DNA of 64,000 bases from Halolamina sp. CBA1230 (lineage in GTDB: Archaea > Halobacteriota > Halobacteria > Halobacteriales > Haloferacaceae). Below, in pieces: positions 1 through 64,000 of this stretch. Location of the stretch: NCBI RefSeq assembly GCF_002025255.2, contig NZ_CP054587.1, forward strand, positions 1,612,001 through 1,676,000, given 5' to 3'. The notes below the pieces were generated by a model. The model was not told where the DNA came from. It was given only the letters and a program-made list of their open reading frames with translations, and did not search any database. The first letter of the stretch is position 1, and every line of letters starts with the position of its first letter. Both the position numbers and the translations under genes were made by a program.

Positions 1-485
1 GCGGTCACGGCCAGTTTCCCCACGTCGCCGGCCGACGCGGCCGCCGAGAGCAGCGCGGCCATCGTCCGCTCCGACGGCGTTCGCTCGAAGTCGTGGACCG
101 AGACGACCACCGCGACGCCGAGCGACTCGGCCGCCTCGGCTACCGCCACCGCGCGTTCGGAGCGCCGCAGCGCCGCGAGTTCGAGATCCACGGCCGCGAC
201 GGCGTCGTTGCCCAGCGCGGCGTCGAGCGCGTCGAGGCGGGCAGTCTCCGCGGCTTCGCTGCTCCCGTCGGTCTCGCCGCCCTCCCACGCGGGCCGGTTG
301 GTCACGAGCAGCGGGAGGTCGCCGTCGTACGCCGCCAGCTGCTCGACGGGGTCGGCCGCGAGATCCATCCGGAACTCCACGAGGTCGGCGACGCCGCGGG
401 CCGCCCGCTCGTCCGCGAGGTCGGCGGTGGCGGCGACGAGGGTGAACGAGTCGAACACGGACGGGCAGTCGAGCCGAGGAACCAT
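1..485 (-). CDS. aroD: 3-dehydroquinate dehydratase type I (partial, 3-prime end outside window)
   Basis: The first 161 codons are present; the C-terminus runs off the left edge. The enzyme dehydrates 3-dehydroquinate to 3-dehydroshikimate by Schiff-base chemistry. The catalytic pair of type I enzymes is visible: His131 in SVHDFERTP and the Schiff-base Lys156 in GDVGKLAV. The N-terminal barrel strands (LVEFRMDL, LPLLVTNRP) also fit the family. The ATG at 485 is the first plausible start and lies 54 bases from the divergent BtuF-like gene. Other aromatic-pathway genes (9.0, 31.8-35.6 and 50.9 kb) lie in the same window but not in the same operon. Confidence 0.93.
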   Translation of the reverse strand, partial: MVPRLDCPSVFDSFTLVAATADLADERAARGVADLVEFRMDLAADPVEQLAAYDGDLPLLVTNRPAWEGGETDGSSEAAETARLDALDAALGNDAVAAVDLELAALRRSERAVAVAEAAESLGVAVVVSVHDFERTPSERTMAALLSAAASAGDVGKLAVT

Positions 486-539
486 ACCGGTTCGGGGTAG
501 CCGGGGAGTATTTCCCCCGTCGGCCCCGATCGACGCTAG

Positions 540-1280
540 ATGCGACTCGTCTCGCTGGCCCCCAGCGCGACCGCGACGCTTTCGGCGATGGACGCCGGCG
601 ACGATCTGGTCGGGGTGACCCACCACTGCGACCTCTCGGATGTCGACGGCAACTCGGAACGCGTCGGCGGCTGGCTCAACGCGGATCTCGACGCCGTCGC
701 GGCGCTTTCCCCAGATCTCGTCCTCACCAGCGACGCGCTCCAGCGCGAGACGCGCGACGCCCTCCGGGAACGCGGGCTGGCCGTCCACCACGCCGAACCC
801 GGGACGCTCGACGAGGCCATCGAGAGCTTCGCCGACCTCGGGCGCGCGGTGGGCGAGGCGACCGCGGGCGCGGACCTGGCCGCCGACGCGCGCGAGCGGC
901 TCCAGTCCGTGCGCGAGGCCGTCGCCGACGAACCGCGGCCGACGGTGTACTGCGAGGAGTGGGCCGACCCGCCGATGGCGGCGGGGAACTGGGTCCCGGA
1001 AGCGGTCGACGCCGCCGGCGGCGAGTACCCCTTCGCCGACCCGGGCGAACGCTCCGCCGAGGTGGCTCTGGAGGCGGTGACGGCCGCGAACCCCGACCAC
1101 GTGATCCTCCACCCCTGCGGGAAAGGTGATCGCGCCGACCCCGAGGCGTTCCGGGAGCGAGGCTGGGAGCTCGCCGCCGAGGTCCACGTCGTCGACGACT
1201 CGCTACTGAACCAACCGAGCCCGAACCTGGTCACCGGGGTCGAGCGGCTGGCGGGGGTCCTGCACGGCGTCGACGCGTAG
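540..1280 (+). CDS. BtuF-like helical-backbone metal receptor protein
   Basis: A 246-residue protein of the periplasmic cobalamin/iron-siderophore receptor superfamily. The opening MRLVSLAPSATATLSAM and the later segments VGGWLNADLDAV and SPDLVLTSD are typical of BtuF/TroA-like lobes. It has no signal peptide or lipobox and is shorter than exported BtuF, so it is probably cytoplasmic. Haloarchaeal genomes often carry such leaderless versions annotated as cobalamin-binding proteins. No permease or ATPase is next to it, so a transport role is not supported by context. Function is inferred from fold family only; the ligand is uncertain. Confidence 0.8.
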   Translation: MRLVSLAPSATATLSAMDAGDDLVGVTHHCDLSDVDGNSERVGGWLNADLDAVAALSPDLVLTSDALQRETRDALRERGLAVHHAEPGTLDEAIESFADLGRAVGEATAGADLAADARERLQSVREAVADEPRPTVYCEEWADPPMAAGNWVPEAVDAAGGEYPFADPGERSAEVALEAVTAANPDHVILHPCGKGDRADPEAFRERGWELAAEVHVVDDSLLNQPSPNLVTGVERLAGVLHGVDA

Positions 1281-1282
1281 GG

Positions 1283-1480
1283 CTACGACAGCGTCCAGAG
1301 CGACCCGGCGACGCCCACGCCGACCGCGAGCGCGGCGATGCTCCCGACCCCGCCGTCGGCGCGGACGAGCAGCGGGATCGCGATCCCGGCGAGCGTGAAC
1401 TGGAGGAGGATCACCAGGCGCTTCAGGTCGTACAGCATCGCGGCACGGAACTCGGCGCTATCGTCGATGTTGGGGGACAT
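1283..1480 (-). CDS. small two-helix membrane protein
   Basis: A 65-residue protein with an acidic N-terminus (MSPNIDDSAEF) and two hydrophobic segments at about residues 22-38 and 46-63. It converges on the BtuF-like gene with a two-base gap and diverges from the DUF84 gene at 1558. No function is recognisable. The acidic head, membrane spans and compact spacing make it a credible haloarchaeal gene rather than a shadow frame. Confidence 0.65.
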   Translation of the reverse strand: MSPNIDDSAEFRAAMLYDLKRLVILLQFTLAGIAIPLLVRADGGVGSIAALAVGVGVAGSLWTLS

Positions 1481-1557
1481 TGGGGTGTGGGTGGTCCGTC
1501 AGGACCGTAAATTCCGCGACCGAAACCGATACGCCCGCCGCGCCGCCGCTCTCGGGT

Positions 1558-2076
1558 ATGCGAATCGCCGTCGGCAGCGGGAACCCGGTGAAGCGTCGCG
1601 CGGTCGAAGCCGCCGTCGCGGGGACACTCGATAGTCCCGAGATCGAGGCGGTGGCGGTCGATTCTGGCGTCTCCGAGCAGCCGACCGGACAGGAGGAGAC
1701 CGTCGCGGGCGCGCAGAACCGCGCGCGGAACGCGCTCGCCGCGGGCGACTACGACCTCGGCGTCGGCCTGGAGGGTGGCGTCGCGGAGGTTTCTGGTGTT
1801 GATGGGTTGTTCCTGATCATGTGGGTCGCCGTGACCGACGGCGAGGCGGTGGGACTCGGCAGCGGGCCGTCGTTCCGCCTCCCGGCGTCGATCGGTGACC
1901 GCGTGGCCGCGGGCGAGGAGCTCGGGCCGGTGATGGACGACGTGCTCGGGGAGGAGGGGGTGGCGGAGAAGCAAGGCGCCGCGGGCGCGCTGTCCGATGG
2001 GGTGGTGGATCGCGACGACGCGCTGGCTGCGGGCGTGGCGGCGGCGATGGGGCCGTTCGTGACGGATCAGTACTGA
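1558..2076 (+). CDS. DUF84 family inosine/xanthosine triphosphatase
   Basis: A 172-residue protein starting MRIAVGSGNPVKRRAVE, the signature opening of the YjjX/DUF84 house-cleaning phosphatases that hydrolyse non-canonical purine triphosphates (ITP/XTP). The motifs SGVSEQPTGQEET and GVGLEGGV correspond to the nucleotide-binding core. A longer frame opens upstream at 1480, but the conserved family N-terminus begins at the ATG at 1558. Length matches the family. It acts in the cytosol and is likely a single-gene unit followed by a repeat-filled gap. Confidence 0.88.
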   Translation: MRIAVGSGNPVKRRAVEAAVAGTLDSPEIEAVAVDSGVSEQPTGQEETVAGAQNRARNALAAGDYDLGVGLEGGVAEVSGVDGLFLIMWVAVTDGEAVGLGSGPSFRLPASIGDRVAAGEELGPVMDDVLGEEGVAEKQGAAGALSDGVVDRDDALAAGVAAAMGPFVTDQY

Positions 2077-2210
2077 GTGTTTCTCGATTATTGGGGTTCG
2101 TTTCGGTTTCTCGGATCGAGTTCTTGATGGAGAGGCCTTTCCGGGTATCTTCGGTTCTTCGCTCGTTTGGGGGGGTTGTGGAGTGCCGTACGACCGTGAC
2201 CGCGACGGCG

Positions 2211-2622
2211 AACAGCAACAGCAGCTCGAGGCTAGACCACTTGCGACCGCACCGCCCCGCACAGTCCACGAGCCTCCCCAGCCGACTCGTTCGCTCCTTT
2301 CAGTCGCTCACTCGTCCCTCGCGCTGAGACGCGGCACGAGGCCGCGCCCGTTTCGCGCCAGGACTGCCATGGCGCGTGCGGGCAGCCGCTCCGTCGGCTG
2401 CCCAAGTACGCGCGAGGGACGCTGGCCGCGCCGGCGAACCCTCGTGGTGAGCCACCAGCGCGGCAGCGTCGGTTGGGGAGGGTGTGGCCGCGGTTACGGG
2501 CGGGACTGAAAGGGGCTGTCCGCTCCGGGAAGGCGGCCGACGTAAGCACCGCAGCGAAGCGAGGAGCGCAACGAGGCCCCCGACCGGAGCGGGCAGGGGC
2601 TTTCACGGTGTTGCTGACCACT
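2211..2622. mobile_element. X/Y chimeric intergenic element (copy X1/Y1)
   Basis: The gap 2077-2687 has no credible gene. Its left part matches the X family: an end resembling cagcNNctcg, then gaccacttgYgaccgc, then the core cccgcacagtccacg and cctccccagccgactc. Its right part ends like the Y family (gggactgaaaggggctg, then ggggctttcacggtgttg). Inside, 2378-2402 folds as a hairpin with arms GGGCAGCC and GGCTGCCC around gctccgtc. It looks like a recombinant or nested pair of related non-coding elements. Confidence 0.6.
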
Positions 2623-2687
2623 CTCCCGAAACGAACGAACCGAGCAGAAATGGCGCCGCCAACTACTCGAATAACGAAGAATCCGAA

Positions 2688-4556
2688 TCAAGCAGAGTCG
2701 ACCGACTCGACCTCCTCCATCTCCTCGGCCTCCTCCACCGCGGTCGTCAGCGAGACGTTCAGCGCGAGCATCGACGCGCCGCCGCCGATCATCGTCACCG
2801 CGTTCTTCAGGAAGTGATCGACGATCGCTGCCCCCAGCGCGACCGACGCCGTCACCGGCGTCAGCCCCGCGACGAGCAGGGTAAACGCCGCCTCGTACAG
2901 CCCCACGCCGCCGGGGCTCAGCGGCAGCACCTTCGCGAGGTTTCCGACCGACACCGCGAAGAAACAGATCGTCACGAGCGTCGCGGTCTCCAGCCCCGTG
3001 CCGAACGCCGCGAGCACGAACACCGCCGTGATCACGTCGAGCGTCCAGATCACCAGGCTCGTCGCGCCGACGCGGGAGAACGCCTTCGGGTCGCCGCCGA
3101 CCTGCTGCACGTCGCCGACGAACCGCTCCAGGGCGCCCGCCACGTAGTCCGCGTAGGAGTCCGAAGACACTCGCTCGACGAGGGCCCGGATGCGGTTCCG
3201 GTCCGAACGCGCCGAGAGCACGATCCCCGCGACGGCAGCGATGGCGACCAGCGCGATCCCGACCGCGACCAGCACCGCGACCTGCCCGCTCTGTGAGGCG
3301 CCGGTCACCGACTCGGCCACCCGCGCGAGATCGCCCGAGGCGGCGTAGCCCAGCAGCACCAGTCCGGCGAGGACGGTGATCGTGAGCAGGTCGAACACGC
3401 GCTCGGCCGCCAGCGACGCAAAGCCCGAGGGGTAGGGGATCCCGCGGCGGGCTTTCACGACGTACGCCCGCACGCCGTCGCCGAGGCGGGCCGGGAACAC
3501 CAGGTTCCCGGTCTGGGAGATGAACACCGCCCCCGTGAGGAAGCCCAGTTTCTCCGTGTACCCCAGTTCCGCGAGGATGTCGCGGTACCGCAGCCCCCGG
3601 AGGGGCCAGGAGAGCGCGTACACCACCGCCGCGACCGCGATCAGCGTCGGGTCGGCGTCGGAGATGCGGTCGATCACTGCGCCGTAGTCGATGTACAGCG
3701 TCGAGAGCAGGAACGCGACCAGCACCAGCAGCGCGCTGGCGCCCAGCGTCACCCACTTGTTCAGCCGCGGCTGGACCGAGAGCTGCCACCACGTGCGGAC
3801 GATCTGGCTCCCCATCCCGAACACGTCCCGCACGAGGTCGACCTTCGAGTCACCCTTCGGCTCCCAGTCGACCGGGAACTCTTTCACCTCGAACCCGGCG
3901 CGCTGAGCGCGCACGAGCAGTTCCGTGTCCCAGAACCAGTGACGGTCCTCCACGTCGTCGTGGACCGCCTCGAACGCCTCGCGGGAGATCGCCTTGAACC
4001 CACACTGGTGGTCCCGAACCTCCGTCCGGAGGAACAGCCGGACGGCGCCGTTGTACCCCCACGAGGGGATGCCGCGCTTGGCGGGGCGATCCGCGACGTT
4101 GTCGGGCATCCAGCGCGACCCCGTGGCCACGTCGGCTTCGCCCTGGCGGACGGTGTTCACCAGCTCCTCGAGATGCTTCATGTCGGTCGCGAGGTCGGTG
4201 TCGAAGTACACCAGCGTCCCGCCGTGGGCGGCGTCGAACGCGCGCTCCAGCGCGCCGCCGCGGCCCAGCCGCTCGTCGCTGTGGAAATGCCGGACCGCCG
4301 GGATCTCGTCGGCCAGGCGGTCGGCGATCGCGGGCGTCTCGTCGTCGCAGCCGTCCTCGGCGACGATCACCTCGAACGTGCCGGTGTCGAGGAACGCGCC
4401 CAGCGTGTCGAGCGTGGTCCGCACCGTCTCCTCGATGGTGTCCGCCTCGTTGTACGCCGGGAGCACGACGCTGACCTCGATCCGGGACGGATCGGCGCCG
4501 TCGGACGCCGCCGCCGCCCCCGCGGCGGCGTCGCTCCCGTCGGCGGGGTCGTTCAT
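2688..4556 (-). CDS. AglD-like dolichyl-phosphate glycosyltransferase fused to UPF0104 membrane domain
   Basis: A 622-residue protein. The first 250 or so residues are a GT2 glycosyltransferase (VSVVLPAYNEADTI; acceptor/metal motif YFDTDLATD; RDHQCGFKAISREAF). The C-terminal 350 residues are a multi-span lysylphosphatidylglycerol-synthase-like (UPF0104) domain with FPARLGDGVRAYVVK and SPGGVGLYEAAF. This architecture is that of Haloferax AglD, which charges dolichol phosphate with mannose for S-layer N-glycosylation. The start at MNDPADGSD was chosen because the longer frame adds 25 residues with no family character. It stands alone between repeats and a divergent small gene, so its place in glycosylation is inferred from architecture. 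Confidence 0.85.
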   Translation of the reverse strand: MNDPADGSDAAAGAAAASDGADPSRIEVSVVLPAYNEADTIEETVRTTLDTLGAFLDTGTFEVIVAEDGCDDETPAIADRLADEIPAVRHFHSDERLGRGGALERAFDAAHGGTLVYFDTDLATDMKHLEELVNTVRQGEADVATGSRWMPDNVADRPAKRGIPSWGYNGAVRLFLRTEVRDHQCGFKAISREAFEAVHDDVEDRHWFWDTELLVRAQRAGFEVKEFPVDWEPKGDSKVDLVRDVFGMGSQIVRTWWQLSVQPRLNKWVTLGASALLVLVAFLLSTLYIDYGAVIDRISDADPTLIAVAAVVYALSWPLRGLRYRDILAELGYTEKLGFLTGAVFISQTGNLVFPARLGDGVRAYVVKARRGIPYPSGFASLAAERVFDLLTITVLAGLVLLGYAASGDLARVAESVTGASQSGQVAVLVAVGIALVAIAAVAGIVLSARSDRNRIRALVERVSSDSYADYVAGALERFVGDVQQVGGDPKAFSRVGATSLVIWTLDVITAVFVLAAFGTGLETATLVTICFFAVSVGNLAKVLPLSPGGVGLYEAAFTLLVAGLTPVTASVALGAAIVDHFLKNAVTMIGGGASMLALNVSLTTAVEEAEEMEEVESVDSA

Positions 4557-4775
4557 GCCCGGTCCTGGGCGGGGCGCGGGTAAGTAGCTTCTGAAGGGGT
4601 CGGAACTGCGATCTTCCGAAGGGCCTGACACGATCCCGCGGCGTTAGCCGACCGTACCTGCGGGCGCTGTGTGGATGGCTCGATCGAACCGGATCGACGC
4701 GAAAACCACACGACTACGGCGGGATTAACGCGCCGTACCAAACGTCTGAAGGGGGAACAGTTCGTTCCTCGGAGT

Positions 4776-5024
4776 ATGGGCCAGGCAGGCGTGGCGGCGA
4801 CCCCGGACCTCTCGGAGAAACAGACCCGCATCCTGAACCACCTGCGCGAGGCCGCCGGCGAGCGGACCTACTTCAAGTCGCGGCTGGTCGCGGAGGAGCT
4901 GGACATGACCGCCAAGGAGGTCGGCGCGAACATGCGGACGCTGCTCGCGGCGGACCACGGCCTCGAGATCGAGAAATGGGGCTACTCCTCCGGCACGACC
5001 TGGAAAGTCACGCCGGCGGAGTAG
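4776..5024 (+). CDS. small winged-helix protein, DUF7123-like
   Basis: An 82-residue protein with a clear winged-helix pattern (LSEKQTRILNHLREAAGERTYFKSRLVAEELDM broken by AKEVGANMRTL) and a conserved tail, EKWGYSSGTTWKVT. This matches a haloarchaeal family usually listed as DUF7123. The frame is open further upstream, but those residues are basic and unlike the family; the ATG at 4776 gives the expected length. It probably binds DNA. It converges with the zinc-ribbon gene one base away. Confidence 0.75.
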   Translation: MGQAGVAATPDLSEKQTRILNHLREAAGERTYFKSRLVAEELDMTAKEVGANMRTLLAADHGLEIEKWGYSSGTTWKVTPAE

Positions 5025-5025
5025 C

Positions 5026-5322
5026 TCACAGCCGCCGCGCACAGCCGCTGCAGTAGCGGTAGGCGGGGTCGTTCTCCATCCCGCAGTTCCCACAGCGTGT
5101 GGTCCCGTCCTCGGCGACGGCGTCACGAGCGGCGGCGGGGCCGCTCTCGGAGAGCCGTCGCCGGTACGCCGCGCCGTCCTCGTCCTCGCCGCCCCAGATG
5201 TCGGAGCCGGTGTGATCCGGCGCCTCGTCGATCTCCATCCGGGACATCATGTACCACAGCAGCGGTAGCTGTATCGCGACGGGGATCACCAACAACAGCC
5301 AGAGCAGGGCTGTGTCGGGCAT
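5026..5322 (-). CDS. membrane-anchored zinc-ribbon protein
   Basis: A 98-residue protein with one N-terminal membrane span (about residues 5-24), an acidic linker and a C-terminal zinc ribbon, CGNCGMENDPAYRYCSGC, with two CxxC pairs. The architecture is common in haloarchaeal proteins of unknown role (DUF7577-like). The ribbon is expected to face the cytoplasm. Reaction or partner is unknown. Confidence 0.72.
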   Translation of the reverse strand: MPDTALLWLLLVIPVAIQLPLLWYMMSRMEIDEAPDHTGSDIWGGEDEDGAAYRRRLSESGPAAARDAVAEDGTTRCGNCGMENDPAYRYCSGCARRL

Positions 5323-5394
5323 ACGAGTGGATAGGGGGGCGTCGACCTTATCGGTTGGGAACTGTCCGCATAGAGAGACGTTGTCACACCGCGC

Positions 5395-6000
5395 TCACGG
5401 GTCGTGGCTGATCAACTCGGCGGCGTCGGCCGCCAGCGCGTCCGCGGCGGTGTCGAAGGAGTCAGCGTAGCGCACCAGCAGCGCGAGCAGCGTTTCGGGC
5501 TCCTCGAGCGCGTAGCCGTCCGCGCGGGAGAGCAGCCCCACCGACTCCAGCGCCGCGGCGTGGCTACTGACGGTCGCCCGGGAGACGCCGAGTTGGTCGG
5601 CGAGCTCCGCGCCCGTCGCGTCGGGGTTCCGGAGCAGCGCGATCACCATCCCGCGGGGCGTCGAGCGCCGGAGGTAGCCCAGCGCCCGCTGCTCGAACTC
5701 GGAGAACCGGTCGGCAGGGAAGAAGCGGCGGTAGTCGCCGTCGCGGCGGGAGACGATCGTGCCGGCCGACAGCAGGCGCTCGACGTGGTGCTGTGTCTCG
5801 CCGGTGCCCAGTTGGAGGTCGTCACGGAGCTTCGAGAAGTGCGCCCCCGGCGTGGCGGCGACGTAGCCGACGATGGCGTCGCGGGCGTCGCTGTCGCCGT
5901 CGTCGCTGTCGCCCCCGAACGCCGCGAACGGCGCGGCGGCGCCGGCGGCGGCGAACCGCTTGAGTGTCGCCCGCTTCTCCTCGTCGACTCCGCGTGTCAC
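5395..6000 (-). CDS. winged-helix transcriptional regulator with export-like N-terminus
   Basis: A 201-residue protein from a GTG start. Residues 10-35 (KRATLKRFAAAGAAAPFAAF) are Ala-rich and resemble a degenerate Tat or anchor segment. Two helix-turn-helix modules follow: one around GAHFSKLRDDLQLGTGETQHHVERLL and one around GAELADQLGVSRATVSSHAAAL. Double-winged-helix proteins with an N-terminal membrane segment are widespread in haloarchaea. A longer frame from ATG 6069 adds 23 unconvincing residues. Targets are unknown; the divergent gene is a tail-anchored small protein at 6150. Confidence 0.75.
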   Translation of the reverse strand: MTRGVDEEKRATLKRFAAAGAAAPFAAFGGDSDDGDSDARDAIVGYVAATPGAHFSKLRDDLQLGTGETQHHVERLLSAGTIVSRRDGDYRRFFPADRFSEFEQRALGYLRRSTPRGMVIALLRNPDATGAELADQLGVSRATVSSHAAALESVGLLSRADGYALEEPETLLALLVRYADSFDTAADALAADAAELISHDP

Positions 6001-6149
6001 GGGTTCTCCTGGGGTGTTGGTAACCAAAGAGGTTTCGACGCTCGGATCGGCGTGTCCCCGATCGGCCACAGGTGGTTCCTAACCCGGAACAGCCGGTCGG
6101 CAGCGGACACCCACAACGGCTTTCCGCGCCGGCGACCTCCGTTCGACCG

Positions 6150-6332
6150 ATGAGCCGGAGCCCGGACGAGGACGACGGGGAGTGGGCGGTCAGCCTCGAC
6201 GATCTCGACGGCGAGGACGAGGAGGCGTACGAGCCCGAACCGATCGAGCCCGGCGACCCCACGGTCGAGGGGGCGGCGTTCGTCGTCCTGGGCGCCGCGC
6301 TGACGCTCGTGGTCCTGTTCAGCGGACTCTGA
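6150..6332 (+). CDS. small tail-anchored acidic protein (haloarchaeal)
   Basis: A 60-residue protein with a strongly acidic cytoplasmic part (about 17 Asp/Glu in the first 40 residues) and a single C-terminal hydrophobic helix ending LVVLFSGL. The pattern fits small haloarchaeal tail-anchored families such as DUF7312, although that assignment is from memory of the pattern. The ATG at 6150 was preferred over a longer basic extension. Function unknown. Confidence 0.6.
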   Translation: MSRSPDEDDGEWAVSLDDLDGEDEEAYEPEPIEPGDPTVEGAAFVVLGAALTLVVLFSGL

Positions 6333-6411
6333 GTCCGACACGCGTTCGCCGAGCGCGAGACGCGGTCCAGGAGCCCGCCACGTCTAAACCGGCCGGGGCC
6401 GACCTTCGGCC

Positions 6412-7323
6412 ATGGAGAGCTACCGGACGCTTCTCGTCGACGCGTTCACCGGGGAGCCCCTGGCAGGCAACGCCGCCGGGGTGGTGACCGACGCCGACGG
6501 GCTGAGCGAGCAGCAGATGCAGGCGATCGCGCGCGAGCTGTCGGTCTCCGAGACCGCCTTCCTCCTCCCTTCGACGGCGGCCGACCGGAAGGTGCGCTAC
6601 TTCACGCCGACCCAGGAGGTCGATCTCTGTGGGCACGCCACGATCGCGGCCCACGGCGCGCTGTTCGACGACGGCACGATCGACGCCGGGAGCTACACGC
6701 TGGAGACCGAGGTGGGCGTGCTGGATATCCAGGTGACCGAGTCGGGGTCGGTGTGGATGACCCAGAACGCCCCGCAGGTGTTCGAGGTCGACCTCGACTA
6801 CGGCGCAGCCGCCGACGCGCTGGGGATCGACGAGGCGGCGTTCAAGGACGTCGGCGCGGATCTCCCGCCCGCGTACGCCTCGACCGGGCTGCCGTTCCTG
6901 ATCCTCCCGGTGAACTTCCTCGAACACCTCTCGGCGATGGAGCCGGAGTACGAGGCCGTCGAGGCGCTGGCGGCGAAACACGACACCGAGGGGGTCTACA
7001 CGTTCACGTTCGACGCGATCGGCCGGAGTCAGGACTCGACGCTGCACGGCCGCGCGTTCGTCCCCGGCCTCGGTATCGACGAGGACCCCGTGACCGGCAC
7101 CGCCTCCGGCGCCTGCGGCGCCTACCTCGACCACTTCGCGGCGTTCGACGACGAGTTCCCGGAACGGATGACGTTCGAGCAGGGCCACTTCCTCGACCGC
7201 CCGGGGTTCGTCGGCGTCCGCGTCGACGGCCGGACCGTACAGGTCGGCGGGGATTCGGTGGTGTCGCTGGACGGGTCGCTGACGGTGCCCGAGTACGAGG
7301 ACGACGAGATCATCGAGGCGTAA
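6412..7323 (+). CDS. PhzF family isomerase/epimerase
   Basis: A 303-residue protein of the PhzF/diaminopimelate-epimerase-like fold. Diagnostic elements are VDAFTGEPLAGNAAGVV at the start, SVSETAFLLPS with the presumed catalytic Glu, DLCGHATIAAHGAL in the N-terminal lobe, and EDPVTGTASGACGAYL in the C-terminal lobe. Members isomerise varied small metabolites, so the substrate cannot be named. The gene is monocistronic, with a tandem repeat right after its stop. Confidence 0.9.
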   Translation: MESYRTLLVDAFTGEPLAGNAAGVVTDADGLSEQQMQAIARELSVSETAFLLPSTAADRKVRYFTPTQEVDLCGHATIAAHGALFDDGTIDAGSYTLETEVGVLDIQVTESGSVWMTQNAPQVFEVDLDYGAAADALGIDEAAFKDVGADLPPAYASTGLPFLILPVNFLEHLSAMEPEYEAVEALAAKHDTEGVYTFTFDAIGRSQDSTLHGRAFVPGLGIDEDPVTGTASGACGAYLDHFAAFDDEFPERMTFEQGHFLDRPGFVGVRVDGRTVQVGGDSVVSLDGSLTVPEYEDDEIIEA

Positions 7324-7336
7324 CCGACCGCGGCGA

Positions 7337-7500
7337 GCGACCTACCGAGGCCTCCGTGTCTCGGTCACGGAGCGCCTTGCCGCGGTCGTGTGTAGTCAGT
7401 CACGGCGCGCGACCTGCTCGGGCCTCCGTGCCTCGGCCGCGGCGCGCCTTGCCGTGATCGTGTCGAGTCAAAGGCGGCGACCTTCCGCCGGCGCGACCTA
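7337..7500. repeat. 68-72 bp imperfect tandem repeat
   Basis: Two full copies begin at 7337 and 7409, and a partial third begins at 7477. Each starts gcgacc, then has gcctccgtgYctcgg and gcgccttgccg followed by tcgtgt. The array fills the gap between the PhzF gene and the convergent zinc-finger gene, and its last partial copy runs into that gene's stop codon. Copy 1 can fold (CTCCGT against ACGGAG). Confidence 0.75.
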
Positions 7501-7668
7501 GGGCAGCTCCTTCCACTCCTTCCCGCACTCAGGGCATTTCCGCACGCTGTACACCTCGTCCGGGGGGTTCTCGGTGGCGAGCGTCTTCTCACACTCCGCG
7601 CAGGCGAGTCGCTCGTAGGTGTCCTTACGGAGTTCGTCGTTGCGTAGCCCCTTCCGCGTGCTCTTCAT
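7498..7668 (-). CDS. HVO_0758-type small zinc-finger protein
   Basis: A 56-residue protein starting MKSTRKGLRNDELRKDTYERL, cut here at its typical opening, with CAEC and CPEC cysteine pairs 21 residues apart and a C-terminal EWKELP. The length and the MKSTRKGLR opening match the HVO_0758 zinc-finger family of haloarchaea. It likely binds one zinc ion; the partner is unknown. It converges with the PhzF gene and diverges from the MFS gene at 7750. Confidence 0.85.
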   Translation of the reverse strand: MKSTRKGLRNDELRKDTYERLACAECEKTLATENPPDEVYSVRKCPECGKEWKELP

Positions 7669-7749
7669 ACCCCCCGCTTCGGGTGCGAAGTTAAAAAGAC
7701 CCCGCACGGATCCGGAACGCTTGACCCCGCCCGCCGGCAACCGCCTCAC

Positions 7750-8958
7750 GTGTCTCGCTCCCGGCTGTTCGGCGCGCTCTGTGGCTACGCCTTCCTCGTC
7801 AACTTCGCCCGTGTGGTGTTGGCGCCGCTGGTGAGCGTGTTCATCGCGACGTTCGGCGTCGGCGAGTCGACCGCGGGGCTGGTCGCCTCGGCGGCGTGGC
7901 TCGGGAGCGCGCTCCCGCGCATCCCGACCGGCTACCTGCTGACGAAGTTCTCGCGGCTGCGGGTCGTGCTCGCGGCCGGGATCGTGCTCGCCGTCGGCGC
8001 GAGCGTCGCCGCCGTCGCCGGGAGCGTCCCGCTGTTGATCCTCGGCGCCGGGATGTCGGGGCTCGCCTCCGGGCTCTACTTCGTCACGGGCAACACGCTC
8101 GTGAGCGAACTGTTCCCCGCGCGAGTGGGGCGGATGATCGGGATCCACGGCACGTCGAACCAGGTCGCCGCGGCCGTCGCCGCGCCGGTGGTCACCCTCG
8201 CCGTCGGCACCGTCGTCGACTGGACGCCCGTCCTGACGGCGCTGGGGCTGCCCGCCGACGAGCCCTGGCGGCTGGTGTTCGTCGCGCTCGCGGCCGGCGG
8301 GCTGCTCACGACCGCGACGACGTTCGTGCTCTCCCGCGGGGTCGACCTCCCCGACGCCGGCGCCGAGGACCGCGACCTACTCGGCGCCGCTCGGGCGGAA
8401 TGGCGGACGATCCTGCTCGGCGTCGCCATCATGGGCGTGCTGGGGTTCGCGTGGCAGGGCGTGTTCAACTTCTACCAGCTGTTCATGGAGTCCCGCGGCG
8501 TCGCGCCCGCCACGGCGCGGAACTCGCTGACGCTCGTGTTCGCCGCCGGCGTGCCCGCGTTCGCGATCAGCGGCTCGCTGGCTGACCGGCTCCCGAAAGC
8601 GCAGTACCTGCTGGGGCTCTCGGCGACGTTCGTCGTGCTGGTGTTCCTGCTCACGCTCGCGCCGGGGACGGTATCGCTGCTCGCGGTGTCGGTCGCGCTC
8701 GGCTACACGGTCCACAGCATCTTCCCCGCGATGGACACGTTCCTGCTCGCCTCCTTCCCCGACCACAACCGCGCCAGCGCCTACGCGGTGTACAGCGGGA
8801 CGATGATGCTCGCACAGGCCCCGGGCTCGTGGTTCGTCGGCACGCTCGCCGAGGCCGGCGTCGCCTACGTGACGGCGTTCCGGGGGCTCGCGACCGCCGT
8901 CGGCTGCGTCGTGCTCGTTCTGGTGGTGCTCGAACGCGCGGGCCGGCTCCCCGACTGA
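7750..8958 (+). CDS. MFS transporter
   Basis: A 402-residue protein with about 12 hydrophobic helices. The loop between helices 2 and 3 (PRIPTGYLLTKFSRLRV) matches the MFS signature. The longest polar loop, near residue 205 (PDAGAEDRDLLGAARAEW), separates the two six-helix halves. It uses a GTG start. The substrate cannot be deduced, and no neighbouring enzyme suggests one. Confidence 0.88.
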   Translation: MSRSRLFGALCGYAFLVNFARVVLAPLVSVFIATFGVGESTAGLVASAAWLGSALPRIPTGYLLTKFSRLRVVLAAGIVLAVGASVAAVAGSVPLLILGAGMSGLASGLYFVTGNTLVSELFPARVGRMIGIHGTSNQVAAAVAAPVVTLAVGTVVDWTPVLTALGLPADEPWRLVFVALAAGGLLTTATTFVLSRGVDLPDAGAEDRDLLGAARAEWRTILLGVAIMGVLGFAWQGVFNFYQLFMESRGVAPATARNSLTLVFAAGVPAFAISGSLADRLPKAQYLLGLSATFVVLVFLLTLAPGTVSLLAVSVALGYTVHSIFPAMDTFLLASFPDHNRASAYAVYSGTMMLAQAPGSWFVGTLAEAGVAYVTAFRGLATAVGCVVLVLVVLERAGRLPD

Positions 8959-9010
8959 CCGAGTTCCGCCATCCGCCACGTTCAAGCCGCCTGCCGGAGA
9001 GTGTCCGGAT

Positions 9011-10192
9011 ATGACGCGTTCCGTCTGGCTGAAAGCCGACGACGAAGTCGGGGACTGGGAAGCGCGAAAGCGACGGATCACTGCCGGCCTCGAAGCCGGG
9101 GTGGACTGGGTGCTGGTCGACGAGGCCGACGTGGGCCGCGTCCGCGAACTGGGCAGCGTCAACGTCGCCGCGTTCAAGGACACCGGCGAGCCGGGCGAGG
9201 AGATCCTCGACGCCAGCCGGGACAACGATCCCGACGTCTACGTCGTCGGGAAGGAGGGTGAGGGCGACGGGACGGTCGACCTCCCCAACGACTTCTCCGG
9301 ATCGGCCGACCTGACGACGCTCCGGCGCTCGGACGACCGCGCCCAGGCGTCGTACGTCCGCGTGTTCGACGAGGAGTACGAGGCGTTCGCCGAGGAGGCC
9401 GCCAGCGACGCCGAGTACACCATCGTCGTCGCCGAGGACTGGCAGGTGATCCCGCTGGAGAACCTGATCGCCCGCGTCGGCGACGAGACGAACCTCGTGG
9501 CCGGCGTCGACTCCGCCGACGAGGCTGCCACGGCGTTCGAGACGCTGGAGATCGGCGTCGACGACGTGCTGCTCGACACGGACGACCCCGACGAGATCCG
9601 CGAGACGGTCGAGGTTCGGGACCGCAGCGAGCGCGAGCAGTTGGATCTGCGCTACGCCGAGATCCAGCAGATCGAGGAGACCGGCGGCGCCGACCGCGTC
9701 TGCATCGACACGGGGTCGCTGCTGGAGGACGACGAGGGGATGCTCGTCGGCTCGCTCTCCCGCGGGCTGTTCTTCGTCCACGGGGAGACGGCCGACTCGC
9801 CGTACGTCGCCTCCCGGCCGTTCCGCGTGAACGCTGGTGCAGTGCACGCCTACGTCCGGACGCCCGAGGGCGAGACGAAGTACCTCGCGGAGCTCCAGTC
9901 GGGCGACCGCGTGCAGGTCGTCGACACCGCGGGCCACACCCGTGAGGCCATCGTCGGCCGCGTGAAGATCGAGAAGCGCCCGATGTTCCGGGTGCAGGCG
10001 GAAGTGGAGGTCGACGGCGAACCGGACGCCGTGGAGACGCTGCTCCAGAACGCCGAGACGGTGAAAGTGCCGACGAAGGAGGGACGGACGGCGGTGACGG
10101 ATCTGGATGCGGGCGACGAGGTGCTGATCTACTACGAGGAAGGTGGGCGGCATTTCGGCGAGAAGATCGAGGAGAGCATCATCGAGAAGTAG
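9011..10192 (+). CDS. 3-dehydroquinate synthase II
   Basis: A 393-residue protein opening MTRSVWLKADDEVGDWEARK, with RADE-like and late motifs DGLLVGSLSRGLFFVHGE-type (here EGMLVGSLSRGLFFVHGE), RPFRVNAGAVHAYV and AGDEVLIYYEEGGRHFG. This is the archaeal NAD-dependent enzyme that converts 2-amino-3,7-dideoxy-threo-hept-6-ulosonate to 3-dehydroquinate, replacing AroB. Its upstream partner, ADTH synthase, is at 34801 and the next enzyme, AroD, at 1-485. The gene is monocistronic and followed by repeat element X2. Confidence 0.93.
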   Translation: MTRSVWLKADDEVGDWEARKRRITAGLEAGVDWVLVDEADVGRVRELGSVNVAAFKDTGEPGEEILDASRDNDPDVYVVGKEGEGDGTVDLPNDFSGSADLTTLRRSDDRAQASYVRVFDEEYEAFAEEAASDAEYTIVVAEDWQVIPLENLIARVGDETNLVAGVDSADEAATAFETLEIGVDDVLLDTDDPDEIRETVEVRDRSEREQLDLRYAEIQQIEETGGADRVCIDTGSLLEDDEGMLVGSLSRGLFFVHGETADSPYVASRPFRVNAGAVHAYVRTPEGETKYLAELQSGDRVQVVDTAGHTREAIVGRVKIEKRPMFRVQAEVEVDGEPDAVETLLQNAETVKVPTKEGRTAVTDLDAGDEVLIYYEEGGRHFGEKIEESIIEK

Positions 10193-10306
10193 GTTCGGTT
10201 ATCGTCTATCTCGTCATTTTCCAGGCTTTTTCTTCCCGTTTTAGGCCGGTTTCGCTCGTCGCGTACGGCCAGTTCTCGACGGAAACAGCATCTCGGTTCG
10301 ACGGCG

Positions 10307-10594
10307 ACAGCATCTCGAAGCATGACCACTTGTAACCGCGAGGCGCCGGGCACGAGGCCCGGCGCAGCATACGGTCCCCACCCCTCCCCCCGCGGCCGGC
10401 GACGACTGCCGGCCGCGAGGCGTCCACCGCCACCGCACCGCCGTGGCTGTCGGCGCGAAGCGCGAGCACCTCCGGGTGCGAGTCAGCGCGAGGGACGAAC
10501 GAGCGAACGGATGTGAGCGAGTGAGTCGGCTGGGGAGGTCTGTGGACTGTGCGGGGCGGTTGCGGTCGCAAGTGGTCATGCTCCGAGATGCTGT
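10307..10594. mobile_element. X-family MITE-like element, copy X2
   Basis: A 288-bp non-coding element in the gap after the dehydroquinate synthase gene. The left end carries cagcatctcgaagcatgacc followed by acttgtaaccgc. The right end is the near-perfect reverse complement (gcggtcgcaagtggtcatgc followed by tccgagatgctg). Inside are GC-rich hairpins, for example ggcgccgggc against gcccggcgc. A second acagcatctcg lies just outside the left end (10284). From 10595 to 10700 I see only a further hairpin (CGGTCCG caa CGGACCG at 10637-10653). Confidence 0.65.
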
Positions 10595-10700
10595 TGCTGT
10601 TTGCGGTCGAAGCACCGAACTCCGCGGTGCCGTTTGCGGTCCGCAACGGACCGTTCGCGACCACAGTCGTCACTACTCACACCGAATCGACGACAGAAAC

Positions 10701-10728
10701 GCTAGGACTGGGATTTGAACCCGGAATC
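10701..10728 (-). pseudogene. decayed 3-prime fragment of tRNA-Ser
   Basis: This stretch matches the 3-prime end of the tRNA-Ser gene 145 bases away (10846-10873) at 26 of 28 positions. It covers the acceptor 3-prime strand and the T arm, including the intact ggactgggatttgaaccc. The two changes each break a base pair (acceptor stem and T stem), and no 5-prime half follows. It is a non-functional tRNA remnant, of the kind left at integrase attachment sites. Confidence 0.75.
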
Positions 10729-10785
10729 AGACGTGCTCGCTTCGCTGCGCGCGACTGATAGGGGTTAAAATCCAGTCAGATGTTG

Positions 10786-10843
10786 TTTTCCGCAGTCGGT
10801 TCGCTCGTCGCTCCGCTCCTCACTCACGGTGACTGCGGAAAAG
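10786..10843 (-). terminator. 12-bp inverted repeat downstream of tRNA-Ser
   Basis: TTTTCCGCAGTC at 10786-10797 is perfectly complementary to GACTGCGGAAAA at 10832-10843. Read on the minus strand, the T run begins two bases after the tRNA 3-prime end, so it can serve as the tRNA terminator. The 34-base loop is purine/pyrimidine biased (tcgctcgtcgctccgctcc). It could alternatively be the end of a past insertion, given the tRNA fragment beyond it. Confidence 0.5.
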
Positions 10844-10844
10844 C

Positions 10845-10925
10845 GCCAGGACTGGGATTTGAACCCAGAATCCCGAAAGGGAACACGCTTTCCAGGCGTG
10901 CGCCTTACCGTTCGGCCATCCTGGC
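10845..10925 (-). tRNA. tRNA-Ser (anticodon GGA)
   Basis: The minus strand folds as a type II tRNA. The acceptor stem pairs GCCAGGA with TCCTGGC and has discriminator G. The anticodon stem CACGC/GCGTG encloses the loop CTGGAAA (anticodon GGA). There is a long variable arm and a T arm, CTGGG TTCAAAT CCCAG. No intron and no encoded CCA are seen. A TATA-like CTTAAC lies about 28 bases upstream (10951-10957), overlapping the stop codon of the preceding gene. Confidence 0.95.
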
Positions 10926-10952
10926 TCGCTCGAACGTACCGCCCTGTCGGGG

Positions 10953-11159
10953 TTAAGTCCTTCCTTTCGCTCGGAGCCGGAACTCCGTCAGGTACGCCGT
11001 TCCGGCCGTCAACGCGCCGACGCCGACCGCGACGGCGCCGACGGCCGGGATCGACACCGGCAGCGGCCCGACGAGCAGCTGATACCCCTGCACTGCCGCG
11101 AGGAAGGCCAGCAGGCCCACCACGCCCCACAGCAGCGCCGACGTTACTCGAGGCCGCAC
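10953..11159 (-). CDS. small membrane protein downstream of ridA
   Basis: A 68-residue protein from a GTG start one base after the ridA stop, suggesting co-transcription with ridA. It has two hydrophobic helices (about residues 8-30 and 35-56) and a basic tail, RLRAKGRT. The longer frame upstream lies inside ridA and is discarded. No known family is recognised. Confidence 0.55.
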   Translation of the reverse strand: MRPRVTSALLWGVVGLLAFLAAVQGYQLLVGPLPVSIPAVGAVAVGVGALTAGTAYLTEFRLRAKGRT

Positions 11160-11160
11160 C

Positions 11161-11541
11161 TCACTCGACGCTGATGACCGCCTCGATCTCCACGCCGACG
11201 CCCTTCGGGAGCGCGCCGGCCTGCACGGCACTGCGGGCCGGCGGCTCCTCGCCGAAGAAGCTCGCGTACGTGTCGTTCATCTCGTCGAAATCCTCGATAT
11301 CGGCCATGAACACCGTCGTCTTGAGCACGTCGTCCATCGACGCGCCGGCCTCCTCGACGATCGCCTGGAGGTTCGAGAGCGACTGCTCGGCCTGGGTGGC
11401 GATGTCCTCGTCGTCGAGCAGCTCGCCGTCGGGCGTCATCGGGATCTGGCCCGCCGTGAACACGAGATCGCCGTCGGTCGTCGCCTGACTGTACGCGCCG
11501 ACCGCCTCGGGAGCGTCGTCGGTGTGGATCGTCTCCTTCAT
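11161..11541 (-). CDS. ridA: RidA family enamine/imine deaminase
   Basis: A 126-residue YjgF/RidA protein that hydrolyses reactive 2-aminoacrylate-type enamines/imines released by PLP enzymes. Family motifs are AVGAYSQAT, LVFTAGQIPMTPDGEL, QAEQSLSNLQAIVEEAG, PARSAVQAGALP with the substrate-binding Arg, and VEIEAVISVE. It lies 1 kb from threonine deaminase (12497-13708), the classic source of its substrate, though the genes are not in one operon. The start is the ATG at 11541. Confidence 0.95.
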   Translation of the reverse strand: MKETIHTDDAPEAVGAYSQATTDGDLVFTAGQIPMTPDGELLDDEDIATQAEQSLSNLQAIVEEAGASMDDVLKTTVFMADIEDFDEMNDTYASFFGEEPPARSAVQAGALPKGVGVEIEAVISVE

Positions 11542-11627
11542 GGACGGAACTGGCGCCGGACTCCCCTTAAGTCCAACTACCCGTCCCGAGGCGACGCTTC
11601 AAGTACGATGGCGCGCCAACGACGGTC

Positions 11628-12500
11628 GTGAACCGATCGGCCCGTCGCGCCCTCCAAACCCTCGCAATCGCCGTGTTCGCCCTCCTCGCGCTCGCACTCC
11701 GGCGCGCACGGGAGCGTGCCCGCGAGGTGCCGCTCTCGCCGGTCAGCGGCGACTGGTACGTCGGCCCGGCGTTCGTCGAACGCGAGGGGCTGCCGACGGG
11801 CGAGGAGCCCGCCGGCGAAGTCGCCGACGTGACCCACTTCGCGGGGGAGACGTTCGACCCGAACCGACTCCACCCCGAGGTCCGGCGCTTCTACGAGCAC
11901 ACCGCCGAGTACGAGATGCGCTACCGGGCGAACTGGCACCGCCCGTTCCGAACCGGCGCCGCCGTCGCGAGCCGGCTCACGAGCCGGATCGAACAGCTGA
12001 ACCTCCCCGGCCCGGGCGACGACTCGTGGCACCGGCTGGAGAGCCGGTTTCTCGACATAAATGAGCCCGGCGCCGTCGAAACCGACGACGACCCAGCCGA
12101 GCCGGCCCGGGAGGACGTGCGGGCGTGGGTCCGCACCGATCCCGCGAGCGGCGAGGCGGTGTTCGTCGCGCTGTACGCCACCCACCACCGCGACGGCGAC
12201 GGGTTCGCGAACATCTCCGTGCCGATCCCGGGTGGCGGCGTCGACACCGTACTGCGACCGGAGAACCTGGAGTTAGGGGACGAAGAGGGCACCGGCGTTC
12301 GACTCACCACGGTCCCGCCCGGCGATCCAGGGCTGTTCCTCCGGACCCCCGCAGGGGCGTTCGCGGTGCCGGGCGGGCAGCGGTTCGAGGTCTGGCCGGT
12401 CGACAGCGAGGAGGGCGGACCCACGCTCCGTGCCACCCACGAGATGTGGCTGTTCGGGCGGACGTTCCTCACCGTCGAGTACGAGATCGAGCGCGCCTAG
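11628..12500 (+). CDS. conserved haloarchaeal protein with N-terminal membrane anchor
   Basis: A 290-residue protein from a GTG start. It has one N-terminal hydrophobic helix (ALQTLAIAVFALLALAL) followed by a basic stretch, then a soluble domain rich in aromatic and acidic residues (SGDWYVGPAFVEREGLP; ESRFLDINEPG; THEMWLFGRTFLTVEYEIERA). An in-frame stop rules out the earlier ATG. I do not recognise the family. Its last four bases overlap the end of the convergent ilvA gene. Confidence 0.6.
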   Translation: MNRSARRALQTLAIAVFALLALALRRARERAREVPLSPVSGDWYVGPAFVEREGLPTGEEPAGEVADVTHFAGETFDPNRLHPEVRRFYEHTAEYEMRYRANWHRPFRTGAAVASRLTSRIEQLNLPGPGDDSWHRLESRFLDINEPGAVETDDDPAEPAREDVRAWVRTDPASGEAVFVALYATHHRDGDGFANISVPIPGGGVDTVLRPENLELGDEEGTGVRLTTVPPGDPGLFLRTPAGAFAVPGGQRFEVWPVDSEEGGPTLRATHEMWLFGRTFLTVEYEIERA

Positions 12501-13708
12501 ACCAGCATCTCGACTTCGTAGCCGCGGGACTCGAGCGCGGCGAGCAGTTCGTCGACGTGGTCGTGGCCGTGGGTCTCCAGATCCAGCACCACGTCGGCGG
12601 CGTTCATCGCCACGTCGCGGGAGGTGCGGTCGTGCTGGATCCCGTAGATGTTCGCGTTGTGGTCGGCGATGATCTCGACCAGTCGCTCCAGCGATCCGGG
12701 GTTGTCCTTGAGTTCGGTCCGGATCTTCACGTACCGCCCCATCTGGACCAGCCCCCGGATCACCACGGTCGTGAGGTCGTTGAGGTCGATGTTGCCGCCA
12801 CAGAGCGCGGGAACGATCGTCTCGTCCTCCTCGTACTCGAACGCGCCGCTCAGCACCGCCGCCAGCGCAACCGCGCCGGCGCCCTCGACCAGCGTCTTCG
12901 AGCGTTCGAGCAGGTACGTCAGCGCGAGCGCGATCTCGTTGTCGGAGACGGTCACCACCTCGTCGACGCGTTCCTGGATGATCTCCCAGGGTTTCTCGCC
13001 GACCGAACGGGTGGCGATCCCGTCGGCGATCGTGTCGACCGCGTCGAGCTGCTGGCGGGAGCCTTTCTCCAGCGACTGTGCGACGCTGGAGGCGCCCTCC
13101 GCCTGCACGCCGATCACGCGCACGTCGTCCAGCGTCGCCTTCAGCGCCGTCGCGATCCCCGAGATCAGTCCGCCGCCGCCGATCGGGACGACCACGGTGT
13201 CGACCTCGGGACACTGCTCGGCGATCTCGAGGCCGATCGTCCCCTGGCCGGCCATCACGTACTCGTCGTCGAACGCGTGGACGTACGTGCGGTTCTCGCG
13301 CTTCTCGATCTCGTGGGCGCGGTCCTGGGCGTCGTTGTAGTCGGCGCCGTGGAGGATCACCTCGCCGCCGTACGCCTCGGTCGCATCGACTTTCGCGATG
13401 GGGGCGTGCTCGGGCATGACGATCTTGGCGTCGACGCCCGCACGGGTCGCCGCGAGCGCGACCCCCTGTGCGTGGTTGCCCGCGCTGGCGGTGATCACGC
13501 CCGCCTCCTTCTCGGCCGCCGACAGCGTCGCGATCCGGTTGGTCGCACCGCGGATCTTGAACGAGCCGGTGCGCTGGAAGTTCTCCAGTTTGAGTCGGAC
13601 GTCAGCGTCGGTCATCCGCGAGAAACTGTGAGAGTACTCGAGCGGCGTCGTCCGCGCGACCTCGTCGACGCGGCCGCGTGCCGCCTCGATTTCGGCGAGC
13701 GAGAGCAT
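12497..13708 (-). CDS. ilvA: threonine ammonia-lyase with C-terminal ACT domain
   Basis: A 403-residue PLP enzyme converting threonine to 2-oxobutanoate and ammonia, the entry to isoleucine synthesis or threonine breakdown. The PLP lysine is Lys51 in QRTGSFKIRGATN, the phosphate-binding loop is VVPIGGGGLISGIA, and residues from about 325 form an ACT domain (KIRTELKDNPGSLERLVEIIADH), a likely ligand sensor. The short single-ACT layout matches the catabolic/archaeal type rather than long biosynthetic IlvA. The ATG at 13708 starts the family-like MLSLAEIEAARGRV. RidA nearby would clear its enamine intermediates. Confidence 0.92.
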   Translation of the reverse strand: MLSLAEIEAARGRVDEVARTTPLEYSHSFSRMTDADVRLKLENFQRTGSFKIRGATNRIATLSAAEKEAGVITASAGNHAQGVALAATRAGVDAKIVMPEHAPIAKVDATEAYGGEVILHGADYNDAQDRAHEIEKRENRTYVHAFDDEYVMAGQGTIGLEIAEQCPEVDTVVVPIGGGGLISGIATALKATLDDVRVIGVQAEGASSVAQSLEKGSRQQLDAVDTIADGIATRSVGEKPWEIIQERVDEVVTVSDNEIALALTYLLERSKTLVEGAGAVALAAVLSGAFEYEEDETIVPALCGGNIDLNDLTTVVIRGLVQMGRYVKIRTELKDNPGSLERLVEIIADHNANIYGIQHDRTSRDVAMNAADVVLDLETHGHDHVDELLAALESRGYEVEMLV

Positions 13709-13880
13709 ACCCACAACGGTGCCACGGCTGGCGCTAAGTCGTTTCGATGCGGAAGGGGAAAGGGGGAAACGCACGCGTCACCTGCGTGCACTCACCCCTA
13801 GGACATCCTCGGGGATAAGCCTACCCCGACCGCGGTGAAAGTGAAAACCGACACCCTGCGACGGCCGGTCGCGAAACGTG

Positions 13881-14315
13881 TTACTGAGGAGTAACGTGAA
13901 CGTCGTGCCGGCGGACGTACGCGCGAACTCGGTCGGCGAACGCATCCGACTCCGCGTCTGCGTCGGGCCACGTCACCTCGTCACCGACGCCGAGCCGGTC
14001 GGGGTCGCCGACGTACACCGCTGCCGTGTCGTCGAGTCCGGCCGCCTCCTCGGTGTCCCCCGAGTCGGCCTGCTCGACGGGGACGGGGACGCGAACGTAG
14101 AGCCCGGCGTCGACGCCCTCGTAGGCGTCGATGGCGGCAACGTCGTCGGTCCGGAGCAGTCGCCCGCCGGTCTCGCCGCCGGGGGCGAGCGTGGGGTACT
14201 CGCCCTGCACGGGGTGGAGCCCGGACAGCACCGCCGAGCCGAGGAAGGCGTAGGAGTCGACGACCGACGCGACCTGCTCCGGCTCGGTCAGGGTGCCGTA
14301 GACGAACACGTCCAT
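13881..14315 (-). CDS. gamma-glutamylcyclotransferase-like (AIG2) protein
   Basis: A 144-residue protein opening MDVFVYGTLTEPEQV, the YGTL signature of the gamma-glutamylcyclotransferase/AIG2 fold. AIDAYEGVDAGLYVRVPVPV supplies the conserved segment with the catalytic-type Glu. Haloarchaea use gamma-glutamylcysteine as their main thiol, which makes such an enzyme plausible, but the substrate here is unproven. The start at 14315 matches the family; the longer frame reads into repeat Y2. Confidence 0.82.
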   Translation of the reverse strand: MDVFVYGTLTEPEQVASVVDSYAFLGSAVLSGLHPVQGEYPTLAPGGETGGRLLRTDDVAAIDAYEGVDAGLYVRVPVPVEQADSGDTEEAAGLDDTAAVYVGDPDRLGVGDEVTWPDADAESDAFADRVRAYVRRHDVHVTPQ

Positions 14316-14394
14316 ACCGGACGTTCGGCGCGCTCGGTTAAGAAGGAGTGGCTGAATCGCGGTTCTGGAACCGGAATCGGCGCGAAACGCTCGC

Positions 14395-14613
14395 CGCTCC
14401 GTCGGCGAGCCAGCGCGAGGGACGAGTGAGCGACTGAAAGGAGCGAACGAGTCGGCTGGGGAGGTCTGTGGGCTGTGCGGGCGGGACTGAAAGGGGCTGG
14501 GCGCTCGGGAAAGCACGACGACGCAAGTACCGCAGCGGAGTGAGCGTAGCGAACAGAGCGAGGAGCGCAGCGAGTCGCGCGACCCGAGCGGCCAGGGGCT
14601 TTCACGGTGTTGT
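14395..14613. repeat. Y-family intergenic repeat, copy Y2
   Basis: The 14316-14703 gap has no gene. It holds cagcgcgagggacga, gagtcggctggggaggtctg (the reverse complement of the X-family core), gggactgaaaggggctg, and ends in ggggctttcacggtgttg as in copies at 2330-2622 and 35660-35985. Just before it, 14389-14412 forms a hairpin, GCTCGCC/GGCGAGC, around the same gctccgtc loop seen in copy 1 with different arms. Confidence 0.65.
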
Positions 14614-14703
14614 AGCCACCTTCGAGTACGGGAGAACCACCAGAATCACCCGCAGAGAATCCACATCAGAACCGATTTCCCCGTACCCCGACCACCCAAC
14701 CCC

Positions 14704-15903
14704 ATGCGCGTCAGCGAGGGCGACGTCGACATCGAGGCGCCCGACCCGCGGGACGCCAGCGCCGAGGGCGCCGGCGACGCCGTGTTCTTCAACCCCGAGA
14801 TGGAGCTGAACCGCGACCTCACCGTCGCCGTCCTCCGAGCCTACGCGGATCGAACCGATGCCGGCGCGGCAAACGCCAGCCGCGACGGGGGCGACGCGGG
14901 CGCGGCGAACGTCGACGGATCCACAGACGACGACCGGACGCTCTCCTACCTCGACGCGATGACCGCCACCGGCGTCCGCGCGGCCCGCGCGGCCGAGGCG
15001 GGGTACGACGTGACCGCCGCCGACGTGGACCCCGACGCGGTCGACCTCGCTCGCGAGAACCTCGCGCTGAACGATCTCCCCGGCGAGGCCGTCGAGGCCG
15101 ACGCCAACGTGCTCATGCACTCCGAGCGCTTCGACGTCGTCGACCTCGACCCGTTCGGGACGCCGATGCCCTTTGCCGACGCCGCCGTCGCCGGCACGCG
15201 GAAGCTGCTCTGCGTGACCGCGACCGACACCGCGCCGCTGTGTGGCGCCCACTTCGACTCCGGGGTCCGGAAGTACGACACGGTACCCAGAAACACCGAC
15301 TTCCACCGCGAGATGGGTCTGCGGGTCCTGATCGGCGCGCTCGCCCGCGTCGCCGCCCGCCGGGACGTCGCCGTGGAGCCGATCTGCTCCCACGCGACCC
15401 GGCACTACGCCCGGACGTACCTCGACCTCACGCACAAGGCCACCGCCGCGGACAAAGCACTCCAGTGGCTCGGCTTCGTCTACCACTGCGAGGACTGCCT
15501 CTACCGCGAACACGAGTTCGGCCGGATCGCCCACCCGCCCGAGGACTGCCCGAACTGCGGCTCCGCGCGCTGCTCGGCCGCGGGACCGATCTGGCTCGGT
15601 CCCATCGTCGACAGCGAGTTCGTCGACGACGTCGCCGAGGAGGTGGCGCCGAACATGGACGAGTGGCAGCGCGTCAGCCGCCTACTCGACACGCTCGGCG
15701 CGGAACTCGACACGCCGACGCACTACGACCAGCACCGCCTCTGCAAGCAGTGGGGCGCGCCGGCGAACAAGCTGGAGACGTTCCTCAACGATCTCCGGGA
15801 CGCCGGCTACGAGGCGAGTCCGGCCCACTACGGCGGGACCTGCTTCAAAACCGACGCGAACGTTGTGGAGATCCGGGAAGCGGCGGAGCCCTCGACGGAG
15901 TAA
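14704..15903 (+). CDS. trm1: tRNA (guanine(26)-N2)-dimethyltransferase Trm1
   Basis: A 399-residue SAM methyltransferase that dimethylates G26 of tRNA. Seen in order: the N-terminal VFFNPEMELNRDL, the SAM-binding YLDAMTATGVRAARAAE, the acidic ribose contact TAADVDPDAV, the motif DVVDLDPFGTP, and a zinc ribbon CEDCLYREHEFG with CPNCGSARC before GPIWLGPIVD. Length and order match archaeal Trm1. The ATG at 14704 lies directly after repeat Y2 and the gene stands alone, converging on the UbiA fusion gene. Confidence 0.95.
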   Translation: MRVSEGDVDIEAPDPRDASAEGAGDAVFFNPEMELNRDLTVAVLRAYADRTDAGAANASRDGGDAGAANVDGSTDDDRTLSYLDAMTATGVRAARAAEAGYDVTAADVDPDAVDLARENLALNDLPGEAVEADANVLMHSERFDVVDLDPFGTPMPFADAAVAGTRKLLCVTATDTAPLCGAHFDSGVRKYDTVPRNTDFHREMGLRVLIGALARVAARRDVAVEPICSHATRHYARTYLDLTHKATAADKALQWLGFVYHCEDCLYREHEFGRIAHPPEDCPNCGSARCSAAGPIWLGPIVDSEFVDDVAEEVAPNMDEWQRVSRLLDTLGAELDTPTHYDQHRLCKQWGAPANKLETFLNDLRDAGYEASPAHYGGTCFKTDANVVEIREAAEPSTE

Positions 15904-15910
15904 CGCGCGG

Positions 15911-17077
15911 TCACTCCCCCCGCGGATTGACCGTCTCGTGGATCCCCAGCACGACCGCGGGCACCACGAGCATGAAGACGTGCTCCTCCAGCGGAATCCC
16001 CAGTAGTTCGATCCCCGTCCGCATCGGGATGGCGAACACGCCGACTTCGAGCGTGTACCAGTCCCAGACGTACGCGATGGGGTACAGCGCCGGGATCGTT
16101 CGAGCAGCCCGGTAGAGCGCTCCCTCCCCGGCCCGGACCAGCAACGCCAGCGCCAGCGCGCCGAAGACGACCTCCGTCGCGAGGTAGGTGTACGGCCCAA
16201 ACGCGGTGATGTCCGGCAGCGGAACGCCCGCCAGCGGTTCGAAAAAGACCGCGACGAGCAGCACCGCGAGGAACAGGTACGCGCCCCTGACGAGCAGCAT
16301 CGTCGCCGTCGTGGGGTCACGGCGGACCGCGATCGCGGCGACGGCGCCGAAGGCCAGGCTCGCCGCGGGCGCGCTCGGCGGGAGCAGCCCCGTGATCGTG
16401 AGCGGAACCACTGCGAACAGCCCCACCGCGAGCAGCGCGACCGCGAGCGAGCGCGAGCGGGCGGGGCCGAGCACGACCGCCACGGTCCGCTTCTCGATCG
16501 AGCGGTCGTACTCGTAATCCTGCGCGTCGTCGACGATCTTCACGCCCGCGAGAACGGTCACGAGCACCGCCGCGAGCGCGAGCGGGCGAGCGTCGAGCCC
16601 GCCCGTCTGGGCCGCATAGCCCGTGAGCAGACAGAGTCCGATCCCGACGGGGTAGCCAAGCGTCGTCGTCACGGGGTTGGTGTCGAACTGCGGCGCGTGG
16701 AGGTAGCCGATCGCCCACATCGGCGCCGCGAGCGCGACGGTCACGGGGTCGGCGACGACCGCCAACGCGGCGAGACACGCGATGAAACCGACGGTCGACG
16801 CCGCGAGGCCGAGCCGACAGCCCAGCACGGTCAGCGGGTGGTCGTCGTCCTCGCCGCGGCGGTGGAAATCGACGTAGCCGTCCTTCACGTGGGCGGTGTA
16901 GACGGCGAAGAAGGCGGCCCCGGCAGCGATCAGCGCGACTCGTGGGTCGAACGCGCCCGCGAGTGCCGCGCCGAACAGCGCCGTCGCCACCGGCGGGAGC
17001 ATGAACACCGGGTGGACCTGCGAGGCGTACGCGCCGAGGAGGGCGGCGGGACCGCTCCCGTGCCGAGCGATGGCCAT
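15911..17077 (-). CDS. UbiA prenyltransferase fused to a lycopene-cyclase-type half domain
   Basis: A 388-residue integral membrane protein. Residues 1-275 or so are UbiA-like: the two Asp-rich regions are VKDGYVDFHRRGEDDDH and KIVDDAQDYEYDRSIEKR. The last 110 residues match the CrtY-c/d lycopene cyclase half-domain (YVWDWYTLEVGVFAIP, LLGIPLEEHVFM, with the P-x-E-E-x-x-F motif). Haloarchaea use UbiA enzymes to elongate lycopene toward C50 bacterioruberin, so a carotenoid or other isoprenoid role is likely. The much longer open frame extends antisense into the YihY gene and is rejected; the start at MAIARHGSG fits. Confidence 0.8.
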   Translation of the reverse strand: MAIARHGSGPAALLGAYASQVHPVFMLPPVATALFGAALAGAFDPRVALIAAGAAFFAVYTAHVKDGYVDFHRRGEDDDHPLTVLGCRLGLAASTVGFIACLAALAVVADPVTVALAAPMWAIGYLHAPQFDTNPVTTTLGYPVGIGLCLLTGYAAQTGGLDARPLALAAVLVTVLAGVKIVDDAQDYEYDRSIEKRTVAVVLGPARSRSLAVALLAVGLFAVVPLTITGLLPPSAPAASLAFGAVAAIAVRRDPTTATMLLVRGAYLFLAVLLVAVFFEPLAGVPLPDITAFGPYTYLATEVVFGALALALLVRAGEGALYRAARTIPALYPIAYVWDWYTLEVGVFAIPMRTGIELLGIPLEEHVFMLVVPAVVLGIHETVNPRGE

Positions 17078-17179
17078 GTGGGTTGTTGGGTAGGAACATC
17101 CATAAGTGGCGCGACGGGTTGGGAGCCGAAGCTGTCGCTCCCCCGGGGTTCTTGTAGCGCGCTCGTGTACAACGTCGTA

Positions 17180-18439
17180 GTGCAATCGCGCCTGCGTAAT
17201 GCGTTCGAGACGACCAAACGGGTCGCCGTCGTCGCCAAGGAACAGGAGCTCACGTTCCTCGCGGCGGCGGTGGCGTACTACGCGTTCGTCTCGCTGATCC
17301 CCGCGGCGGTGCTGGCGCTGATCGTCGCCACCACGTTCGGCGGCGAGCAGCTCGCGACGCTGGTGCTCGAGTCGACCAGCCAGTTCCTCACCCCCAGCGG
17401 GCAGGAGGTGCTCACCACCGCGCTGACCGCCAGCGAGGGGCGAGGGAGCGCGACCGTGCTGGGGCTCGCGTTCCTCCTCTGGGGGACGCTCAAAGTGTTC
17501 CGGGCGCTCGACACCGCCTTCGCCGACGTGTACGGCACCGAGAGCGAGAACTCGATGCTCGACCAGCTGATCGACTCGCTCGTGGTGGTGGTGGCGATCG
17601 GGCTCTCGATGCTCCTGATGTTCGTGCTGGCCGGCGCGTTCGCGGCGTTGGATCTCGGCATCGCCGTCGAGGCGCTGGGGGTGCTCACGCTGCCGATCCT
17701 GCTGACCGCCGCGTTCCTCCCGATGTTCTACCGGTTTCCCGACACGGCCGTCACCGTCCGGGAGGTGCTGCCCGGCGCCGTCGTCGCCGCAGTGGGCTGG
17801 ACCGCGATGCAGGCGGTGTTCCAGCTGTACGCCAGCGTCGCGAGCACCTCCGCCTACGGCGTCGTCGGCGGGGTGATCCTGCTGGTGACGTGGCTCTACC
17901 TCGCCGGCGCGGTGGTGATCCTCGGCGCCGTCGTGAACGTCGTGCTCGCGGACCACCGGGTTCCGGGGGTGGAGGATGACGGGGAGACGGAGACGGCAGC
18001 GGGAACGAGTAGCGACCGGCAGTTCCAAGGGAGTCGGGAGCCAGCCTCGGAGTACATGGCTGAGCGCGAACCGCGCGGCGCGCCCGACGTCGCCGAACTC
18101 GCGGAGGAGGTCGACGAGCTCCGGGCCGAGCTCGACGGCTTCGAGGACGACGTGGAGCAGCGGACCGTCGACCGGCCCCAGCTGGAGAAGGACCTCAAAG
18201 CGTACGTCCGCTCCCGGATGCGGCAGGGGAAAGCGACGGGCTGGGGGCCGTACCTGATCCTGCTGTACGGCACCGCGATGAGCCTCGGCGCGTTCTACTG
18301 GCTCCGCGGCTGGGCCGCGGTCGCGGCGATGCTCGTCGCCTTCACCTCCTCGCTCGGCATCTACGTGCTGTTCGTGCTGTTCGGCGGCGTCATCGGCGCC
18401 GCGAGAACCGCGGGCGGGATCGCCGAGCGGCTCCGATAG
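17180..18439 (+). CDS. YihY/BrkB family membrane protein with cytoplasmic coiled region
   Basis: A 419-residue protein. The first 260 residues are the six-span YihY/UPF0761 domain (ELTFLAAAVAYYAFVSLIPA; LFLLWGTLKVFRALDTAF-like segment; YGVVGGVILLVTWLYLAGAVVILGA). An acidic, heptad-like linker follows (about 295-340, DVAELAEEVDELRAELDGF), then two more helices. GTG 17180 was chosen; an in-frame GTG at 17165 is also possible. The family is of uncertain function. It abuts the PAP2 gene by zero bases (stop then ATG), so the two are probably co-translated. Confidence 0.83.
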   Translation: MQSRLRNAFETTKRVAVVAKEQELTFLAAAVAYYAFVSLIPAAVLALIVATTFGGEQLATLVLESTSQFLTPSGQEVLTTALTASEGRGSATVLGLAFLLWGTLKVFRALDTAFADVYGTESENSMLDQLIDSLVVVVAIGLSMLLMFVLAGAFAALDLGIAVEALGVLTLPILLTAAFLPMFYRFPDTAVTVREVLPGAVVAAVGWTAMQAVFQLYASVASTSAYGVVGGVILLVTWLYLAGAVVILGAVVNVVLADHRVPGVEDDGETETAAGTSSDRQFQGSREPASEYMAEREPRGAPDVAELAEEVDELRAELDGFEDDVEQRTVDRPQLEKDLKAYVRSRMRQGKATGWGPYLILLYGTAMSLGAFYWLRGWAAVAAMLVAFTSSLGIYVLFVLFGGVIGAARTAGGIAERLR

Positions 18440-19330
18440 ATGCACGGCTGGGGCGTCACGGAGGCGCTGGCCGGCCTCCCGGAGTCGGTCGTCCTCCTGT
18501 TCGCACTCCTGACGCAGTTAGCCGACGCGTGGTTCGTGTTCGGCGGCCTCGCCCTGCTCTACCTGCTCGGCGACGAGCGGCTCGCCTCCGACCCGCGACG
18601 GACCGGCGCGACGCTGATCGCGCTGGCGACCTGTGCGCTCGCAGCCACGGTCGCGCTCAAGACCGCTTTCGGCGTCCACCGCCCCGCCGGCGCGGGGACG
18701 GCGACGCCACCGGCGTGGCTCCCCACGCTGTTCGACACCGTCTACGCGAGCATCGCGACCGGCGACGGGTTCGGCTTCCCCAGCGGGCACGCCACTTCGA
18801 GCAGCGTCGTTTACGGGGGACTGGCGCTCTCGCTCGACCGCCTCTGGAGCCGGCGGCGACGGGTCCTCGCCGCCGCCGGCATCGTCGGCATCGTCACGCT
18901 CTCCCGCCTCGTCCTCGGCGTCCACCACCTCCCGGACGTGCTCGCCGGGATCGTCGCCGGCACGACGGTGCTCGTCGCCGTCTGGGGACTCGCCGGCGAC
19001 AACCCCGAACGGACGTTCCTCGCGGCCGGCGTCCTCGGGGCGGCGGCGCTCGTCGCGGCGTTCGTGTTCGCGCCGAACAGCCCCGACGAGGCGCTGAAAG
19101 CCGCTATCGCCCTCGGCGCCGGCGCCGGCGCAGCAGTCACGTGGCGTCGTGTCGGCGGCGAGTACCCGCCGCTGCCCGCTCGTGTCGCGCTCCCCGGCGT
19201 CGCGGTCCTGGGCGGGGCATGGGGGGGGATCTACGTCGGCGAACTCCCGATCCCGGTGACAGTCCTCGGGTCGGCGCTGGTCGTCGCCGGAGTGGTCGCG
19301 CTGCCGTGGGTAGTCCACCAGCGTGCCTAG
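18440..19330 (+). CDS. PAP2 family membrane phosphatase
   Basis: A 296-residue multi-span protein with all three PAP2 motifs: KTAFGVHRP (K-x6-RP), FPSGHATSSS (PSGH) and SRLVLGVHHLPD (SR-x5-H-x3-D). It should dephosphorylate a lipid phosphate such as a polyprenyl or archaeal lipid phosphate at the membrane. It starts immediately after the YihY stop. The UbiA enzyme next door is divergent, so a shared prenyl-lipid theme is possible but unproven. Confidence 0.92.
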   Translation: MHGWGVTEALAGLPESVVLLFALLTQLADAWFVFGGLALLYLLGDERLASDPRRTGATLIALATCALAATVALKTAFGVHRPAGAGTATPPAWLPTLFDTVYASIATGDGFGFPSGHATSSSVVYGGLALSLDRLWSRRRRVLAAAGIVGIVTLSRLVLGVHHLPDVLAGIVAGTTVLVAVWGLAGDNPERTFLAAGVLGAAALVAAFVFAPNSPDEALKAAIALGAGAGAAVTWRRVGGEYPPLPARVALPGVAVLGGAWGGIYVGELPIPVTVLGSALVVAGVVALPWVVHQRA

Positions 19331-19797
19331 TCGAGCGACTTCTCCATCACGACCTCGTCGTACTCACGGTGGGAGAGCGGGTAGTCGCCCGTGATCTCGT
19401 ACCCGTGGGCGTGGTAGAACTCGGGGAGGAACGGGTGCTCGCCGGGCGTAGTGAGCTGTACGGTCGTGTAGCCCGCCTCGCGGGCGGCGCCCTCGGCGTG
19501 TTCGAGGAGGCGACTCCCGACCCCCTCACCTTTCCAGCGCTCGCGGACGCCGAGGCGGCTGAGCGTCGCGGTCGCGTCGTCGGCGGCTTCGAGCCGGACG
19601 CCGCCGATCACCTGGCCGTCGTGCTCGGCGACGAACACGCGGTCCGCACGGACCCACTCCGCGACGTCGGCGGCGGTCGCCGAGCCGGCTTTCGCGGGGA
19701 AGCCGAGTTCGCGGTTCTCCGCGTAGGCGTCGCGGTAGGCGTCCGCCAGCGCCTCGACGTCGTCGTTGGTCGCCTCGCGGAGCGTTACGTCGGACAT
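19327..19797 (-). CDS. GNAT family N-acetyltransferase
   Basis: A 156-residue acetyltransferase. It begins VTLREATNDDVEALADAYR, has the acetyl-CoA pyrophosphate loop in LGVRERWKGEGVGSRLLEHAE (R-x-x-G-x-G/S type) and ends with FYHAHGYEITGDYPLSHREYDEVVMEK, typical of small-molecule or amino-terminal acetylases. The substrate is unknown. It overlaps the end of the convergent PAP2 gene by four bases. It lies downstream, on the same strand, of glnA and the hairpin array. Confidence 0.88.
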   Translation of the reverse strand: MSDVTLREATNDDVEALADAYRDAYAENRELGFPAKAGSATAADVAEWVRADRVFVAEHDGQVIGGVRLEAADDATATLSRLGVRERWKGEGVGSRLLEHAEGAAREAGYTTVQLTTPGEHPFLPEFYHAHGYEITGDYPLSHREYDEVVMEKSLD

Positions 19798-19917
19798 TAA
19801 TCAAGGATAGGTGGGGCAGGGCCGTGAATCCAGCGGCGCGCACTGAGAGGGGGATGTTGCGGTGTAGCATCCGCGAGCGACCTGTGGGAGCGAGCGGTTC
19901 ACCGCCGGAGCGGGGTG

Positions 19918-20155
19918 AAACCCCGCGGAGGCGGGTTTTGGCATCATCAGGATCGCGGAGCGATCCTGATTAGCAGCCAGAATCTTCGATTCTGGCAGCA
20001 TCACCGGAAATCTCCGATTTCCGGTTAGCAGCGAGGAGCTTCGCTCCTCGCGACATCACCAGAATCGCACCGCGATTCTGGTTAGCAGTCAGAACGCTTC
20101 GCGTTCTGACGACATTGCGGAGCGAAGCTCCGCAGGCAGCCGGACGGAGTTCGGC
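19918..20155. repeat. array of nine short hairpins with conserved linkers
   Basis: The glnA-GNAT gap (19798-20225) holds consecutive perfect or near-perfect palindromes. Stems of 7-11 bp enclose loops of three bases, except in the first, whose loop is four and whose stem has a mismatch. Examples: 19946-19970 (ATCAGGATCGC/GCGATCCTGAT), 19976-19996, 20003-20025 (ACCGGAAATC/GATTTCCGGT), 20031-20051, 20058-20082, 20088-20110, 20116-20134. Linkers alternate between TAGCA and (AG/GA)CATC. Stems share little sequence while linkers are kept. The last (20139-20155) needs one G-U pair. A longer inverted repeat, TTTTACC/GGTAAAA, follows near 20168-20215. Confidence 0.9.
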
Positions 20156-20225
20156 CACATCAACGGGTTTTACCAGAGTTCGACCGAGCGAAGCGAGGGA
20201 GGACCCCGGTAAAAGAGGTTGAAGT

Positions 20226-21581
20226 TTAGAACTTCTCGAGGTAGCGGTCCAGCTCCCACTCGGAGACGTCGACGAGGTACTCCTCGAACTCCGCACGCTT
20301 GGCTTCGACGAACTTCGGCCCGACGTGGGGGCCGAGCGCCTCGTAGACGGTGTCGTCCGCCTCCAGCGCGTCGACGGCCTCGCCGAGGTTGCTCGGCAGC
20401 GTGTCGATGCCGTACTCCTCGCGCTTCTGCTCGTCGAACTCGTAGATGTTCTCGCGGATCGGATCCGGACAGTCCATCCCCTTCTCGATCCCGTCGAGGC
20501 CGGCGTGGATCAGCACCGCGAAGGCGAGGTAGGGGTTACACGACGGGTCGGGGAAGCGCGCCTCGATGCGGGAGGCGGCGGGCACACGTGCGGCCGGCTT
20601 GCGGATCAGCGCCGAGCGGTTGCGGTCGGACCACGCCACGTAGACGGGCGCCTCGTAGCCGGGGACGAGGCGCTTGTAGCTGTTCACGGTGGGGTTGGTC
20701 ACGGCTGCGAGCGCCGGCGCGTGGTCGAGGATCCCCGCGGTGAACTGCTTGGCCTCCTCGCTGAGGTCGAACTCGTCGTCCTCGTCGTGGAACACGTTCT
20801 CGCCGTCGTCGAACAGCGAGATGTGGGTGTGCATCCCCGAACCGTTCACCTTCGCGATCGGTTTGGGCATGAACGTCGCGTGGAGGTCGTGCTGGGCGGC
20901 GATCGCCCGGACGACCGTGCGGAACGTCGCGACGTTGTCGGCCGTCGAGAGCGCGTCTTCGTACTCGAAGTTGATCTCGTGCTGGCCCTCGGCGACCTCG
21001 TGGTGGGACGCCTCGATGTCGAACCCCATCTCCTCCAGCCCGTAGATGATGTCCCGGCGCACGTCGCTGGCGAGATCCTTCGGCGCCACGTCGAAGTAGC
21101 CGCCGGCGTCGTTGGTGTCCGTAGTCGCGCCGCCGTCCTCGTCCTCCTCGAACAGGAAGAACTCGGGCTCGGGCGCGGCGTTGACCTCGTACCCCATCCC
21201 CTCGGCGCGCTCGAGGGCGCTCTTCAGCACCGCACGCGGGTCGCCCTCGAACGGCTCGCCCGTCGACGTATCGATCACGTCACAGATGAGCCGCGCGGAG
21301 GTGTCGCGCCACGGCAGCACCGAGAACGTGCTCGCGTCGGGCTTGAGGCGCATGTCCGACTCCTGGATGCGGACGAACCCCTCGATCGAGGAGCCGTCGA
21401 AGTAGATCCCCTCGGTGAACGCCTTCTCGGCCTGATCGGCCGGCACGGCGACGTTTTTCACCGTCCCCAGGATGTCCGTGAACTGGAGTCGGAGGAAGTC
21501 GATCCCTTCGCGGTCGATGCGTTCGAGCACGTCCTGTTCCTCGTCGGTAAGGCCGCCGTCTGGTGTCGGGTCGTCCGTCAT
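20226..21581 (-). CDS. glnA: glutamine synthetase type I
   Basis: A 451-residue GSI enzyme that forms glutamine from glutamate, ammonia and ATP. Seen: [18 protein letters not shown] near the N-terminus, [20 protein letters not shown] (metal ligands), [15 protein letters not shown], the [29 protein letters not shown] region here abbreviated by its [10 protein letters not shown] core, and [17 protein letters not shown]. Length fits the GSI-alpha class, which lacks the adenylylation loop. It is divergent from an Lrp regulator, a pairing known from other haloarchaea, and its transcript would run into the hairpin array. Confidence 0.96.
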
Positions 21582-21706
21582 GCTCTATCGGCAACAGAGA
21601 CCGATACTACAAGAATATTCCCCTACTAACCCTAGTCTGCCGAGACCGTTTCACGATAATTGGATGTTCGTAAAGTTCTTCCCGGGTGCGGCCGGAGTGG
21701 AGTACC
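21582..21706. promoter_or_regulatory. divergent glnA / lrp promoter region
   Basis: This 125-base spacer must hold both promoters. It is AT-richer than its surroundings. It contains the perfect palindrome GAATATTC at 21613-21620 and a TATA-like cgtaaagtt near 21670-21678, about 30 bases before the lrp ATG. The palindrome is a candidate Lrp site; binding is inferred from context, not shown. Confidence 0.5.
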
Positions 21707-22171
21707 ATGACGTACGAAAACCTCGATGCGCGCCTGATCAACTCACTGCTGGGTAACGGTCGCGCGAGCCTGCGGAGCCTGGGCGAGGAGCTGGACGTGT
21801 CGGTGACGACGGTGTCGAACCACCTGCAGGATCTGGAGGACGAGGGCGTGATCGAGGGGTATAGCCCCGACGTAAACTACCACGAGCTGGGGTACGACGT
21901 GACGGCGATCCTCCAGCTCAAGGTGGAGGGGACGGCGCTGCCCGAGATCACCGACCGGCTCGCGGACCTCCGTGGGATGGTGTCGGTGTACGAGGTGACG
22001 GGCGACCACGACGTCGTCGCCGTCGGGAAGTTCGAAGATACGGACGAGATGAACGACCGGATCAAGCGGATCCTCACCGACGACGAGGTGCGGGAGTCGA
22101 ACACCTCGGTCGTGCTGAACGCGGTAGTTGAGAACCAGCAGTTCGAACTGGGGATCGACGAGGACGAGTAA
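21707..22171 (+). CDS. lrp: Lrp/AsnC family transcriptional regulator
   Basis: A 154-residue regulator. Residues 1-60 form the helix-turn-helix ([20 protein letters not shown] then [20 protein letters not shown]) and the remainder is a RAM effector domain ([27 protein letters not shown]). It diverges from glnA; haloarchaeal Lrp proteins beside glnA are reported to control glutamine synthetase and central metabolism. The ATG at 21707 is chosen over a frame opening 21 bases upstream. Confidence 0.92.
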
Positions 22172-22261
22172 GGAACCGGGCTGTCGGAGTCGTTTATTCC
22201 GCATTTTGACCGATATACGTACTGGTCTGATTCCGATCGGGAGTTTCGACAGCAGACAGAA

Positions 22262-22592
22262 CCGCGGAGTGAGCTTGGCCACTTGTACCGCAACGCTCAG
22301 CACAGCCCTCACACCTCCCCAGCCGGTTCGCTCCCTACAGTCGCTCACCCCTCGCGCTGTCGTACGGGCGACGCACGGGTCGCCCGTACGGCCTGCGGGA
22401 TCTTCGATCCCGCTCTGGCTCGTCCACGGAGGGACTCGCGCTTCGCGCCGACAGCCGCGGCGGTGCGGTGGCGGTGGACGCCTCGCGCTCGCCAACGTGG
22501 CGAGCGCGGGGGGAGGGGTGCGGAATCGGTACCGCGCCGGGCCTCGTGCCCGGCGCCCTGCGGTCACAAGTGGTCATGCTCCGAGATGCTGT
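22262..22592. mobile_element. X-family MITE-like element, copy X3
   Basis: The 22172-22673 gap has no credible gene. The right end is canonical (gcggtcacaagtggtcatgc then tccgagatgctg). The left end is the alternative type, accgcggagtgagc followed by a degraded ccacttgtaccgc. The core cctccccagccgg and the end-proximal gccgggcctcgtgcccggcg hairpin are present. Internal hairpins include an 11-bp stem on CGTACGGGCGA and GCGGGATC ttc GATCCCGC. Confidence 0.62.
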
Positions 22593-22673
22593 CGCGGTCG
22601 CTGTCCGCAGTGAGCACCGTCGGTCCCGTGTCGTCGAAACCTCGAACAAAGAATACGTACGCCGATTGCCCTA

Positions 22674-23744
22674 CTACTCGAACCTGAACTCCCCGTCCTC
22701 CTGCACGACCTCACCGTCGACCTCGATGACCGAATCCTCGCTCATGTCGACGATCATGTCGACGTGTTCGGCGCTGTCGTTGAGTTCGTTCCCCTCGCCG
22801 ACACACATCGGGTAGGCGCTCCCGACGGCCATGTGGACCGTCTCGCCCATCTTCTCGTCGAACAGCATGTTGTAGGTGAACTGGTCGATGGCGTCGTTCA
22901 TCCCGATCCCGAGTTCGCCGAGGTAGCGCGCTTCCTCGTCGGTGTCGAACACGCCCTGCAGCACGTCCTCGTTGCGCTCGGCGGAGAACTCGGTCACTTT
23001 CCCGTCCTCGAAGGTGAGTCGGACGCCCTCGACCTCGCGGCCCTGGCGGTACAGCGGCATGTCGAAGTACACTTCGCCCTCGACGCTGTACTTCTGGGGC
23101 GCGGTGAACACCTCGCCGCCGGGGAGGTTCGCCTCGCCGTAGTCGTTCGCGGCGGTGTTCCCCTCGATACTCATGGTGACGTCGGTCTCCTCGCCCGCGC
23201 GGATGCGGACCTCGCTGGCGTCGTCGAGGATCTCGACGAGGTTCTGCTGGAACTCCCGTTGGGCGTCCCAGTCGAGACTGACGGCGTCATAGACGAACTC
23301 CTCGTACGCTTCGGTGCTCATCCCCGCCAGCTGTGCGTAGCCGGCGCTGGGGTACTGCGTGAGACACCAGGTCGTGTCGAGGCGGGCCTTCTTGATCGGG
23401 TCGTGGGCGCGGTTGTACGCCGCCGTGGTTTCGGGGTCGACATCGGCCTTCTCGCTGGGGTTCGGGCCGCTGCGGGCGATGATCGTCGCGTCGGCGTTCT
23501 CGTACATCGCGAGCTCGTGATCGGGGGTGTCGAACTCGTCGCTGTTACGCAGGAACGCGCGGTCGGCGCGCTCGGAGTAGGTGAGGAGGAGTGGGTTGGC
23601 GCCGCGCTGGCCGAGCAGTTCGTGGAGGGCGACGGCGAGATCCTCGGCGTCGCCGGGGAGGTAGACGATCACGTCGTCGCCGGACTCGATGTCGGTGGAG
23701 TGGTCGACGATCGTCTCCGCGTGCTCGCGGACTCGTGGGTCCAT
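22674..23744 (-). CDS. M29-type aminopeptidase
   Basis: A 356-residue metallopeptidase of the thermophilic-aminopeptidase family, which removes N-terminal residues using a dinuclear metal centre. Supporting segments are [21 protein letters not shown], the metal-ligand regions [25 protein letters not shown] (conserved NLPGGEVFT core), [26 protein letters not shown] and [10 protein letters not shown]. The start [10 protein letters not shown] at 23744 fits; the longer frame is antisense to the PCNA leader. It diverges from PCNA. Confidence 0.88.
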
Positions 23745-23877
23745 ACGTGGTCGGTCTCGGCTCCAAGCCATACCCCTTGCGGAGTCAGGCGAGGGCGAGC
23801 GCTGTAAAAGCGCCGCCCCCCACCTCGGGGGGCTAAGAATCGGGAGGCTTTTTGAGTGTGGGGCGGAACCCACGAGC

Positions 23878-24621
23878 ATGTTCAAGGCCATCGTGAGCGC
23901 GTCGACGCTCCGGGACTCCCTCGACGCCGTGAGCGTGCTGGTCGACGAGTGCAAGATCCGGCTGAACGAGGAGGAGCTGTCGATCCGCGCGGTGGACCCG
24001 GCCAACGTGGGGATGGTCGATCTGACCTTGGAGGCGGCGGCGTTCGAGTCCTACGAGGCCGACGGCGGCGTCATCGGCGTCAACCTCACGCGGCTCGAGG
24101 AGGTCGCCGGGATGGCCAACGCCGACGACCTGATCCACCTCGAACTCGACGAGGAGACCCGGAAGCTCCACATCGAGATCGAGGGGCTCTCCTACACGCT
24201 GGCGCTGATCGACCCCGACTCGATCCGCCAGGAGCCGGACATCCCGGATCTCGACCTGCCCGCCGAGATCGTGCTGGAGGGCGCCCAGCTCGACCGCGGG
24301 ATCACCGCCGCGGACATGGTCTCCGACCACATCCGCCTGCGCGTCGACGAGAGCGACGAGACGTTCCACATCGAGGCCGAGGGCGACACCGACGACGTGG
24401 ATCTTCAGCTCGAGTCGGAGGACCTGATCGACCTCACCGCCGGGCCCGCGGACTCGCTGTTCAGCCTCGACTACCTGAAGGACATGAACAAGGCGATCGA
24501 CGCCGACGCCGAGGTGCGGGTGGAGCTGGGCGAGGAGTTCCCGGTGAAGCTCCACTACGAGTTCTCCGAAGGGCTCGGGACCGTGACGTTCATGCTGGCG
24601 CCGCGTATCCAGAGCGAGTAA
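23878..24621 (+). CDS. pcn: PCNA sliding clamp
   Basis: A 247-residue clamp, the exact usual archaeal length. It begins [20 protein letters not shown], contains [16 protein letters not shown] and [15 protein letters not shown], and ends with [24 protein letters not shown]. It forms the homotrimeric ring that tethers DNA polymerase and ligase. It is monocistronic, followed by repeat element X4. Confidence 0.98.
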
Positions 24622-24727
24622 GCGGTCGGTTTTCTGCGGATCGGTTTTCGTCTGTGTGGTCGTGAGGGGTGGGTTCGTTTCGAGTTCTATCTCGCGGTGC
24701 GATTTTCGAACGGGTTTCGGTGTGTGA

Positions 24728-25059
24728 CAACCGCAACAGCATCTCGAAGCATGACCTCTTGTAACCGCACCGCCCCGCACAGCCTCACACCTCCCCAGCC
24801 GATTCGGTCGCTTCGCTCCCTCATCCCTCGCGCTCGGTTCGCGTCCGTCGACGCGAACGCTCCGCGCCGACCGCAACCGCAGTTGCTGTACCGGTGGACG
24901 CGAGGGCTCGCCACCGGTCGGCGAGCGATGGCGAGAGCCGTGGGCTCTCGCCCGCTCTCGTTCGGTTCCCTCACGAGAACCCGTGGGGAGGATGCGGGGA
25001 AGACCATCGCTGTGCGGTCGCGGTACAAGTGGTCATGCTTCGAGACGCTGTTGCGGTTG
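24728..25059. mobile_element. X-family MITE-like element, copy X4 (best preserved ends)
   Basis: This fills the gap between PCNA and the HAD gene. The two ends form inverted repeats of about 40 bases (24728-24768 against 25020-25059) with two mismatches and one gap. The outermost part reads caaccgcaacagc, followed by tctcgaagcatgacc. No obvious target duplication flanks it (ggtgtgtga left, cagtagtcg right). A stretch of about 120 bp inside is almost identical to copy X5. Confidence 0.75.
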
Positions 25060-25163
25060 CAGTAGTCGACCGAATCACCATCCCCGGAACAGTCCACTTC
25101 TACGAACGCCAATCACCCGAACCACCCACCCCGATATATCACCCACGCACCCAACCTCCGAGC

Positions 25164-25796
25164 ATGCGCGCCGTCTACGTCGACTGCGACGGAACCCTCC
25201 TCACGCTCGACTGCTCGTACGACGACCTGTTCGCGACTGCCTGCGACGCCGCGAACATCGACCCAACGCCCGACCTGCAGGCTGCCTACGGCGAACGGTT
25301 CTTCGAGGCGTTCGAGTCGTTCCACCCCGACCCCTACCGCGCCGGAATGGCCGCCGCCGTCGAGGCCGGCGATCTGGACGCCGACCCGGACACCCTCCGG
25401 GACGCCTACGTCGACGCCGAAGTCGCCGCCGCGACGCCCGCCGACGGCGCTCACGCGGCGCTGGACGCGTTCGACGGCCCCAACACCGCGCTGGGCCTGC
25501 TCACGAACGGTGTGACCGAAGTCCAGCGCCGGAAACTGGCATCAGTCGGGCTGTTCGACCGCTTCGACGCCTACCTGCCGAGCTACGCGGTCGAGGCACA
25601 CAAGCCCGACCCCGCGATCTTCGCGGCCGCGAAAGACCGCCTCCCCGCCGACGAGTACGCCTACGTCGGCGACTCGCTGGAGCACGACGCGCTGCCCGCG
25701 CGGGCGGCGGGATTCCTGGCGGTCCACGTCGACACCGACGCCGATGCCGGAGTCGTCACTGTCGACGGACTGGACACGCTCGCCCGGTCGATCTAG
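25164..25796 (+). CDS. HAD superfamily phosphatase
   Basis: A 210-residue haloacid-dehalogenase hydrolase. Motif I is VDCDGTLLTLD (nucleophile in DxDGT form), motif II LGLLTNG, motif III HKPDPAIF (conserved Lys) and motif IV YVGDSLEHDALPARAAG. The cap lies between motif I and II. It is phosphoglycolate-phosphatase-like; the substrate is unknown. The ATG at 25164 fits the family. Its stop overlaps the end of the convergent MFS pseudogene. Confidence 0.9.
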   Translation: MRAVYVDCDGTLLTLDCSYDDLFATACDAANIDPTPDLQAAYGERFFEAFESFHPDPYRAGMAAAVEAGDLDADPDTLRDAYVDAEVAAATPADGAHAALDAFDGPNTALGLLTNGVTEVQRRKLASVGLFDRFDAYLPSYAVEAHKPDPAIFAAAKDRLPADEYAYVGDSLEHDALPARAAGFLAVHVDTDADAGVVTVDGLDTLARSI

Positions 25797-26417
25797 CGCA
25801 GCCGCCGGGCCAGCAGCCCCAACACCGGCAGCACCACCAGCGCGCCGACGACAAAGGGCGACCAGTACGTCGCGACGTACAGCACGCCCATCAGCGGCGG
25901 GCCGACCGTCCGCCCCAGGCTCCCGGCGCCCTGCGTGACGCCGAAGGCGCTGCCCTGCCGCTCCGCGCTGGCGCCCGTCGACACCATCGGGGGTCACGTC
26001 CGCGACGTAGGCGTTCGCGGCGGCGATGTTGCCGCCCATCGCGCCGGCGAGCATCCGCGAGGCGAACAGCGTCCCGATCCCGGCGACGGTGCCCGCGAGC
26101 GCACCGATCTCGCCCGCCACGCCGAAGACGGTCCACGCCACCGCGCTCCCGGCGAGCGAGAGCAGGATCACGGGCCGGCGCCCGCGCTCGTCGGAGAGCC
26201 GCCCCAGCGTCGGCGCCGCGAGGAACTGCATGAGCGAGTAGGAGGCCGCGAGCAGGCCGATCACCGCGTCGCTGACCGCGAAGCTCCGCACGTAGTACGG
26301 GAGGATCGGGATGACGACGCCGAACCCCAGCAGGTCGACGAAGACGATGCCCACGACGACAGCGATCGCTCGCTTCGGACTGCGGACCTCGGCGGTGGCT
26401 CCCCGCGGAACGGCCAT
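25793..26417 (-). pseudogene. MFS transporter remnant with internal deletion and frameshift
   Basis: The 5-prime part (from ATG 26417) encodes about 140 residues of an MFS N-half: LGFGVVIPILPYYV, the signature LGRLSDERGRRPVILL and ANAYVADVTPD. At about 25990 the reading frame shifts, and the other frame (ending at 25793) carries a typical MFS C-terminus, QGSAFGVTQGAGSLGRTVGPPLMG. Together they total only about 204 residues; a normal carrier has about 400. The middle helices are missing. The site joins the two places where MFS halves share the VTP...AFG...GRxxGP pattern, so deletion between ancient internal repeats is likely. Confidence 0.8.
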
Positions 26418-26456
26418 ACGGGGTAGGGAACATGGGGGACCCTAAGCCTGTGGGCG

Positions 26457-27044
26457 CTAGGCGTGGCGTTCGATGACACGCTTCGCTGCCTGCGCCTTCT
26501 CCTTCCAGCCGTAGCCTGCCTCGTACACGTGGCGCTTGCTGTCGACCAGCTCCTGCGGGCTGGACTCCTCGAACCCACCGCGGGCCCACGTCCCGGACTC
26601 CTCCAGCCACTCCAGCACCTTCTCGCGGGTCTCGGGCCAGGTCAGCCCGACCATCTCGTACCACGCGATCATCGCGAAGATCGCGTTGTCGTGGCAGCCG
26701 GGGTAGGAGCCCCGCCGGTAGATGGTCCGCATCGGGTCCGTCGTCGGCTCGGACACCTGCTCGCGGTACTCCTCGGCGGTCAGCAGTTCGAGGCGATTGT
26801 TGGTGTCGGGCTGGATCCGACCGCTCCGGCGGAGGTGTGAGAGCGCGGCCTGGTGGAGCGCGTCCCACTCGGGCGCCAGCTCCCGCAGGGCGTCCTCCTC
26901 GCGAGCGCCCGCCGACAGCGGCGCGAGCACGTCGACGTAGGCGCGCTCGACGGTCTGCCACTCGACCCCCTCGAACCGACAGCCGGCGTCGTGGAGGCTG
27001 CTGGCGGCGTGGCAGTCGGGACAGGGGTAGTCGAACCGCGGCAC
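26457..27044 (-). CDS. conserved haloarchaeal protein with N-terminal CxxC and His/Cys cluster
   Basis: A 195-residue soluble protein from a GTG start. The N-terminus has CPDCHAASSLHDAGC, a possible zinc site. The rest is helical, with PTTDPMRTIYRRGSYPGCHDNAIFAMIAWYEMVGLTW-type conserved aromatic segments and a lysine-rich tail, GWKEKAQAAKRVIERHA. I do not recognise a named family. It lies between the MFS remnant and the CDF gene on the same strand, with gaps of 40 and 44 bases. Confidence 0.65.
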   Translation of the reverse strand: MPRFDYPCPDCHAASSLHDAGCRFEGVEWQTVERAYVDVLAPLSAGAREEDALRELAPEWDALHQAALSHLRRSGRIQPDTNNRLELLTAEEYREQVSEPTTDPMRTIYRRGSYPGCHDNAIFAMIAWYEMVGLTWPETREKVLEWLEESGTWARGGFEESSPQELVDSKRHVYEAGYGWKEKAQAAKRVIERHA

Positions 27045-27088
27045 AGCCGTCCTTGCCGGTCGCCCACCTTAGACTCCCCGGTCGGCGC

Positions 27089-28036
27089 TCACTGCGTAGG
27101 CTCGATGTAGATGGTCGACACGCGGCTGTCGGCCTCCCCGAGTTTCGTTTCGATCTCGTGGATCGCGTCGTCGATTTCCTCAGCCGCGAGGTCGGCGTCG
27201 ACGCTGATCTCCACGGCGACCATCGCGTTCTGCGGGCCGAAGAAGACGCTCCGGAAGGAGTCGACGTGGACGACCGCCGGGTGGCTGCTGACGACGTTCT
27301 GGAGCTCGCGCTCCACGTCCGACGGGAGGCTCTCGCCCAGCAGGAGGCGCTTGTTCTCCCACGCCAGCGCGATGGCGAACCCCATCAGCAGGACGCCGAT
27401 GATCGCCGCGGAGACGGCGTCGTAGATGCCGTTGCCCGTGTAGCGCGTGAGCGCGACGCCGACCAGTGCGATCGCCGCGCCCGCCAGCGCGATGGCGTCC
27501 TCGGTGAACGCCGTCAGCGTGGTCACGTCGCTGGTCTTGTCGAACGCCTCGCGGAGGCTGCCCCAGCCGAACTGATCCATCTGGCTCCGGAGCTCGGCGT
27601 TGGCCTTCCCGAGCGCCCACAGCTCGAACACGATCGCCAACGAGAGCACGACGACGTTGAGCCAGAACGTCTCCACCTCGGCGCCGACGACGGGGACGGT
27701 GAACTTCCCCGCCTCCGTGTGTCCCGCCGTCTGGATCGCGTGGATCCCGTGGTTGAGGCTCTCCCAGCCCGCGATCCCGAACAGGAGCACGGACACCAGG
27801 AAGGCGTAGAAGAACTGGGCCTTCCCGTAGCCGAACGGGTGTTCGCGGCTGGTGTCGCGTTTCGAGTAGCGGATGCCGATGAGGAGGAACACCTGGTTCC
27901 CGGTGTCGGAGATAGAGTGGTACGTCTCGGAGAGCATCGACGGGCTCCCCGTGAGCAGGAAGCCGACGAACTTCATGATCGCGATAGAGCCGTTGGCGAT
28001 CAACGCCGCTATCACGACCCCAGTGCTGCTAGCCAT
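27089..28036 (-). CDS. cation diffusion facilitator (ZnT9-like)
   Basis: A 315-residue CDF transporter that would export Zn or other divalent cations by proton exchange. Features: LLTGSPSMLSETYHSISDTGNQ (membrane metal site in helix 2), EHPFGYGKAQFFYAFL, TAFTEDAIALAGAAIALVG (second metal half-site) and a C-terminal ferredoxin-like domain (HPAVVHVDSFRSVFFGPQNAMVAVEI). The pattern is closest to the SLC30A9/MMT-like branch. The start MASSTGVVIAALIANGSIA at 28036 is preferred to the longer frame. Confidence 0.9.
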   Translation of the reverse strand: MASSTGVVIAALIANGSIAIMKFVGFLLTGSPSMLSETYHSISDTGNQVFLLIGIRYSKRDTSREHPFGYGKAQFFYAFLVSVLLFGIAGWESLNHGIHAIQTAGHTEAGKFTVPVVGAEVETFWLNVVVLSLAIVFELWALGKANAELRSQMDQFGWGSLREAFDKTSDVTTLTAFTEDAIALAGAAIALVGVALTRYTGNGIYDAVSAAIIGVLLMGFAIALAWENKRLLLGESLPSDVERELQNVVSSHPAVVHVDSFRSVFFGPQNAMVAVEISVDADLAAEEIDDAIHEIETKLGEADSRVSTIYIEPTQ

Positions 28037-28121
28037 GCTCGGGGCGACACGAGACAGCGCCTTATCGGTGTCGCACGGCGGGCCCACACCGCTTTTCCCG
28101 GCGGAGCGCCGAGCACGCCAC

Positions 28122-28634
28122 ATGCTCGTCGTGCTCTCCGACACCCACCGGACCGATGGAACTGGACTCGTCGGAGCTGCGGCCGACGCGGTCGACGACG
28201 CCGACCTGGTGCTCCACGCCGGCGACTTCACGACCGAGCCCGTACTCGACGCGTTCCACGACACGGCGGCCGACCTCCGGGCGGTGTACGGCAACCGGGA
28301 CAGCGACGCCGTGAGCGATCGCCTCCCCGAGGCGACGACGCTCAGCTACGCGGGCGTCCGCATCGCCGCCACCCACCGCCAGCGCGGCGGGACGACCGGG
28401 CTGGCGATGTTCGGGCGCGAACGCGGCGCCGACCTGGTCGTCTCGGGACACACGCACCGCCCCGTCGTCGACGAGGAGGGGGACGTGACGCTGCTCAACC
28501 CCGGGAGCCACGCCGACCCGCGGGGTGCGCGGCAGTCGTTCGCCGTGCTCGAACCGACGGGCGACGGCCTGGCTGGCCGGCTCACGACCGTCGACGGGGA
28601 GGCGTTCGAGCGGTTCGAAATCGAGAACGAGTAG
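28122..28634 (+). CDS. YfcE/MJ0936-type metallophosphoesterase
   Basis: A 170-residue calcineurin-like phosphoesterase with the full metal-ligand set: LSDTHRTD, LHAGDFTT, VYGNRDSD, ATHRQRGG and SGHTHRP. Length matches the small MJ0936/YfcE family, which hydrolyses phosphodiesters or phosphomonoesters with Mn/Ni in vitro. The physiological substrate is unknown. It diverges from the CDF gene 85 bases away. Confidence 0.9.
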   Translation: MLVVLSDTHRTDGTGLVGAAADAVDDADLVLHAGDFTTEPVLDAFHDTAADLRAVYGNRDSDAVSDRLPEATTLSYAGVRIAATHRQRGGTTGLAMFGRERGADLVVSGHTHRPVVDEEGDVTLLNPGSHADPRGARQSFAVLEPTGDGLAGRLTTVDGEAFERFEIENE

Positions 28635-28747
28635 CGCCCTGCGAGGCGTTTTGGAGGGCCGAAGCAGGGACACCCGATGCTTGGGGCGGATACTTCAAAG
28701 GGGTTAGGTAAGCACAAAGAGCCGTTTTACCGTTCTCTCCCCGCCGC

Positions 28748-30718
28748 TCAGAACTTCTCGAGCAGGTCCCGGTAGAACCCGTTCTCGGCGTCGCCCGCGA
28801 GCTTCTCGACGATGAGCTCCGGCGTCGAGCGCGCGAGGTGGTTCTTCTTCGGCGAGCGGTCGACACGGAGTTCGCCGTCGACCAGCCCGACCGCCTCGAT
28901 ACCGTCGACCGCCACCTCGAAGCTCGCGGCCTCACGGATGCCGTCGGCAAGGTGGGAGACGAACACGGCGCTGGCTCCCTGGTCGTGAAGCTCCTCCAGG
29001 ATCCCGGCGATGATCTTCGCGGAGGCACCGGGCTCGGTGATCGACTCCAGTTCGTCGACGAGCACGAGCCGGCCCGAAGCGCCCTCCACGAGGTCGCCGA
29101 ACTCCCGGAGCGTGCTCTCGAACGCGCCGGCGTCGAGCGTGCCCTGTGACTTGGCGTAGTAATGCAGTTCCGACACCTGACCCACGCGAGCGTCCTCGGC
29201 GGGAACGGGCATCCCCATGTGCGCGAGGACGACGATCAGGCCGACGAGGTCGAGGGTGGAGGTTTTCCCGCCCGAGTTGACGCCGGAGAGCAGCGTCACG
29301 CCACCAACGCCGTAGTCGACGGGGTCGACGTCCTCGAACGGCACGTCGAGCAGCGGCGAGCGCCCCTCCTCGATCTCGAACCCCTCGCCGGCGAGGGTGG
29401 GCATCGTGCAGTCGAAGTCGCGGGCGAACCGCGACACCGCGAGCTCCACGTCGAGCTCCAGCGCCGCGTCGACCATCGACTCCGCGGGCTCCCGGAGTTC
29501 GCGGAGTTCAGCCGCGAGTTCGGTTTCGAGCTTGTTCGCCCGGCGGTCGCGGTCGGCAGTAAGTTCGGTGCGGAGCCGGGAGACCGCCTCCTCGTTGTGT
29601 TCGAGCGGGAACGAGGGCTCGCCGCCGAAGATCCGATCGACGAACTCCGCCTCGCCGGCGTCGAGGTCGAGGCTGTCGACGACGTGCTCGCGGGCCAGCT
29701 CGACCGCCTGGTCGTAGTCGTCGGCCAGCTCGCGGGAGAGCAGCGAGTCGACCCGGGCGCCCTGCTCGACCAGCGAGAGGAAGTCGGTGCCCTCGATGGT
29801 CACGTCGCGCTCGCCGATCGCCTCGCGGAGGTGGTCGTTGCCGACGGACTCCGCGGTGCTTACGGCGGCGTCGAGGTCGTCGACCGCGACCGAGAGCCGT
29901 TCGAGCTCCTCGTCGCCGACGATGCCGCCGTCCTCGTCGACGCGGGACAGCGCCGCGCGCAGCGAGTCGAGGTCGCAGTCCGCCTCGGTCCCCGCGGTCT
30001 CGTGGACCGCGGCGGCGGCCAGCAGGCGCTCGCGGTTGTCGGCGAAGAACGTCAGCGTCCGCTCGGGAACGAACTCTTCCGGGTGTTCCAGCGCGTCCGG
30101 GACGACGCGCACGTCGCCCTCCACGTCGATACCCGCGAACGCCGCGTCGAGCACGTACACCGTGGAGTACGAGCGGCCGAGTTCGCCGAGTTCACGCCGT
30201 TCTTCGATGACTTCGACCGGAAGTTCGGGCAGCGCCTCCTTCGCCTCGGCGTAGCGCTCGGCGTCGGTCGTCGCGACACACCGCTCCCGGACCCGGATCC
30301 CGTCGGCGGGTTCGAGCGGTTCGACGCCGGCGAGCGCGTCGAGCAGTTCCGGGTCGGAGTCACGCTCCATCGCCCGCGTCGCGAACGCGCGGACCTCCTC
30401 GATCCGGGACTGTTCGGTGCTGGGGAAGAACGTCTCCAGGCGCTTCTCGCCGTAGGTGGTGACCGCACGCTCCTGCAGCAGGCCGAGCGCGTCGTCGTAT
30501 ATCTCCCGCGCCCGATCGGTGGCGAGGAAGTCGCCGTCGTCGCCGTGCTCCCGGCGGATGGCACCGCGGGCGATCGCCGCGGCCCGTCCCTCCGAGATCG
30601 CCGGCGAGCGCGCGAGCGCGGCCACGTCGCCGCGCCGGAGCGCCCCCTCGGCGTCGTCGAGTTCGGCCAGCGAGGCGGCCGTCTTCTCACCCACCCCCGG
30701 GATGGCCGTGAACTCCAT
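28748..30718 (-). CDS. MutS-like DNA-binding ATPase with N-terminal HhH (MutS5/MutS2-related)
   Basis: A 656-residue protein. Residues 1-20 form a helix-hairpin-helix (TAIPGVGEKTAASLAEL). A long helical region follows. The MutS ATPase domain near 455-640 has Walker A LLSGVNSGGKTSTLDL, Walker B LVLVDELESITEPGASAKI and the His switch AVFVSHLADGIREA. It lacks the MutS mismatch-recognition domain and an Smr nuclease tail, so it is not a canonical mismatch repair MutS; haloarchaea carry such MutS5 paralogues. A role in recombination or branched-DNA handling is an inference. Confidence 0.85.
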   Translation of the reverse strand: MEFTAIPGVGEKTAASLAELDDAEGALRRGDVAALARSPAISEGRAAAIARGAIRREHGDDGDFLATDRAREIYDDALGLLQERAVTTYGEKRLETFFPSTEQSRIEEVRAFATRAMERDSDPELLDALAGVEPLEPADGIRVRERCVATTDAERYAEAKEALPELPVEVIEERRELGELGRSYSTVYVLDAAFAGIDVEGDVRVVPDALEHPEEFVPERTLTFFADNRERLLAAAAVHETAGTEADCDLDSLRAALSRVDEDGGIVGDEELERLSVAVDDLDAAVSTAESVGNDHLREAIGERDVTIEGTDFLSLVEQGARVDSLLSRELADDYDQAVELAREHVVDSLDLDAGEAEFVDRIFGGEPSFPLEHNEEAVSRLRTELTADRDRRANKLETELAAELRELREPAESMVDAALELDVELAVSRFARDFDCTMPTLAGEGFEIEEGRSPLLDVPFEDVDPVDYGVGGVTLLSGVNSGGKTSTLDLVGLIVVLAHMGMPVPAEDARVGQVSELHYYAKSQGTLDAGAFESTLREFGDLVEGASGRLVLVDELESITEPGASAKIIAGILEELHDQGASAVFVSHLADGIREAASFEVAVDGIEAVGLVDGELRVDRSPKKNHLARSTPELIVEKLAGDAENGFYRDLLEKF

Positions 30719-30822
30719 TCGGCCCGGGGTTCCGCGCGATCCGTCAAAAGCGTGTGGTTCGGGGCGGCGGGTCGCGGATCCCGTCGTTGTTAAGTGATCT
30801 CCCGTCGTTCCTTCGGTCGAAT

Positions 30823-31155
30823 ATGGGGAAGCGACTCGTGCAGGCCGGCACCGTGCTCACCGGGTTCGTCGGCGTCGCGCTCGTCGTCTTCGGGGGGTAC
30901 CGCGTGCAGTACGGGGTCGGAACGGTCGAGGAACTGCTGGCGCTGGCGTTCCTCGCGGTCGCGGTCGTCGCGGGCTACCGCTCGCTGGCGGTCCACTCCG
31001 GGCCGCGGATCAACGCCGTCGGTAACACCGCGCTGTTTCTCGGCGCCGCCGCCGTGTACGGCGGGGGTGTGAATCTCGGCATCGACGCCGTCGCGACGGC
31101 GGGGCAGGCGCTGTTCCTGATCGCCGTCGCCTACTTCGCGGTCCGGCTGGCCTGA
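30823..31155 (+). CDS. four-helix membrane protein of unknown function
   Basis: A 110-residue protein with four predicted membrane helices (about 7-25, 38-53, 65-82 and 89-108) joined by very short loops. It starts MGKRLVQAGTVLTGF. A T/A-rich stretch, gttaagtg, lies about 30 bases upstream as a promoter. It diverges from the MutS-like gene. The following 117 bases (31156-31272) hold nothing I can identify. Confidence 0.6.
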   Translation: MGKRLVQAGTVLTGFVGVALVVFGGYRVQYGVGTVEELLALAFLAVAVVAGYRSLAVHSGPRINAVGNTALFLGAAAVYGGGVNLGIDAVATAGQALFLIAVAYFAVRLA

Positions 31156-31272
31156 GGTGGACGAACTGGCGGCACGATCGCTCGCTGGTGGGCTGCCACA
31201 CTCTCGCCTCCCCACCAGCGTCGGTGTTCAGGTCACGCCGGGGCTGGTCCCGTTCTCCTACTTGAACCCTCG

Positions 31273-31725
31273 CTACTCCTCGATCCGCCGGAGCGTCGCC
31301 GCCACGTCGCCCGGCGTCGCGCCGGGCGCGTCCTCGACGCGGTGGTCGGGGACGAAGATCGGCACGGGGTTCGCTCGGAGCGCCGCTCTGACGGTCTGGG
31401 CGTCGTCCTCGTCGTCCGGATCGAGGTTCGCCATGTGAGCGACCTGCCGCGTGTTGCCGACCTCGCCGTAGGGGATCTGGCAGACCGCCTTCAGCACGCC
31501 ACGCTGGTCGGTCGGTACCGTGATCGCCACCTCCAGATCCTCGAACGCGTCCTCCTGCCCGTCGAGGTAGTCGAACACCCGGTCGAGGATCGGGTGATCC
31601 GGTTCCGCGTCCGGCGGGATCTCGTCGGGGAACGACACGTCGATCACCTGGCTGCTGGCGACCGCGATCTGGAGCGGTCGCCCGAGCACGTCCGACTCCC
31701 GCGCGTAGATGCCGGCGTCTTCCAT
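31273..31725 (-). CDS. MGMT/alkyltransferase-like protein lacking the catalytic Cys
   Basis: A 150-residue protein aligned to the DNA-binding domain of O6-alkylguanine alkyltransferases. IPYGEVGNTRQVA matches PYGExxxYxxxA, and AALRANPVPIFVPDHRV matches AxxxNPxPxxVPCHRV. Asp127 replaces the alkyl-acceptor Cys of PCHR, so direct methyl transfer is impossible. Alkyltransferase-like (ATL) proteins with such changes bind lesions and recruit repair. Whether this one does so, or has become a different enzyme, is not decided. It diverges from trpC. Confidence 0.8.
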   Translation of the reverse strand: MEDAGIYARESDVLGRPLQIAVASSQVIDVSFPDEIPPDAEPDHPILDRVFDYLDGQEDAFEDLEVAITVPTDQRGVLKAVCQIPYGEVGNTRQVAHMANLDPDDEDDAQTVRAALRANPVPIFVPDHRVEDAPGATPGDVAATLRRIEE

Positions 31726-31796
31726 CGGTCGGGGAGAGGGCGCTCGCGACCTTCAACCCCGCGGCGGCGCGCTGTCGGGCGGCCAGGGTCGCAAGT

Positions 31797-31829
31797 CTTT
31801 TGAACAGTTCCGTACATTAGTGTACAAGT
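31797..31829 (+). promoter_or_regulatory. trpCBA promoter with TGTACA-type palindrome
   Basis: A TATA-like tcttttgaa (about 31797-31804) lies 27-30 bases before the trpC ATG, implying a leaderless start. Between them, GTACA ttag TGTAC (31812-31825) is a perfect inverted repeat containing TGTACA, four bases before the ATG. TGTACA is the TRP box bound by methanogen TrpY. A repressor here would block the start site. Use of this site in haloarchaea is inference. Confidence 0.5.
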
Positions 31830-32588
31830 ATGACCAGCACCGACGAGATGGCGCCCGCGGTGCGTTCGATCCTCGACGCCGCCCGGGAGCGCGAGGGCGG
31901 GGGCGAGCGCGTGACCGTCGACGACGCCCGATCGCTCCCGGCGGCGTTCGCGGCCGCCGAGGCCGAGGGGCGGGTTCCGGTGGTCGCGGAAGTGAAGCCG
32001 ACCAGCCCGACCACCGAGGGTGAGAGCGACGCCGACCCCGTCGAGTTGGCAGAGGCGATGGTTGCTGGCGGCGCTGCGGCGCTCTCGGTGCTCACCGAAC
32101 CGGAGCACTTCGGCGGCTCCGTCGAGAACTACGAGCGCGTCCGCGAGGCCGTCGACGTGCCCGTGCTGCGCAAGGATTTCCTGCTCGAGGAGGCGCAGTT
32201 GAACGCGGTCGCCGCGGACGTGGTGCTGCTGATCGCGCGCTTCCTGGGGGACGACCTCGCGCCGATGATCGAGGCGGCCCGCGAGCGCGGGATGCAGGTG
32301 CTCGTCGAAGTCCACAGCGAGGCGGAGGTCGAGCGGGCAGTCGCGGCGGGCGCGGAGATCATCGGCGTCAACAACCGCGATCTGGCCGCACTGGAGGTCG
32401 ATCTCCGGACGTTCGAGGAGGTCACCCCCGCGGTGCCCGAGGACGCGACGCTGCTCGCGGAGTCGGGGATCGCGACGCCCGCCGAGGCGCGGCGGATGCG
32501 CGAGGCGGGCGCGGACGGCCTGCTGATCGGCACCGCTATCATGGACGGCGACCCACGGGAGAACACGAGCGAGTTCGTCAACGCATGA
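31830..32588 (+). CDS. trpC: indole-3-glycerol-phosphate synthase
   Basis: A 252-residue TIM-barrel enzyme that cyclises CdRP to indole-3-glycerol phosphate. Seen: [11 protein letters not shown] (catalytic Lys strand), [28 protein letters not shown] (second catalytic Lys), [16 protein letters not shown] and [12 protein letters not shown] with [12 protein letters not shown] (phosphate site). It is the first gene of trpCBA; its last four bases overlap the trpB ATG, so translation is coupled. Confidence 0.96.
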
Positions 32589-33862
32589 GTTCTGATTCAA
32601 CTGCTGACGGGAAGTTCGGGGAGTACGGCGGCCAGTACGTGCCCGAGGCGCTGATGCCCGCGATCGAGGAGCTGCGGGACGCCTACGAGCGCTACGTGCT
32701 GGAGAACGAGGACGGGTTTATGGACGAGTTCCGCGAGCGCCTCCGGCAGTTCGGCGGGCGGCCGACGCCGCTGCAGCACGCCGAACACCTCTCGGAGCGC
32801 TACGGCCGGGAGGTGTATCTCAAGCGCGAGGACCTCGTCCACGGCGGCGCCCACAAGCTCAACAACGCGCTCGGCCAGGTGCTGCTGGCGAAGTACATGG
32901 GGAAGGAGCGCATCGTCGCCGAGACCGGCGCGGGCCAGCACGGCACCGCGACCGCGATGGCGGCGGCCCACCTCGACATGCCCTGTGAGATCTACATGGG
33001 CGAGACCGACATCGGGCGCCAGCGTCCCAACGTGTTCCGGATGAAGATCAACGGCGCCGAGGTGAACCCCGTCACCGCGGGCCGTGGGACGCTGAAGGAG
33101 GCGATCAGCGAGACGATGCGCGACTGGGCGACCAACGTCGACGACACCCACTACGTCGTCGGCAGCGTCGTCGGCCCCGCGCCGTTCCCGGAGATGGTCC
33201 GGGAGTTCCAGTCGGTGATCAGCGAGGAAGCGAGGAAGCAGTCGAGAGAGCAGTTCGACGCGCTCCCCGACTCTGTCGTCGCCTGCGCCGGCGGCGGGTC
33301 GAACACGATGGGCGCGTTCGCCCGGTTCACGGAGGACGAGGAGGTCTCGCTGCTCGCCGTCGAGGCGGGCGGCTCCTCGCTCGAAGTCGACGAGGCGGAG
33401 GGGGTCGCCCCCAACTCCGCCTCGCTCTCGACGGGCGGGCAGGGCGTGCTCCACGGCGCCCGCACGAAGGTGCTGCAGGACGAGTGGGGCCAGATCGTCG
33501 AGTCACACTCCGTCTCCGCCGGCCTGGACTACGCCGGCGTCGGCCCGGAACTCGCCCACCTCGTCGACGAGGGGCGCGTCACCGCGGTCAACGTCGGCGA
33601 CAACGCCGCGCTCGAAGCGTTCCACCGCCTCTCCCAGGAGGAGGGGATCATCCCCGCGCTGGAGAGCTCCCACGCGCTCGCGTATCTGGAGGAACTCTTG
33701 GGCCCCAACGCCGAGACGAACGCTGCCGACGAACTCGGCGACCGAATCGTCGTGAACCTCTCCGGCCGCGGCGACAAGGACCTCGAGACCGTCATCGAGG
33801 AGACCGACAAGCGCGAGGTTCCGAACGCGCCGGACATGAGCGAGTTCACGGGGGGACTGTAG
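32585..33862 (+). CDS. trpB: tryptophan synthase beta chain
   Basis: A 425-residue PLP enzyme that condenses indole and serine to tryptophan. Seen: [20 protein letters not shown] at the start, the PLP lysine in [34 protein letters not shown], the serine-rich phosphate loop [12 protein letters not shown] and a late motif, [11 protein letters not shown]. It is the TrpB1 type, paired with TrpA in the alpha2beta2 complex. It overlaps trpC by four bases and abuts trpA. Confidence 0.97.
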
Positions 33863-34732
33863 ATGAGCGACCTCGAAACCGCGTTCGCCGACGAACCCGC
33901 GTTCATCCCCTACCTCGCGGTCGGCGACCCCGACCTCCCTTCCTCGAAGCAGTACGTCGAGGCGCTCGTGGAGGGCGGCGCCGACTGCGTCGAGCTCGGC
34001 CTCCCCTTCTCCGAACCGATCGCGGAGGGGCCGACGATCCAGAAAGCGGTCGTCCGGTCGCTCTCGGGCGGGATCACTCCCGAGGCGTACTTCGAGTTCG
34101 TCGACGGCCTCGACGTGGACGTGCCGCTGGTCTGCATGACCTACTACAACCTCCTCTTCCGCTACGGCGCCGACTCCGGCACCGCGGCGGGGGAGGGCGA
34201 CCACACCGCACCCGGCCCGCGACCGTTCGTGAAACGCGCCGCGGAGGTGGGTATCGACGGGTTCGTGATCCCGGATCTGCCAGCCGAGGAGGCCGACGAC
34301 CTCCGTGAAGCGTGCGACGAGTTCGACCTCGATCTCGTGTTCATCGTCGCGCCGACGACCACTGACGACCGCCTGGAAACGATCCGCGAGCGCGTCTCGG
34401 GCTATGTGTACGTGCAGGCCCGACTGGGCGTCACGGGCGCGCAGGCGGACGTGTCCGATCAGACTGCCGAGAGCCTCGCCCGGATCGCCGACTGGGACGT
34501 GCCCAAGGCGGTCGGCTTCGGCATCTCCTCGGGCGATCACGCCGCCCGCGTCGTCGCCGCCGGTGCGGACGGCATCATCGTCGGCTCCGCGCTCGTGGAT
34601 ATCGTGGCGGACGGAGTGGAGAACGACCGCCCGACCGCCGACGTGGCCGCCGACCTGCGGGAGAAAGCCCGCGAACTGAAGGCGGGGGCGCTCCGGGGGG
34701 CTCGTGAATCGCCGGAAGCGGAAGGTCGATAG
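33863..34732 (+). CDS. trpA: tryptophan synthase alpha chain
   Basis: A 289-residue TIM barrel that cleaves indole-3-glycerol phosphate and channels indole to TrpB. Catalytic Glu and Asp are in [19 protein letters not shown] (Glu) and [15 protein letters not shown] (Asp). The phosphate site is in [14 protein letters not shown] with [14 protein letters not shown] loop insertion ([15 protein letters not shown]), longer than in bacteria, follows [12 protein letters not shown]. Its ATG directly follows the trpB stop. Confidence 0.97.
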
Positions 34733-34800
34733 GGCGCGACGGAGCGCAACTCTCAAGCCCCCGGTTGCCACAGTCTACCACACCAACACACACGCTCAGC

Positions 34801-35604
34801 ATGACACGACTCACACCAACCGACGCCGGCAGAGCCGCCCGCCTCGACCGCCTCTCCACCGACGGGAACGTCCTGATGGTGCCGATGGACCACGGCATCA
34901 CGATGGGCGCCGTTCAGGGGCTGGCCGACATCGAATCGACGATCGACGCCGTCACGCGCGGCGGCGCCGACGCCGTCCTCACCCAGAAGGGGATCGCCCC
35001 CCGCGTCCACCCGAACAAGAACGACGCGGGCTACGTGATCCACCTCAACGCCTCGACCACCATCGGCCCCGACGAGAACGACAAACGCGTGACGGGGACC
35101 GTGAAGGAGGCCGTGCAGGCCGGCGCCGACGCCGTCTCGCTCCACCTCAACGTCGGCAGCCAGTACGAACCCGGCCAGATCGAACAGCTCGCGGAGGTGA
35201 CGAAGGAGGCTCGCGAGTTCGGGATACCCGTGCTGGCGATGACGTACGCCCGCGGCGAGGGTGTCGACAGCACCGACCCCGAGTCGCTGGGCCACGCGGT
35301 CCGACTGGGCGAGGAACTGGGTGCGGATCTCGTGAAAACTGGCTACTCCGGTGACAGCGGGAGCTTCGAGCACGTCGTCGAGTCGACGGAACTCCCCGTC
35401 CTCATCGCCGGCGGGAGCAAGGGGACGAACCGCCAGACCGTCGAGATGGTGCGGGGCGCGATGGACGCCGGCGCGTCGGGGGTGTCGATGGGACGGAGCA
35501 TCTTCCAGCACGAGCGGCCGGAGGACATCGCCCGCGCGGTGTCGGCGGTGATCCACGACGACGCGACTGTCGACGCCGCGCTCGAGGCCGGCGGCTTCGA
35601 GTAA
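34801..35604 (+). CDS. 2-amino-3,7-dideoxy-D-threo-hept-6-ulosonate (ADTH) synthase
   Basis: A 267-residue class I aldolase-like enzyme. Motifs: GNVLMVPMDHGITMG, DAVLTQKGIAPR, LNVGSQYEPGQIEQL, the Schiff-base lysine region GADLVKTGYSGDSGSF, and VLIAGGSKGTNRQTVEMVRGAMDAG-type phosphate loop (AGGSKGTN core). It builds ADTH, the substrate of the dehydroquinate synthase II at 9011, so aromatic synthesis starts by the archaeal non-DAHP route. It sits 68 bases after trpA and may be co-transcribed. The start at ATG 34801 is preferred to an upstream ATG. Confidence 0.93.
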   Translation: MTRLTPTDAGRAARLDRLSTDGNVLMVPMDHGITMGAVQGLADIESTIDAVTRGGADAVLTQKGIAPRVHPNKNDAGYVIHLNASTTIGPDENDKRVTGTVKEAVQAGADAVSLHLNVGSQYEPGQIEQLAEVTKEAREFGIPVLAMTYARGEGVDSTDPESLGHAVRLGEELGADLVKTGYSGDSGSFEHVVESTELPVLIAGGSKGTNRQTVEMVRGAMDAGASGVSMGRSIFQHERPEDIARAVSAVIHDDATVDAALEAGGFE

Positions 35605-35659
35605 CGCAGGACGCGGTTTCTCGTTTCGACATTCGTCATCCCCGCCAGCGACGGCTGTG

Positions 35660-35985
35660 CGGTGGCGCGAAGCGGGCGAGCCCTCGTGGCTCGCCTCAGC
35701 GCGAGGGACGACTGAGCGCCAGCGAAGGAGTCGGCTGGGGAGGTGTGAGGGCTGTACGGGTGGGACTGAAAGGGGCTGCCCGTCGCCGGGCGGCGTCGCC
35801 GCCCGGCTGCTAGAGGGAGCTTCGCTCCCTCCGTGCTCCGGGAAGCACGACGAAGTAAGCACGCGACCGAAGGGAGCGCGCACAGCGAGTCGCGCGACCG
35901 GAGCGAACAGGGGCTTTCACCGTGATGCCGATACCGACTGCTCGGAAGGAGGAACGAACAGTAGCTTTCACGGTGTTTTTTTTTT
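35660..35985. repeat. Y-family intergenic repeat, copy Y3 (with insertion)
   Basis: The 35605-36140 gap carries cagcgcgagggacga, gagtcggctggggagg, gggactgaaaggggctg and, twice, the Y tail (ggggctttcaccgtgatg and gtagctttcacggtgtt). Compared with copies Y1 and Y2, it has an extra stretch of about 50 bases between ggctgcccg and ctccgggaag. A run of T residues ends it. From 35990 to 36105 nothing further is evident. Confidence 0.62.
35785..35831. repeat. two-hairpin unit inserted in repeat Y3
   Basis: Two perfect hairpins with three-base loops lie back to back: GCCGGGCGGC gtc GCCGCCCGGC (35785-35807) and GAGGGAGC ttc GCTCCCTC (35813-35831). They are separated by TGCTA, the reverse complement of the TAGCA linker of the 19.9-20.2 kb hairpin array. 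The other Y copies lack this stretch. Confidence 0.8.
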
Positions 35986-36109
35986 TCGAACAGAATACCG
36001 AAAGCGTCGCGTCCCGATCCCCGAAAACACGGTGAAAAACGCCCGCCACAAACATCGAACAACACCACCCACTAGATCGACGAACAGACCCCGAACCAGA
36101 TACTGACAG

Positions 36110-36118
36110 AATTAAGGC
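36110..36118 (+). promoter_or_regulatory. TATA box of the alanine dehydrogenase-like gene
   Basis: The sequence gaattaagg is centred about 28 bases before the ATG at 36141, the spacing expected for a leaderless haloarchaeal transcript. It stands in an AT-richer patch (gatactgacagaattaagg). Confidence 0.5.
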
Positions 36119-36140
36119 CACGCCTTCAGAACGCCCAATC

Positions 36141-37130
36141 ATGGAGACGCTGCTTCTCAACAGCGAGGACGTCCACCACAACACCTCGATGGCGGAACTC
36201 ATCCCGGCGATCGAGGAGGCGTTCGCCGCCTACGAGCAGGGGAACGCGAAGATGCCCGCGAAGTCCTACGTCGACCTGCCGCAGTACAACGGCGACTTCC
36301 GCTCGATGCCCGCCTACCTCGACACGGGCGAGTGGGACGCGGCCGGGATCAAGTGGGTCAACGTCCACACCGACAACGAGGAGCAGTTCGACCTGCCGAC
36401 GGTGATGGGGACGATGATCTACTCCGAGCCCGAGAACGCGTTCCCGCTGTCGATCATGGACGGTACCGAGCTCACGATGCAGCGCACCGGCGCCGCCGCC
36501 GCCGTCGCGACCGACCATCTCGCCCACCCCGACGCCTCGTCGCTGGGGATCGTCGGCGCAGGGGTGCAGGCGTACAGTCAACTCGAAGCCATCGCGGAGG
36601 TCCGGGAGATCGAGGAGGTCGTGATCTCCGACCTCGACGAGGCCCGCGTCGAGCAGTTCGTCGACACGTTCGAGGACCGCTTCGACGTCCGCTCGGGGAC
36701 GCCGAGCGACGCCGGCCACTGCGACGTGCTCTCGACGGTGACGCCCGTTCGGAGCCCGATCATCGGCCCCGAGGACGTGGGTGAACACACGCACATCAAC
36801 GCGATGGGCGCCGACGCCGAGGGGAAACACGAGATCGAGGACGAGGTGCTGCAAGCGGCGAAGCTGGTGATCGACGACTACACGCAGTGCACCCACTCCG
36901 GGGAGATCAACGTCCCGTGGAGCGAAGGCGTGCTCGACGACGACGACCTCTACGGCGAGATCGGCGAGATCGTCGTCGGCGACAAGGCGGGCCGGACGAC
37001 GGAGGACGGCGTGACGGTGTTCGACTCGACGGGGCTGGCGATCCAGGACGTGGCGGCGGCGCACGTGGTGTACGAGCACGCGAACGAGCGGGACAACGGG
37101 ACGAGTTTCGACCTGCTCGGCCTGGCCTGA
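36141..37130 (+). CDS. ornithine cyclodeaminase / archaeal alanine dehydrogenase family protein
   Basis: A 329-residue NAD-dependent enzyme of the mu-crystallin fold. Substrate-side elements are KMPAKSYVDLPQYNGDFRSMPAYL and AAGIKWVNVHTDN (conserved Lys). The Rossmann motif is LGIVGAGVQAYSQLEAI, with DLDE giving the NAD-type acidic end. HINAMGADAEGKHEI is a family hallmark. It may deaminate alanine reversibly or cyclise ornithine; sequence alone does not separate them. It is monocistronic. Confidence 0.88.
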   Translation: METLLLNSEDVHHNTSMAELIPAIEEAFAAYEQGNAKMPAKSYVDLPQYNGDFRSMPAYLDTGEWDAAGIKWVNVHTDNEEQFDLPTVMGTMIYSEPENAFPLSIMDGTELTMQRTGAAAAVATDHLAHPDASSLGIVGAGVQAYSQLEAIAEVREIEEVVISDLDEARVEQFVDTFEDRFDVRSGTPSDAGHCDVLSTVTPVRSPIIGPEDVGEHTHINAMGADAEGKHEIEDEVLQAAKLVIDDYTQCTHSGEINVPWSEGVLDDDDLYGEIGEIVVGDKAGRTTEDGVTVFDSTGLAIQDVAAAHVVYEHANERDNGTSFDLLGLA

Positions 37131-37159
37131 GCAGCGGTTTCTGCCGGAAGCTGCCGTTT

Positions 37160-37819
37160 TCAGCCACCGAACAGCGTCCGTAGTACCCGCGACTCGGCCT
37201 TGCGCAGGTGTTCTGCGACGGTGCTCGGTGCGCAGTCGAGGGCGTCGGCGACTGCGGCCTGACTGGCGGTCCGCGGGACGTCGTAGTAGCCCAGGTCGAT
37301 CGCGGTCTCGATGACCTCGCGCTGACGATCCGTGAGGCCTGCATCGACGGCCGCCGTCGTGGCAGCTAGCCCGCCGACCGCCTCGACCGACACGTCGATC
37401 GAGTCCGGAACCGCCTCGACTGCGTGCTGAAGCTCCGCGTCGGGGCCGAACACCGAGAACACGACCGTTCCGTCGGGTTCGTACTCGACGGGCGGGACGA
37501 CGACGAGTCCACCAGCGGCGACGGGGTCGAACAGCGCACGGAGCGCACCGGTGGTCGCGTCGCGAACGTAGACGTAGCAGGACTGCTCGTCCACGCGTTC
37601 AACGTCGTAGCCAACAACCTCCGGAATCTCGTCCATTGCGGCTTCGAGCGCGTCGACGTCGCCGACCACGTAGTGGAGGATCCCCAGCGCGTCGCCGGTG
37701 TAGTTCCACTGGAGTGCCGTCGCCCGCTCCACGAACGGCGCGCCCGTCAACACGCCGTACATCGGGTGGATCTCCTCCTCCCGGCCGTGAGCGGTGATGC
37801 GTACCCGAACGTGCTTCAT
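37160..37819 (-). CDS. Bat-type helix-turn-helix transcriptional regulator
   Basis: A 219-residue protein. The N-terminal 145 residues form a sensory-like domain of the haloarchaeal type (MKHVRVRITAHGREEEIHP; ALGILHYVVGDVDALE). The C-terminus is the bacterio-opsin-activator HTH (GLTDRQREVIETAIDLGYYDVPR then VADALDCAPSTVAEHLRKAE). It diverges from the epimerase-like gene 84 bases away and is the obvious candidate to control it. Confidence 0.87.
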   Translation of the reverse strand: MKHVRVRITAHGREEEIHPMYGVLTGAPFVERATALQWNYTGDALGILHYVVGDVDALEAAMDEIPEVVGYDVERVDEQSCYVYVRDATTGALRALFDPVAAGGLVVVPPVEYEPDGTVVFSVFGPDAELQHAVEAVPDSIDVSVEAVGGLAATTAAVDAGLTDRQREVIETAIDLGYYDVPRTASQAAVADALDCAPSTVAEHLRKAESRVLRTLFGG

Positions 37820-37879
37820 AGCGAACAGTTCGGGGATTTTAACTTAAAACCGCCGAGTAGACTCGGCAGTACACACTCG

Positions 37880-37895
37880 GTTCGAGCGCTCGAAC
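37880..37895. promoter_or_regulatory. 16-bp perfect palindrome before the epimerase-like gene
   Basis: GTTCGAGCGCTCGAAC is perfectly self-complementary and ends eight bases before the ATG at 37904. It lies in the spacer shared with the divergent Bat-type regulator, so it could be an operator near the start site. It may also be a chance result of GC-rich sequence. Confidence 0.4.
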
Positions 37896-37903
37896 CCGTC
37901 CCC

Positions 37904-38680
37904 ATGACCCGAACGCTGGTGACCGGTGCGACGGGGACGCTCGGGACCGCGCTCAGGCGGAAGCTCGCCGCAGCCGGCCGGGAGGTCCGGGCAGCGAGTC
38001 GATCCCCGCCTGGTCGGAGCGAGGAGACCGTCGAGTGGATCGAGCTCGACCTGACCGACGGGACGGGCGTCGAGTCGGCGGTCGACGGCGTCGACGTCGT
38101 CGTCCACGCCGCCACAGCACCGCGAGGGGACACGGAGACGGTCGACGTTAACGGGACCGAACGGCTCCTCGCCGCGGCCGCGGACGCGGAAGTCGCGAAC
38201 TTCGTCTACCCCTCGATCGTCGGCGTCGACGAGATCCCGTTCGCCTACTACGAGCACAAGGCCGCCGCGGAGGCGGCGGTCGAGGAGAGCGCCGTCCCGT
38301 CGACGATCGTTCGCGCCACACAGTTCCACTCGTTCGTCGCTGACCTGCTCGATTCGGTGGCGAAACTCCCGGTGTGGCCGCTACCGACGGAGATACCGCT
38401 CCAGCCCGTCGCCGCCGACGAGGTCGCGGCGGCCATCGTCGACCACGCGACGCCGACCGCTGGCGGACGAACCGACCCGGTTGGTGGGCCTGCCGTTCGG
38501 TCCGTCGGCGACCTCGCGCGGGCGTACCGCGACGCACGCGGCCTGCGTCGTCCGGTTGTCAGGCTCCCGCTCCCCGGCAGCACCGCGGCAGGGTTCCGCA
38601 CCGGCCACGCGACCTGTCCGGACCACGCCGTCGGAACGGTGACGTGGGAGGCGTGGCTCGCTGGGCGATATGCGGAGTGA
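37904..38680 (+). CDS. NAD(P)-binding NmrA/epimerase-like protein
   Basis: A 258-residue Rossmann protein opening MTRTLVTGATGTLGTALRRKL (TGATGTLG nucleotide loop). It has the family pattern VDVVVHAATAPRG, VYPSIVGVDEIPFAYYEHK (atypical SDR with Y-x3-K-like YYEHK) and VRATQFHSFV. Such proteins act as quinone reductase-like enzymes or redox sensors; the substrate is unknown. Expression is likely set by the divergent Bat-type regulator. Confidence 0.86.
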   Translation: MTRTLVTGATGTLGTALRRKLAAAGREVRAASRSPPGRSEETVEWIELDLTDGTGVESAVDGVDVVVHAATAPRGDTETVDVNGTERLLAAAADAEVANFVYPSIVGVDEIPFAYYEHKAAAEAAVEESAVPSTIVRATQFHSFVADLLDSVAKLPVWPLPTEIPLQPVAADEVAAAIVDHATPTAGGRTDPVGGPAVRSVGDLARAYRDARGLRRPVVRLPLPGSTAAGFRTGHATCPDHAVGTVTWEAWLAGRYAE

Positions 38681-38747
38681 CAGGGCGAGAATCGGCATCC
38701 AGGGGTTGCAGTCGGCGTCGATGAGGTCGAAACGGGGATAATCCCGA

Positions 38748-39080
38748 ACAGCACCGCGGAGTGAGCATGACCACTTGTGACCGCACCCGCCCCGCACAGC
38801 CCACGAACCTCCCCAGCCGACTCCCTCCTTCACTGCGTTCAGTCGGTCGTCCCTCGCGCTCGGCTCACACACGGAGGTGCTCGCGCTTCGCGCCGACAGC
38901 CGCCGCGGTGTGGTCGCGGTGGACGCGAGGGCTCGCCATCGGTCGGCGAGCGATGGCGAGAGCCGTGGGCTCTCGCTCGCTCTCGTTCGGTTCCCTCACG
39001 AGAACCCGTGGGGAGGATGCGGGGAAGACTATCGCGGTGCTGGGCGGTCATAAGTGGTCATGCGTCGAGATGCTGTTGCC
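38748..39080. mobile_element. X-family MITE-like element, copy X5
   Basis: The 38681-39173 gap has no credible gene. The ends are gcatgaccacttgtgaccgc (38765-38784) and gcggtcataagtggtcatgc (39044-39063), 19 of 20 complementary, extended on the right by gtcgagatgctgttgc. About 120 internal bases (from about 38922) are nearly identical to copy X4. An open frame starts at the ATG in the left end (MTTCDR) and crosses the element, but I do not treat it as a gene. Confidence 0.72.
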
Positions 39081-39173
39081 GTCACAGTTACTGATGAACA
39101 ACGAAGAATCTCGATCGACGACGCATCAGGCCAAAGACCGAACGAAAACGAAAACCGAACGCCCAGAAACCTC

Positions 39174-42041
39174 TTACTCCAGATAAATCGCGGGCCGGAA
39201 CGGGATCGCGTTCCCCGCCCGGTCCGCGGGATCAACCACGTCCTCGTCGTCCTCGGCGTACACCTCCACCTCGGCGTCGAACTCGCGGGCCAGGAACGGC
39301 GCCGCGCTCTCGTAGGCCGCCTGCTCGTCGATGTCGAGCAGCGCCGCCAGTTCCTCGTCGTCGTAGTCGCGGGCGAACTCCACCGCGTCCTGTGCGACCT
39401 GATTGACCTCGTCACCGCGCTCGCGCAGGTCGGGATCGCTCATCACCTCGCTCATCACCGCGCCGACGTCGGCGCCGGCCTCGCGCACCGCCTCGAACAC
39501 GGTGTGCTTCCAGTCCGCGGCGGCGTAGATGCGGATCGTCTCGGGGTCGGTGTCGGTCACGTCCGCGACCTCGTTGATGTCGTCGACCAGCGCCTGCACG
39601 CGCTCCTCCTGCAGTTCCAGGTCGGGCGCGCGCAGCTCCTCGTCCACTTCGGGCCACGGCGCGTCCTCGGCGGGCGTGCCCGTCAGCTCCTCGTGGAGCT
39701 CGTTCGCCAGGAACGGCGTGAACGGCGCCAGCAGGCGTAGGCGGGTCTCGAGGGCGTGTCGCAGCGTCCAGCGGGCGCCCGGGCGCTCGAGGTCGGCGCG
39801 GCGACGGTACCACTTCAGGTGCTCGTCGAAGCCGTAGAACGCTGCCTGCGTCGCCGTCCGGGTCTCGGAGCGCTCCATCGCCTCGGTGGCTTCCTCGATC
39901 GTGGTCTGGAGCTTCGACAGCAGCCAGCGGTCCACATCCGTCACCGCATCACGCTGCCCCTCCTCACCCTCGATCAGCTCCTGCCCGCGGTTGTAGAACC
40001 GCCGCAGCTGGTCGTGCGTGCTCTCGACGGCGTCCTCGCGCCAGTCGTAGTCCTGCCACGGCTCGGAGGCGTTCAGCAGGAAGAACCGCACCGTGTCGGC
40101 GCCGTACTCCGAGATCGCCTCGCCCGGCAGCACGACGTGGCCCTTCGAGGAGGACATCTTCTGGCCCTCCAGCAGCCCCATCCCCATCACGACGATCCCC
40201 TGGGGCCACTTCGGCTCGGGGAAGAACTCGGCGTGGTGGTAGAGGTAGAACGTCAGGTGGTTCGTGATCAGGTCGTTGCCCGAGAAGCGGTAGTCGACGG
40301 GGTACCAGTACTCCCACTCCTCGCCCAGTTCCAGCGCTTGCTTGTCCGGATCGTCCACGGCATCCTCGCCGTAGAACATCGCGTCGAAAAACTCCGGATC
40401 CAGATCCTCGAGGGGGACGTCCTGGATGTGCGGGGCGATCGTGTAGTAGGACATGTACAGCGTCGAGTCCGACAGCGGCTCGATCACGAACTCGTCGTCC
40501 CACGGCAGTCGCGTCCCCAGCCCGTAGTTCCGGATGCAGGGCCACTCCTCCAGCCAGCCGACGGTGTGTTCGTACTCGCCGCGGGTGTTCTCCGGGATCG
40601 CGTCCAGTTGTGCGATCGCCCGCCGGGTTTTCTCGCGCCATTCCTCGTCGTTGTAGCGCAGGAACCACGTGTCCTGGTAGGCGACCTCGACGTCGCCGCC
40701 GCAGCGACAGACGACCTCCTCGCTGAACTCCTGCATCGTGTCGAACGCGTCGCCAGCGTGGTGCTCCCGGAACGCGTCGCGGACGTCCTCGACGACTTCG
40801 CCCGCGAACTCGCCGTACTCGTCGTTCAGGACCCCGGAGTGGAACTCCGCGTTGTACAGGTCGTTGGTGGCTTCCTCCAGCGCGGGGTCGTCGGTGGACT
40901 CGATTCCTGCTTCCTCCACGGCGGATTTCGCGGGGATCTCGCCGTACCCCTCGATCGTGAGGATCGGGATCGGCTCGATGGATCGGACCGTCTCGGGGTC
41001 GATCCCGTACGCGGTCAGCTCGTCGGCGCGCTCCTTGAGCTCCTGCAGCGCGACGTAGTCGTCCGGCGAGTGGGCCGGGACGGACATCACGACGCCCGTC
41101 GCGTTGTCGGCGTCGACGAAGCCGGCAGGCAGGATCAGCACGTCGTCGCCCGTGACGGGGTTCTCGACGGTCGTGCCGACGATCGCCTCGCCCGTGAACT
41201 CGGCCTCGATCTCGACGTCGCGTTCCTGCAGGTCGAACTTCTCGGCGGCGTCCGCGGAGATCACCCACGTCTCGCCGTCGACGGTCGCGCGGACGTACGT
41301 CGCCGCGGGGTCGACGTAGGCGTTCGTGACGCCCCGAACCGTCTCCGGGCGGAGGGTCGCCATCGGGAAGATGGCTTCGTCACTACCCGGGCTGTCGCCG
41401 CGGAACCGGATCAGCGTGTACTCCTGGAACTCCGCGTCCTCACCCTCCAGCAGGTCGTGGGTGGTGACGGGCTGTTCCTCCTCGGTGCAGTAGTTCACCG
41501 GGTGGAGCCCCTTCTCGACCAGCCCCGCCTCCTTCAGGCGCTTGTACTGCCACTCGATGAACTTCGAGTAGCGCTCGTCGTTGGTGGTGAACTCCCGGCG
41601 CCAGTCGACCGACAGGCCCAGGGACTTCATTCCCTTCTTGTAGTGCTCCTCGATGAAGTACTCCGCGAACCCCATCGGCGTCTCCAGATCGCTCAGGTCC
41701 TCCTCCGGGACGTTGTACGTGTCCTGCAGCACCGAGAGCTGCTCCTCCTCGCCCTTCTTCAGGCGCTCGACGGCGCCGATGATCGGCGTGCCCGTGACGT
41801 GCCACGCCATCGGGAACAGCACGTTGTCGCCCTGCTGGCGCCGGTAGCGCGCGTAGGCGTCCGGCACCGTGTACGTCCGGGCGTGGCCGATATGCATCCC
41901 GCCGCTGGGGTAGGGGTACGGGACGGTGACGAACGTCGCGTCCTCCCCCTCGGCTTCGGGTTCGGGATCGGCCTCGTACCGGCCGTTCTCCCGCCAGCGC
42001 TGCCGCCAGCGCTCCTCGATCGCCTGCGGGTCGTAGTCCAT
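39174..42041 (-). CDS. leuS: leucyl-tRNA synthetase
   Basis: A 955-residue class I synthetase of archaeal type. The HIGH motif is PSGGMHIGHARTY, the CP1 editing domain spans roughly residues 220-410 (TLRPETVRGVTNAYV, with the threonine-rich discrimination region), and the KMSKS motif is LEGQKMSSSKGH. The C-terminal anticodon-binding and archaeal extension follow. The frame extends 60 residues further upstream, but MDYDPQAIEERWRQRW at 42041 is the family start. Confidence 0.96.
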   Translation of the reverse strand: MDYDPQAIEERWRQRWRENGRYEADPEPEAEGEDATFVTVPYPYPSGGMHIGHARTYTVPDAYARYRRQQGDNVLFPMAWHVTGTPIIGAVERLKKGEEEQLSVLQDTYNVPEEDLSDLETPMGFAEYFIEEHYKKGMKSLGLSVDWRREFTTNDERYSKFIEWQYKRLKEAGLVEKGLHPVNYCTEEEQPVTTHDLLEGEDAEFQEYTLIRFRGDSPGSDEAIFPMATLRPETVRGVTNAYVDPAATYVRATVDGETWVISADAAEKFDLQERDVEIEAEFTGEAIVGTTVENPVTGDDVLILPAGFVDADNATGVVMSVPAHSPDDYVALQELKERADELTAYGIDPETVRSIEPIPILTIEGYGEIPAKSAVEEAGIESTDDPALEEATNDLYNAEFHSGVLNDEYGEFAGEVVEDVRDAFREHHAGDAFDTMQEFSEEVVCRCGGDVEVAYQDTWFLRYNDEEWREKTRRAIAQLDAIPENTRGEYEHTVGWLEEWPCIRNYGLGTRLPWDDEFVIEPLSDSTLYMSYYTIAPHIQDVPLEDLDPEFFDAMFYGEDAVDDPDKQALELGEEWEYWYPVDYRFSGNDLITNHLTFYLYHHAEFFPEPKWPQGIVVMGMGLLEGQKMSSSKGHVVLPGEAISEYGADTVRFFLLNASEPWQDYDWREDAVESTHDQLRRFYNRGQELIEGEEGQRDAVTDVDRWLLSKLQTTIEEATEAMERSETRTATQAAFYGFDEHLKWYRRRADLERPGARWTLRHALETRLRLLAPFTPFLANELHEELTGTPAEDAPWPEVDEELRAPDLELQEERVQALVDDINEVADVTDTDPETIRIYAAADWKHTVFEAVREAGADVGAVMSEVMSDPDLRERGDEVNQVAQDAVEFARDYDDEELAALLDIDEQAAYESAAPFLAREFDAEVEVYAEDDEDVVDPADRAGNAIPFRPAIYLE

Positions 42042-42171
42042 ACCCGTTCCTCCCGTCCCCGCGTAAAAATACCCATCAGTTCTGACTGACGCGGGTGGCA
42101 GCGAGCCGTGAACGCCACAGCGCGGCCGCGAACGGCGTGCTCCCCGTTCACAGGCGGTACGAGGCGGATGT

Positions 42172-42202
42172 CCCGACCCTTGAGATCGGGGAGGAAGCCG
42201 AC
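42172..42202. repeat. possible solo right end of an older IS1341-type element
   Basis: CCCGA cccttgaga TCGGG is a hairpin followed by gaggaagccgac. This resembles the 3-prime hairpin plus gaggaagtc tail found at right ends (omega-RNA ends) of haloarchaeal TnpB elements. It lies upstream of, and in the same orientation as, the intact TnpB element, so it could be the remnant of an earlier one. The assignment rests on recalled consensus only. Confidence 0.35.
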
Positions 42203-42283
42203 ACCAGATGAAACAAACCACGCTACGATGGCGGGGCGACTCCCCGACGTATAAGCAACTTCATCCGTATATGTGAAAACACA

Positions 42284-43501
42284 GTGGAGTACCGTCGTAC
42301 CGCCGTCATCAAACTCGACACTCCCGAAGGGGCGGACGCCTCCCTTCGAGAGACTGTCGAGCAGTTCAAACACTGCGCCAACACCGCGAGCGGGTGGTGC
42401 TGGCACGGCGACGACGGATACCACGTCACCTCGAAAGCCAAAGCCGAACGCGCCCTCTACGACCGACTGCGTGACGAAACTGACCTCACCGCGAATCTCG
42501 TCCAGAAAGGGATTCGACGGGCAGTCGAAGCCGTCAAAAGCGGAGTCGAACGCCTCAAACGTGGCGAGAACACGTCGCAACCGCACTTTTCTGCCGATAG
42601 CGCGGTGTACGACAAGCGAAGCGCGACGTTCCACCGAGATCACGTATCGCTGTCTACCGTAGACGGGCGCGTCGAGTGCGATTACATTCTCCCCGACGAC
42701 CCGGAGACACCACCCGCCAAGTACGTTTCTGACGAGGATTTCGAGTTTCGGATGGCGCACTTGCAGTACCGCGATGGTGACTGGTATCTCCACGCTTCGA
42801 TGCAGAAAGTCGAAGCAGACGAGGAAGCGCCTGAATCCGAGTCCAAGCACAGAACAGTCCTTGGTGTGGATTTTGGCGTGAACAACCTCGCTGTTGCTTC
42901 GACAGGGCGATTCTGGTCGGCGGACGAGTTCAACCATTGGCGACGAGAGTACGAGAAGCGTCGTGGCTCGCTTCAGCAGTGCGGGTCTCGCCACGCCCAC
43001 GAAAACATCGAGTCAGTCGGACAGAAAGAGTACGGACGCTTCGAGATACACCTGCACACGGTGGCGAACGAACTTATCGAGGAGGCCGTCGAGAACGACT
43101 GTTCGCACATCGTGTTCGAGGATTTGACTCACATTCGGGAGAACATTCCCGAAGCGACATGGCAACACGTCTGGGCGTTCCGACGCCTCTACGAGTACGT
43201 CGAATACAAAGCCAAAGAACACGGTGTTGAAGTCGTACAGGTTGATCCGCGCAACACGTCGAAGCGTTGCTCGACGTGTGGGTTTACCCACGACGATAAC
43301 CGTGACGGGGAGTCGTTCGAGTGTCAGCAGTGTGGGTATGAGAACCACGCCGACTACAACGCTTCCAAGAACATCGGTTTGCAGTATCTCCGTCGTCGGC
43401 AAAAGGCAGACGATGGAGGCGCACCCGTAGATGTGCGCTTGAATCGCGGGACGTTGAACGTGAGTGGGGAGTACGTGCCCCCTGCTTCGGGTGAGGCATA
43501 G
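42284..43501 (+). CDS. tnpB: TnpB RNA-guided endonuclease
   Basis: A 405-residue TnpB from a GTG start, with the TATA-like gtataagc about 30 bases upstream. The RuvC-like catalytic triad is complete: Asp196 in LGVDFGVNN, Glu279 in IVFEDLTHI and Asp357 in HADYNASKN. The zinc ribbon is Cys329/Cys332 and Cys347/Cys350. TnpB cuts DNA guided by an omega-RNA made from the element's own right end. Length and motifs show no truncation, so the protein may be active. Mobilisation would need a TnpA supplied from elsewhere. Confidence 0.93.
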   Translation: MEYRRTAVIKLDTPEGADASLRETVEQFKHCANTASGWCWHGDDGYHVTSKAKAERALYDRLRDETDLTANLVQKGIRRAVEAVKSGVERLKRGENTSQPHFSADSAVYDKRSATFHRDHVSLSTVDGRVECDYILPDDPETPPAKYVSDEDFEFRMAHLQYRDGDWYLHASMQKVEADEEAPESESKHRTVLGVDFGVNNLAVASTGRFWSADEFNHWRREYEKRRGSLQQCGSRHAHENIESVGQKEYGRFEIHLHTVANELIEEAVENDCSHIVFEDLTHIRENIPEATWQHVWAFRRLYEYVEYKAKEHGVEVVQVDPRNTSKRCSTCGFTHDDNRDGESFECQQCGYENHADYNASKNIGLQYLRRRQKADDGGAPVDVRLNRGTLNVSGEYVPPASGEA

Positions 43502-43552
43502 AACGGGAGTCCACGCGAAAGCCTCGGGGCTTGACTCCGAGGCGATTTACAC
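43400..43552 (+). ncRNA. predicted omega-RNA scaffold at the TnpB element right end
   Basis: In this family the guide RNA overlaps the tnpB 3-prime end and stops at the right end of the element. The stretch contains gaacgggagtccacgcgaaa and the terminal hairpin GCCTCGG ggcttgact CCGAGGC (43521-43543). The guide would then be read from bases just past about 43552. Start and end are estimates. Confidence 0.4.
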
Positions 43553-43607
43553 GGCCGCTACGCGACCGAAGCGCTTTTACTCCGAAACCTCCCTCTCACG
43601 GACACGA

Positions 43608-43805
43608 ATGGCCAGCGCCACCGGCACACCCTCGACGGTTCGCGACGGAGCGCCACTGCTCGCGTTCGCGCTCGGCCTCCTCTGTCTGCTCGCGATGGTG
43701 CCCGTCACGCTGGGCGCGCTCGCGGGGTATCTCACGCTCGGCGCCGCGATCCCGGTGCTCGCGGTCGGCGCCGTGGTCGCCGTTCTCTCACTCGTGGCGG
43801 CCTGA
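43608..43805 (+). CDS. small two-helix membrane protein
   Basis: A 65-residue protein, MASATGTPSTVRDGAP followed by two hydrophobic helices (about 17-38 and 42-64). It starts just past the TnpB element. It overlaps the end of the convergent membrane protein gene by 18 bases. No family is recognised. Confidence 0.55.
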   Translation: MASATGTPSTVRDGAPLLAFALGLLCLLAMVPVTLGALAGYLTLGAAIPVLAVGAVVAVLSLVAA

Positions 43806-44222
43806 GCCGGCGAGCGTCAGGACCACGATCGCCGTCACCGACAGTGTCACGACCCCGTACAGCGGCAGCGACGCCGGCCCGTTGCCGAGTAGCCAGCTCG
43901 CCGACGCCGTCGCCAGGAACGGCAGCACGAGCAGCGCCGCGACCGCCGCGAGCCGGCGTCGGTGAGCCCGCCGACTCGGTGACCAGATCCCGCGCCGGAG
44001 CGCGGCGTCGCCCGCGCCCGCGCCGACGATCGGCCCGACCACGACCGAGATCAGCAGCAGCGCCATCGAGCCGTTGCCGACCAGTTCCCCGAGCCAGAGC
44101 CAGCGCACCAGCGCGGCGACGCCGGAGAGCGCCCGCCAGACCGCAGTCGCGCCCAGCAGGGCGGCGACGGCACGGTGCGTGGCGGGGAGAGACACGCCCG
44201 CGGCTTGGGCGAAAGACGGCAA
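43788..44222 (-). CDS. four-helix membrane protein of unknown function
   Basis: A 144-residue protein with four predicted membrane helices: about 16-38, 50-72, 92-112 and 118-138. A basic loop, RRGIWSPSRRAHRRRL, lies between helices 2 and 3. It lies 19 bases after the TrmB gene's stop on the same strand and could be co-transcribed with it. No known function. Confidence 0.58.
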   Translation of the reverse strand: MPSFAQAAGVSLPATHRAVAALLGATAVWRALSGVAALVRWLWLGELVGNGSMALLLISVVVGPIVGAGAGDAALRRGIWSPSRRAHRRRLAAVAALLVLPFLATASASWLLGNGPASLPLYGVVTLSVTAIVVLTLAGSGRHE

Positions 44223-44241
44223 AACGGTACCGGTGGGCGAC

Positions 44242-45012
44242 CTACGACATCTGGTTCTGCAGCGTCCGCTCCATCATCGCGACGAGCGTCGAGGCGAAGC
44301 CGGAGCCGGCACTCCAGTACGCCGTCTCGCGGGTCACGCCCGGGAGTTCCTCCTCGCCGAGTACGCTGTGGAGCACAGTGTCGTCGTCGACCAGCAGCAT
44401 CCGGCCGGTGTGGTTGGCCTCGTCGTCGTGGATCTCGGGGGCGAGCACGGTCACGGCCGCGGCGTCGGCGAACCGTTCGCGAACGGTCGTGTCGGTGCTG
44501 ACCACCGTCACCTCGACCCCCGCCGCCGCGCGTTCGGCGAGCGCCTCGTAAACCCCCTCGGTCAGGAGGTCGGCCGCCTCGGCGCCGAACACGACGCGCT
44601 CGTCGGCGTCCCGGACGAGCTGGGTCACGCGTTCGGTGACGGCCTCCCGCCCCCGGACGGTCCAGATGTCCTCGCGCTCCTCGCTCGGCCCCTCGCGCCG
44701 GCTGGCGGCCTCCCGGAGGCGGTCGGCGACCCGTTCGATATCTCGCTCGAACCGCCTGGTGAGCAGCGACTCCGTCTCCTCGACAGTCACGGGCTGGAAC
44801 TCGCGTGGGTTGGCGTGCTGGACGTTGACCAGCCCGCGGTTCTCGAGCGACTCGACCGCGCTGTACACCTGCGGCCGCGACACGTCGGTAGCCTGACTCA
44901 CCTCGCGGGCGGTCGCGGTGCCGAGCTCGTGCAGGGCGACGAGCACTTCGGCATCGTTGGTGCCGAACCCCAGCCGCCCCATCGCGTCGAACGCCCCGTC
45001 GTCGCTACCCAT
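44242..45012 (-). CDS. TrmB family transcriptional regulator
   Basis: A 256-residue regulator. The N-terminal winged helix (GFGTNDAEVLVALHELGTATA then VSQATDVSRPQVYSAVESLENRGL) is the TrmB type, followed by a coiled segment and a PLD-like effector domain (ERVVFGAEAADLL; VEVTVVSTDTTVRERF; GRMLLVDDDTVLHSVL). It is divergent from the ABC export operon at 45217-48469 and is its likely controller. The effector is unknown. Confidence 0.88.
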   Translation of the reverse strand: MGSDDGAFDAMGRLGFGTNDAEVLVALHELGTATAREVSQATDVSRPQVYSAVESLENRGLVNVQHANPREFQPVTVEETESLLTRRFERDIERVADRLREAASRREGPSEEREDIWTVRGREAVTERVTQLVRDADERVVFGAEAADLLTEGVYEALAERAAAGVEVTVVSTDTTVRERFADAAAVTVLAPEIHDDEANHTGRMLLVDDDTVLHSVLGEEELPGVTRETAYWSAGSGFASTLVAMMERTLQNQMS

Positions 45013-45091
45013 CGCCGCCTCGTCCCGAACGGCCGGAACGCGGACGCCGACGTCGGGGGATCCTGTCGTGATACATCTGTTCTGACGACGG

Positions 45092-45128
45092 TTACAGAGC
45101 TGTTGTAATATTCCTTCCGAAAACTATA
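45092..45128. promoter_or_regulatory. candidate TrmB operator and promoter between regulator and ABC operon
   Basis: TTACA gagctgt TGTAA (45092-45108) is an inverted repeat, followed by ttccgaaaactatatt with a TATA element near 45121-45127. That TATA box is about 90 bases before the annotated GTG start of the operon, so the transcript probably has a leader or the true start is elsewhere. The site is a plausible TrmB or TrmB-like target. Confidence 0.4.
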
Positions 45129-45216
45129 TTGCCGCGTCAGCGGGAGGTTCGTCCATGTTCGTAACAGGGAACCGAACGGCCCTCCGGAGCGATCTGGCGG
45201 CGGAACGGGGTCGGCC

Positions 45217-46671
45217 GTGAGCCGGCGATCGCTCGGCGTCGCGGCGTTGGTCGTGCTCTCGGTCGTCGCCGGCGTCGCGGTCCCGGCCGCGGCGGCGAAC
45301 GCCGACGTGGCGATCGAGTCCGTGGATCTCTCGGTCGACCAGCCTGCCCCCGGCGAGTCGTTCACGCTGACGACGACGCTCGCGAACCTCGAGTCGAGCG
45401 CCGGCTCGGTCGAGGTGACCGATATCTACGTCCGGGCGGCCGACAGCAGCAGCGATCTGGCCCGGATCGAGGACGTGGGCTCGATCGCCCGCGGCGACAC
45501 ACGCTCGATCCCGCTGACGATGTCGATCGACGAGCCGGGTGAGAAACGGCTGGTCGTCAACGCCGTCATGCGCGACGAGGCGGGCGAGTTCCACCGCGTG
45601 AGCTACCCGCTGTACGTCGACGTGCAGGAGCCCGACGAGGCCGTGATCTCCTTCGCGGGGCTGGATTCGGTCGCCGGCGAGGAGAGTCAGGTCAACGTGA
45701 CCGTCTCCAACGGCGACGCCGGCGCGCTCTCGAACGTCCGTCTGGAGCTGACCGGGCAGGCCGACGTGGTGAACCCCGAGCGCGTCTCGGCGTCGATCCA
45801 GCCCGGAACCCAGACCACCCACACGTTCGCCGCGACGTTCGACGAGCCCGGGAGCCGGGAGCTGGCGGCGCAGCTGACGTACAAAACCGACGAGGGCGTC
45901 ACACGGACGATCACGCGCAACGTCACCGCCGACGTCGAGCCCGCGAACCTCGACCCGCAGTTGACCGCCACGGCGACGACCGCGAACGGCTCGTCGGTCG
46001 TCCGGGCGACGCTGTCGGAGTTCGGCAACGTCGAACTCCGTGACGTGCAGCTTCGGGCCGTGGTCGACGGCGAGACCGTCGCCAGAGCGCGGCTCGCGGA
46101 CGTGGCCGCCGGCGGGAGTCAGGTCGGCACGCTCGATGGGAGTTCGATTCCGGCGGGTGAGGTGACGGTCGTCGCCGAGTACACCGCGGCCGGGCGGGAG
46201 GAGACGACCGAGACGACGCTGTCGTACTCCCCGGCGCCGGCGACCGACATGACCCTGACTGGCGTCGACACGACACGGAGCGGCGACGTAGTGACCGTCA
46301 GCGGCGACGCGGCCAACGTCGGCAACCTCGACACGAGTTCGGTCGTGGTGAGCGTCGTGCCGAGCGAGGGCGTCACCCCGGTGAACCCGAACAAGGAGTA
46401 CTTCGTCGGCCCGGTGGAATCGAGCGAGTTCGCGACGTTCCAGCTCACCGCCAACGTCTCGTCGTCGGTGACGGAGCTCCCGATCCGGATCGAGTACACC
46501 GTCGACGGCGAGCGCCTCTCGCGGGTGGCCGAGGTCGACGTGAGCGACACCGCGGCGTCGGGGAACGGGCAGAGCGACTCCAGCGCCCCCGGGTTCTCGC
46601 TGCTGCTCGGCGCGCTGGGTGTGCTCCTCGCGGTCGCGCTGGCGGGCGCCTACCGCCGGTACACGGGCTGA
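45217..46671 (+). CDS. exported CARDB-like protein of an ABC export system
   Basis: A 484-residue protein with a Sec-type signal peptide (SRRSLGVAALVVLSVVAGVAVPAAAANA), several Ig-like repeats of the COG1361/CARDB type (for example VDLSVDQPAPGESFTLTTTL and LTGVDTTRSGDVVTVSGDAANVGN), and a C-terminal membrane helix with the basic end YRRYTG. It is anchored at the cell surface. Its stop overlaps the ATG of the ABC ATPase gene, marking it as part of the same export machine, perhaps the accessory subunit. Confidence 0.85.
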   Translation: MSRRSLGVAALVVLSVVAGVAVPAAAANADVAIESVDLSVDQPAPGESFTLTTTLANLESSAGSVEVTDIYVRAADSSSDLARIEDVGSIARGDTRSIPLTMSIDEPGEKRLVVNAVMRDEAGEFHRVSYPLYVDVQEPDEAVISFAGLDSVAGEESQVNVTVSNGDAGALSNVRLELTGQADVVNPERVSASIQPGTQTTHTFAATFDEPGSRELAAQLTYKTDEGVTRTITRNVTADVEPANLDPQLTATATTANGSSVVRATLSEFGNVELRDVQLRAVVDGETVARARLADVAAGGSQVGTLDGSSIPAGEVTVVAEYTAAGREETTETTLSYSPAPATDMTLTGVDTTRSGDVVTVSGDAANVGNLDTSSVVVSVVPSEGVTPVNPNKEYFVGPVESSEFATFQLTANVSSSVTELPIRIEYTVDGERLSRVAEVDVSDTAASGNGQSDSSAPGFSLLLGALGVLLAVALAGAYRRYTG

Positions 46672-47336
46672 TGCACGTCATCGAGCTCGACGACGTGGTC
46701 AAGCGCTACCAGAGCGGCGAGGAGACCATCGAGGCGCTGAAAGGCGTCGACTTCCACGCCGACCGCGGCGAGATGGTGACGATCATCGGCCCCTCGGGCT
46801 CGGGGAAGTCGACGATGCTCAACATGATCGGGCTGCTCGACACGCCCACCGAGGGGAGCGTGAAGCTCGAGAGCCGTGACGTGACGAACTTCACGGAGGA
46901 CGAGCTCACCGAGGAGCGGCGCAACGGGATCGGGTTCGTGTTCCAGGACTTCCACCTGCTGCCGATGCTGACCGCGGTCGAGAACGTCGAACTGCCGTCG
47001 ATGTGGGACACCGACGTCGACCGCCACGAGCGCGCGATCGATCTCCTCGAACGCGTGGGGCTGGGTGAGCGACTGGATCACACGCCCAGACAGCTCTCGG
47101 GCGGGCAGCAGCAGCGCGTCGCCATCGCGCGGGCGCTGGTGAACGAGCCCGACATCGTGCTCGCCGACGAGCCGACGGGCAACCTCGACCAGGACACCGG
47201 GCGGACGATCCTCGACGAACTCACGCGGCTGAAAGAGGAGGAGAACATCGCCATCGTCGCGGTGACCCACGACGAGCAGCTGGTGGAGTACGCGGATCGG
47301 ATGGTCAACCTCGTCGACGGGGTGATCCAGGAGTGA
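46671..47336 (+). CDS. ABC transporter ATP-binding protein (MacB/LolD type)
   Basis: A 221-residue ATPase. Walker A is IIGPSGSGKSTMLNMIG, the Q-loop lies in FVFQDFHLLP, the signature is LSGGQQQRVAIARAL, Walker B is DIVLADEPTGNLD and the switch His is in VTHDEQ. The extended D-loop and VENVELPSM are typical of the type VII exporters (MacB, LolCDE, FtsE). It overlaps both neighbours by a few bases. Confidence 0.95.
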   Translation: MHVIELDDVVKRYQSGEETIEALKGVDFHADRGEMVTIIGPSGSGKSTMLNMIGLLDTPTEGSVKLESRDVTNFTEDELTEERRNGIGFVFQDFHLLPMLTAVENVELPSMWDTDVDRHERAIDLLERVGLGERLDHTPRQLSGGQQQRVAIARALVNEPDIVLADEPTGNLDQDTGRTILDELTRLKEEENIAIVAVTHDEQLVEYADRMVNLVDGVIQE

Positions 47337-48469
47337 GCATCGAGGACCGGCTCTGGCGGTTCCCCAGCGCGCTGATGGCGTGGCGCAACCTCGGCCGCAA
47401 CCGCGCGCGGACGGCGCTCGCGGCGCTGGGGATCGTCATCGGCGTCGTCGCCATCGCGTCGCTGGGGATGGCCGGCGCCTCCATCCAGTACAGCACGAAC
47501 CAGGAGCTCGGCGGGCTCGCGAACCAGGTCACCGTCACCGCCGGCGAGGACAACCCCGAACCCGCGCTCACGGAGTCGCAGGTCCGGGACATCGAGCGAC
47601 TGGTGACCGACGCCGACGTGGTCGCTCAGAAGTCGGGGGTGACGACCATCGACGAAGGGGGTGAGTCCGGGCGGGTCAGCGTCACGGGCGTCACCCAGGC
47701 CAGCGTGCTGTACGACGCCCAGGCGGGGGAGGCGCCCGACCGCCTGCGCTCTGGCGCGCTGGTGAGCGCCAACGTCGCCGACGAGTACGACCTCGAACTC
47801 GGCGATCCCGTGGAGTACGACGGGCAGCTCTACCGGATCCGCGGGATCCTCGAAGCGCAGCAGGGGTTCGGCGGCGGCGCGTCGGTCGTGCTCCCCGTCT
47901 CGGCGCTGACCGACCAGGAGTACTACTCGACGGTGACGATCGTCGCCGACGACGGCGCGGCCGCGGAGGCGGTCGCCGACCGCGTGGAGCGGGGGATGAA
48001 CGGCCGCGAGGAGATCGTGAGCGTCACCACGCTCGCGGCCGTGCAGGAGAGCATCAACTCGCTGACGAACACGCTCAACCTCGCGCTGATCGGGATCGGC
48101 TCGATCTCGCTGGTCGTCGCGGCGGTGAGCATCCTCAACGTGATGCTGATGAGCACGATCGAGCGCCGGGGCGAGATCGGCGTGCTGCGGGCGGTCGGGA
48201 TCCGCCGCGGCGAGGTGCTGCGGATGATCCTGACCGAGGCGGGGCTGCTCGGGGTGATCGGCGGCGCCGTGGGTGCGGTCGTGGCGCTGGGCGTGGGGCT
48301 GCTGCTGAACCAGGTGCTGTTCGGCGATCCGACGCTGGTGTTCGAGTGGGCGAGCATGCAGTACCTCCTGTTCGGCTTCGCCTTCGCCGTCGTGGCGAGC
48401 CTGCTCAGCGGACTGTATCCGGCGTGGAAGGCGGCCAACGAGCGGCCCGTGGAGACGCTGCGGGGCTGA
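47333..48469 (+). CDS. MacB/FtsX-type ABC transporter permease
   Basis: A 378-residue permease from a GTG start overlapping the ATPase gene. It has one N-terminal helix (ALAALGIVIGVVAIASLGMAG), a large external domain (about 50-240) and three C-terminal helices, with SILNVMLMSTIERRGEIGVLRAVGIRRGEVLRMIL, here cited by its core ERRGEIGVLRAVG. Such systems use mechanotransmission for lipoprotein or peptide release, with no classical substrate pore. The cargo is unknown. Confidence 0.93.
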   Translation: MSIEDRLWRFPSALMAWRNLGRNRARTALAALGIVIGVVAIASLGMAGASIQYSTNQELGGLANQVTVTAGEDNPEPALTESQVRDIERLVTDADVVAQKSGVTTIDEGGESGRVSVTGVTQASVLYDAQAGEAPDRLRSGALVSANVADEYDLELGDPVEYDGQLYRIRGILEAQQGFGGGASVVLPVSALTDQEYYSTVTIVADDGAAAEAVADRVERGMNGREEIVSVTTLAAVQESINSLTNTLNLALIGIGSISLVVAAVSILNVMLMSTIERRGEIGVLRAVGIRRGEVLRMILTEAGLLGVIGGAVGAVVALGVGLLLNQVLFGDPTLVFEWASMQYLLFGFAFAVVASLLSGLYPAWKAANERPVETLRG

Positions 48470-48478
48470 CCCGTCCAC

Positions 48479-48763
48479 TCAGTTCGCGCGCTCGAACTGT
48501 GAGAGGAACACGCCGGCTGCGACGAGATACGAGAACAGCCGGACGGACTCGGTGACTGACCGCCTCGTCGCTCGATGGAGTTCGACCAGCGAAACGGCGT
48601 CGAGTACGAGTGAGAGTGCAGCGACGCCCAGTCCGACGACGAAGTTGATCACGGCGATGGTGATCCACCCGGCAGCGACGACGACGAGCGCGTAGAGCGC
48701 GTATCGGACGATGCGGCGGGTCGGGATCGTCGCTACCTCGGCGCGGATCGTGCCGGTATCCAT
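48479..48763 (-). CDS. small membrane protein
   Basis: A 94-residue protein, MDTGTIRAEVATIPTRRIVRY, with two hydrophobic helices (about 19-40 and 42-62) and a weaker third near the C-terminus (SYLVAAGVFLSQF). The longer frame is antisense to the next gene. It converges on the ABC permease gene. No function recognised. Confidence 0.55.
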   Translation of the reverse strand: MDTGTIRAEVATIPTRRIVRYALYALVVVAAGWITIAVINFVVGLGVAALSLVLDAVSLVELHRATRRSVTESVRLFSYLVAAGVFLSQFERAN

Positions 48764-48847
48764 ACGTTCGTCGATAGCGGAGCCGAACAAAAGAGTGTCG
48801 ACAGCGCCGACCGGGAGCTTCTTCGGGCTGAGCCTCCCAGCGAGGGT

Positions 48848-49042
48848 ATGGAGATCGCCGGGAAGACGCTCCGTCGACGGGTCGTAACCGCGGCCGTGGT
48901 GTTCGTCGCGCTGGTGGCGTACGACGTCGTCACGGGTTCGGCGGTGAGTTGGGCGATCAACGCGGTCGTGCCGGTGCTGTTCTTCGTGGTGTCGGTCGCG
49001 ACTGATGCGGCGCTGCAACGCTGGCTTGATGGTCGGGAGTGA
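48848..49042 (+). CDS. small two-helix membrane protein
   Basis: A 64-residue protein, MEIAGKTLRRRVVTAAVVFVA, with helices at about 11-29 and 36-54 and a charged tail, RWLDGRE. It diverges from the preceding small protein. Function unknown. Confidence 0.55.
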   Translation: MEIAGKTLRRRVVTAAVVFVALVAYDVVTGSAVSWAINAVVPVLFFVVSVATDAALQRWLDGRE

Positions 49043-49147
49043 AGTTTGTGGGGTAGGTTGGTTATTTAATCATCCTTACAATATCAAAAGCAGGGCAAAG
49101 TGTCTCAATCGAAATCAATAGATAGGAATAACAACAAATCGAGCTGA

Positions 49148-49330
49148 ATGGACAATTCTTTGTCGTCTATCATAAAAGACCTGAAATATATCCTTTTGCT
49201 TTGTTTTGTGGCTCTTCCAGCAGCAATAATATCCTTGCTCGCTATTTTAGAGTATCCGGAAATAGCTCTAAGCTTCCTTGTCTTTATATTAGTTTTAGTT
49301 GTAATCTTGGTCTATTTTTCTGATGGTTAA
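49148..49330 (+). CDS. AT-rich small membrane protein (probably acquired)
   Basis: A 60-residue protein with two long hydrophobic helices (about 13-34 and 38-57), rich in Ile, Leu and Phe and ending VYFSDG. Codons are AT-rich (ata, tta, ttt), unlike anything else in the window except the adjoining 100 bases. The frame is complete with ATG and TAA. Its base composition suggests recent transfer, perhaps from a virus or plasmid. Confidence 0.55.
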   Translation: MDNSLSSIIKDLKYILLLCFVALPAAIISLLAILEYPEIALSFLVFILVLVVILVYFSDG

Positions 49331-49377
49331 AATGCCACTATTATCGACTGCTCATGAGGTTGATTAGTGGTATTCGT

Positions 49378-49695
49378 GAACAGCACCGCAACCGCGAACG
49401 CGACCGCGGAGTGAGCATGACCACTTGTGACCGCAGCCGCGCCGCACAGCCCTCAGGCCTCCCCAACCGACTCACTCCCTCACTGTGTTCGGTCGCTCAT
49501 CCCTCGCGCGCTCGTTCGCCCACGCAGGGGCTCACGTCGCGCGCCGACAGCGGCGACGGTGTGATAGCGGTGGACGCCTCGAGCTGGCGACCCGTCGCCA
49601 GCGCGGGGGGAGGGGTGGGGAATCACGGTCTGTGCCGGGCCTCGTGCCCGGCGCACTGCGGTCACAAGTGGTCTAGCGTCGAGATGCTGTTGCCG
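49378..49695. mobile_element. X-family MITE-like element, copy X6
   Basis: The 49331-49857 gap holds this element. Ends are gcatgaccacttgtgaccgc (49415-49434) and gcggtcacaagtggtc (49658-49673), perfectly complementary over 16 bases and followed by gtcgagatgctgttgc. The hairpin gccgggcctcgtgcccggcg recurs as in X3. A second end motif, cgagatgctgttgc, lies about 40 bases further (49709-49725), suggesting nested or repeated insertion. From 49750 to 49857 nothing is evident. Confidence 0.7.
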
Positions 49696-49857
49696 TCGCG
49701 GTTTCAGTAGCTAACGATCGAGATGCTGTTGCTGTTTGCAGTCCCTATCCCGAAAACCAACGTCCGAGACGCCACTTGCGAAACCAGCCCAACGAAAAAC
49801 GAATAGCACCTCCAAAAGAATCAGAAGCAGCCGAAGGACTCCGGTTCCAGAAGCGCC

Positions 49858-50274
49858 CTACTGAATGTCGATCCGGTGGCCCTCACTCTCCCCCATCTTC
49901 GGGAGCGTGACCGTCAGCACGCCGTTGGTGTAGCTGGCGCTCGCCCCGTCGGCGTCGACGGCGACGGGGAGGTCGATACGCCGCCGGACGGTCGTCGTCC
50001 GGCGCTCGCGCCGGAGGTACTGCTCCTCCTCGTCCTCGTCGGCGGACTCCTCGTGGCTCGCCGCGATCACGAGGTGGTCGCCGTCAAGCGAGAGGTCGAT
50101 CTCCTCGCGGTCGAACCCCGGGAGGTCGGCGGCGACGACCAGCTCGTCGTCGTGCTCCGAGAGGTCGACGCGGGTCTCCCCCTCGCCGCCCCAGCCGGCG
50201 GTCTCGTCGAACCCCGCGAAGCGGTGCATTCGGTCGAACAGGCGGTCGATCTCGTCGAAGCTGTCCGTGCGCAT
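49858..50274 (-). CDS. Hsp20/alpha-crystallin small heat shock protein
   Basis: A 138-residue small heat shock protein. The alpha-crystallin domain spans about 35-125 (RVDLSEHDDELVVAADLPGFDREEIDLSL) and carries the conserved A-x-x-x-n-GVL-motif, ASYTNGVLTVTLPK. It binds unfolding proteins as an ATP-independent holdase. A second Hsp20 gene lies directly upstream on the same strand. Confidence 0.92.
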   Translation of the reverse strand: MRTDSFDEIDRLFDRMHRFAGFDETAGWGGEGETRVDLSEHDDELVVAADLPGFDREEIDLSLDGDHLVIAASHEESADEDEEEQYLRRERRTTTVRRRIDLPVAVDADGASASYTNGVLTVTLPKMGESEGHRIDIQ

Positions 50275-50388
50275 CAGTGATTCACCGGGAGTAGAGAGGC
50301 GCTGCGAGGAGATAAGCTCGCGCTGAGTCGTGCTAGCCCGTCGCCGACGCGGCGAACGGCGGGACGAACGACGACGAAAACGGCCGAG

Positions 50389-50817
50389 TTAACTGACTTC
50401 GATGTCGACGCCGTCGTCGCCGCCGACTTTCGGCAGTTCGATCGTGAGCACGCCGTTCTCGTAGCTCGCCGACGCCTCGCGCTCCTGGACGTCCGTCGGG
50501 AGGGTCACCGTGCGACTGACCGAGTGCTGGGTGCGCTCGCGGCGGTAGTAGTGGGTGTCCTCGTCCTCTTCCTCGGACTCGACGTGGCGCTCGGCCGCGA
50601 TGCGGAGCTGGCGGTCGCTGACCGACACGTCGATGTCGTCGGGCTCGAAACCGGGCACGTCCGCGACGACGACGAGCTCGTCGTCGGCGTCGGCCACGTC
50701 GACCCGGATGCCGCCACCGGCGACGCCCTCGAACTCGCCGCTCAGGTCGGCGAAGCCGGAGTTCAGCTGCTCGAACAGTTCCTCGATCTCCTTGAAGGGG
50801 TCGCGGCGTCCGCTCAT
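50389..50817 (-). CDS. Hsp20/alpha-crystallin small heat shock protein
   Basis: A 142-residue paralogue of the previous gene. The conserved parts are DDELVVVADVPGFEPDDIDVSV and ASYENGVLTIELPKVG. The start MSGRRDPFKEIEELFEQL at 50817 follows the usual Hsp20 N-terminal pattern; the frame further upstream is antisense shadow of pheA. The tandem arrangement points to duplication, with divergence mainly in the N-terminal arm. Mixed oligomers are possible. Confidence 0.92.
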   Translation of the reverse strand: MSGRRDPFKEIEELFEQLNSGFADLSGEFEGVAGGGIRVDVADADDELVVVADVPGFEPDDIDVSVSDRQLRIAAERHVESEEEDEDTHYYRRERTQHSVSRTVTLPTDVQEREASASYENGVLTIELPKVGGDDGVDIEVS

Positions 50818-50890
50818 ACCCGGGAGAAGGTGCTTCGGAGGGTTAGGGCTGTCGCCGGGACGGCCGATTCCGCCGCAGTCAGTCGGTTTC

Positions 50891-51736
50891 CTACCCGACG
50901 ACGTGGCTGGTGTCGTAGGAGCCCAGCCGACGGACCCATCCCTCCTCGCAGACGGCTTCGACCTTTTCGAGCGCCTCCTGCGTGCGGGCCTCGTACAGCC
51001 CCGCCTCGATGTCGAAGTGGAAGCAGTAGTCGCCGAGTCGGCGGCCGCTGGGCCGGGACTCGATCCGGGTGAGGTTGATGTCCCGGTCGGCGAACGCCTC
51101 CAGCAGTTCGAGCAGCAGGCCGGGGTAGTTCGCGCCGGGGTAGGCGACGATGCTGGTCTTCCCGCCCGCCTCGGAGCGCTCGCTCTCGGGCGCGACGACG
51201 AGGAACCGGGTGGCGTTGGAGTCCCGGTCCTGGATGTTCTCGGCGATGCGCTGGAGCGTGCTGTCACTGTCCTCGCCGGCTCCCTGTGCCGGCGAGCCTG
51301 CGTTCGCAGGATGCCCGATCGCCCCCACGCTGGGGTCCTCGCGGGCGCGCTCGACGCCGCGGGCGGTCGACGCCACCGCCTCCTGGTCCACGTCGGGGTA
51401 GTGCTCGGCGAGGTACTCCCGGCACTGCGCCAGCGCCTGTGGGTGGGAGGCGACGGTGTCGAACTCCGGCCCCTGTGCGAGGAGAGCGTGCTGGATCGGG
51501 GAGACGATCTCCTGGACGACGCTGACGTCCCGCTCGGCCAGCGCGTCGAGGCTCTCGTCGACGGAGCCCTCGATGCTGTTCTCGACGGGGACGACGCCGC
51601 GGTCGAACTCCCCGTCGGCGACGGCCGCGACGATCTCCGTCACCGACTCCCGGAAGCTGACCCCCCCGTCGTCGGCGATCGATCCCGCCGCGCGATGGGA
51701 GTACGTCCCCGCCGGACCCAGCGTGACGACTTGCAT
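50891..51736 (-). CDS. pheA: prephenate dehydratase
   Basis: A 281-residue monofunctional enzyme converting prephenate to phenylpyruvate. Catalytic-domain motifs are LGPAGTYSHRAA, VPVENSIEGSV and NATRFLVVAPES (the conserved TRF). The C-terminal ACT domain carries LTRIESRPSGRRLGDYCFHFDIE, whose ESRP motif binds phenylalanine for feedback control. An unusual linker, NAGSPAQGAGEDSDST, is inserted before the TRF region. Confidence 0.95.
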   Translation of the reverse strand: MQVVTLGPAGTYSHRAAGSIADDGGVSFRESVTEIVAAVADGEFDRGVVPVENSIEGSVDESLDALAERDVSVVQEIVSPIQHALLAQGPEFDTVASHPQALAQCREYLAEHYPDVDQEAVASTARGVERAREDPSVGAIGHPANAGSPAQGAGEDSDSTLQRIAENIQDRDSNATRFLVVAPESERSEAGGKTSIVAYPGANYPGLLLELLEAFADRDINLTRIESRPSGRRLGDYCFHFDIEAGLYEARTQEALEKVEAVCEEGWVRRLGSYDTSHVVG

Positions 51737-51784
51737 ACCCCGGCGTTTGCGAGGGGCGGAGAAAAACGCGTCGGCGGCGCCGAC

Positions 51785-51928
51785 TTACAGGCCGACGATG
51801 TCGTCGAGTTCGACCGCCTCGATTCGCCCGTCACAGATCGCACACTCGTCGACGTGTGACGGGGCATGACCACCCTCCATGTGGAGGTTGCCGCACTCTG
51901 TGCATACCTCGAAATCAGCGTCGAGCAT
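51785..51928 (-). CDS. small zinc-ribbon protein
   Basis: A 47-residue protein, MLDADFEVCTECGNLHMEGG, continuing with CAIC and ending VELDDIVGL. Two CxxC pairs 17 residues apart, with two His residues between them, form a likely zinc site. Such micro-zinc-finger proteins are common in haloarchaea. It lies downstream of a 36-bp tandem repeat, within which its promoter must lie or overlap. Confidence 0.72.
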   Translation of the reverse strand: MLDADFEVCTECGNLHMEGGHAPSHVDECAICDGRIEAVELDDIVGL

Positions 51929-51990
51929 GCGCGAGGCGGTACTAGCCTGTCACAGGAGAACTTTGTGGCGGAAACGGGGCCGCAGTCGCC

Positions 51991-52117
51991 CATCACCGCG
52001 GTGTCGCCCGCACCACCACGGTTGGCGGTCACCGTGGTGTCGCTCTCACCACCACGGTTGTCCATCACCGCGGTGTCGCGCTCACCCCCGCGGTTGACCG
52101 TCACCGCGGGGTCGCCC
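51991..52117. repeat. 36-bp tandem repeat, three copies plus a part
   Basis: tcaccg recurs at 51993, 52029, 52065 and 52101, exactly 36 bases apart. The unit is roughly tcaccgYggtgtcgc, then ctcaccaccacggttg. In either direction it reads as a 12-residue repeat because 36 is divisible by three, but neither frame belongs to an adjacent gene except the last few bases, which enter the ModE-like gene's 3-prime end. A minisatellite-like expansion. Confidence 0.85.
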
Positions 52118-52781
52118 TCGTCGCCGTCGCTTTGAACGACGCCACCACCTCGCGACCGGGTTCGAGACCGAGGCGGTCGCGGCTCTCCTCGGTCACGAGC
52201 GCGACCAACGACGCGTCGGCACCCACGTCGACCGAGACGCGGGAGACCGACTCCCCCCGATCCACCTCGACGACCTCGCCCGAGAAGCGGTTGCGCGCGC
52301 TCGTCGCGTCGCCGGTCGGCGTGTTCGCGGGGTCGTGCAGCGTCACCGCGTCGGCCCGCAGCACCACCTCGACCGCGTCGGCGTCGGGCGGGACGAGCGC
52401 GCGGACCGTCCCCGCAACGGTCTCGACGGTGCCGAGCTCGCCGGCGCGGTCGATCACGTCGCCGTCGAGCACCGTCTCGGTGGTCTCCGCGATGGCGCTG
52501 TACCCCGCGCGGAGGCGATCGAACGCCGCCAGCAGCTCGCCGGCGCGGTCGGTGAGGGTGCTCCCCCCGCCGCCGCTGCCGCCGCGCTGGCGCTCGACCA
52601 ACGAGCCGAACGCGTCCTCCAGCTCCGTGAGCCGGTCGTGCGCACGGGAGTACGACCGCCCCAACGCCGACGCCGCGGCGTTGAGCGACCCGGCCTCGTC
52701 GACCGCCCGCAGTAACTCGGCGTCGCGCTCGCCGAACGCCACCCCGTCGGCCCGGAGCGTGGCGTCGAACCCTGCGTCCAT
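52101..52781 (-). CDS. ModE-like regulator with TOBE domain
   Basis: A 226-residue protein. Residues 1-110 are a ModE winged helix (LLRAVDEAGSLNAAASALGRSYSRAHDRLTELEDAFG) and residues about 155-220 a TOBE ligand-binding domain (ARNRFSGEVVEVDRGESVSRVSVDVGADASLVALVTEES). ModE senses molybdate; substrate specificity here is not visible. Its C-terminus reaches into the 36-bp repeat. It diverges from the metal exporter operon and may regulate it. Confidence 0.85.
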   Translation of the reverse strand: MDAGFDATLRADGVAFGERDAELLRAVDEAGSLNAAASALGRSYSRAHDRLTELEDAFGSLVERQRGGSGGGGSTLTDRAGELLAAFDRLRAGYSAIAETTETVLDGDVIDRAGELGTVETVAGTVRALVPPDADAVEVVLRADAVTLHDPANTPTGDATSARNRFSGEVVEVDRGESVSRVSVDVGADASLVALVTEESRDRLGLEPGREVVASFKATATRATPR

Positions 52782-52905
52782 ACCGCCTCTCGGGCGGCGT
52801 GGGGCAAAACGGTTCCCCACCGCGCGAGGTTTTGATGCGTCTAAAAATAGAGTGAGAGGGTAATAACTATGTAGTTGGACGGCCCACGGTACGACAAGAA
52901 GACCC

Positions 52906-52968
52906 ATGTTCGACACAGACACTGGGCCGCCGTCACGGGCGGTCCGAACCGGGGGTGGTGATCCGTGA
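52906..52968 (+). CDS. 20-residue upstream micro-ORF
   Basis: ATG at 52906 opens MFDTDTGPPSRAVRTGGGDP and stops with the TGA at 52966-52968, which overlaps the GTG start of the metal exporter gene as GTGA. The overlap would couple translation of the two. A TATA-like taataactat lies about 40 bases upstream. It may be a leader peptide or a chance frame. Confidence 0.4.
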   Translation: MFDTDTGPPSRAVRTGGGDP

Positions 52969-54236
52969 TACCGCTCCAGGTGCCGCCCGACCTGTTCGGT
53001 CCCGTCGTCCGCGAGGCGCTCAACATCCTGATCGGCTCCTGGCGCGAGGGGTTCGTGCAGGTCTCCGGCTTCGTCGGCGCGACCATCCTGCTGTTCAGCC
53101 TCGTGCAGTACCGCTTCGACGGGAAGCTGACCGAACTGCTGCAGGAACACGAGCGCGCCCAGCCGCTGGTCGGCGGGCTGCTCGGGCTGACGCCGGGCTG
53201 TGGCGGCGCGATCATCGCGATGCCGCTGTACATCCGCGGCACCGTCAGCTTCGGCACCGTCGTCGCCGCGCTGGGGGCGACCGCGGGCGACTCCGCGTTC
53301 ATCATCCTCGCGCTCGCGCCCGAGGCGGCGATCTACGCCTACGGGCTCGCCTTCATCGCCTCGGTGCTGTTCGGCTACGCGATCGATCTCTGGGGGCTCG
53401 GCGTCGGCCGCGTCGACCGCGCGGTCGAGCGCGTGAGCCGGCCGGTCACCGACGGCGGTTTCGCGACCACCAGCGTCGCCGACGGTGGCCCGAGCGTCCC
53501 CGAGTACGAGCGGCCCGACCACGATCACGGTGACGGCGGCCGCCTACCGGGCTACCTGCCCGACTCCGCGCTGCTCGAGCGGATCAGCCACGGGATCCAC
53601 GTCCTCTGGTGGGTCGTCCTCGCGGGCGCGCTGGTCGCCGGCACGATGTACCTCGCCAAGGGCGCCGTGGAGCCGGCGTGGGCGGTCGGATTCAGCTACG
53701 ACGGCCTGTTCACCATCGCCGGCCTGCTGGGCACCACGCTGTCGTTCTACCTCTACTTCGTGGGGCGACACTACATCGGCGAGGGCGACACGGGCCGGCT
53801 CCGGGACACGTTCGCCAGTCTGTACAAGACGTTCCAGCACGCCGCGATGGAGACCGCGATGGTGACCGTCTGGGTGATCGCGGGCTACCTGCTGTACGAG
53901 TACGGGATGGCGATCTTCGCGTTCGACATCCAGTCGCTCGCGAGCTCCGCGGGCGTGATGACGCCGATCTTCGGCGCGCTGCTCGGGCTGATCCCCGGCT
54001 GTGCCGCCCACATCGTGTTCGCCCAGCTGTACGCGATCGAGGAGGCGGTGCCGTTCTCGGCGCTCGCGGCCAACGCGGTCAGCCAGGACGGCGATGCGCT
54101 GTTCCCGCTGATGGCGATCGACCTGAAAGCCGCCATCATCGCCACCATCTACACCACGGTGCCGGCGGTGTTGATCGGCGTCGGCCTCCACTACTTCTGG
54201 CCGTACGCGCAGTACGGCTTCGGGGTGGTGGGCTGA
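52965..54236 (+). CDS. putative manganese/heavy-metal exporter (ArsP_2/PF11449 type)
   Basis: A 423-residue protein with about ten membrane helices in two related halves. Each half has a signature: GLLGLTPGCGGAIIAMPLYIRG near residue 70 (core TPGCGGA) and GLIPGCAAHIVFAQLYA near 340. The halves are joined by a His/Asp-rich cytoplasmic loop (ERPDHDHGDGGR) that could bind metal. This matches proteins annotated as putative manganese transporters. It starts with GTG and is followed directly by uspA, with the ATG abutting. Confidence 0.85.
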   Translation: MIPLQVPPDLFGPVVREALNILIGSWREGFVQVSGFVGATILLFSLVQYRFDGKLTELLQEHERAQPLVGGLLGLTPGCGGAIIAMPLYIRGTVSFGTVVAALGATAGDSAFIILALAPEAAIYAYGLAFIASVLFGYAIDLWGLGVGRVDRAVERVSRPVTDGGFATTSVADGGPSVPEYERPDHDHGDGGRLPGYLPDSALLERISHGIHVLWWVVLAGALVAGTMYLAKGAVEPAWAVGFSYDGLFTIAGLLGTTLSFYLYFVGRHYIGEGDTGRLRDTFASLYKTFQHAAMETAMVTVWVIAGYLLYEYGMAIFAFDIQSLASSAGVMTPIFGALLGLIPGCAAHIVFAQLYAIEEAVPFSALAANAVSQDGDALFPLMAIDLKAAIIATIYTTVPAVLIGVGLHYFWPYAQYGFGVVG

Positions 54237-54674
54237 ATGTACGAGCGGCTGCTCGTCCCGTTCGACGGCAGCGAGCACGCGACCGCGGCGCTCGAACACG
54301 CCCTCGAACTGGCGGCGACTCACGACGCCACGGTCCACGCGCTCTACGTCGTCGACACGACGACCAGCCCGCTCGTGGTCTCGAAGGACGACGTCCGGGA
54401 CGCGCTGCGCGAGGTCGGCGAGGACGCCGCCGGCAAGGCGTTCGCCGAGGCGGAGGCGCTCGCCGAGGAGTACGGCGTCGATCTGGCGACGGAGCTCCGG
54501 GAGGGCGATCCCGAGGACCAGATCCTCGCCACGATCACCGACCTCGACGTCGATCTGGTCGTGATGGGAACCCACGGCCACGAGGGGATCTCGCGCCTAC
54601 TGGGCAGCGTCACCGAGCGCGTTATCCGGGAGTCGCCGGTACCGGTGCTGACGGTGCGCGACGAGGGGGAGTAA
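54237..54674 (+). CDS. universal stress protein
   Basis: A 145-residue UspA-fold protein. It begins MYERLLVPFDGSEHATAALEHAL and has the ATP-binding loop GTHGHEGISRLLGSVTERVI (G-x2-G-x9-GS). It directly follows the metal exporter gene without a gap, so the pair forms an operon. Function in the family is regulatory or protective; the specific role is unknown. Confidence 0.93.
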   Translation: MYERLLVPFDGSEHATAALEHALELAATHDATVHALYVVDTTTSPLVVSKDDVRDALREVGEDAAGKAFAEAEALAEEYGVDLATELREGDPEDQILATITDLDVDLVVMGTHGHEGISRLLGSVTERVIRESPVPVLTVRDEGE

Positions 54675-54697
54675 GCGGTGTTCTGCGCTACCGAAAG

Positions 54698-54820
54698 CTA
54701 CTCGATCAGCACAGTTTCACCGCAAGTAGGGCAGGTAGGCTCCTTTTCTCCGTTTTCGAGGTCGGACTGTTGTCCAGTCCATCCACAGACTGGACACTGT
54801 ACTGGGTTAGGTCCAGGCAC
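54698..54820 (-). CDS. short zinc-ribbon protein, possibly 5-prime truncated
   Basis: From a GTG at 54820 the frame encodes 40 residues: VPGPNPVQCPVCGWTGQQSD, continuing to CPTCGETVLIE. Two CPxC pairs make a zinc ribbon. Upstream the frame stays open through WLGKAGCPCP to an in-frame TGA near 54888 with no ATG, so it may be the surviving 3-prime part of a longer gene. It converges on uspA. Confidence 0.5.
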   Translation of the reverse strand: MPGPNPVQCPVCGWTGQQSDLENGEKEPTCPTCGETVLIE

Positions 54821-55046
54821 AGGACATGGACACCCCGCTTTGCCAAGCCAAAAGGCGTGGCGTCTGCAGGAGTCGAAGACCGATCAACGAGCGAGTATGG
54901 GAACTGTTCGGTGCTGTAGTCGAGGTAGTTGTTGCTCGGACTGTGTGTAGGTAAGCGATGACTCCTCCGGTCGTTCGTCCACGAACCCCCGTGGTACCAC
55001 GACCCGCGCAAGCGTTATCCCCGAATGGGCTGTACGTTTGTTTGCA

Positions 55047-55241
55047 ATGGCAAACGGTACGGTTGATTTCTTCAACGACACGGGCGGCTACGGTTTCATC
55101 ACGACTGAGGACGCGGACGACGACGTGTTCTTCCACATGGAAGACATCGGCGGCGCCGACCTCGAAGAGGGTGAAGAGGTAGAATTCGACATCGAACAGG
55201 CCGACAAGGGCCCCCGCGCGACGAACCTCGTCCGCAACTAA
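55047..55241 (+). CDS. cspA: cold shock protein (CspA family)
   Basis: A 64-residue OB-fold protein with RNP-like motifs in GTVDFFNDTGGYGFITTED and DVFFHMEDI, ending GPRATNLVRN. It binds single-stranded RNA or DNA and melts structure. The ATG at 55047 is preceded about 32 bases upstream by TATA-like gttatcc (55013-55019), consistent with a near-leaderless transcript. Confidence 0.95.
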   Translation: MANGTVDFFNDTGGYGFITTEDADDDVFFHMEDIGGADLEEGEEVEFDIEQADKGPRATNLVRN

Positions 55242-55407
55242 CGGTTTCTCAGTCGCCTCACGGCGACGGTCCGTTCTCACTTCGACCAGCGATAGCGTCG
55301 GCCCGGTTTCGGCGTTCGGTACTGTCACCCCCAGTTTATCGACGGATTAGTACCAGTATCCGACACACAGCCGGAGGCTTTACTCCCCACCGAACGCAGG
55401 CTCACCC

Positions 55408-56256
55408 GTGAGCGAGAACGCGTTCGCAGCGCTGGGCAACGAACACCGGATCGATATCCTGCGGACGCTCGTCGTCGCCGTCGAGAACGAAGAGTCGGGG
55501 GTTCCGTTCACCGAACTCTACGATCGGACCGACATCGACAGCAGCTCGCAGTTCTCCTACCACCTCGATCGGTTGAGGAACGAGTTCGTCCGCGAGGTCG
55601 ACGGCGAGTACCGTCCCACGAGCGCGGGCGAACGGGTCGTTCGAGCGATCCGCGCGGGGATGTACACCGAAACCCCGTCGTTCGATCCCGTGACCGTCGA
55701 CGGACTGTGTCCGGCGTGTGAATCGACGACGCTCCGGGCGGCGTACACCGATCCCCACCTCCAGGTCGCGTGCAGCGACTGCGGGGCGACCGTCGTGACC
55801 TACGATCTCTCGCCCGCCGAAGCCGAGGGGCGGACCGAGATCGAGACGCTGCGAGCGTGCAACCGTCGGGCGCTTCGGGAGTACCGTACCGCGATCGCCG
55901 GCTCCTGTCCGACCTGCAACGGGCTGACGACGGTGGCGATCGAGGCGGGGCCCGACGACGGCTACGCCTGCGTCGCGACGTGTTCCCAGTGTGATCTCCG
56001 GCTGTTCGCGCCGGTCGAACTGCCGCTGTTCGGCCACCCGGCGGTCGTCTCGTTCTACTGGGAACACGGCGTCGACGTGACCGAACTGCCGCTCTGGCGG
56101 CTCCCGGAGTTCATCGGCGACGCCGAGTGTCATGTCTGCGACGACGATCCGCTCGCACTCGATATCACACTCCACCACGCCGATACGTCGCTGACCGCAC
56201 GGATCGACGCCGATGGCACTGTCTCGGTCGACGACCGCTCGCTCAAGAACACTTGA
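55408..56256 (+). CDS. ArsR-like winged-helix regulator with zinc-ribbon region
   Basis: A 282-residue protein from a GTG start. The N-terminus is a winged helix (AFAALGNEHRIDILRTLVVAVE; SQFSYHLDRLRNEFV). The middle has several CxxC pairs (LCPACE, CSDCG, CPTCN, CSQCD, CHVCD) forming ribbon-like zinc sites. This layout is a common haloarchaeal regulator type (DUF7351-like). It lies 66 bases before the micro-ORF and ABC operon on the same strand and may control it. Confidence 0.82.
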   Translation: MSENAFAALGNEHRIDILRTLVVAVENEESGVPFTELYDRTDIDSSSQFSYHLDRLRNEFVREVDGEYRPTSAGERVVRAIRAGMYTETPSFDPVTVDGLCPACESTTLRAAYTDPHLQVACSDCGATVVTYDLSPAEAEGRTEIETLRACNRRALREYRTAIAGSCPTCNGLTTVAIEAGPDDGYACVATCSQCDLRLFAPVELPLFGHPAVVSFYWEHGVDVTELPLWRLPEFIGDAECHVCDDDPLALDITLHHADTSLTARIDADGTVSVDDRSLKNT

Positions 56257-56290
56257 GTAACGCGGCTGTCAAAACATCAAATTATTGATA

Positions 56291-56297
56291 AACTATA
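56291..56297 (+). promoter_or_regulatory. TATA box of the micro-ORF / ABC operon
   Basis: The sequence aactata lies about 26-32 bases before the ATG at 56323. This spacing predicts transcription starting at or within a few bases of that ATG, that is, at the micro-ORF, not at the ABC gene's ATG 50 bases later. Confidence 0.55.
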
Positions 56298-56322
56298 ACC
56301 GCCAGGGGCGCCAGCGCCGGGT

Positions 56323-56373
56323 ATGGAGCGACCAGACACGGCGGAGCGGTCGAGCGAACGGGGTGAGCGGTGA
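56323..56373 (+). CDS. 16-residue leaderless micro-ORF upstream of ABC operon
   Basis: ATG 56323 encodes MERPDTAERSSERGER and stops at TGA 56371-56373, overlapping the ABC ATPase ATG as TGATG. With the TATA box at the leaderless spacing, this is the first start codon on the transcript. It could feed ribosomes to the downstream gene by termination-reinitiation. Confidence 0.45.
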   Translation: MERPDTAERSSERGER

Positions 56374-57290
56374 TGGCGGCGGTCGAAACGCGAGGACTGA
56401 CCAAGCGCTACGGGGCGGACGTCTACGCCGTCGACGATCTGGATCTGACCGTGGAGACGGGCGAGGTGTTCGGGTTCCTCGGTCCCAACGGCGCGGGGAA
56501 GTCGACGACCATCGACGTGCTGCTGGACTACGTCCGGCCGACCGCCGGGACGGCGACGGTACTGGGCTACGACGCGCAGTCCGAGGCCGGCGCGGTCCAC
56601 GAGCGGGTGGGTGTGCTTCCCGACGGGTACAGCCTCTACGACCGCCTCTCCGGGCGGGAGCATCTGGTGTACGCGATCGACCTCAAGGACGCCGACGACG
56701 ACCCGGACGAACTGCTCCGGCGTGTGGGGTTGGACGAGACAGCCGGACAGCGGCGGGCAGGCGCCTACTCGAAGGGGATGCGCCAGCGCCTCGCGCTCGG
56801 GATCGCGCTCGTGGGTGACCCGGAACTGCTGATCCTCGACGAGCCCTCGTCCGGGCTGGATCCCGACGGCATCCGTGATATCAGGGAGATCACGCGGGAC
56901 CACGCCGAGTCGGGCGGCACGGTGTTCTTCTCGAGCCACGTGCTGAGTCAGGTCGAGGCGGTCTGTGACCGAGTAGGGATCCTCAATCGCGGGCGGCTGG
57001 TCGCGACCGACACGATCGACGGGTTGCGGGAGACCCTCGGCACCGGTGCGACGCTCAGCGTCACCGTCGACGCGCCGCCGACGGATCTCGACGTGGGCGC
57101 GATCGAAGGGGTCTCCGCGGTGACCATCGAGGGGAACACGATTACCGCGACCTGCACCGACCCGACGGCCAAACTCCGGGTGCTCGACGCGGTTCGCGAC
57201 AGTGACGCCGAACTGCTCGATTTCGAGGCCCGCGAGGCGTCGCTCGAGGATCTGTTCCGGGCGTACGTCCACCCGGAGGTGGATCAATGA
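56373..57290 (+). CDS. ABC-2 type transporter ATP-binding protein
   Basis: A 305-residue ATPase. Walker A is FLGPNGAGKSTTIDVL, the signature-like region is YSKGMRQRLALGIALVG, Walker B LLILDEPSSGLDPDGI and the His switch FFSSHVLSQVE. A C-terminal DUF4162-like domain follows (about 225-305). It pairs with the overlapping permease gene. The cargo (drug, polysaccharide or peptide) is unknown. ATG 56373 is taken instead of the GTG three bases before it. Confidence 0.94.
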   Translation: MAAVETRGLTKRYGADVYAVDDLDLTVETGEVFGFLGPNGAGKSTTIDVLLDYVRPTAGTATVLGYDAQSEAGAVHERVGVLPDGYSLYDRLSGREHLVYAIDLKDADDDPDELLRRVGLDETAGQRRAGAYSKGMRQRLALGIALVGDPELLILDEPSSGLDPDGIRDIREITRDHAESGGTVFFSSHVLSQVEAVCDRVGILNRGRLVATDTIDGLRETLGTGATLSVTVDAPPTDLDVGAIEGVSAVTIEGNTITATCTDPTAKLRVLDAVRDSDAELLDFEAREASLEDLFRAYVHPEVDQ

Positions 57291-58123
57291 ACGCGCTCGT
57301 GATCGCTCGGAAGGAGTTCGACGACGCACTGCGCTCGCGGCTGCTCTGGGCGCTCGTCGGGTTCGTCGCGCTGTTCGCCGCCGGGACGATGGGGGTGCCG
57401 CTGCTGGTGCCGGCGCTGGATTCCGACCCGTTGCAGGGACTCGGTGCCGCCAGCGAGTTCGCCGCGATTCTCGTGCCGATCGTCGCACTGGTCGCCGCCT
57501 ACCTCGCGCTCGCCGGCGAGCGGGAGTCGGGCAGCCTCCGGATCCTGTTGGGGCTGGAACCGGATCGGCGGACGATCGTCCTCGGGAAGTTCCTCGGCCG
57601 AGGGGCCGTCGTCGCGCTGGGCGTCGGCACCGGGTTTCTGCTTGCCGGTGCCGTCGGCTGGGCGCTGTACGGCGGCCTCCCGTTGGTCGCGTTCCTCGCG
57701 GTGACGGTACTGACGGCCGGCCTCGGCGTCGCCTTCGTCGGCATCGCGGTCGGGATCTCGGCGGCGACGCCGACGCGGTCCCGGGCGATGACCGTCGGGA
57801 TCGCCGCGTATCTCGGCCTGACGCTGCTCTGGGATCTGCTGCCGCAGGGGATCCACCTCGCGATCGTCGGCTCGCCTCCGGGTGTGTCGGTGCCAGGGTG
57901 GTTCGTGTTCCTACAGGGGCTCAGCCCGTCGGGCGCTTACAGCGCGCTCGTGATGGCAGCCATCTCCGTGACGAGCGGGGAGTACCCGGGGATCGCCGCG
58001 AACGTCGCACCGCCCGCCCCAGTGTACGTCGAGTGGTGGGTGTTCGCCGCGATCCTGCTCGTGTGGACAGTCGTGCCGTTGCTGGTCGGCGGTGCACTGT
58101 TCGTTCGGACGGACCTGAACTGA
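57287..58123 (+). CDS. ABC-2 type transporter permease
   Basis: A 278-residue permease with six membrane helices. It begins MNALVIARKEFDDALRSRLLWALV, the usual N-terminal coupling helix. The cytoplasmic motif ERESGSLRILLGLEPDRRTIVLGKFLGR fits the ABC-2 family (NosY-like), here given by its core ERESGSLRILL. It overlaps the ATPase gene by four bases (ATGA). Together they form a simple two-gene exporter. Confidence 0.92.
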   Translation: MNALVIARKEFDDALRSRLLWALVGFVALFAAGTMGVPLLVPALDSDPLQGLGAASEFAAILVPIVALVAAYLALAGERESGSLRILLGLEPDRRTIVLGKFLGRGAVVALGVGTGFLLAGAVGWALYGGLPLVAFLAVTVLTAGLGVAFVGIAVGISAATPTRSRAMTVGIAAYLGLTLLWDLLPQGIHLAIVGSPPGVSVPGWFVFLQGLSPSGAYSALVMAAISVTSGEYPGIAANVAPPAPVYVEWWVFAAILLVWTVVPLLVGGALFVRTDLN

Positions 58124-58149
58124 TGAGAGAGCGACGGCCGAAAACCGAC

Positions 58150-58563
58150 TCAGGTACCGGCAGCCGACCGGGATCGCCCGCGGCGTCGGGCCAGCCACCC
58201 GCCGACGTGAGCGCCAAGCGCGCCCAGCAGGATCGAGAGCGCCAGTCCGAACACCGCGAAGGCGACGCTCCCGACGGCGGCGGCGACGAGAAACCACGTC
58301 GGTCCGGTCAGTTCGGGCACCAGCATGACCATCTCCGCGACGATCCAGAAAACCGCCAGCCCGCCGACGAAGCCGGTCCGGACGCCGACGCGGTCGGCGT
58401 TACCGGTCAGGTAGCCGGCGATCAGTCCCGCGATCACGACGGGCCAGAGCGACATCGTCGAGTCGGACTGCAAGTAGCTCACGATCGAGAACGGGATCGA
58501 GACGCCGCCGAGGAACAGCGGAACGCGCCAGTCCGAGGGGACAGAGGGGAGTGCGGGGGACAC
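58150..58563 (-). CDS. DUF5518-like membrane protein
   Basis: A 137-residue protein with four hydrophobic helices (about 13-28, 35-53, 60-80 and 90-118) and a basic tail, ARRRGRSRSAAG. The pattern fits the haloarchaeal DUF5518 family (SIPFSIVSYLQS; IAGLIAGYLTG). GTG 58563 was taken as start; an ATG at 58602 is possible. Function unknown. It converges on the ABC permease. Confidence 0.65.
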   Translation of the reverse strand: MSPALPSVPSDWRVPLFLGGVSIPFSIVSYLQSDSTMSLWPVVIAGLIAGYLTGNADRVGVRTGFVGGLAVFWIVAEMVMLVPELTGPTWFLVAAAVGSVAFAVFGLALSILLGALGAHVGGWLARRRGRSRSAAGT

Positions 58564-58624
58564 AGCGGCCGTTCGTGTCGGAGAACGATAACTCTCCTGC
58601 AACGGTTCACGCCCGGAGACCGAC

Positions 58625-59278
58625 TCAACAGAGGTCGACGAAGTTCTTCAGGATCGTGAGCCCGGTTTCGCCGCTCTTCTCGGGGTGGAACTGCGTGCCG
58701 AACACCGTGCCGTCGTCGTTGGCGACGATCGCCGGGAACGTCACGTCGTAGGCGGTCTCGGCGACGATCGCGTGGTCGTCCTCCGGGTCCGCGTAGTAAG
58801 AGTGGACGAAGTAGGCGTAGTCGCCGTCGACGGCGCCGCCGCGGCCGCCCTCGACGCCGGTGACGAGCGGGTGGTCGCGCACCACGTCGAGCTCGTTCCA
58901 GCCCATGTGGGGCACCTTCTGGTCGCCGCGGAAGCGGACGTTGGTTCCCGGAACGAGCCCCAGCCCCTCGACGGCGCCCTGCCCCTCGTGGTCGGCCTCC
59001 TCGCTCTCGGAGAGCAGCATCTGCATCCCGAGACAGATGCCGAACAGGGGGCGGTCAGAGGCCGCGACGTCCGCGAGCGCGTCGCGGTACGGGTCGGCGT
59101 TCTCCATCCCCTCGCGGAACGCGCCGACGCCAGGCAGCACCACGCCGTCGGCGTCGTCGAACCGTTCGGGGTCGTCCGAGATCGTCACCGACGCGCCTGC
59201 CCGCTCCAGCCCCTTCGTGACGCTGCGGAGGTTGCCGAGCCCGTAGTCGACGACGACCACGTCGGCGTGGGTGTCCAT
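58625..59278 (-). CDS. hisH: imidazole glycerol phosphate synthase, glutamine amidotransferase subunit
   Basis: A 217-residue class I amidotransferase that supplies ammonia to HisF in histidine synthesis. The N-terminus is VVVVDYGLGNLRSVTKGLERAG, the nucleophile Cys82 is in FGICLGMQMLLSES, and the His/Glu pair is in GTQFHPEKSGETG. HisF is not in the window. The ATG at 59278 starts the canonical sequence. The gene stands alone. Confidence 0.95.
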   Translation of the reverse strand: MDTHADVVVVDYGLGNLRSVTKGLERAGASVTISDDPERFDDADGVVLPGVGAFREGMENADPYRDALADVAASDRPLFGICLGMQMLLSESEEADHEGQGAVEGLGLVPGTNVRFRGDQKVPHMGWNELDVVRDHPLVTGVEGGRGGAVDGDYAYFVHSYYADPEDDHAIVAETAYDVTFPAIVANDDGTVFGTQFHPEKSGETGLTILKNFVDLC

Positions 59279-59365
59279 ACGCGAGCCTGCGGTTCCGGCG
59301 CTCAAGTGACTTTCCGTCGCGGCGACGCGGAACCCTCAAGTCGCCGATGAGTGAACGTCGGGAGG

Positions 59366-59779
59366 ATGGAGCCGCGAACGCTCGGCCTGCTCGGCCTGAT
59401 CGGCGCTCTCGTCGGCTTTCGACTGCTCGATCGCCGACTGGACGAGCGGCCGTCGGGGCTGCTGACTCTCGGTGTCGCCGTCGTCGGCGGGGCGCTCCTG
59501 CTCACGTTCGCTCCCGACGCGCTGAACGCCGAACTAGCCGTCTCGGTGCTGCTGCTCGGCCTGCTCGGGGCCGCACAGGTCGTCGGGAGCGACGTCTCGG
59601 TGCCGACACGGGCGTTCGGCGCGCTCGCCGTGGCGGTCGCCGCCGGCATGGCCGTCCTCGATCTGACGCTGTTCGACAGCGGGCGCTCGCTGATCGGCGC
59701 CACCCTGATCGGCCTGCTGGGGCTGTGCTGTCTGGGCTGGCCGGGTGCCGTCGAGCGTGTGGGCGGGACCGACGAGTAG
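59366..59779 (+). CDS. multi-span membrane protein of unknown function
   Basis: A 137-residue protein with about five hydrophobic helices and few charged loops (RLLDRRLDERPSG after the first). The start ATG 59366 is preceded by gggagg, an unusually good Shine-Dalgarno-like sequence for this genome. A longer in-frame start at 59351 exists. Divergent from hisH; function unknown. Confidence 0.6.
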   Translation: MEPRTLGLLGLIGALVGFRLLDRRLDERPSGLLTLGVAVVGGALLLTFAPDALNAELAVSVLLLGLLGAAQVVGSDVSVPTRAFGALAVAVAAGMAVLDLTLFDSGRSLIGATLIGLLGLCCLGWPGAVERVGGTDE

Positions 59780-59839
59780 CATTTGATAGTGTCACAGACT
59801 CGCACAACAGTCAGGGGCCCGCCGCTCCGACCCCGAGCC

Positions 59840-60538
59840 ATGGCTGACCCCTACGGCCGGGCCATCCGTGACTTCCATCGGGACGAGCAGGACGAGCCCC
59901 TGATCGACCGCGACGGCGACGAAAGCCGTGACCATGCGATCGAGGAGTACTACTTCGGCGAACACACGCCGGAAGAGTGGTTCGAACCCCGCGTCGACGG
60001 GCCGCTGCTGGATATCGGCGCCGGCGCGGGACGGGACGCACTGTACTTCCAGGAGCGCGTGGAGACGGTCGCACTCGAGGTGAGCGAGCATCTCGTGACG
60101 GTGCTGGAGGAGCGCGGTGTCGAGAATGCGCGGCTGGGCGACATGTTCGCGCTCCGGGAGCAGTTCGGCCGGGACCGCTTCCAGGCGGCGCTCGCGGTGG
60201 GGACGCAGATCCAGTTGGCGCCCTCCGATCACGCGCTCCGTGAGTTCCTCGCGGATCTCGCCCACGTCACGACGCCCGACGGCGTCGCCCTGCTACACGG
60301 CTACGACCCCGAAGCTGCGGTCGAGGAAGACGTGTTCGCCTGTCGCTCGGACCCCACGTCCGGGATCGCTCACCGCGTCTACCACAGCGAGTACGAGGGC
60401 GAGGTAGGTGAGACGCTCCTGTTCAGGCTGTGCAGCGTCGACCGCCTCCGCGAGGCGACCGTCGGCACCGCGTGGCACGTGGCCGACAGCCGGCAGGAGG
60501 ACGTGACGTGGCTGGCAGTGCTGGAGAAGGACGAATAG
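59840..60538 (+). CDS. SAM-dependent methyltransferase
   Basis: A 232-residue class I methyltransferase. The SAM-binding loop is GPLLDIGAGAGRDALYFQE, followed by an acidic strand end (VALEVSEHLVTVLEE) and FQAALAVGTQIQLAPSDHALREFL. The N-terminal lead MADPYGRAIRDFHRDEQ with EEYYFGEHTPEEWFEP is shared by haloarchaeal members. The substrate is unknown. It ends just before the triple hairpin repeat. Confidence 0.87.
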   Translation: MADPYGRAIRDFHRDEQDEPLIDRDGDESRDHAIEEYYFGEHTPEEWFEPRVDGPLLDIGAGAGRDALYFQERVETVALEVSEHLVTVLEERGVENARLGDMFALREQFGRDRFQAALAVGTQIQLAPSDHALREFLADLAHVTTPDGVALLHGYDPEAAVEEDVFACRSDPTSGIAHRVYHSEYEGEVGETLLFRLCSVDRLREATVGTAWHVADSRQEDVTWLAVLEKDE

Positions 60539-60640
60539 TGGCCGCGGGAACGGTCACCCGCGGCGTCAGTAGGGGCCGCGCGAACGGCCACCCGCGGCAT
60601 CAGTAGTGGTCGCGGGAACGGTCACCCGCGACATCAGTAG
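60539..60640. terminator. 34-bp hairpin repeated three times between convergent genes
   Basis: Units 60539-60572, 60573-60606 and 60607-60640 each contain an 8-bp stem around aacggYca and end in cagtag. Stems are GCCGCGGG/CCCGCGGC, GCCGCGCG/CCCGCGGC (one mismatch) and GTCGCGGG/CCCGCGAC. The array begins right after the methyltransferase stop and contains the stop of the convergent glycosylase gene. It would present hairpins to transcripts from both sides, so it is likely a bidirectional terminator or 3-prime end protector. Confidence 0.6.
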
Positions 60641-61224
60641 TCGCCCAGCCGGGACTGCCCGCTCTCGCCGTCGGCGACGCCGGCGAGTTCGGCGGCGCGG
60701 GCGATAGCGTCCGCGAACGTGTCGCGCTGTGAAGCGTCGTACAGCGTCGCCGCGGGGTGGACCGAGAGCAGGACGCGCTGGGAGCGGTCGCCGATCCGGG
60801 CGTCCTGCACCTCGCCGGCCTCCTTCGTCACCGCCACGTCGCGATCGAGCAGGTGCTCGCTGGGCACTTTCCCGAGCGTGACCACCAGCTCCGGATCGAC
60901 GGTCTCGATCTCGCGTTCGAGGTAGCTCCGGCAGTTCGCTAGCTCCTCCTTGTGGGGGTCGCGGTTCTCCGGCGGCCGGCAACGCACGCAGTTGGTGATC
61001 CGGACGTCCGAGCGGGCGAGTCCCGCGTCCCGCAGCGCCTCGTCGAGCACGTCGCCCGAGCGGCCGACGAACGGCTCGCCACCCTCGTCCTCCTGCTGGC
61101 CCGGCGCCTCGCCGAGGAAGAGGAGGTCGGCGTCTGCCGGCCCGACGCCGTTGACGATGCGGCTCCGTGACTCGACAAGCGCGGGACAGCGTTCACAGGA
61201 CTCCACGCAGAGGCCGTCGTTCAT
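60634..61224 (-). CDS. uracil-DNA glycosylase, family 4 type (4Fe-4S)
   Basis: A 196-residue enzyme that removes uracil from DNA. The active-site motif is GEAPGQQEDEGGEPFVGRSG and the second motif is LSVHPAATLYD. Cysteines 10, 13, 82 and 98 sit where the iron-sulfur cluster ligands are in family 4. The start MNDGLCVESCERCPALVESR fits the family; the longer frame is shadow of the dipeptidase gene. It ends inside the third hairpin repeat unit. Confidence 0.9.
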   Translation of the reverse strand: MNDGLCVESCERCPALVESRSRIVNGVGPADADLLFLGEAPGQQEDEGGEPFVGRSGDVLDEALRDAGLARSDVRITNCVRCRPPENRDPHKEELANCRSYLEREIETVDPELVVTLGKVPSEHLLDRDVAVTKEAGEVQDARIGDRSQRVLLSVHPAATLYDASQRDTFADAIARAAELAGVADGESGQSRLGDY

Positions 61225-61325
61225 ACCGGACCCCGGGCGCCGACCGGCTTGAAGGGTGGCGCTTCGTTCCGGCAACCTCGGCGGGCGCCGGAAGCTCGAA
61301 GTCGGCGCGGGCGGAGGACCCACCC

Positions 61326-62393
61326 GTGCTCCCCATCATCGACGGCCACAACGACACGCTGCTTGCGGCGACCAGCGACCGCGCTGGCGGCGCGTTTCTC
61401 GACAGCGAGGACGCAGTCCTTGACAGCGAGGACGCCGACAGCGAGTCGGAGGCCGACGACGACACCAGCGACGGCCACCTCGACCTCGCCCGCGCCGAGA
61501 AAGCAGGGCTCGCGGCCGGGATCTTCGCCGCGTTCGTCCCCAACGAGGAGGAACTGGAGGACTGGAGCGAACTCCCGCCGGCAGTCGACGCCGAGCGCGC
61601 CCGCCGGATCGTCGACGAGCAGTTCGAAACGCTCCACAGCTGGGCCGCCGCGACCGATCGCTTCCGCGTGATCGGCGATATCGACGACCTCGACGCCTGT
61701 CTCGCCGGTGACGCCGTCGGGGGGATTCCCCACATCGAGGGCGCTGGAGCCGTCGATCCCGACCTTGTAAATCTTGACTCGCTATACGAAACCGGCCTGC
61801 GATCGCTCGGGCTCGTCTGGTCGCGCCCCAACGCCTTCGCTCACGGCGTCCCCTTCGAACACGACGCGACGCCGGACATCGGGCCGGGGCTGACCGAAGC
61901 CGGGTTCGATCTGGTCGACGCGTGTGAGGAGCGGGGGATCGTCGTCGACCTGGCCCACCTGAACGCCGCGGGGTTCTGGGACGTCGCCGAGACCGTCGAC
62001 GCGCCGCTGGTGGTCTCCCACGCCGGCGCCCACGGCGTCTCGCCGGCGTCGCGGAACCTCACCGACGACCAGCTCGACGCCGTCGCCGACAGCGGCGGGA
62101 TCGTCGGCTGTACGTTCGGCACGGCCCACCTCCGCCCGGACGGGCAGCGCGGGACGGACGCCTCGCTGTCGACGCTGCTCGACCACGTCGCGTACTTCGC
62201 CGACCGGATGGGCGTCGAACACGTGGGGCTGGGGTCGGACTTCGACGGCGCGACCGTGCCCGAGGCCGTGGGCGACGTGACGGGGCTCCGCGACGTGCTC
62301 GACGGGCTGGAGGACCGGGGGTTCGACCGCGCGGAGCGGGAGGCGATCGCGTCCGGGAACTGGCGGCGGGTGCTCGAGGCGTGGTGGGCGTAG
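61326..62393 (+). CDS. M19 family (membrane-dipeptidase-like) dipeptidase
   Basis: A 355-residue zinc dipeptidase. Metal and substrate residues appear in order: PIIDGHNDTLL, GIPHIEGAGAVDP (bridging Glu), VDLAHLNAAGFWDV, VVSHAGAHGVSPASRNLTDDQL (here by its core SHAGAH) and HVGLGSDFDGA. A poly-acidic insert (DSEDAVLDSEDADSESEADDD) near residue 30 contains two near-repeats of DSEDA. GTG 61326 begins at the family N-terminus. A decayed copy of its 3-prime end lies 1.2 kb downstream. Confidence 0.92.
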   Translation: MLPIIDGHNDTLLAATSDRAGGAFLDSEDAVLDSEDADSESEADDDTSDGHLDLARAEKAGLAAGIFAAFVPNEEELEDWSELPPAVDAERARRIVDEQFETLHSWAAATDRFRVIGDIDDLDACLAGDAVGGIPHIEGAGAVDPDLVNLDSLYETGLRSLGLVWSRPNAFAHGVPFEHDATPDIGPGLTEAGFDLVDACEERGIVVDLAHLNAAGFWDVAETVDAPLVVSHAGAHGVSPASRNLTDDQLDAVADSGGIVGCTFGTAHLRPDGQRGTDASLSTLLDHVAYFADRMGVEHVGLGSDFDGATVPEAVGDVTGLRDVLDGLEDRGFDRAEREAIASGNWRRVLEAWWA

Positions 62394-62468
62394 CGGGACG
62401 AGCGCCCACAGCTGTCGTCGTTCCGGTCGTTGCATGCTCCCACCCAGTTCTGACACTAGAGAGACGTG

Positions 62469-63446
62469 CTACGCGGAGTCCGTCGTCGTCCGCCCGCTTG
62501 CCGTCTCGGTCGCCGTCGCGGGTTCGTAGTGAACGCGGTGGACTACCGTCTCCGACTCCTCGGAGATCGCCGTCACCACGAGCTGATCACCCGCCTCGTG
62601 TAACGCGACGGTCGCCCACGAGTCGGCCCACCCGTTCACCTCGTCGTCGCCGCCCGAGAGTTCGGTCTGCCACTCCTCGATGGTCGACTCGATACGGATC
62701 GCCTCGGCCTCGATTCCCGGGTTGTCCGCCAGCACCACTTTCGCCCACTCGACGTCCGAGACGGCGCCGTCGGTGTCCTGCTCGTACTCCCAGTCTACCT
62801 CCGCGACCACGTCGTGGTCCGTGTCGACGATCTCCGGGTCGAACACGTCGCTGGGGTTCTCCGGCACGTCGGGACGCCTGCCGACCCAGAACACCCGCCA
62901 CTCCCCCGAGTCAGGGAGCAGTACCCACGTCTCGCCGATCGCGAGGTTCGTCGGCTCCGACGCTGCCTCGACGAGCACCCCCGAGCGATCCGCGAGGGCG
63001 GCATCGAGCCCGCCGTCATCGAAGACGAACCCCGCCGCCTCGAACTCGCGGATCTCCGACGCCGTCGGATCAGCGCCGACGGTCTCGGCCGTATCCGGAT
63101 CGAACGACGGCTGCGTCTCCGGAAACGTGACCTCGCCCGCCTCGATCGTCGAGACGAACGGGCTCTCGCTGTGGACGGTCTCCCGGAGCGCCTCGGCGTC
63201 GCCGGCCGCGACGGCCGCGAAGTACGCCTCGATCGCGGCGACTGGCTCCCCGTCGGCGGTTGGGGTCCCGGCCGGCTCCGGATCGTCAGTGTCGGTGTTC
63301 GGTCCCGACGCCGACGTTTCCGGGGGTTCCGTCCCGGGTTCATCGGCGCCAGGGCCGGTGGATTCGGTCTCGATCGCGGCGAGACAGCCAGTCAGCCCCG
63401 CCACGCCGAGCGCGCCGGCGATGGATACGTAGGTTCGTCGTCGCAT
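62469..63446 (-). CDS. Tat-type lipoprotein of unknown function
   Basis: A 325-residue protein. The N-terminus MRRRTYVSIAGALGVAGLTGC has a twin-arginine motif and a lipobox ending at Cys21, so it is exported folded and lipid-anchored. A Thr/Pro/acidic linker (about 25-65) follows, then an NTF2-like start (AIEAYFAAVAAGDAEALRETVHSES) and a soluble domain rich in Trp and Glu. It lies between the dipeptidase gene and the decayed copy. The longer frame upstream is antisense to that copy. Confidence 0.8.
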   Translation of the reverse strand: MRRRTYVSIAGALGVAGLTGCLAAIETESTGPGADEPGTEPPETSASGPNTDTDDPEPAGTPTADGEPVAAIEAYFAAVAAGDAEALRETVHSESPFVSTIEAGEVTFPETQPSFDPDTAETVGADPTASEIREFEAAGFVFDDGGLDAALADRSGVLVEAASEPTNLAIGETWVLLPDSGEWRVFWVGRRPDVPENPSDVFDPEIVDTDHDVVAEVDWEYEQDTDGAVSDVEWAKVVLADNPGIEAEAIRIESTIEEWQTELSGGDDEVNGWADSWATVALHEAGDQLVVTAISEESETVVHRVHYEPATATETASGRTTTDSA

Positions 63447-63572
63447 GGTTGGACGTAGTCTCACTGTGTTGTAAACCGTCGAGCGATGTTGCACGGCCGG
63501 AAACACACGTCTCGGGATCCTGCTCCGCTCCGGACGTCTCGATGCGTCGGCGCGGATTCTGAGGGCGAACCG

Positions 63573-63789
63573 CTGCTCGACCACTCGCGTACTTCGTCGG
63601 CCGGCCGGGCGCCGAATACGCTCGGGTGGGGTCGGACTTCGACGGCGCACCCATGCTAGAAGCCGTGCTGGACGGACTCCGTGGCGTACCCGACGGCTTC
63701 GAAGGACGAGACGAAGGTTCGACCGCACGGGGCGGGAAGCGATCTCGTCTGGGAACTGCCGGCGGGTGCTCGACGCGTGGTGGCGGTAG
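63573..63789 (+). pseudogene. decayed copy of the M19 dipeptidase 3-prime end
   Basis: The 63447-63839 gap contains a degraded duplicate of about the last 210 bases of the dipeptidase gene (62180-62393). Shared stretches include ctgctcgacca, cgcgtacttcg, ggggtcggacttcgacggcg, gggaactg and ggcgggtgctcga followed by gcgtggtgg. Small deletions and frameshifts break the frame: the DFDGA part reads in one frame and the WRRVL-like tail in another. Nothing is identifiable from 63447 to 63570. Confidence 0.85.
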
Positions 63790-63839
63790 TCGACCGCCCA
63801 AACAGAACTTTCAACTGCCGTATCACCCATGGTCGAGAT

Positions 63840-64000
63840 ATGCGTCCCACACCCCGATTCTGGCACACGGTCGCACTGGCCGGCGTGCTGGCGGGGCTGG
63901 GAGTTCTCGCAGAGCGCCCGGCCGGTATGCTTGGCGGCGGCGTGCTGGGCGCGTGGCTACTCACCAGCCAGTACACCGCACTCACAGAGTTCCGCGCCGT
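63840..64000 (+). CDS. membrane protein, 5-prime part only
   Basis: ATG 63840 opens a frame that runs off the right edge (53 residues seen). It begins MRPTPRFWHTVALAGVLAGL and has two hydrophobic helices (about 8-23 and 29-44), then SQYTALTEFRAV. The opening resembles haloarchaeal DUF58-type proteins, but too little is present to be sure. Confidence 0.55.
   Translation, partial: MRPTPRFWHTVALAGVLAGLGVLAERPAGMLGGGVLGAWLLTSQYTALTEFRA

Follow-up and report, generated by a model that had tools for sequence, protein, structure and literature searches.

Rickettsia palindromic elements (RPEs) are mobile palindromes which are found in frame inside unrelated protein genes, where they add a peptide to the product, and also in intergenic regions. 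CGTC-tagged REPs occur as head-to-head dimers of hairpins with CGTC on the outside and a CCA tail; they have intragenic copies and no known transposase (PMC3733652). Their stems measure 8–9 bp, start with two A-T pairs and enclose loops of 4–5 nt, and Di Nocera (2013) names no archaeal CGTC repeats (PMC3733652). Two further systems were described in Haloquadratum. PATEs are terminal-only, transposase-free elements of ~52 bp with two near-terminal palindromes (PMC3119063). The SMR-A elements of Haloquadratum walsbyi are ~110 bp long and bounded by prominent terminal inverted repeats; no duplication is reported for them, and they insert within the near-terminal palindromes of IS605-type elements and PATEs by an unknown mechanism (PMC3119063). 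Neither an earlier report of the element described here nor any report of protein-coding mobile palindromes in archaea was found in the open-licence literature.

The window analysed, a stretch of 64,000 nucleotides from Halolamina sp. CBA1230, contains a row of hairpins between glnA (20226-21581, minus strand, with Gln-synt domains) and a gene coding for a GNAT acetyltransferase (19327-19797, minus strand). A hairpin scan detected seven perfect hairpins between 19946 and 20134, with stems of 8–11 bp and loops of 3 nt throughout (19946-19970, 19976-19996, 20003-20025, 20031-20051, 20058-20082, 20088-20110 and 20116-20134). An eighth with one mismatch was located at 20139-20155. The same scan revealed no second cluster of at least three such hairpins in the 64-kb window. 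The initial annotation had counted nine hairpins over 19918-20215: the row is real, but the number is nearer eight, and the extent was drawn too wide, the core spanning 19942-20159 on the minus strand and the outer parts being other sequence. To the left of the core lies a GCGGGGT/ACCCCGC hairpin that is separate from the element sequence, and the right flank is formed by an inverted repeat, GGGTTTTACC...GGTAAAA (20165..20214), which is common to the orthologous locus of H. salifodinae (G003). Folded as DNA, the array strand reached -79.8 kcal/mol, against -36.7 +/- 3.3 kcal/mol for shuffled versions (z = -13.2). In a related scan, 40 hairpin clusters were counted in real loci and none in 40 shuffled loci.

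The array was resolved into hairpin pairs of about 55 bp, as had been proposed before. Copy E3 (19944..19998, minus strand) reads CT[GCCAGAATC GAA ..]TGCTA[ATCAGGATCGC TCC ..]GA and is flanked by TG (CA on the plus strand) at 19942-19943 and 19999-20000. It is followed on the same strand by E2 (20001..20053), TC[GCGAGGAGC GAA ..]TGCTA[ACCGGAAATC GGA ..]GA, and E1 (20056..20112), TC[GTCAGAACGC GAA ..]TGCTA[ACCAGAATCGC GGT ..]GA, both with TG flanks. The diverged copy E0 (20115..20157, minus strand), TG[GCCGAAC TCC GTCCGGC]TGCC[TGCGGAGC TTC GCTCCGCA]A, also lies between TG flanks, and its subtype was found in other genera (L109, L149, L167). The linkers TAGCA and AGCATC/GACATC alternate as the initial annotation had it, degeneracy being confined to the last junctions (GACAT, GGCA). 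Two alternating linkers result from the structure of the unit, one being the inner spacer (TGCTA/TAGCA) and the other the junction GA-TG-TC, in which adjacent copies share one dinucleotide. Most probably, three recognisable copies and a diverged fourth are stacked in tandem here, all belonging to a non-autonomous, mobile, palindromic DNA element found in haloarchaea. A possible diverged relative on the plus strand at 35785..35831, GTC[GCCGGGCGGC GTC ..]TGCTA[GAGGGAGC TTC ..], was left out of the family, as it has no GA-YG end; a Halorientalis IS200/IS605 has a very similar pair on its tnpB side.

The element was defined as 5'-TC[hairpin 1, ~23 nt]TGCYA[hairpin 2, ~23 nt]GA-3'. It is typically 55 bp long, and exactly so in 107 of 148 distinct copies, a set which is biased by the search pattern. 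The TC and GA ends are complementary to one another, while the dinucleotide outside them is a direct repeat (TG..TG or CG..CG) that is present only once in empty sites. TGTC..GATG was the most frequent flank arrangement (87/148), followed by CGTC..GACG (25/148) and CGTT..GACG (10/148). The inner linker is TGCTA in 88 and TGCCA in 49 of the 148 copies, and its pyrimidine tracks the flank: TGCTA was found with TG in 83 cases and never with CG, TGCCA with CG in 37 cases and with TG in 5. This association was maintained when a single copy was taken per unrelated site (22:4 vs 2:21, P = 7e-8). A guide pairing between linker and target of the IS608 type was considered and rejected, as the two covarying positions carry identical, not complementary, bases, so that simple pairing within one strand fails.

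The stems had been described as almost unrelated and freely varying, which was overstated. Most of the 53 distinct perfect stems follow one consensus, RYCRGAANNC, with a typical stem of 10 bp and a loop of 3 nt. The two stem classes recognised earlier (G...C for odd and A...T for even stems) hold, most hairpin 1 stems beginning with G and most hairpin 2 stems with A, and the last base of the stem is always C. That the stems agree with a dispersed family of repeats sharing a consensus is the observation which the initial annotation had itself named beforehand as speaking against its interpretation. Loops of the type C(GNA)G or its complement make up 74/141 (52%) in the element, but with 116/318 (36%) they are also frequent in other perfect hairpins of the same genomes and were discarded as a special signature. 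In haloarchaeal perfect hairpins with 3-nt loops generally, C was the closing base in 238/318 cases.

The distribution of the element was investigated with the pattern TGCTAAYC..GRTGATG, copies of which were detected in six of seven Halolamina genomes, with almost none for the reversed control. A covariance model of 58 nt (R1), the kind of search proposed in the initial annotation, recovered E1 with 71.4 bits (G000:C1:1632054-1632113) and gave matches in 140 of 148 genomes and 27 of 28 genera of the taxonomic family. Counting both strands, and as rough figures, at least 117 matches were obtained in the genome of the window (G000), at least 151 in G003 and at least 100 in G004, and at least 10–30 in each of the remaining congeners (at least 23 in G001). 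Carriers include Halorubrum, Halobellus, Halorientalis, Halegenticoccus, Haloferax and Halobacterium. Most plasmid records with a match contained no annotation at the match position. In a scan of the phylum, 23 of the 31 genomes with an R1 match belong to the same order, and the matches in the eight genomes outside Halobacteriales were weak. Conservation outside the order was rejected for the only one of these genomes that was inspected (G188), where the match proved to be another kind of hairpin repeat, one that lacks TGCYA. This A+T-richer archaeal genome displays a different tandem hairpin repeat at L342 (CAAAAATCC, GCATTTAAAAATC, ACTGAAAATC). In the genome of the window, many copies (L347, L351-L357, L359 and L360) share one position within a longer intergenic repeat (..ggggaggggtggggactcggcgctgcgccgtt[..]gacggacctcgtgtccggc..) that has spread as well.

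Comparison of filled and empty sites defined an insertion footprint of 57 bp (55 + 2), with the same YG left on both sides. In dapA, an insert of exactly 57 bp is present in G003 and G004, and the site is empty in four congeners and in four other genera. A second site was found at the right end of tnpB, where L229, L230 and L231 are filled and L232, L234, L243 and L244 are empty. In the filled copies the element lies inside the terminal stem CCCCACCCT/AGGGTGGGG, which is unbroken in the empty relatives, and the empty sequence GAGGGTGGGGC becomes GAGGG-TG-TC[..]GA-TG-GGGC. A CG site was identified in a glyoxalase-like gene of G001, where GGGCGTCGACGCC corresponds to GGG-CG-TC[..]GA-CG-TCGACGCC; the gap is less exact here, as the linker peptide around the insert is variable. 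An intergenic site of G003 shows a 57-bp gap compared with G004 and G000. The synteny block used (5 x 140 kb) contained six copies only, leaving two informative sites. Judged from these alignments, the repeated YG could come from duplication of the target or be a target-specific end that belongs to the element. No recent transposition within one species was seen.

Since 57 bp (3 x 19) correspond to 19 codons, genes survive the insertion. Among 141 classifiable copies, 22 were located in frame in sequence that is apparently coding on both sides, as called by a frame-composition heuristic, by which a few may have been assigned to the wrong strand. The in-frame copies mostly read like V-DESRRLSSANQNAERSGDV-D, and the apparent carriers, with motifs judged by eye, include DapA, an FtsJ-like methyltransferase and an acyl-CoA synthetase-like protein. 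Two tandem copies in apparent coding sequence, giving two adjacent inserts of 19 residues, were observed at L112 (~2252-2340) and L179 (6795-6878). A dispersed protein-coding palindrome with a defined 57-bp footprint is thereby available in most haloarchaeal genera examined, including the genetically tractable Haloferax. This allows tests of what mobilises hairpin repeats that have no transposase, and of how proteins tolerate and use 19-residue inserts encoded by a palindrome.

The element would be mobilised in trans by a transposase or recombinase which recognises folded DNA hairpins and joins them at a YG dinucleotide. Arrays could arise when a copy inserts beside another, or by unequal exchange or tandem duplication of a 57-bp unit; the GA-YG-TC junctions are the product expected from insertion beside a copy or from 57-bp tandem duplication. 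A broader proposal remains tentative and has less than an even chance of being right. It regards the element as a haloarchaea-wide class of ultra-short DNA hairpins with a rule of its own, in which joining occurs at YG and the fourth base of the inner linker agrees with the first base of this dinucleotide (TGCTA with TG, TGCCA with CG). The class would combine an enzyme reading folded DNA, coding inserts of 19 residues and constant exchange of hairpins.

By analogy, TnpA of the IS200/IS605 family would be the natural candidate for the mobiliser, and among the alternative identities the one built on it survives best, although it is doubtful. The element may be a terminal-only derivative of IS200/IS605 like the PATEs, hairpins 1 and 2 being the left and right ends of a transposon which has lost its core and is moved by TnpA as single-stranded DNA; if right, this would identify the machinery that the favoured account requires. 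Both are similarly short, transposase-free and haloarchaeal with two palindromes, and the 52-bp PATEs reported in Haloquadratum (PMC3119063), the related hairpin pairs beside tnpA/tnpB in Halorientalis and the copies within tnpB right ends are all in favour. However, the ends of a PATE are those of an IS605 transposon, whereas in the Halolamina loci examined the element was inserted into such an end, the tnpB copies breaking the right-end stem instead of being its native hairpins. IS200/IS605 leaves no duplication; the YG is repeated at every defined insertion, as a duplication or as a target-specific end. Moreover, no significant R1 match was found beside any of 12 Halolamina TnpA (Y1) loci, and the number of Y1 genes bears no relation to that of the elements (one Y1 gene with at least 151 matches in G003, none with at least 23 in G001). 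With neither linkage nor a copy-number relation within the genus, TnpA was dismissed as an obvious driver. As to the IS200/IS605 family itself, the window contains an intact TnpB gene at 42257-43492 (plus strand) which is 52% identical to the TnpB of L046, and about 46 TnpB matches, many of them degraded, were counted in the same genome. A variant hairpin pair with the linker TCGCACA ([ACGAGACGC]tcgcaca[CCAGAACGC]ggacg) was found repeatedly close to IS200/IS605 genes (L363 2490-2552, L366 1507, L082 1631).

Kinship with SMR-A, for which IS605-type transposons and PATEs are targets in Haloquadratum, is unlikely. The element is likewise very short and haloarchaeal, and a subset of its copies interrupts the right-end stem of tnpB much as SMR-A insert in near-terminal palindromes. 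SMR-A target mainly other mobile elements, whereas many copies of the present element are found elsewhere, and ordinary genes are also targeted. SMR-A, known here by description, have about twice the length, long terminal inverted repeats and no duplication, in contrast to 55 bp, a terminal complementarity limited to TC/GA and a repeated YG.

Common descent with the CGTC-tagged REPs and RPEs, of which the element would be the archaeal branch, is also unlikely. Paired hairpins and intragenic copies are shared with the former, and the outer CGTC of some copies and the TGCCA between the hairpins may correspond to the tag and the CCA tail of the REPs. With the RPEs, taken by description, it shares a location both intergenic and in frame in unrelated protein genes (22/141, among them dapA and the glyoxalase-like gene). 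But its stems of 10 bp start with R-Y-C and lack the A-T first pairs of the 8–9-bp REP stems, the loops count 3 instead of 4–5 nt, and the element has arrays and a TG subfamily, which reveals that the tag is a direct and not an inverted repeat. It also differs from the RPEs (~100–150 bp) by its 57 bp, its archaeal host, two separate short hairpins, the footprint of 55 bp plus YG and the tandem arrays. BIMEs or REPINs with RAYT, the bacterial GTAG REPs, display similar paired hairpins, arrays at gene ends and a presumed mobilisation in trans as single-stranded DNA, but the element has neither a GTAG tag nor a linked RAYT. Failing on stem and loop size for the REPs and on length for SMR-A, it was assigned to neither family. 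The remark in the initial annotation that REP repeats do not behave in this way was nevertheless wrong in spirit, as the element is a mobile palindrome of the REP/RPE kind.

To explain why the stems change and stay complementary, the initial annotation had offered selection on a folded RNA or DNA, or a copying process; copying at the DNA level is retained and selection on RNA is not. According to the RNA explanation, which is very improbable, the folded hairpin row at the 3' end of glnA acts in transcript stability, processing or termination, and its stems are preserved by compensatory mutations. The very strong folding, the position directly downstream of glnA and the complementarity of changed stem pairs at orthologous places of G000 and G003 are consistent with it. 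However, among six congeners only G003 has an array 3' of glnA and another gene occupies this place in the remaining five, so that the array is absent in five of seven Halolamina genomes. The same hairpins occur alike in unrelated protein genes, intergenic repeats and tnpB ends. Imperfect stems contain 20 G-T and 23 A-C mismatches (P = 0.76, from a small sample of 43 informative pairs), and this equality gives no sign of selection on a transcript. No Rfam family matched the element at gathering score (best E 0.46, below the cut-off). On distribution, mismatch symmetry and the absent Rfam match, a selected RNA at glnA was dismissed.

What the glnA loci display instead is hairpin exchange between family members. 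The array of G003 consists of two units, the flanks and linkers of which align with those of the window array. At the orthologous place, hairpin 2 of E2, ACCGGAAATC-GGA, is identical including the loop, and the other matching places of G003 carry hairpins from elsewhere in the window array, again with the loop (GCCAGAATC-GAA, ACCAGAATCGC-GGT). As read from this alignment, entire hairpins are swapped between the two Halolamina species with flanks and linkers kept, and changed stems stay complementary because the hairpins are exchanged as a whole. More generally, the complementarity of the stems would be preserved by copying or conversion of entire hairpins from other members of the family, and any influence on the 3' end of glnA would be secondary. 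Structure that is kept while sequence changes is here explained without a functional RNA, which calls for caution in covariation-based RNA discovery.

Both loop orientations were found on the same stems (GAA 39 and TTC 31, GGA 33 and TCC 24). In dapA of two species, the loops are GAA in one and TTC in the other with all 40 stem bases identical and flanks that are 13.7% different. This suggests an arm-to-arm inversion, a process that would flip the loops, or copying from other family members.

The remaining candidates were set aside. Some copies lie in the 3' end of tnpB, where the omega RNA is made, but the element is an insertion there, and the existence of empty tnpB copies with an intact right-end stem rules out native omega RNA hairpins. 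A CRISPR array, with identical repeats and unique spacers, does not fit self-complementary units separated by linkers of 5–6 nt, and a simple tandem repeat was ruled out, Tandem Repeats Finder giving no report at the array. Elsewhere in the window, the same program reported a repeat of 36 bp x 3.5 at 51993-52119 and one of 34 bp x 3.2 at 60536-60645 (TAGTG..ATCAG, with a palindrome inside). Finally, a 12-bp hairpin accompanied by a second hairpin (CGTACGGGCGAC../GCGGGATC..) was observed at 22361-22413 and in L047; it recurs close to an array of the element at G000:C1:2325 kb and belongs to a longer dispersed repeat.
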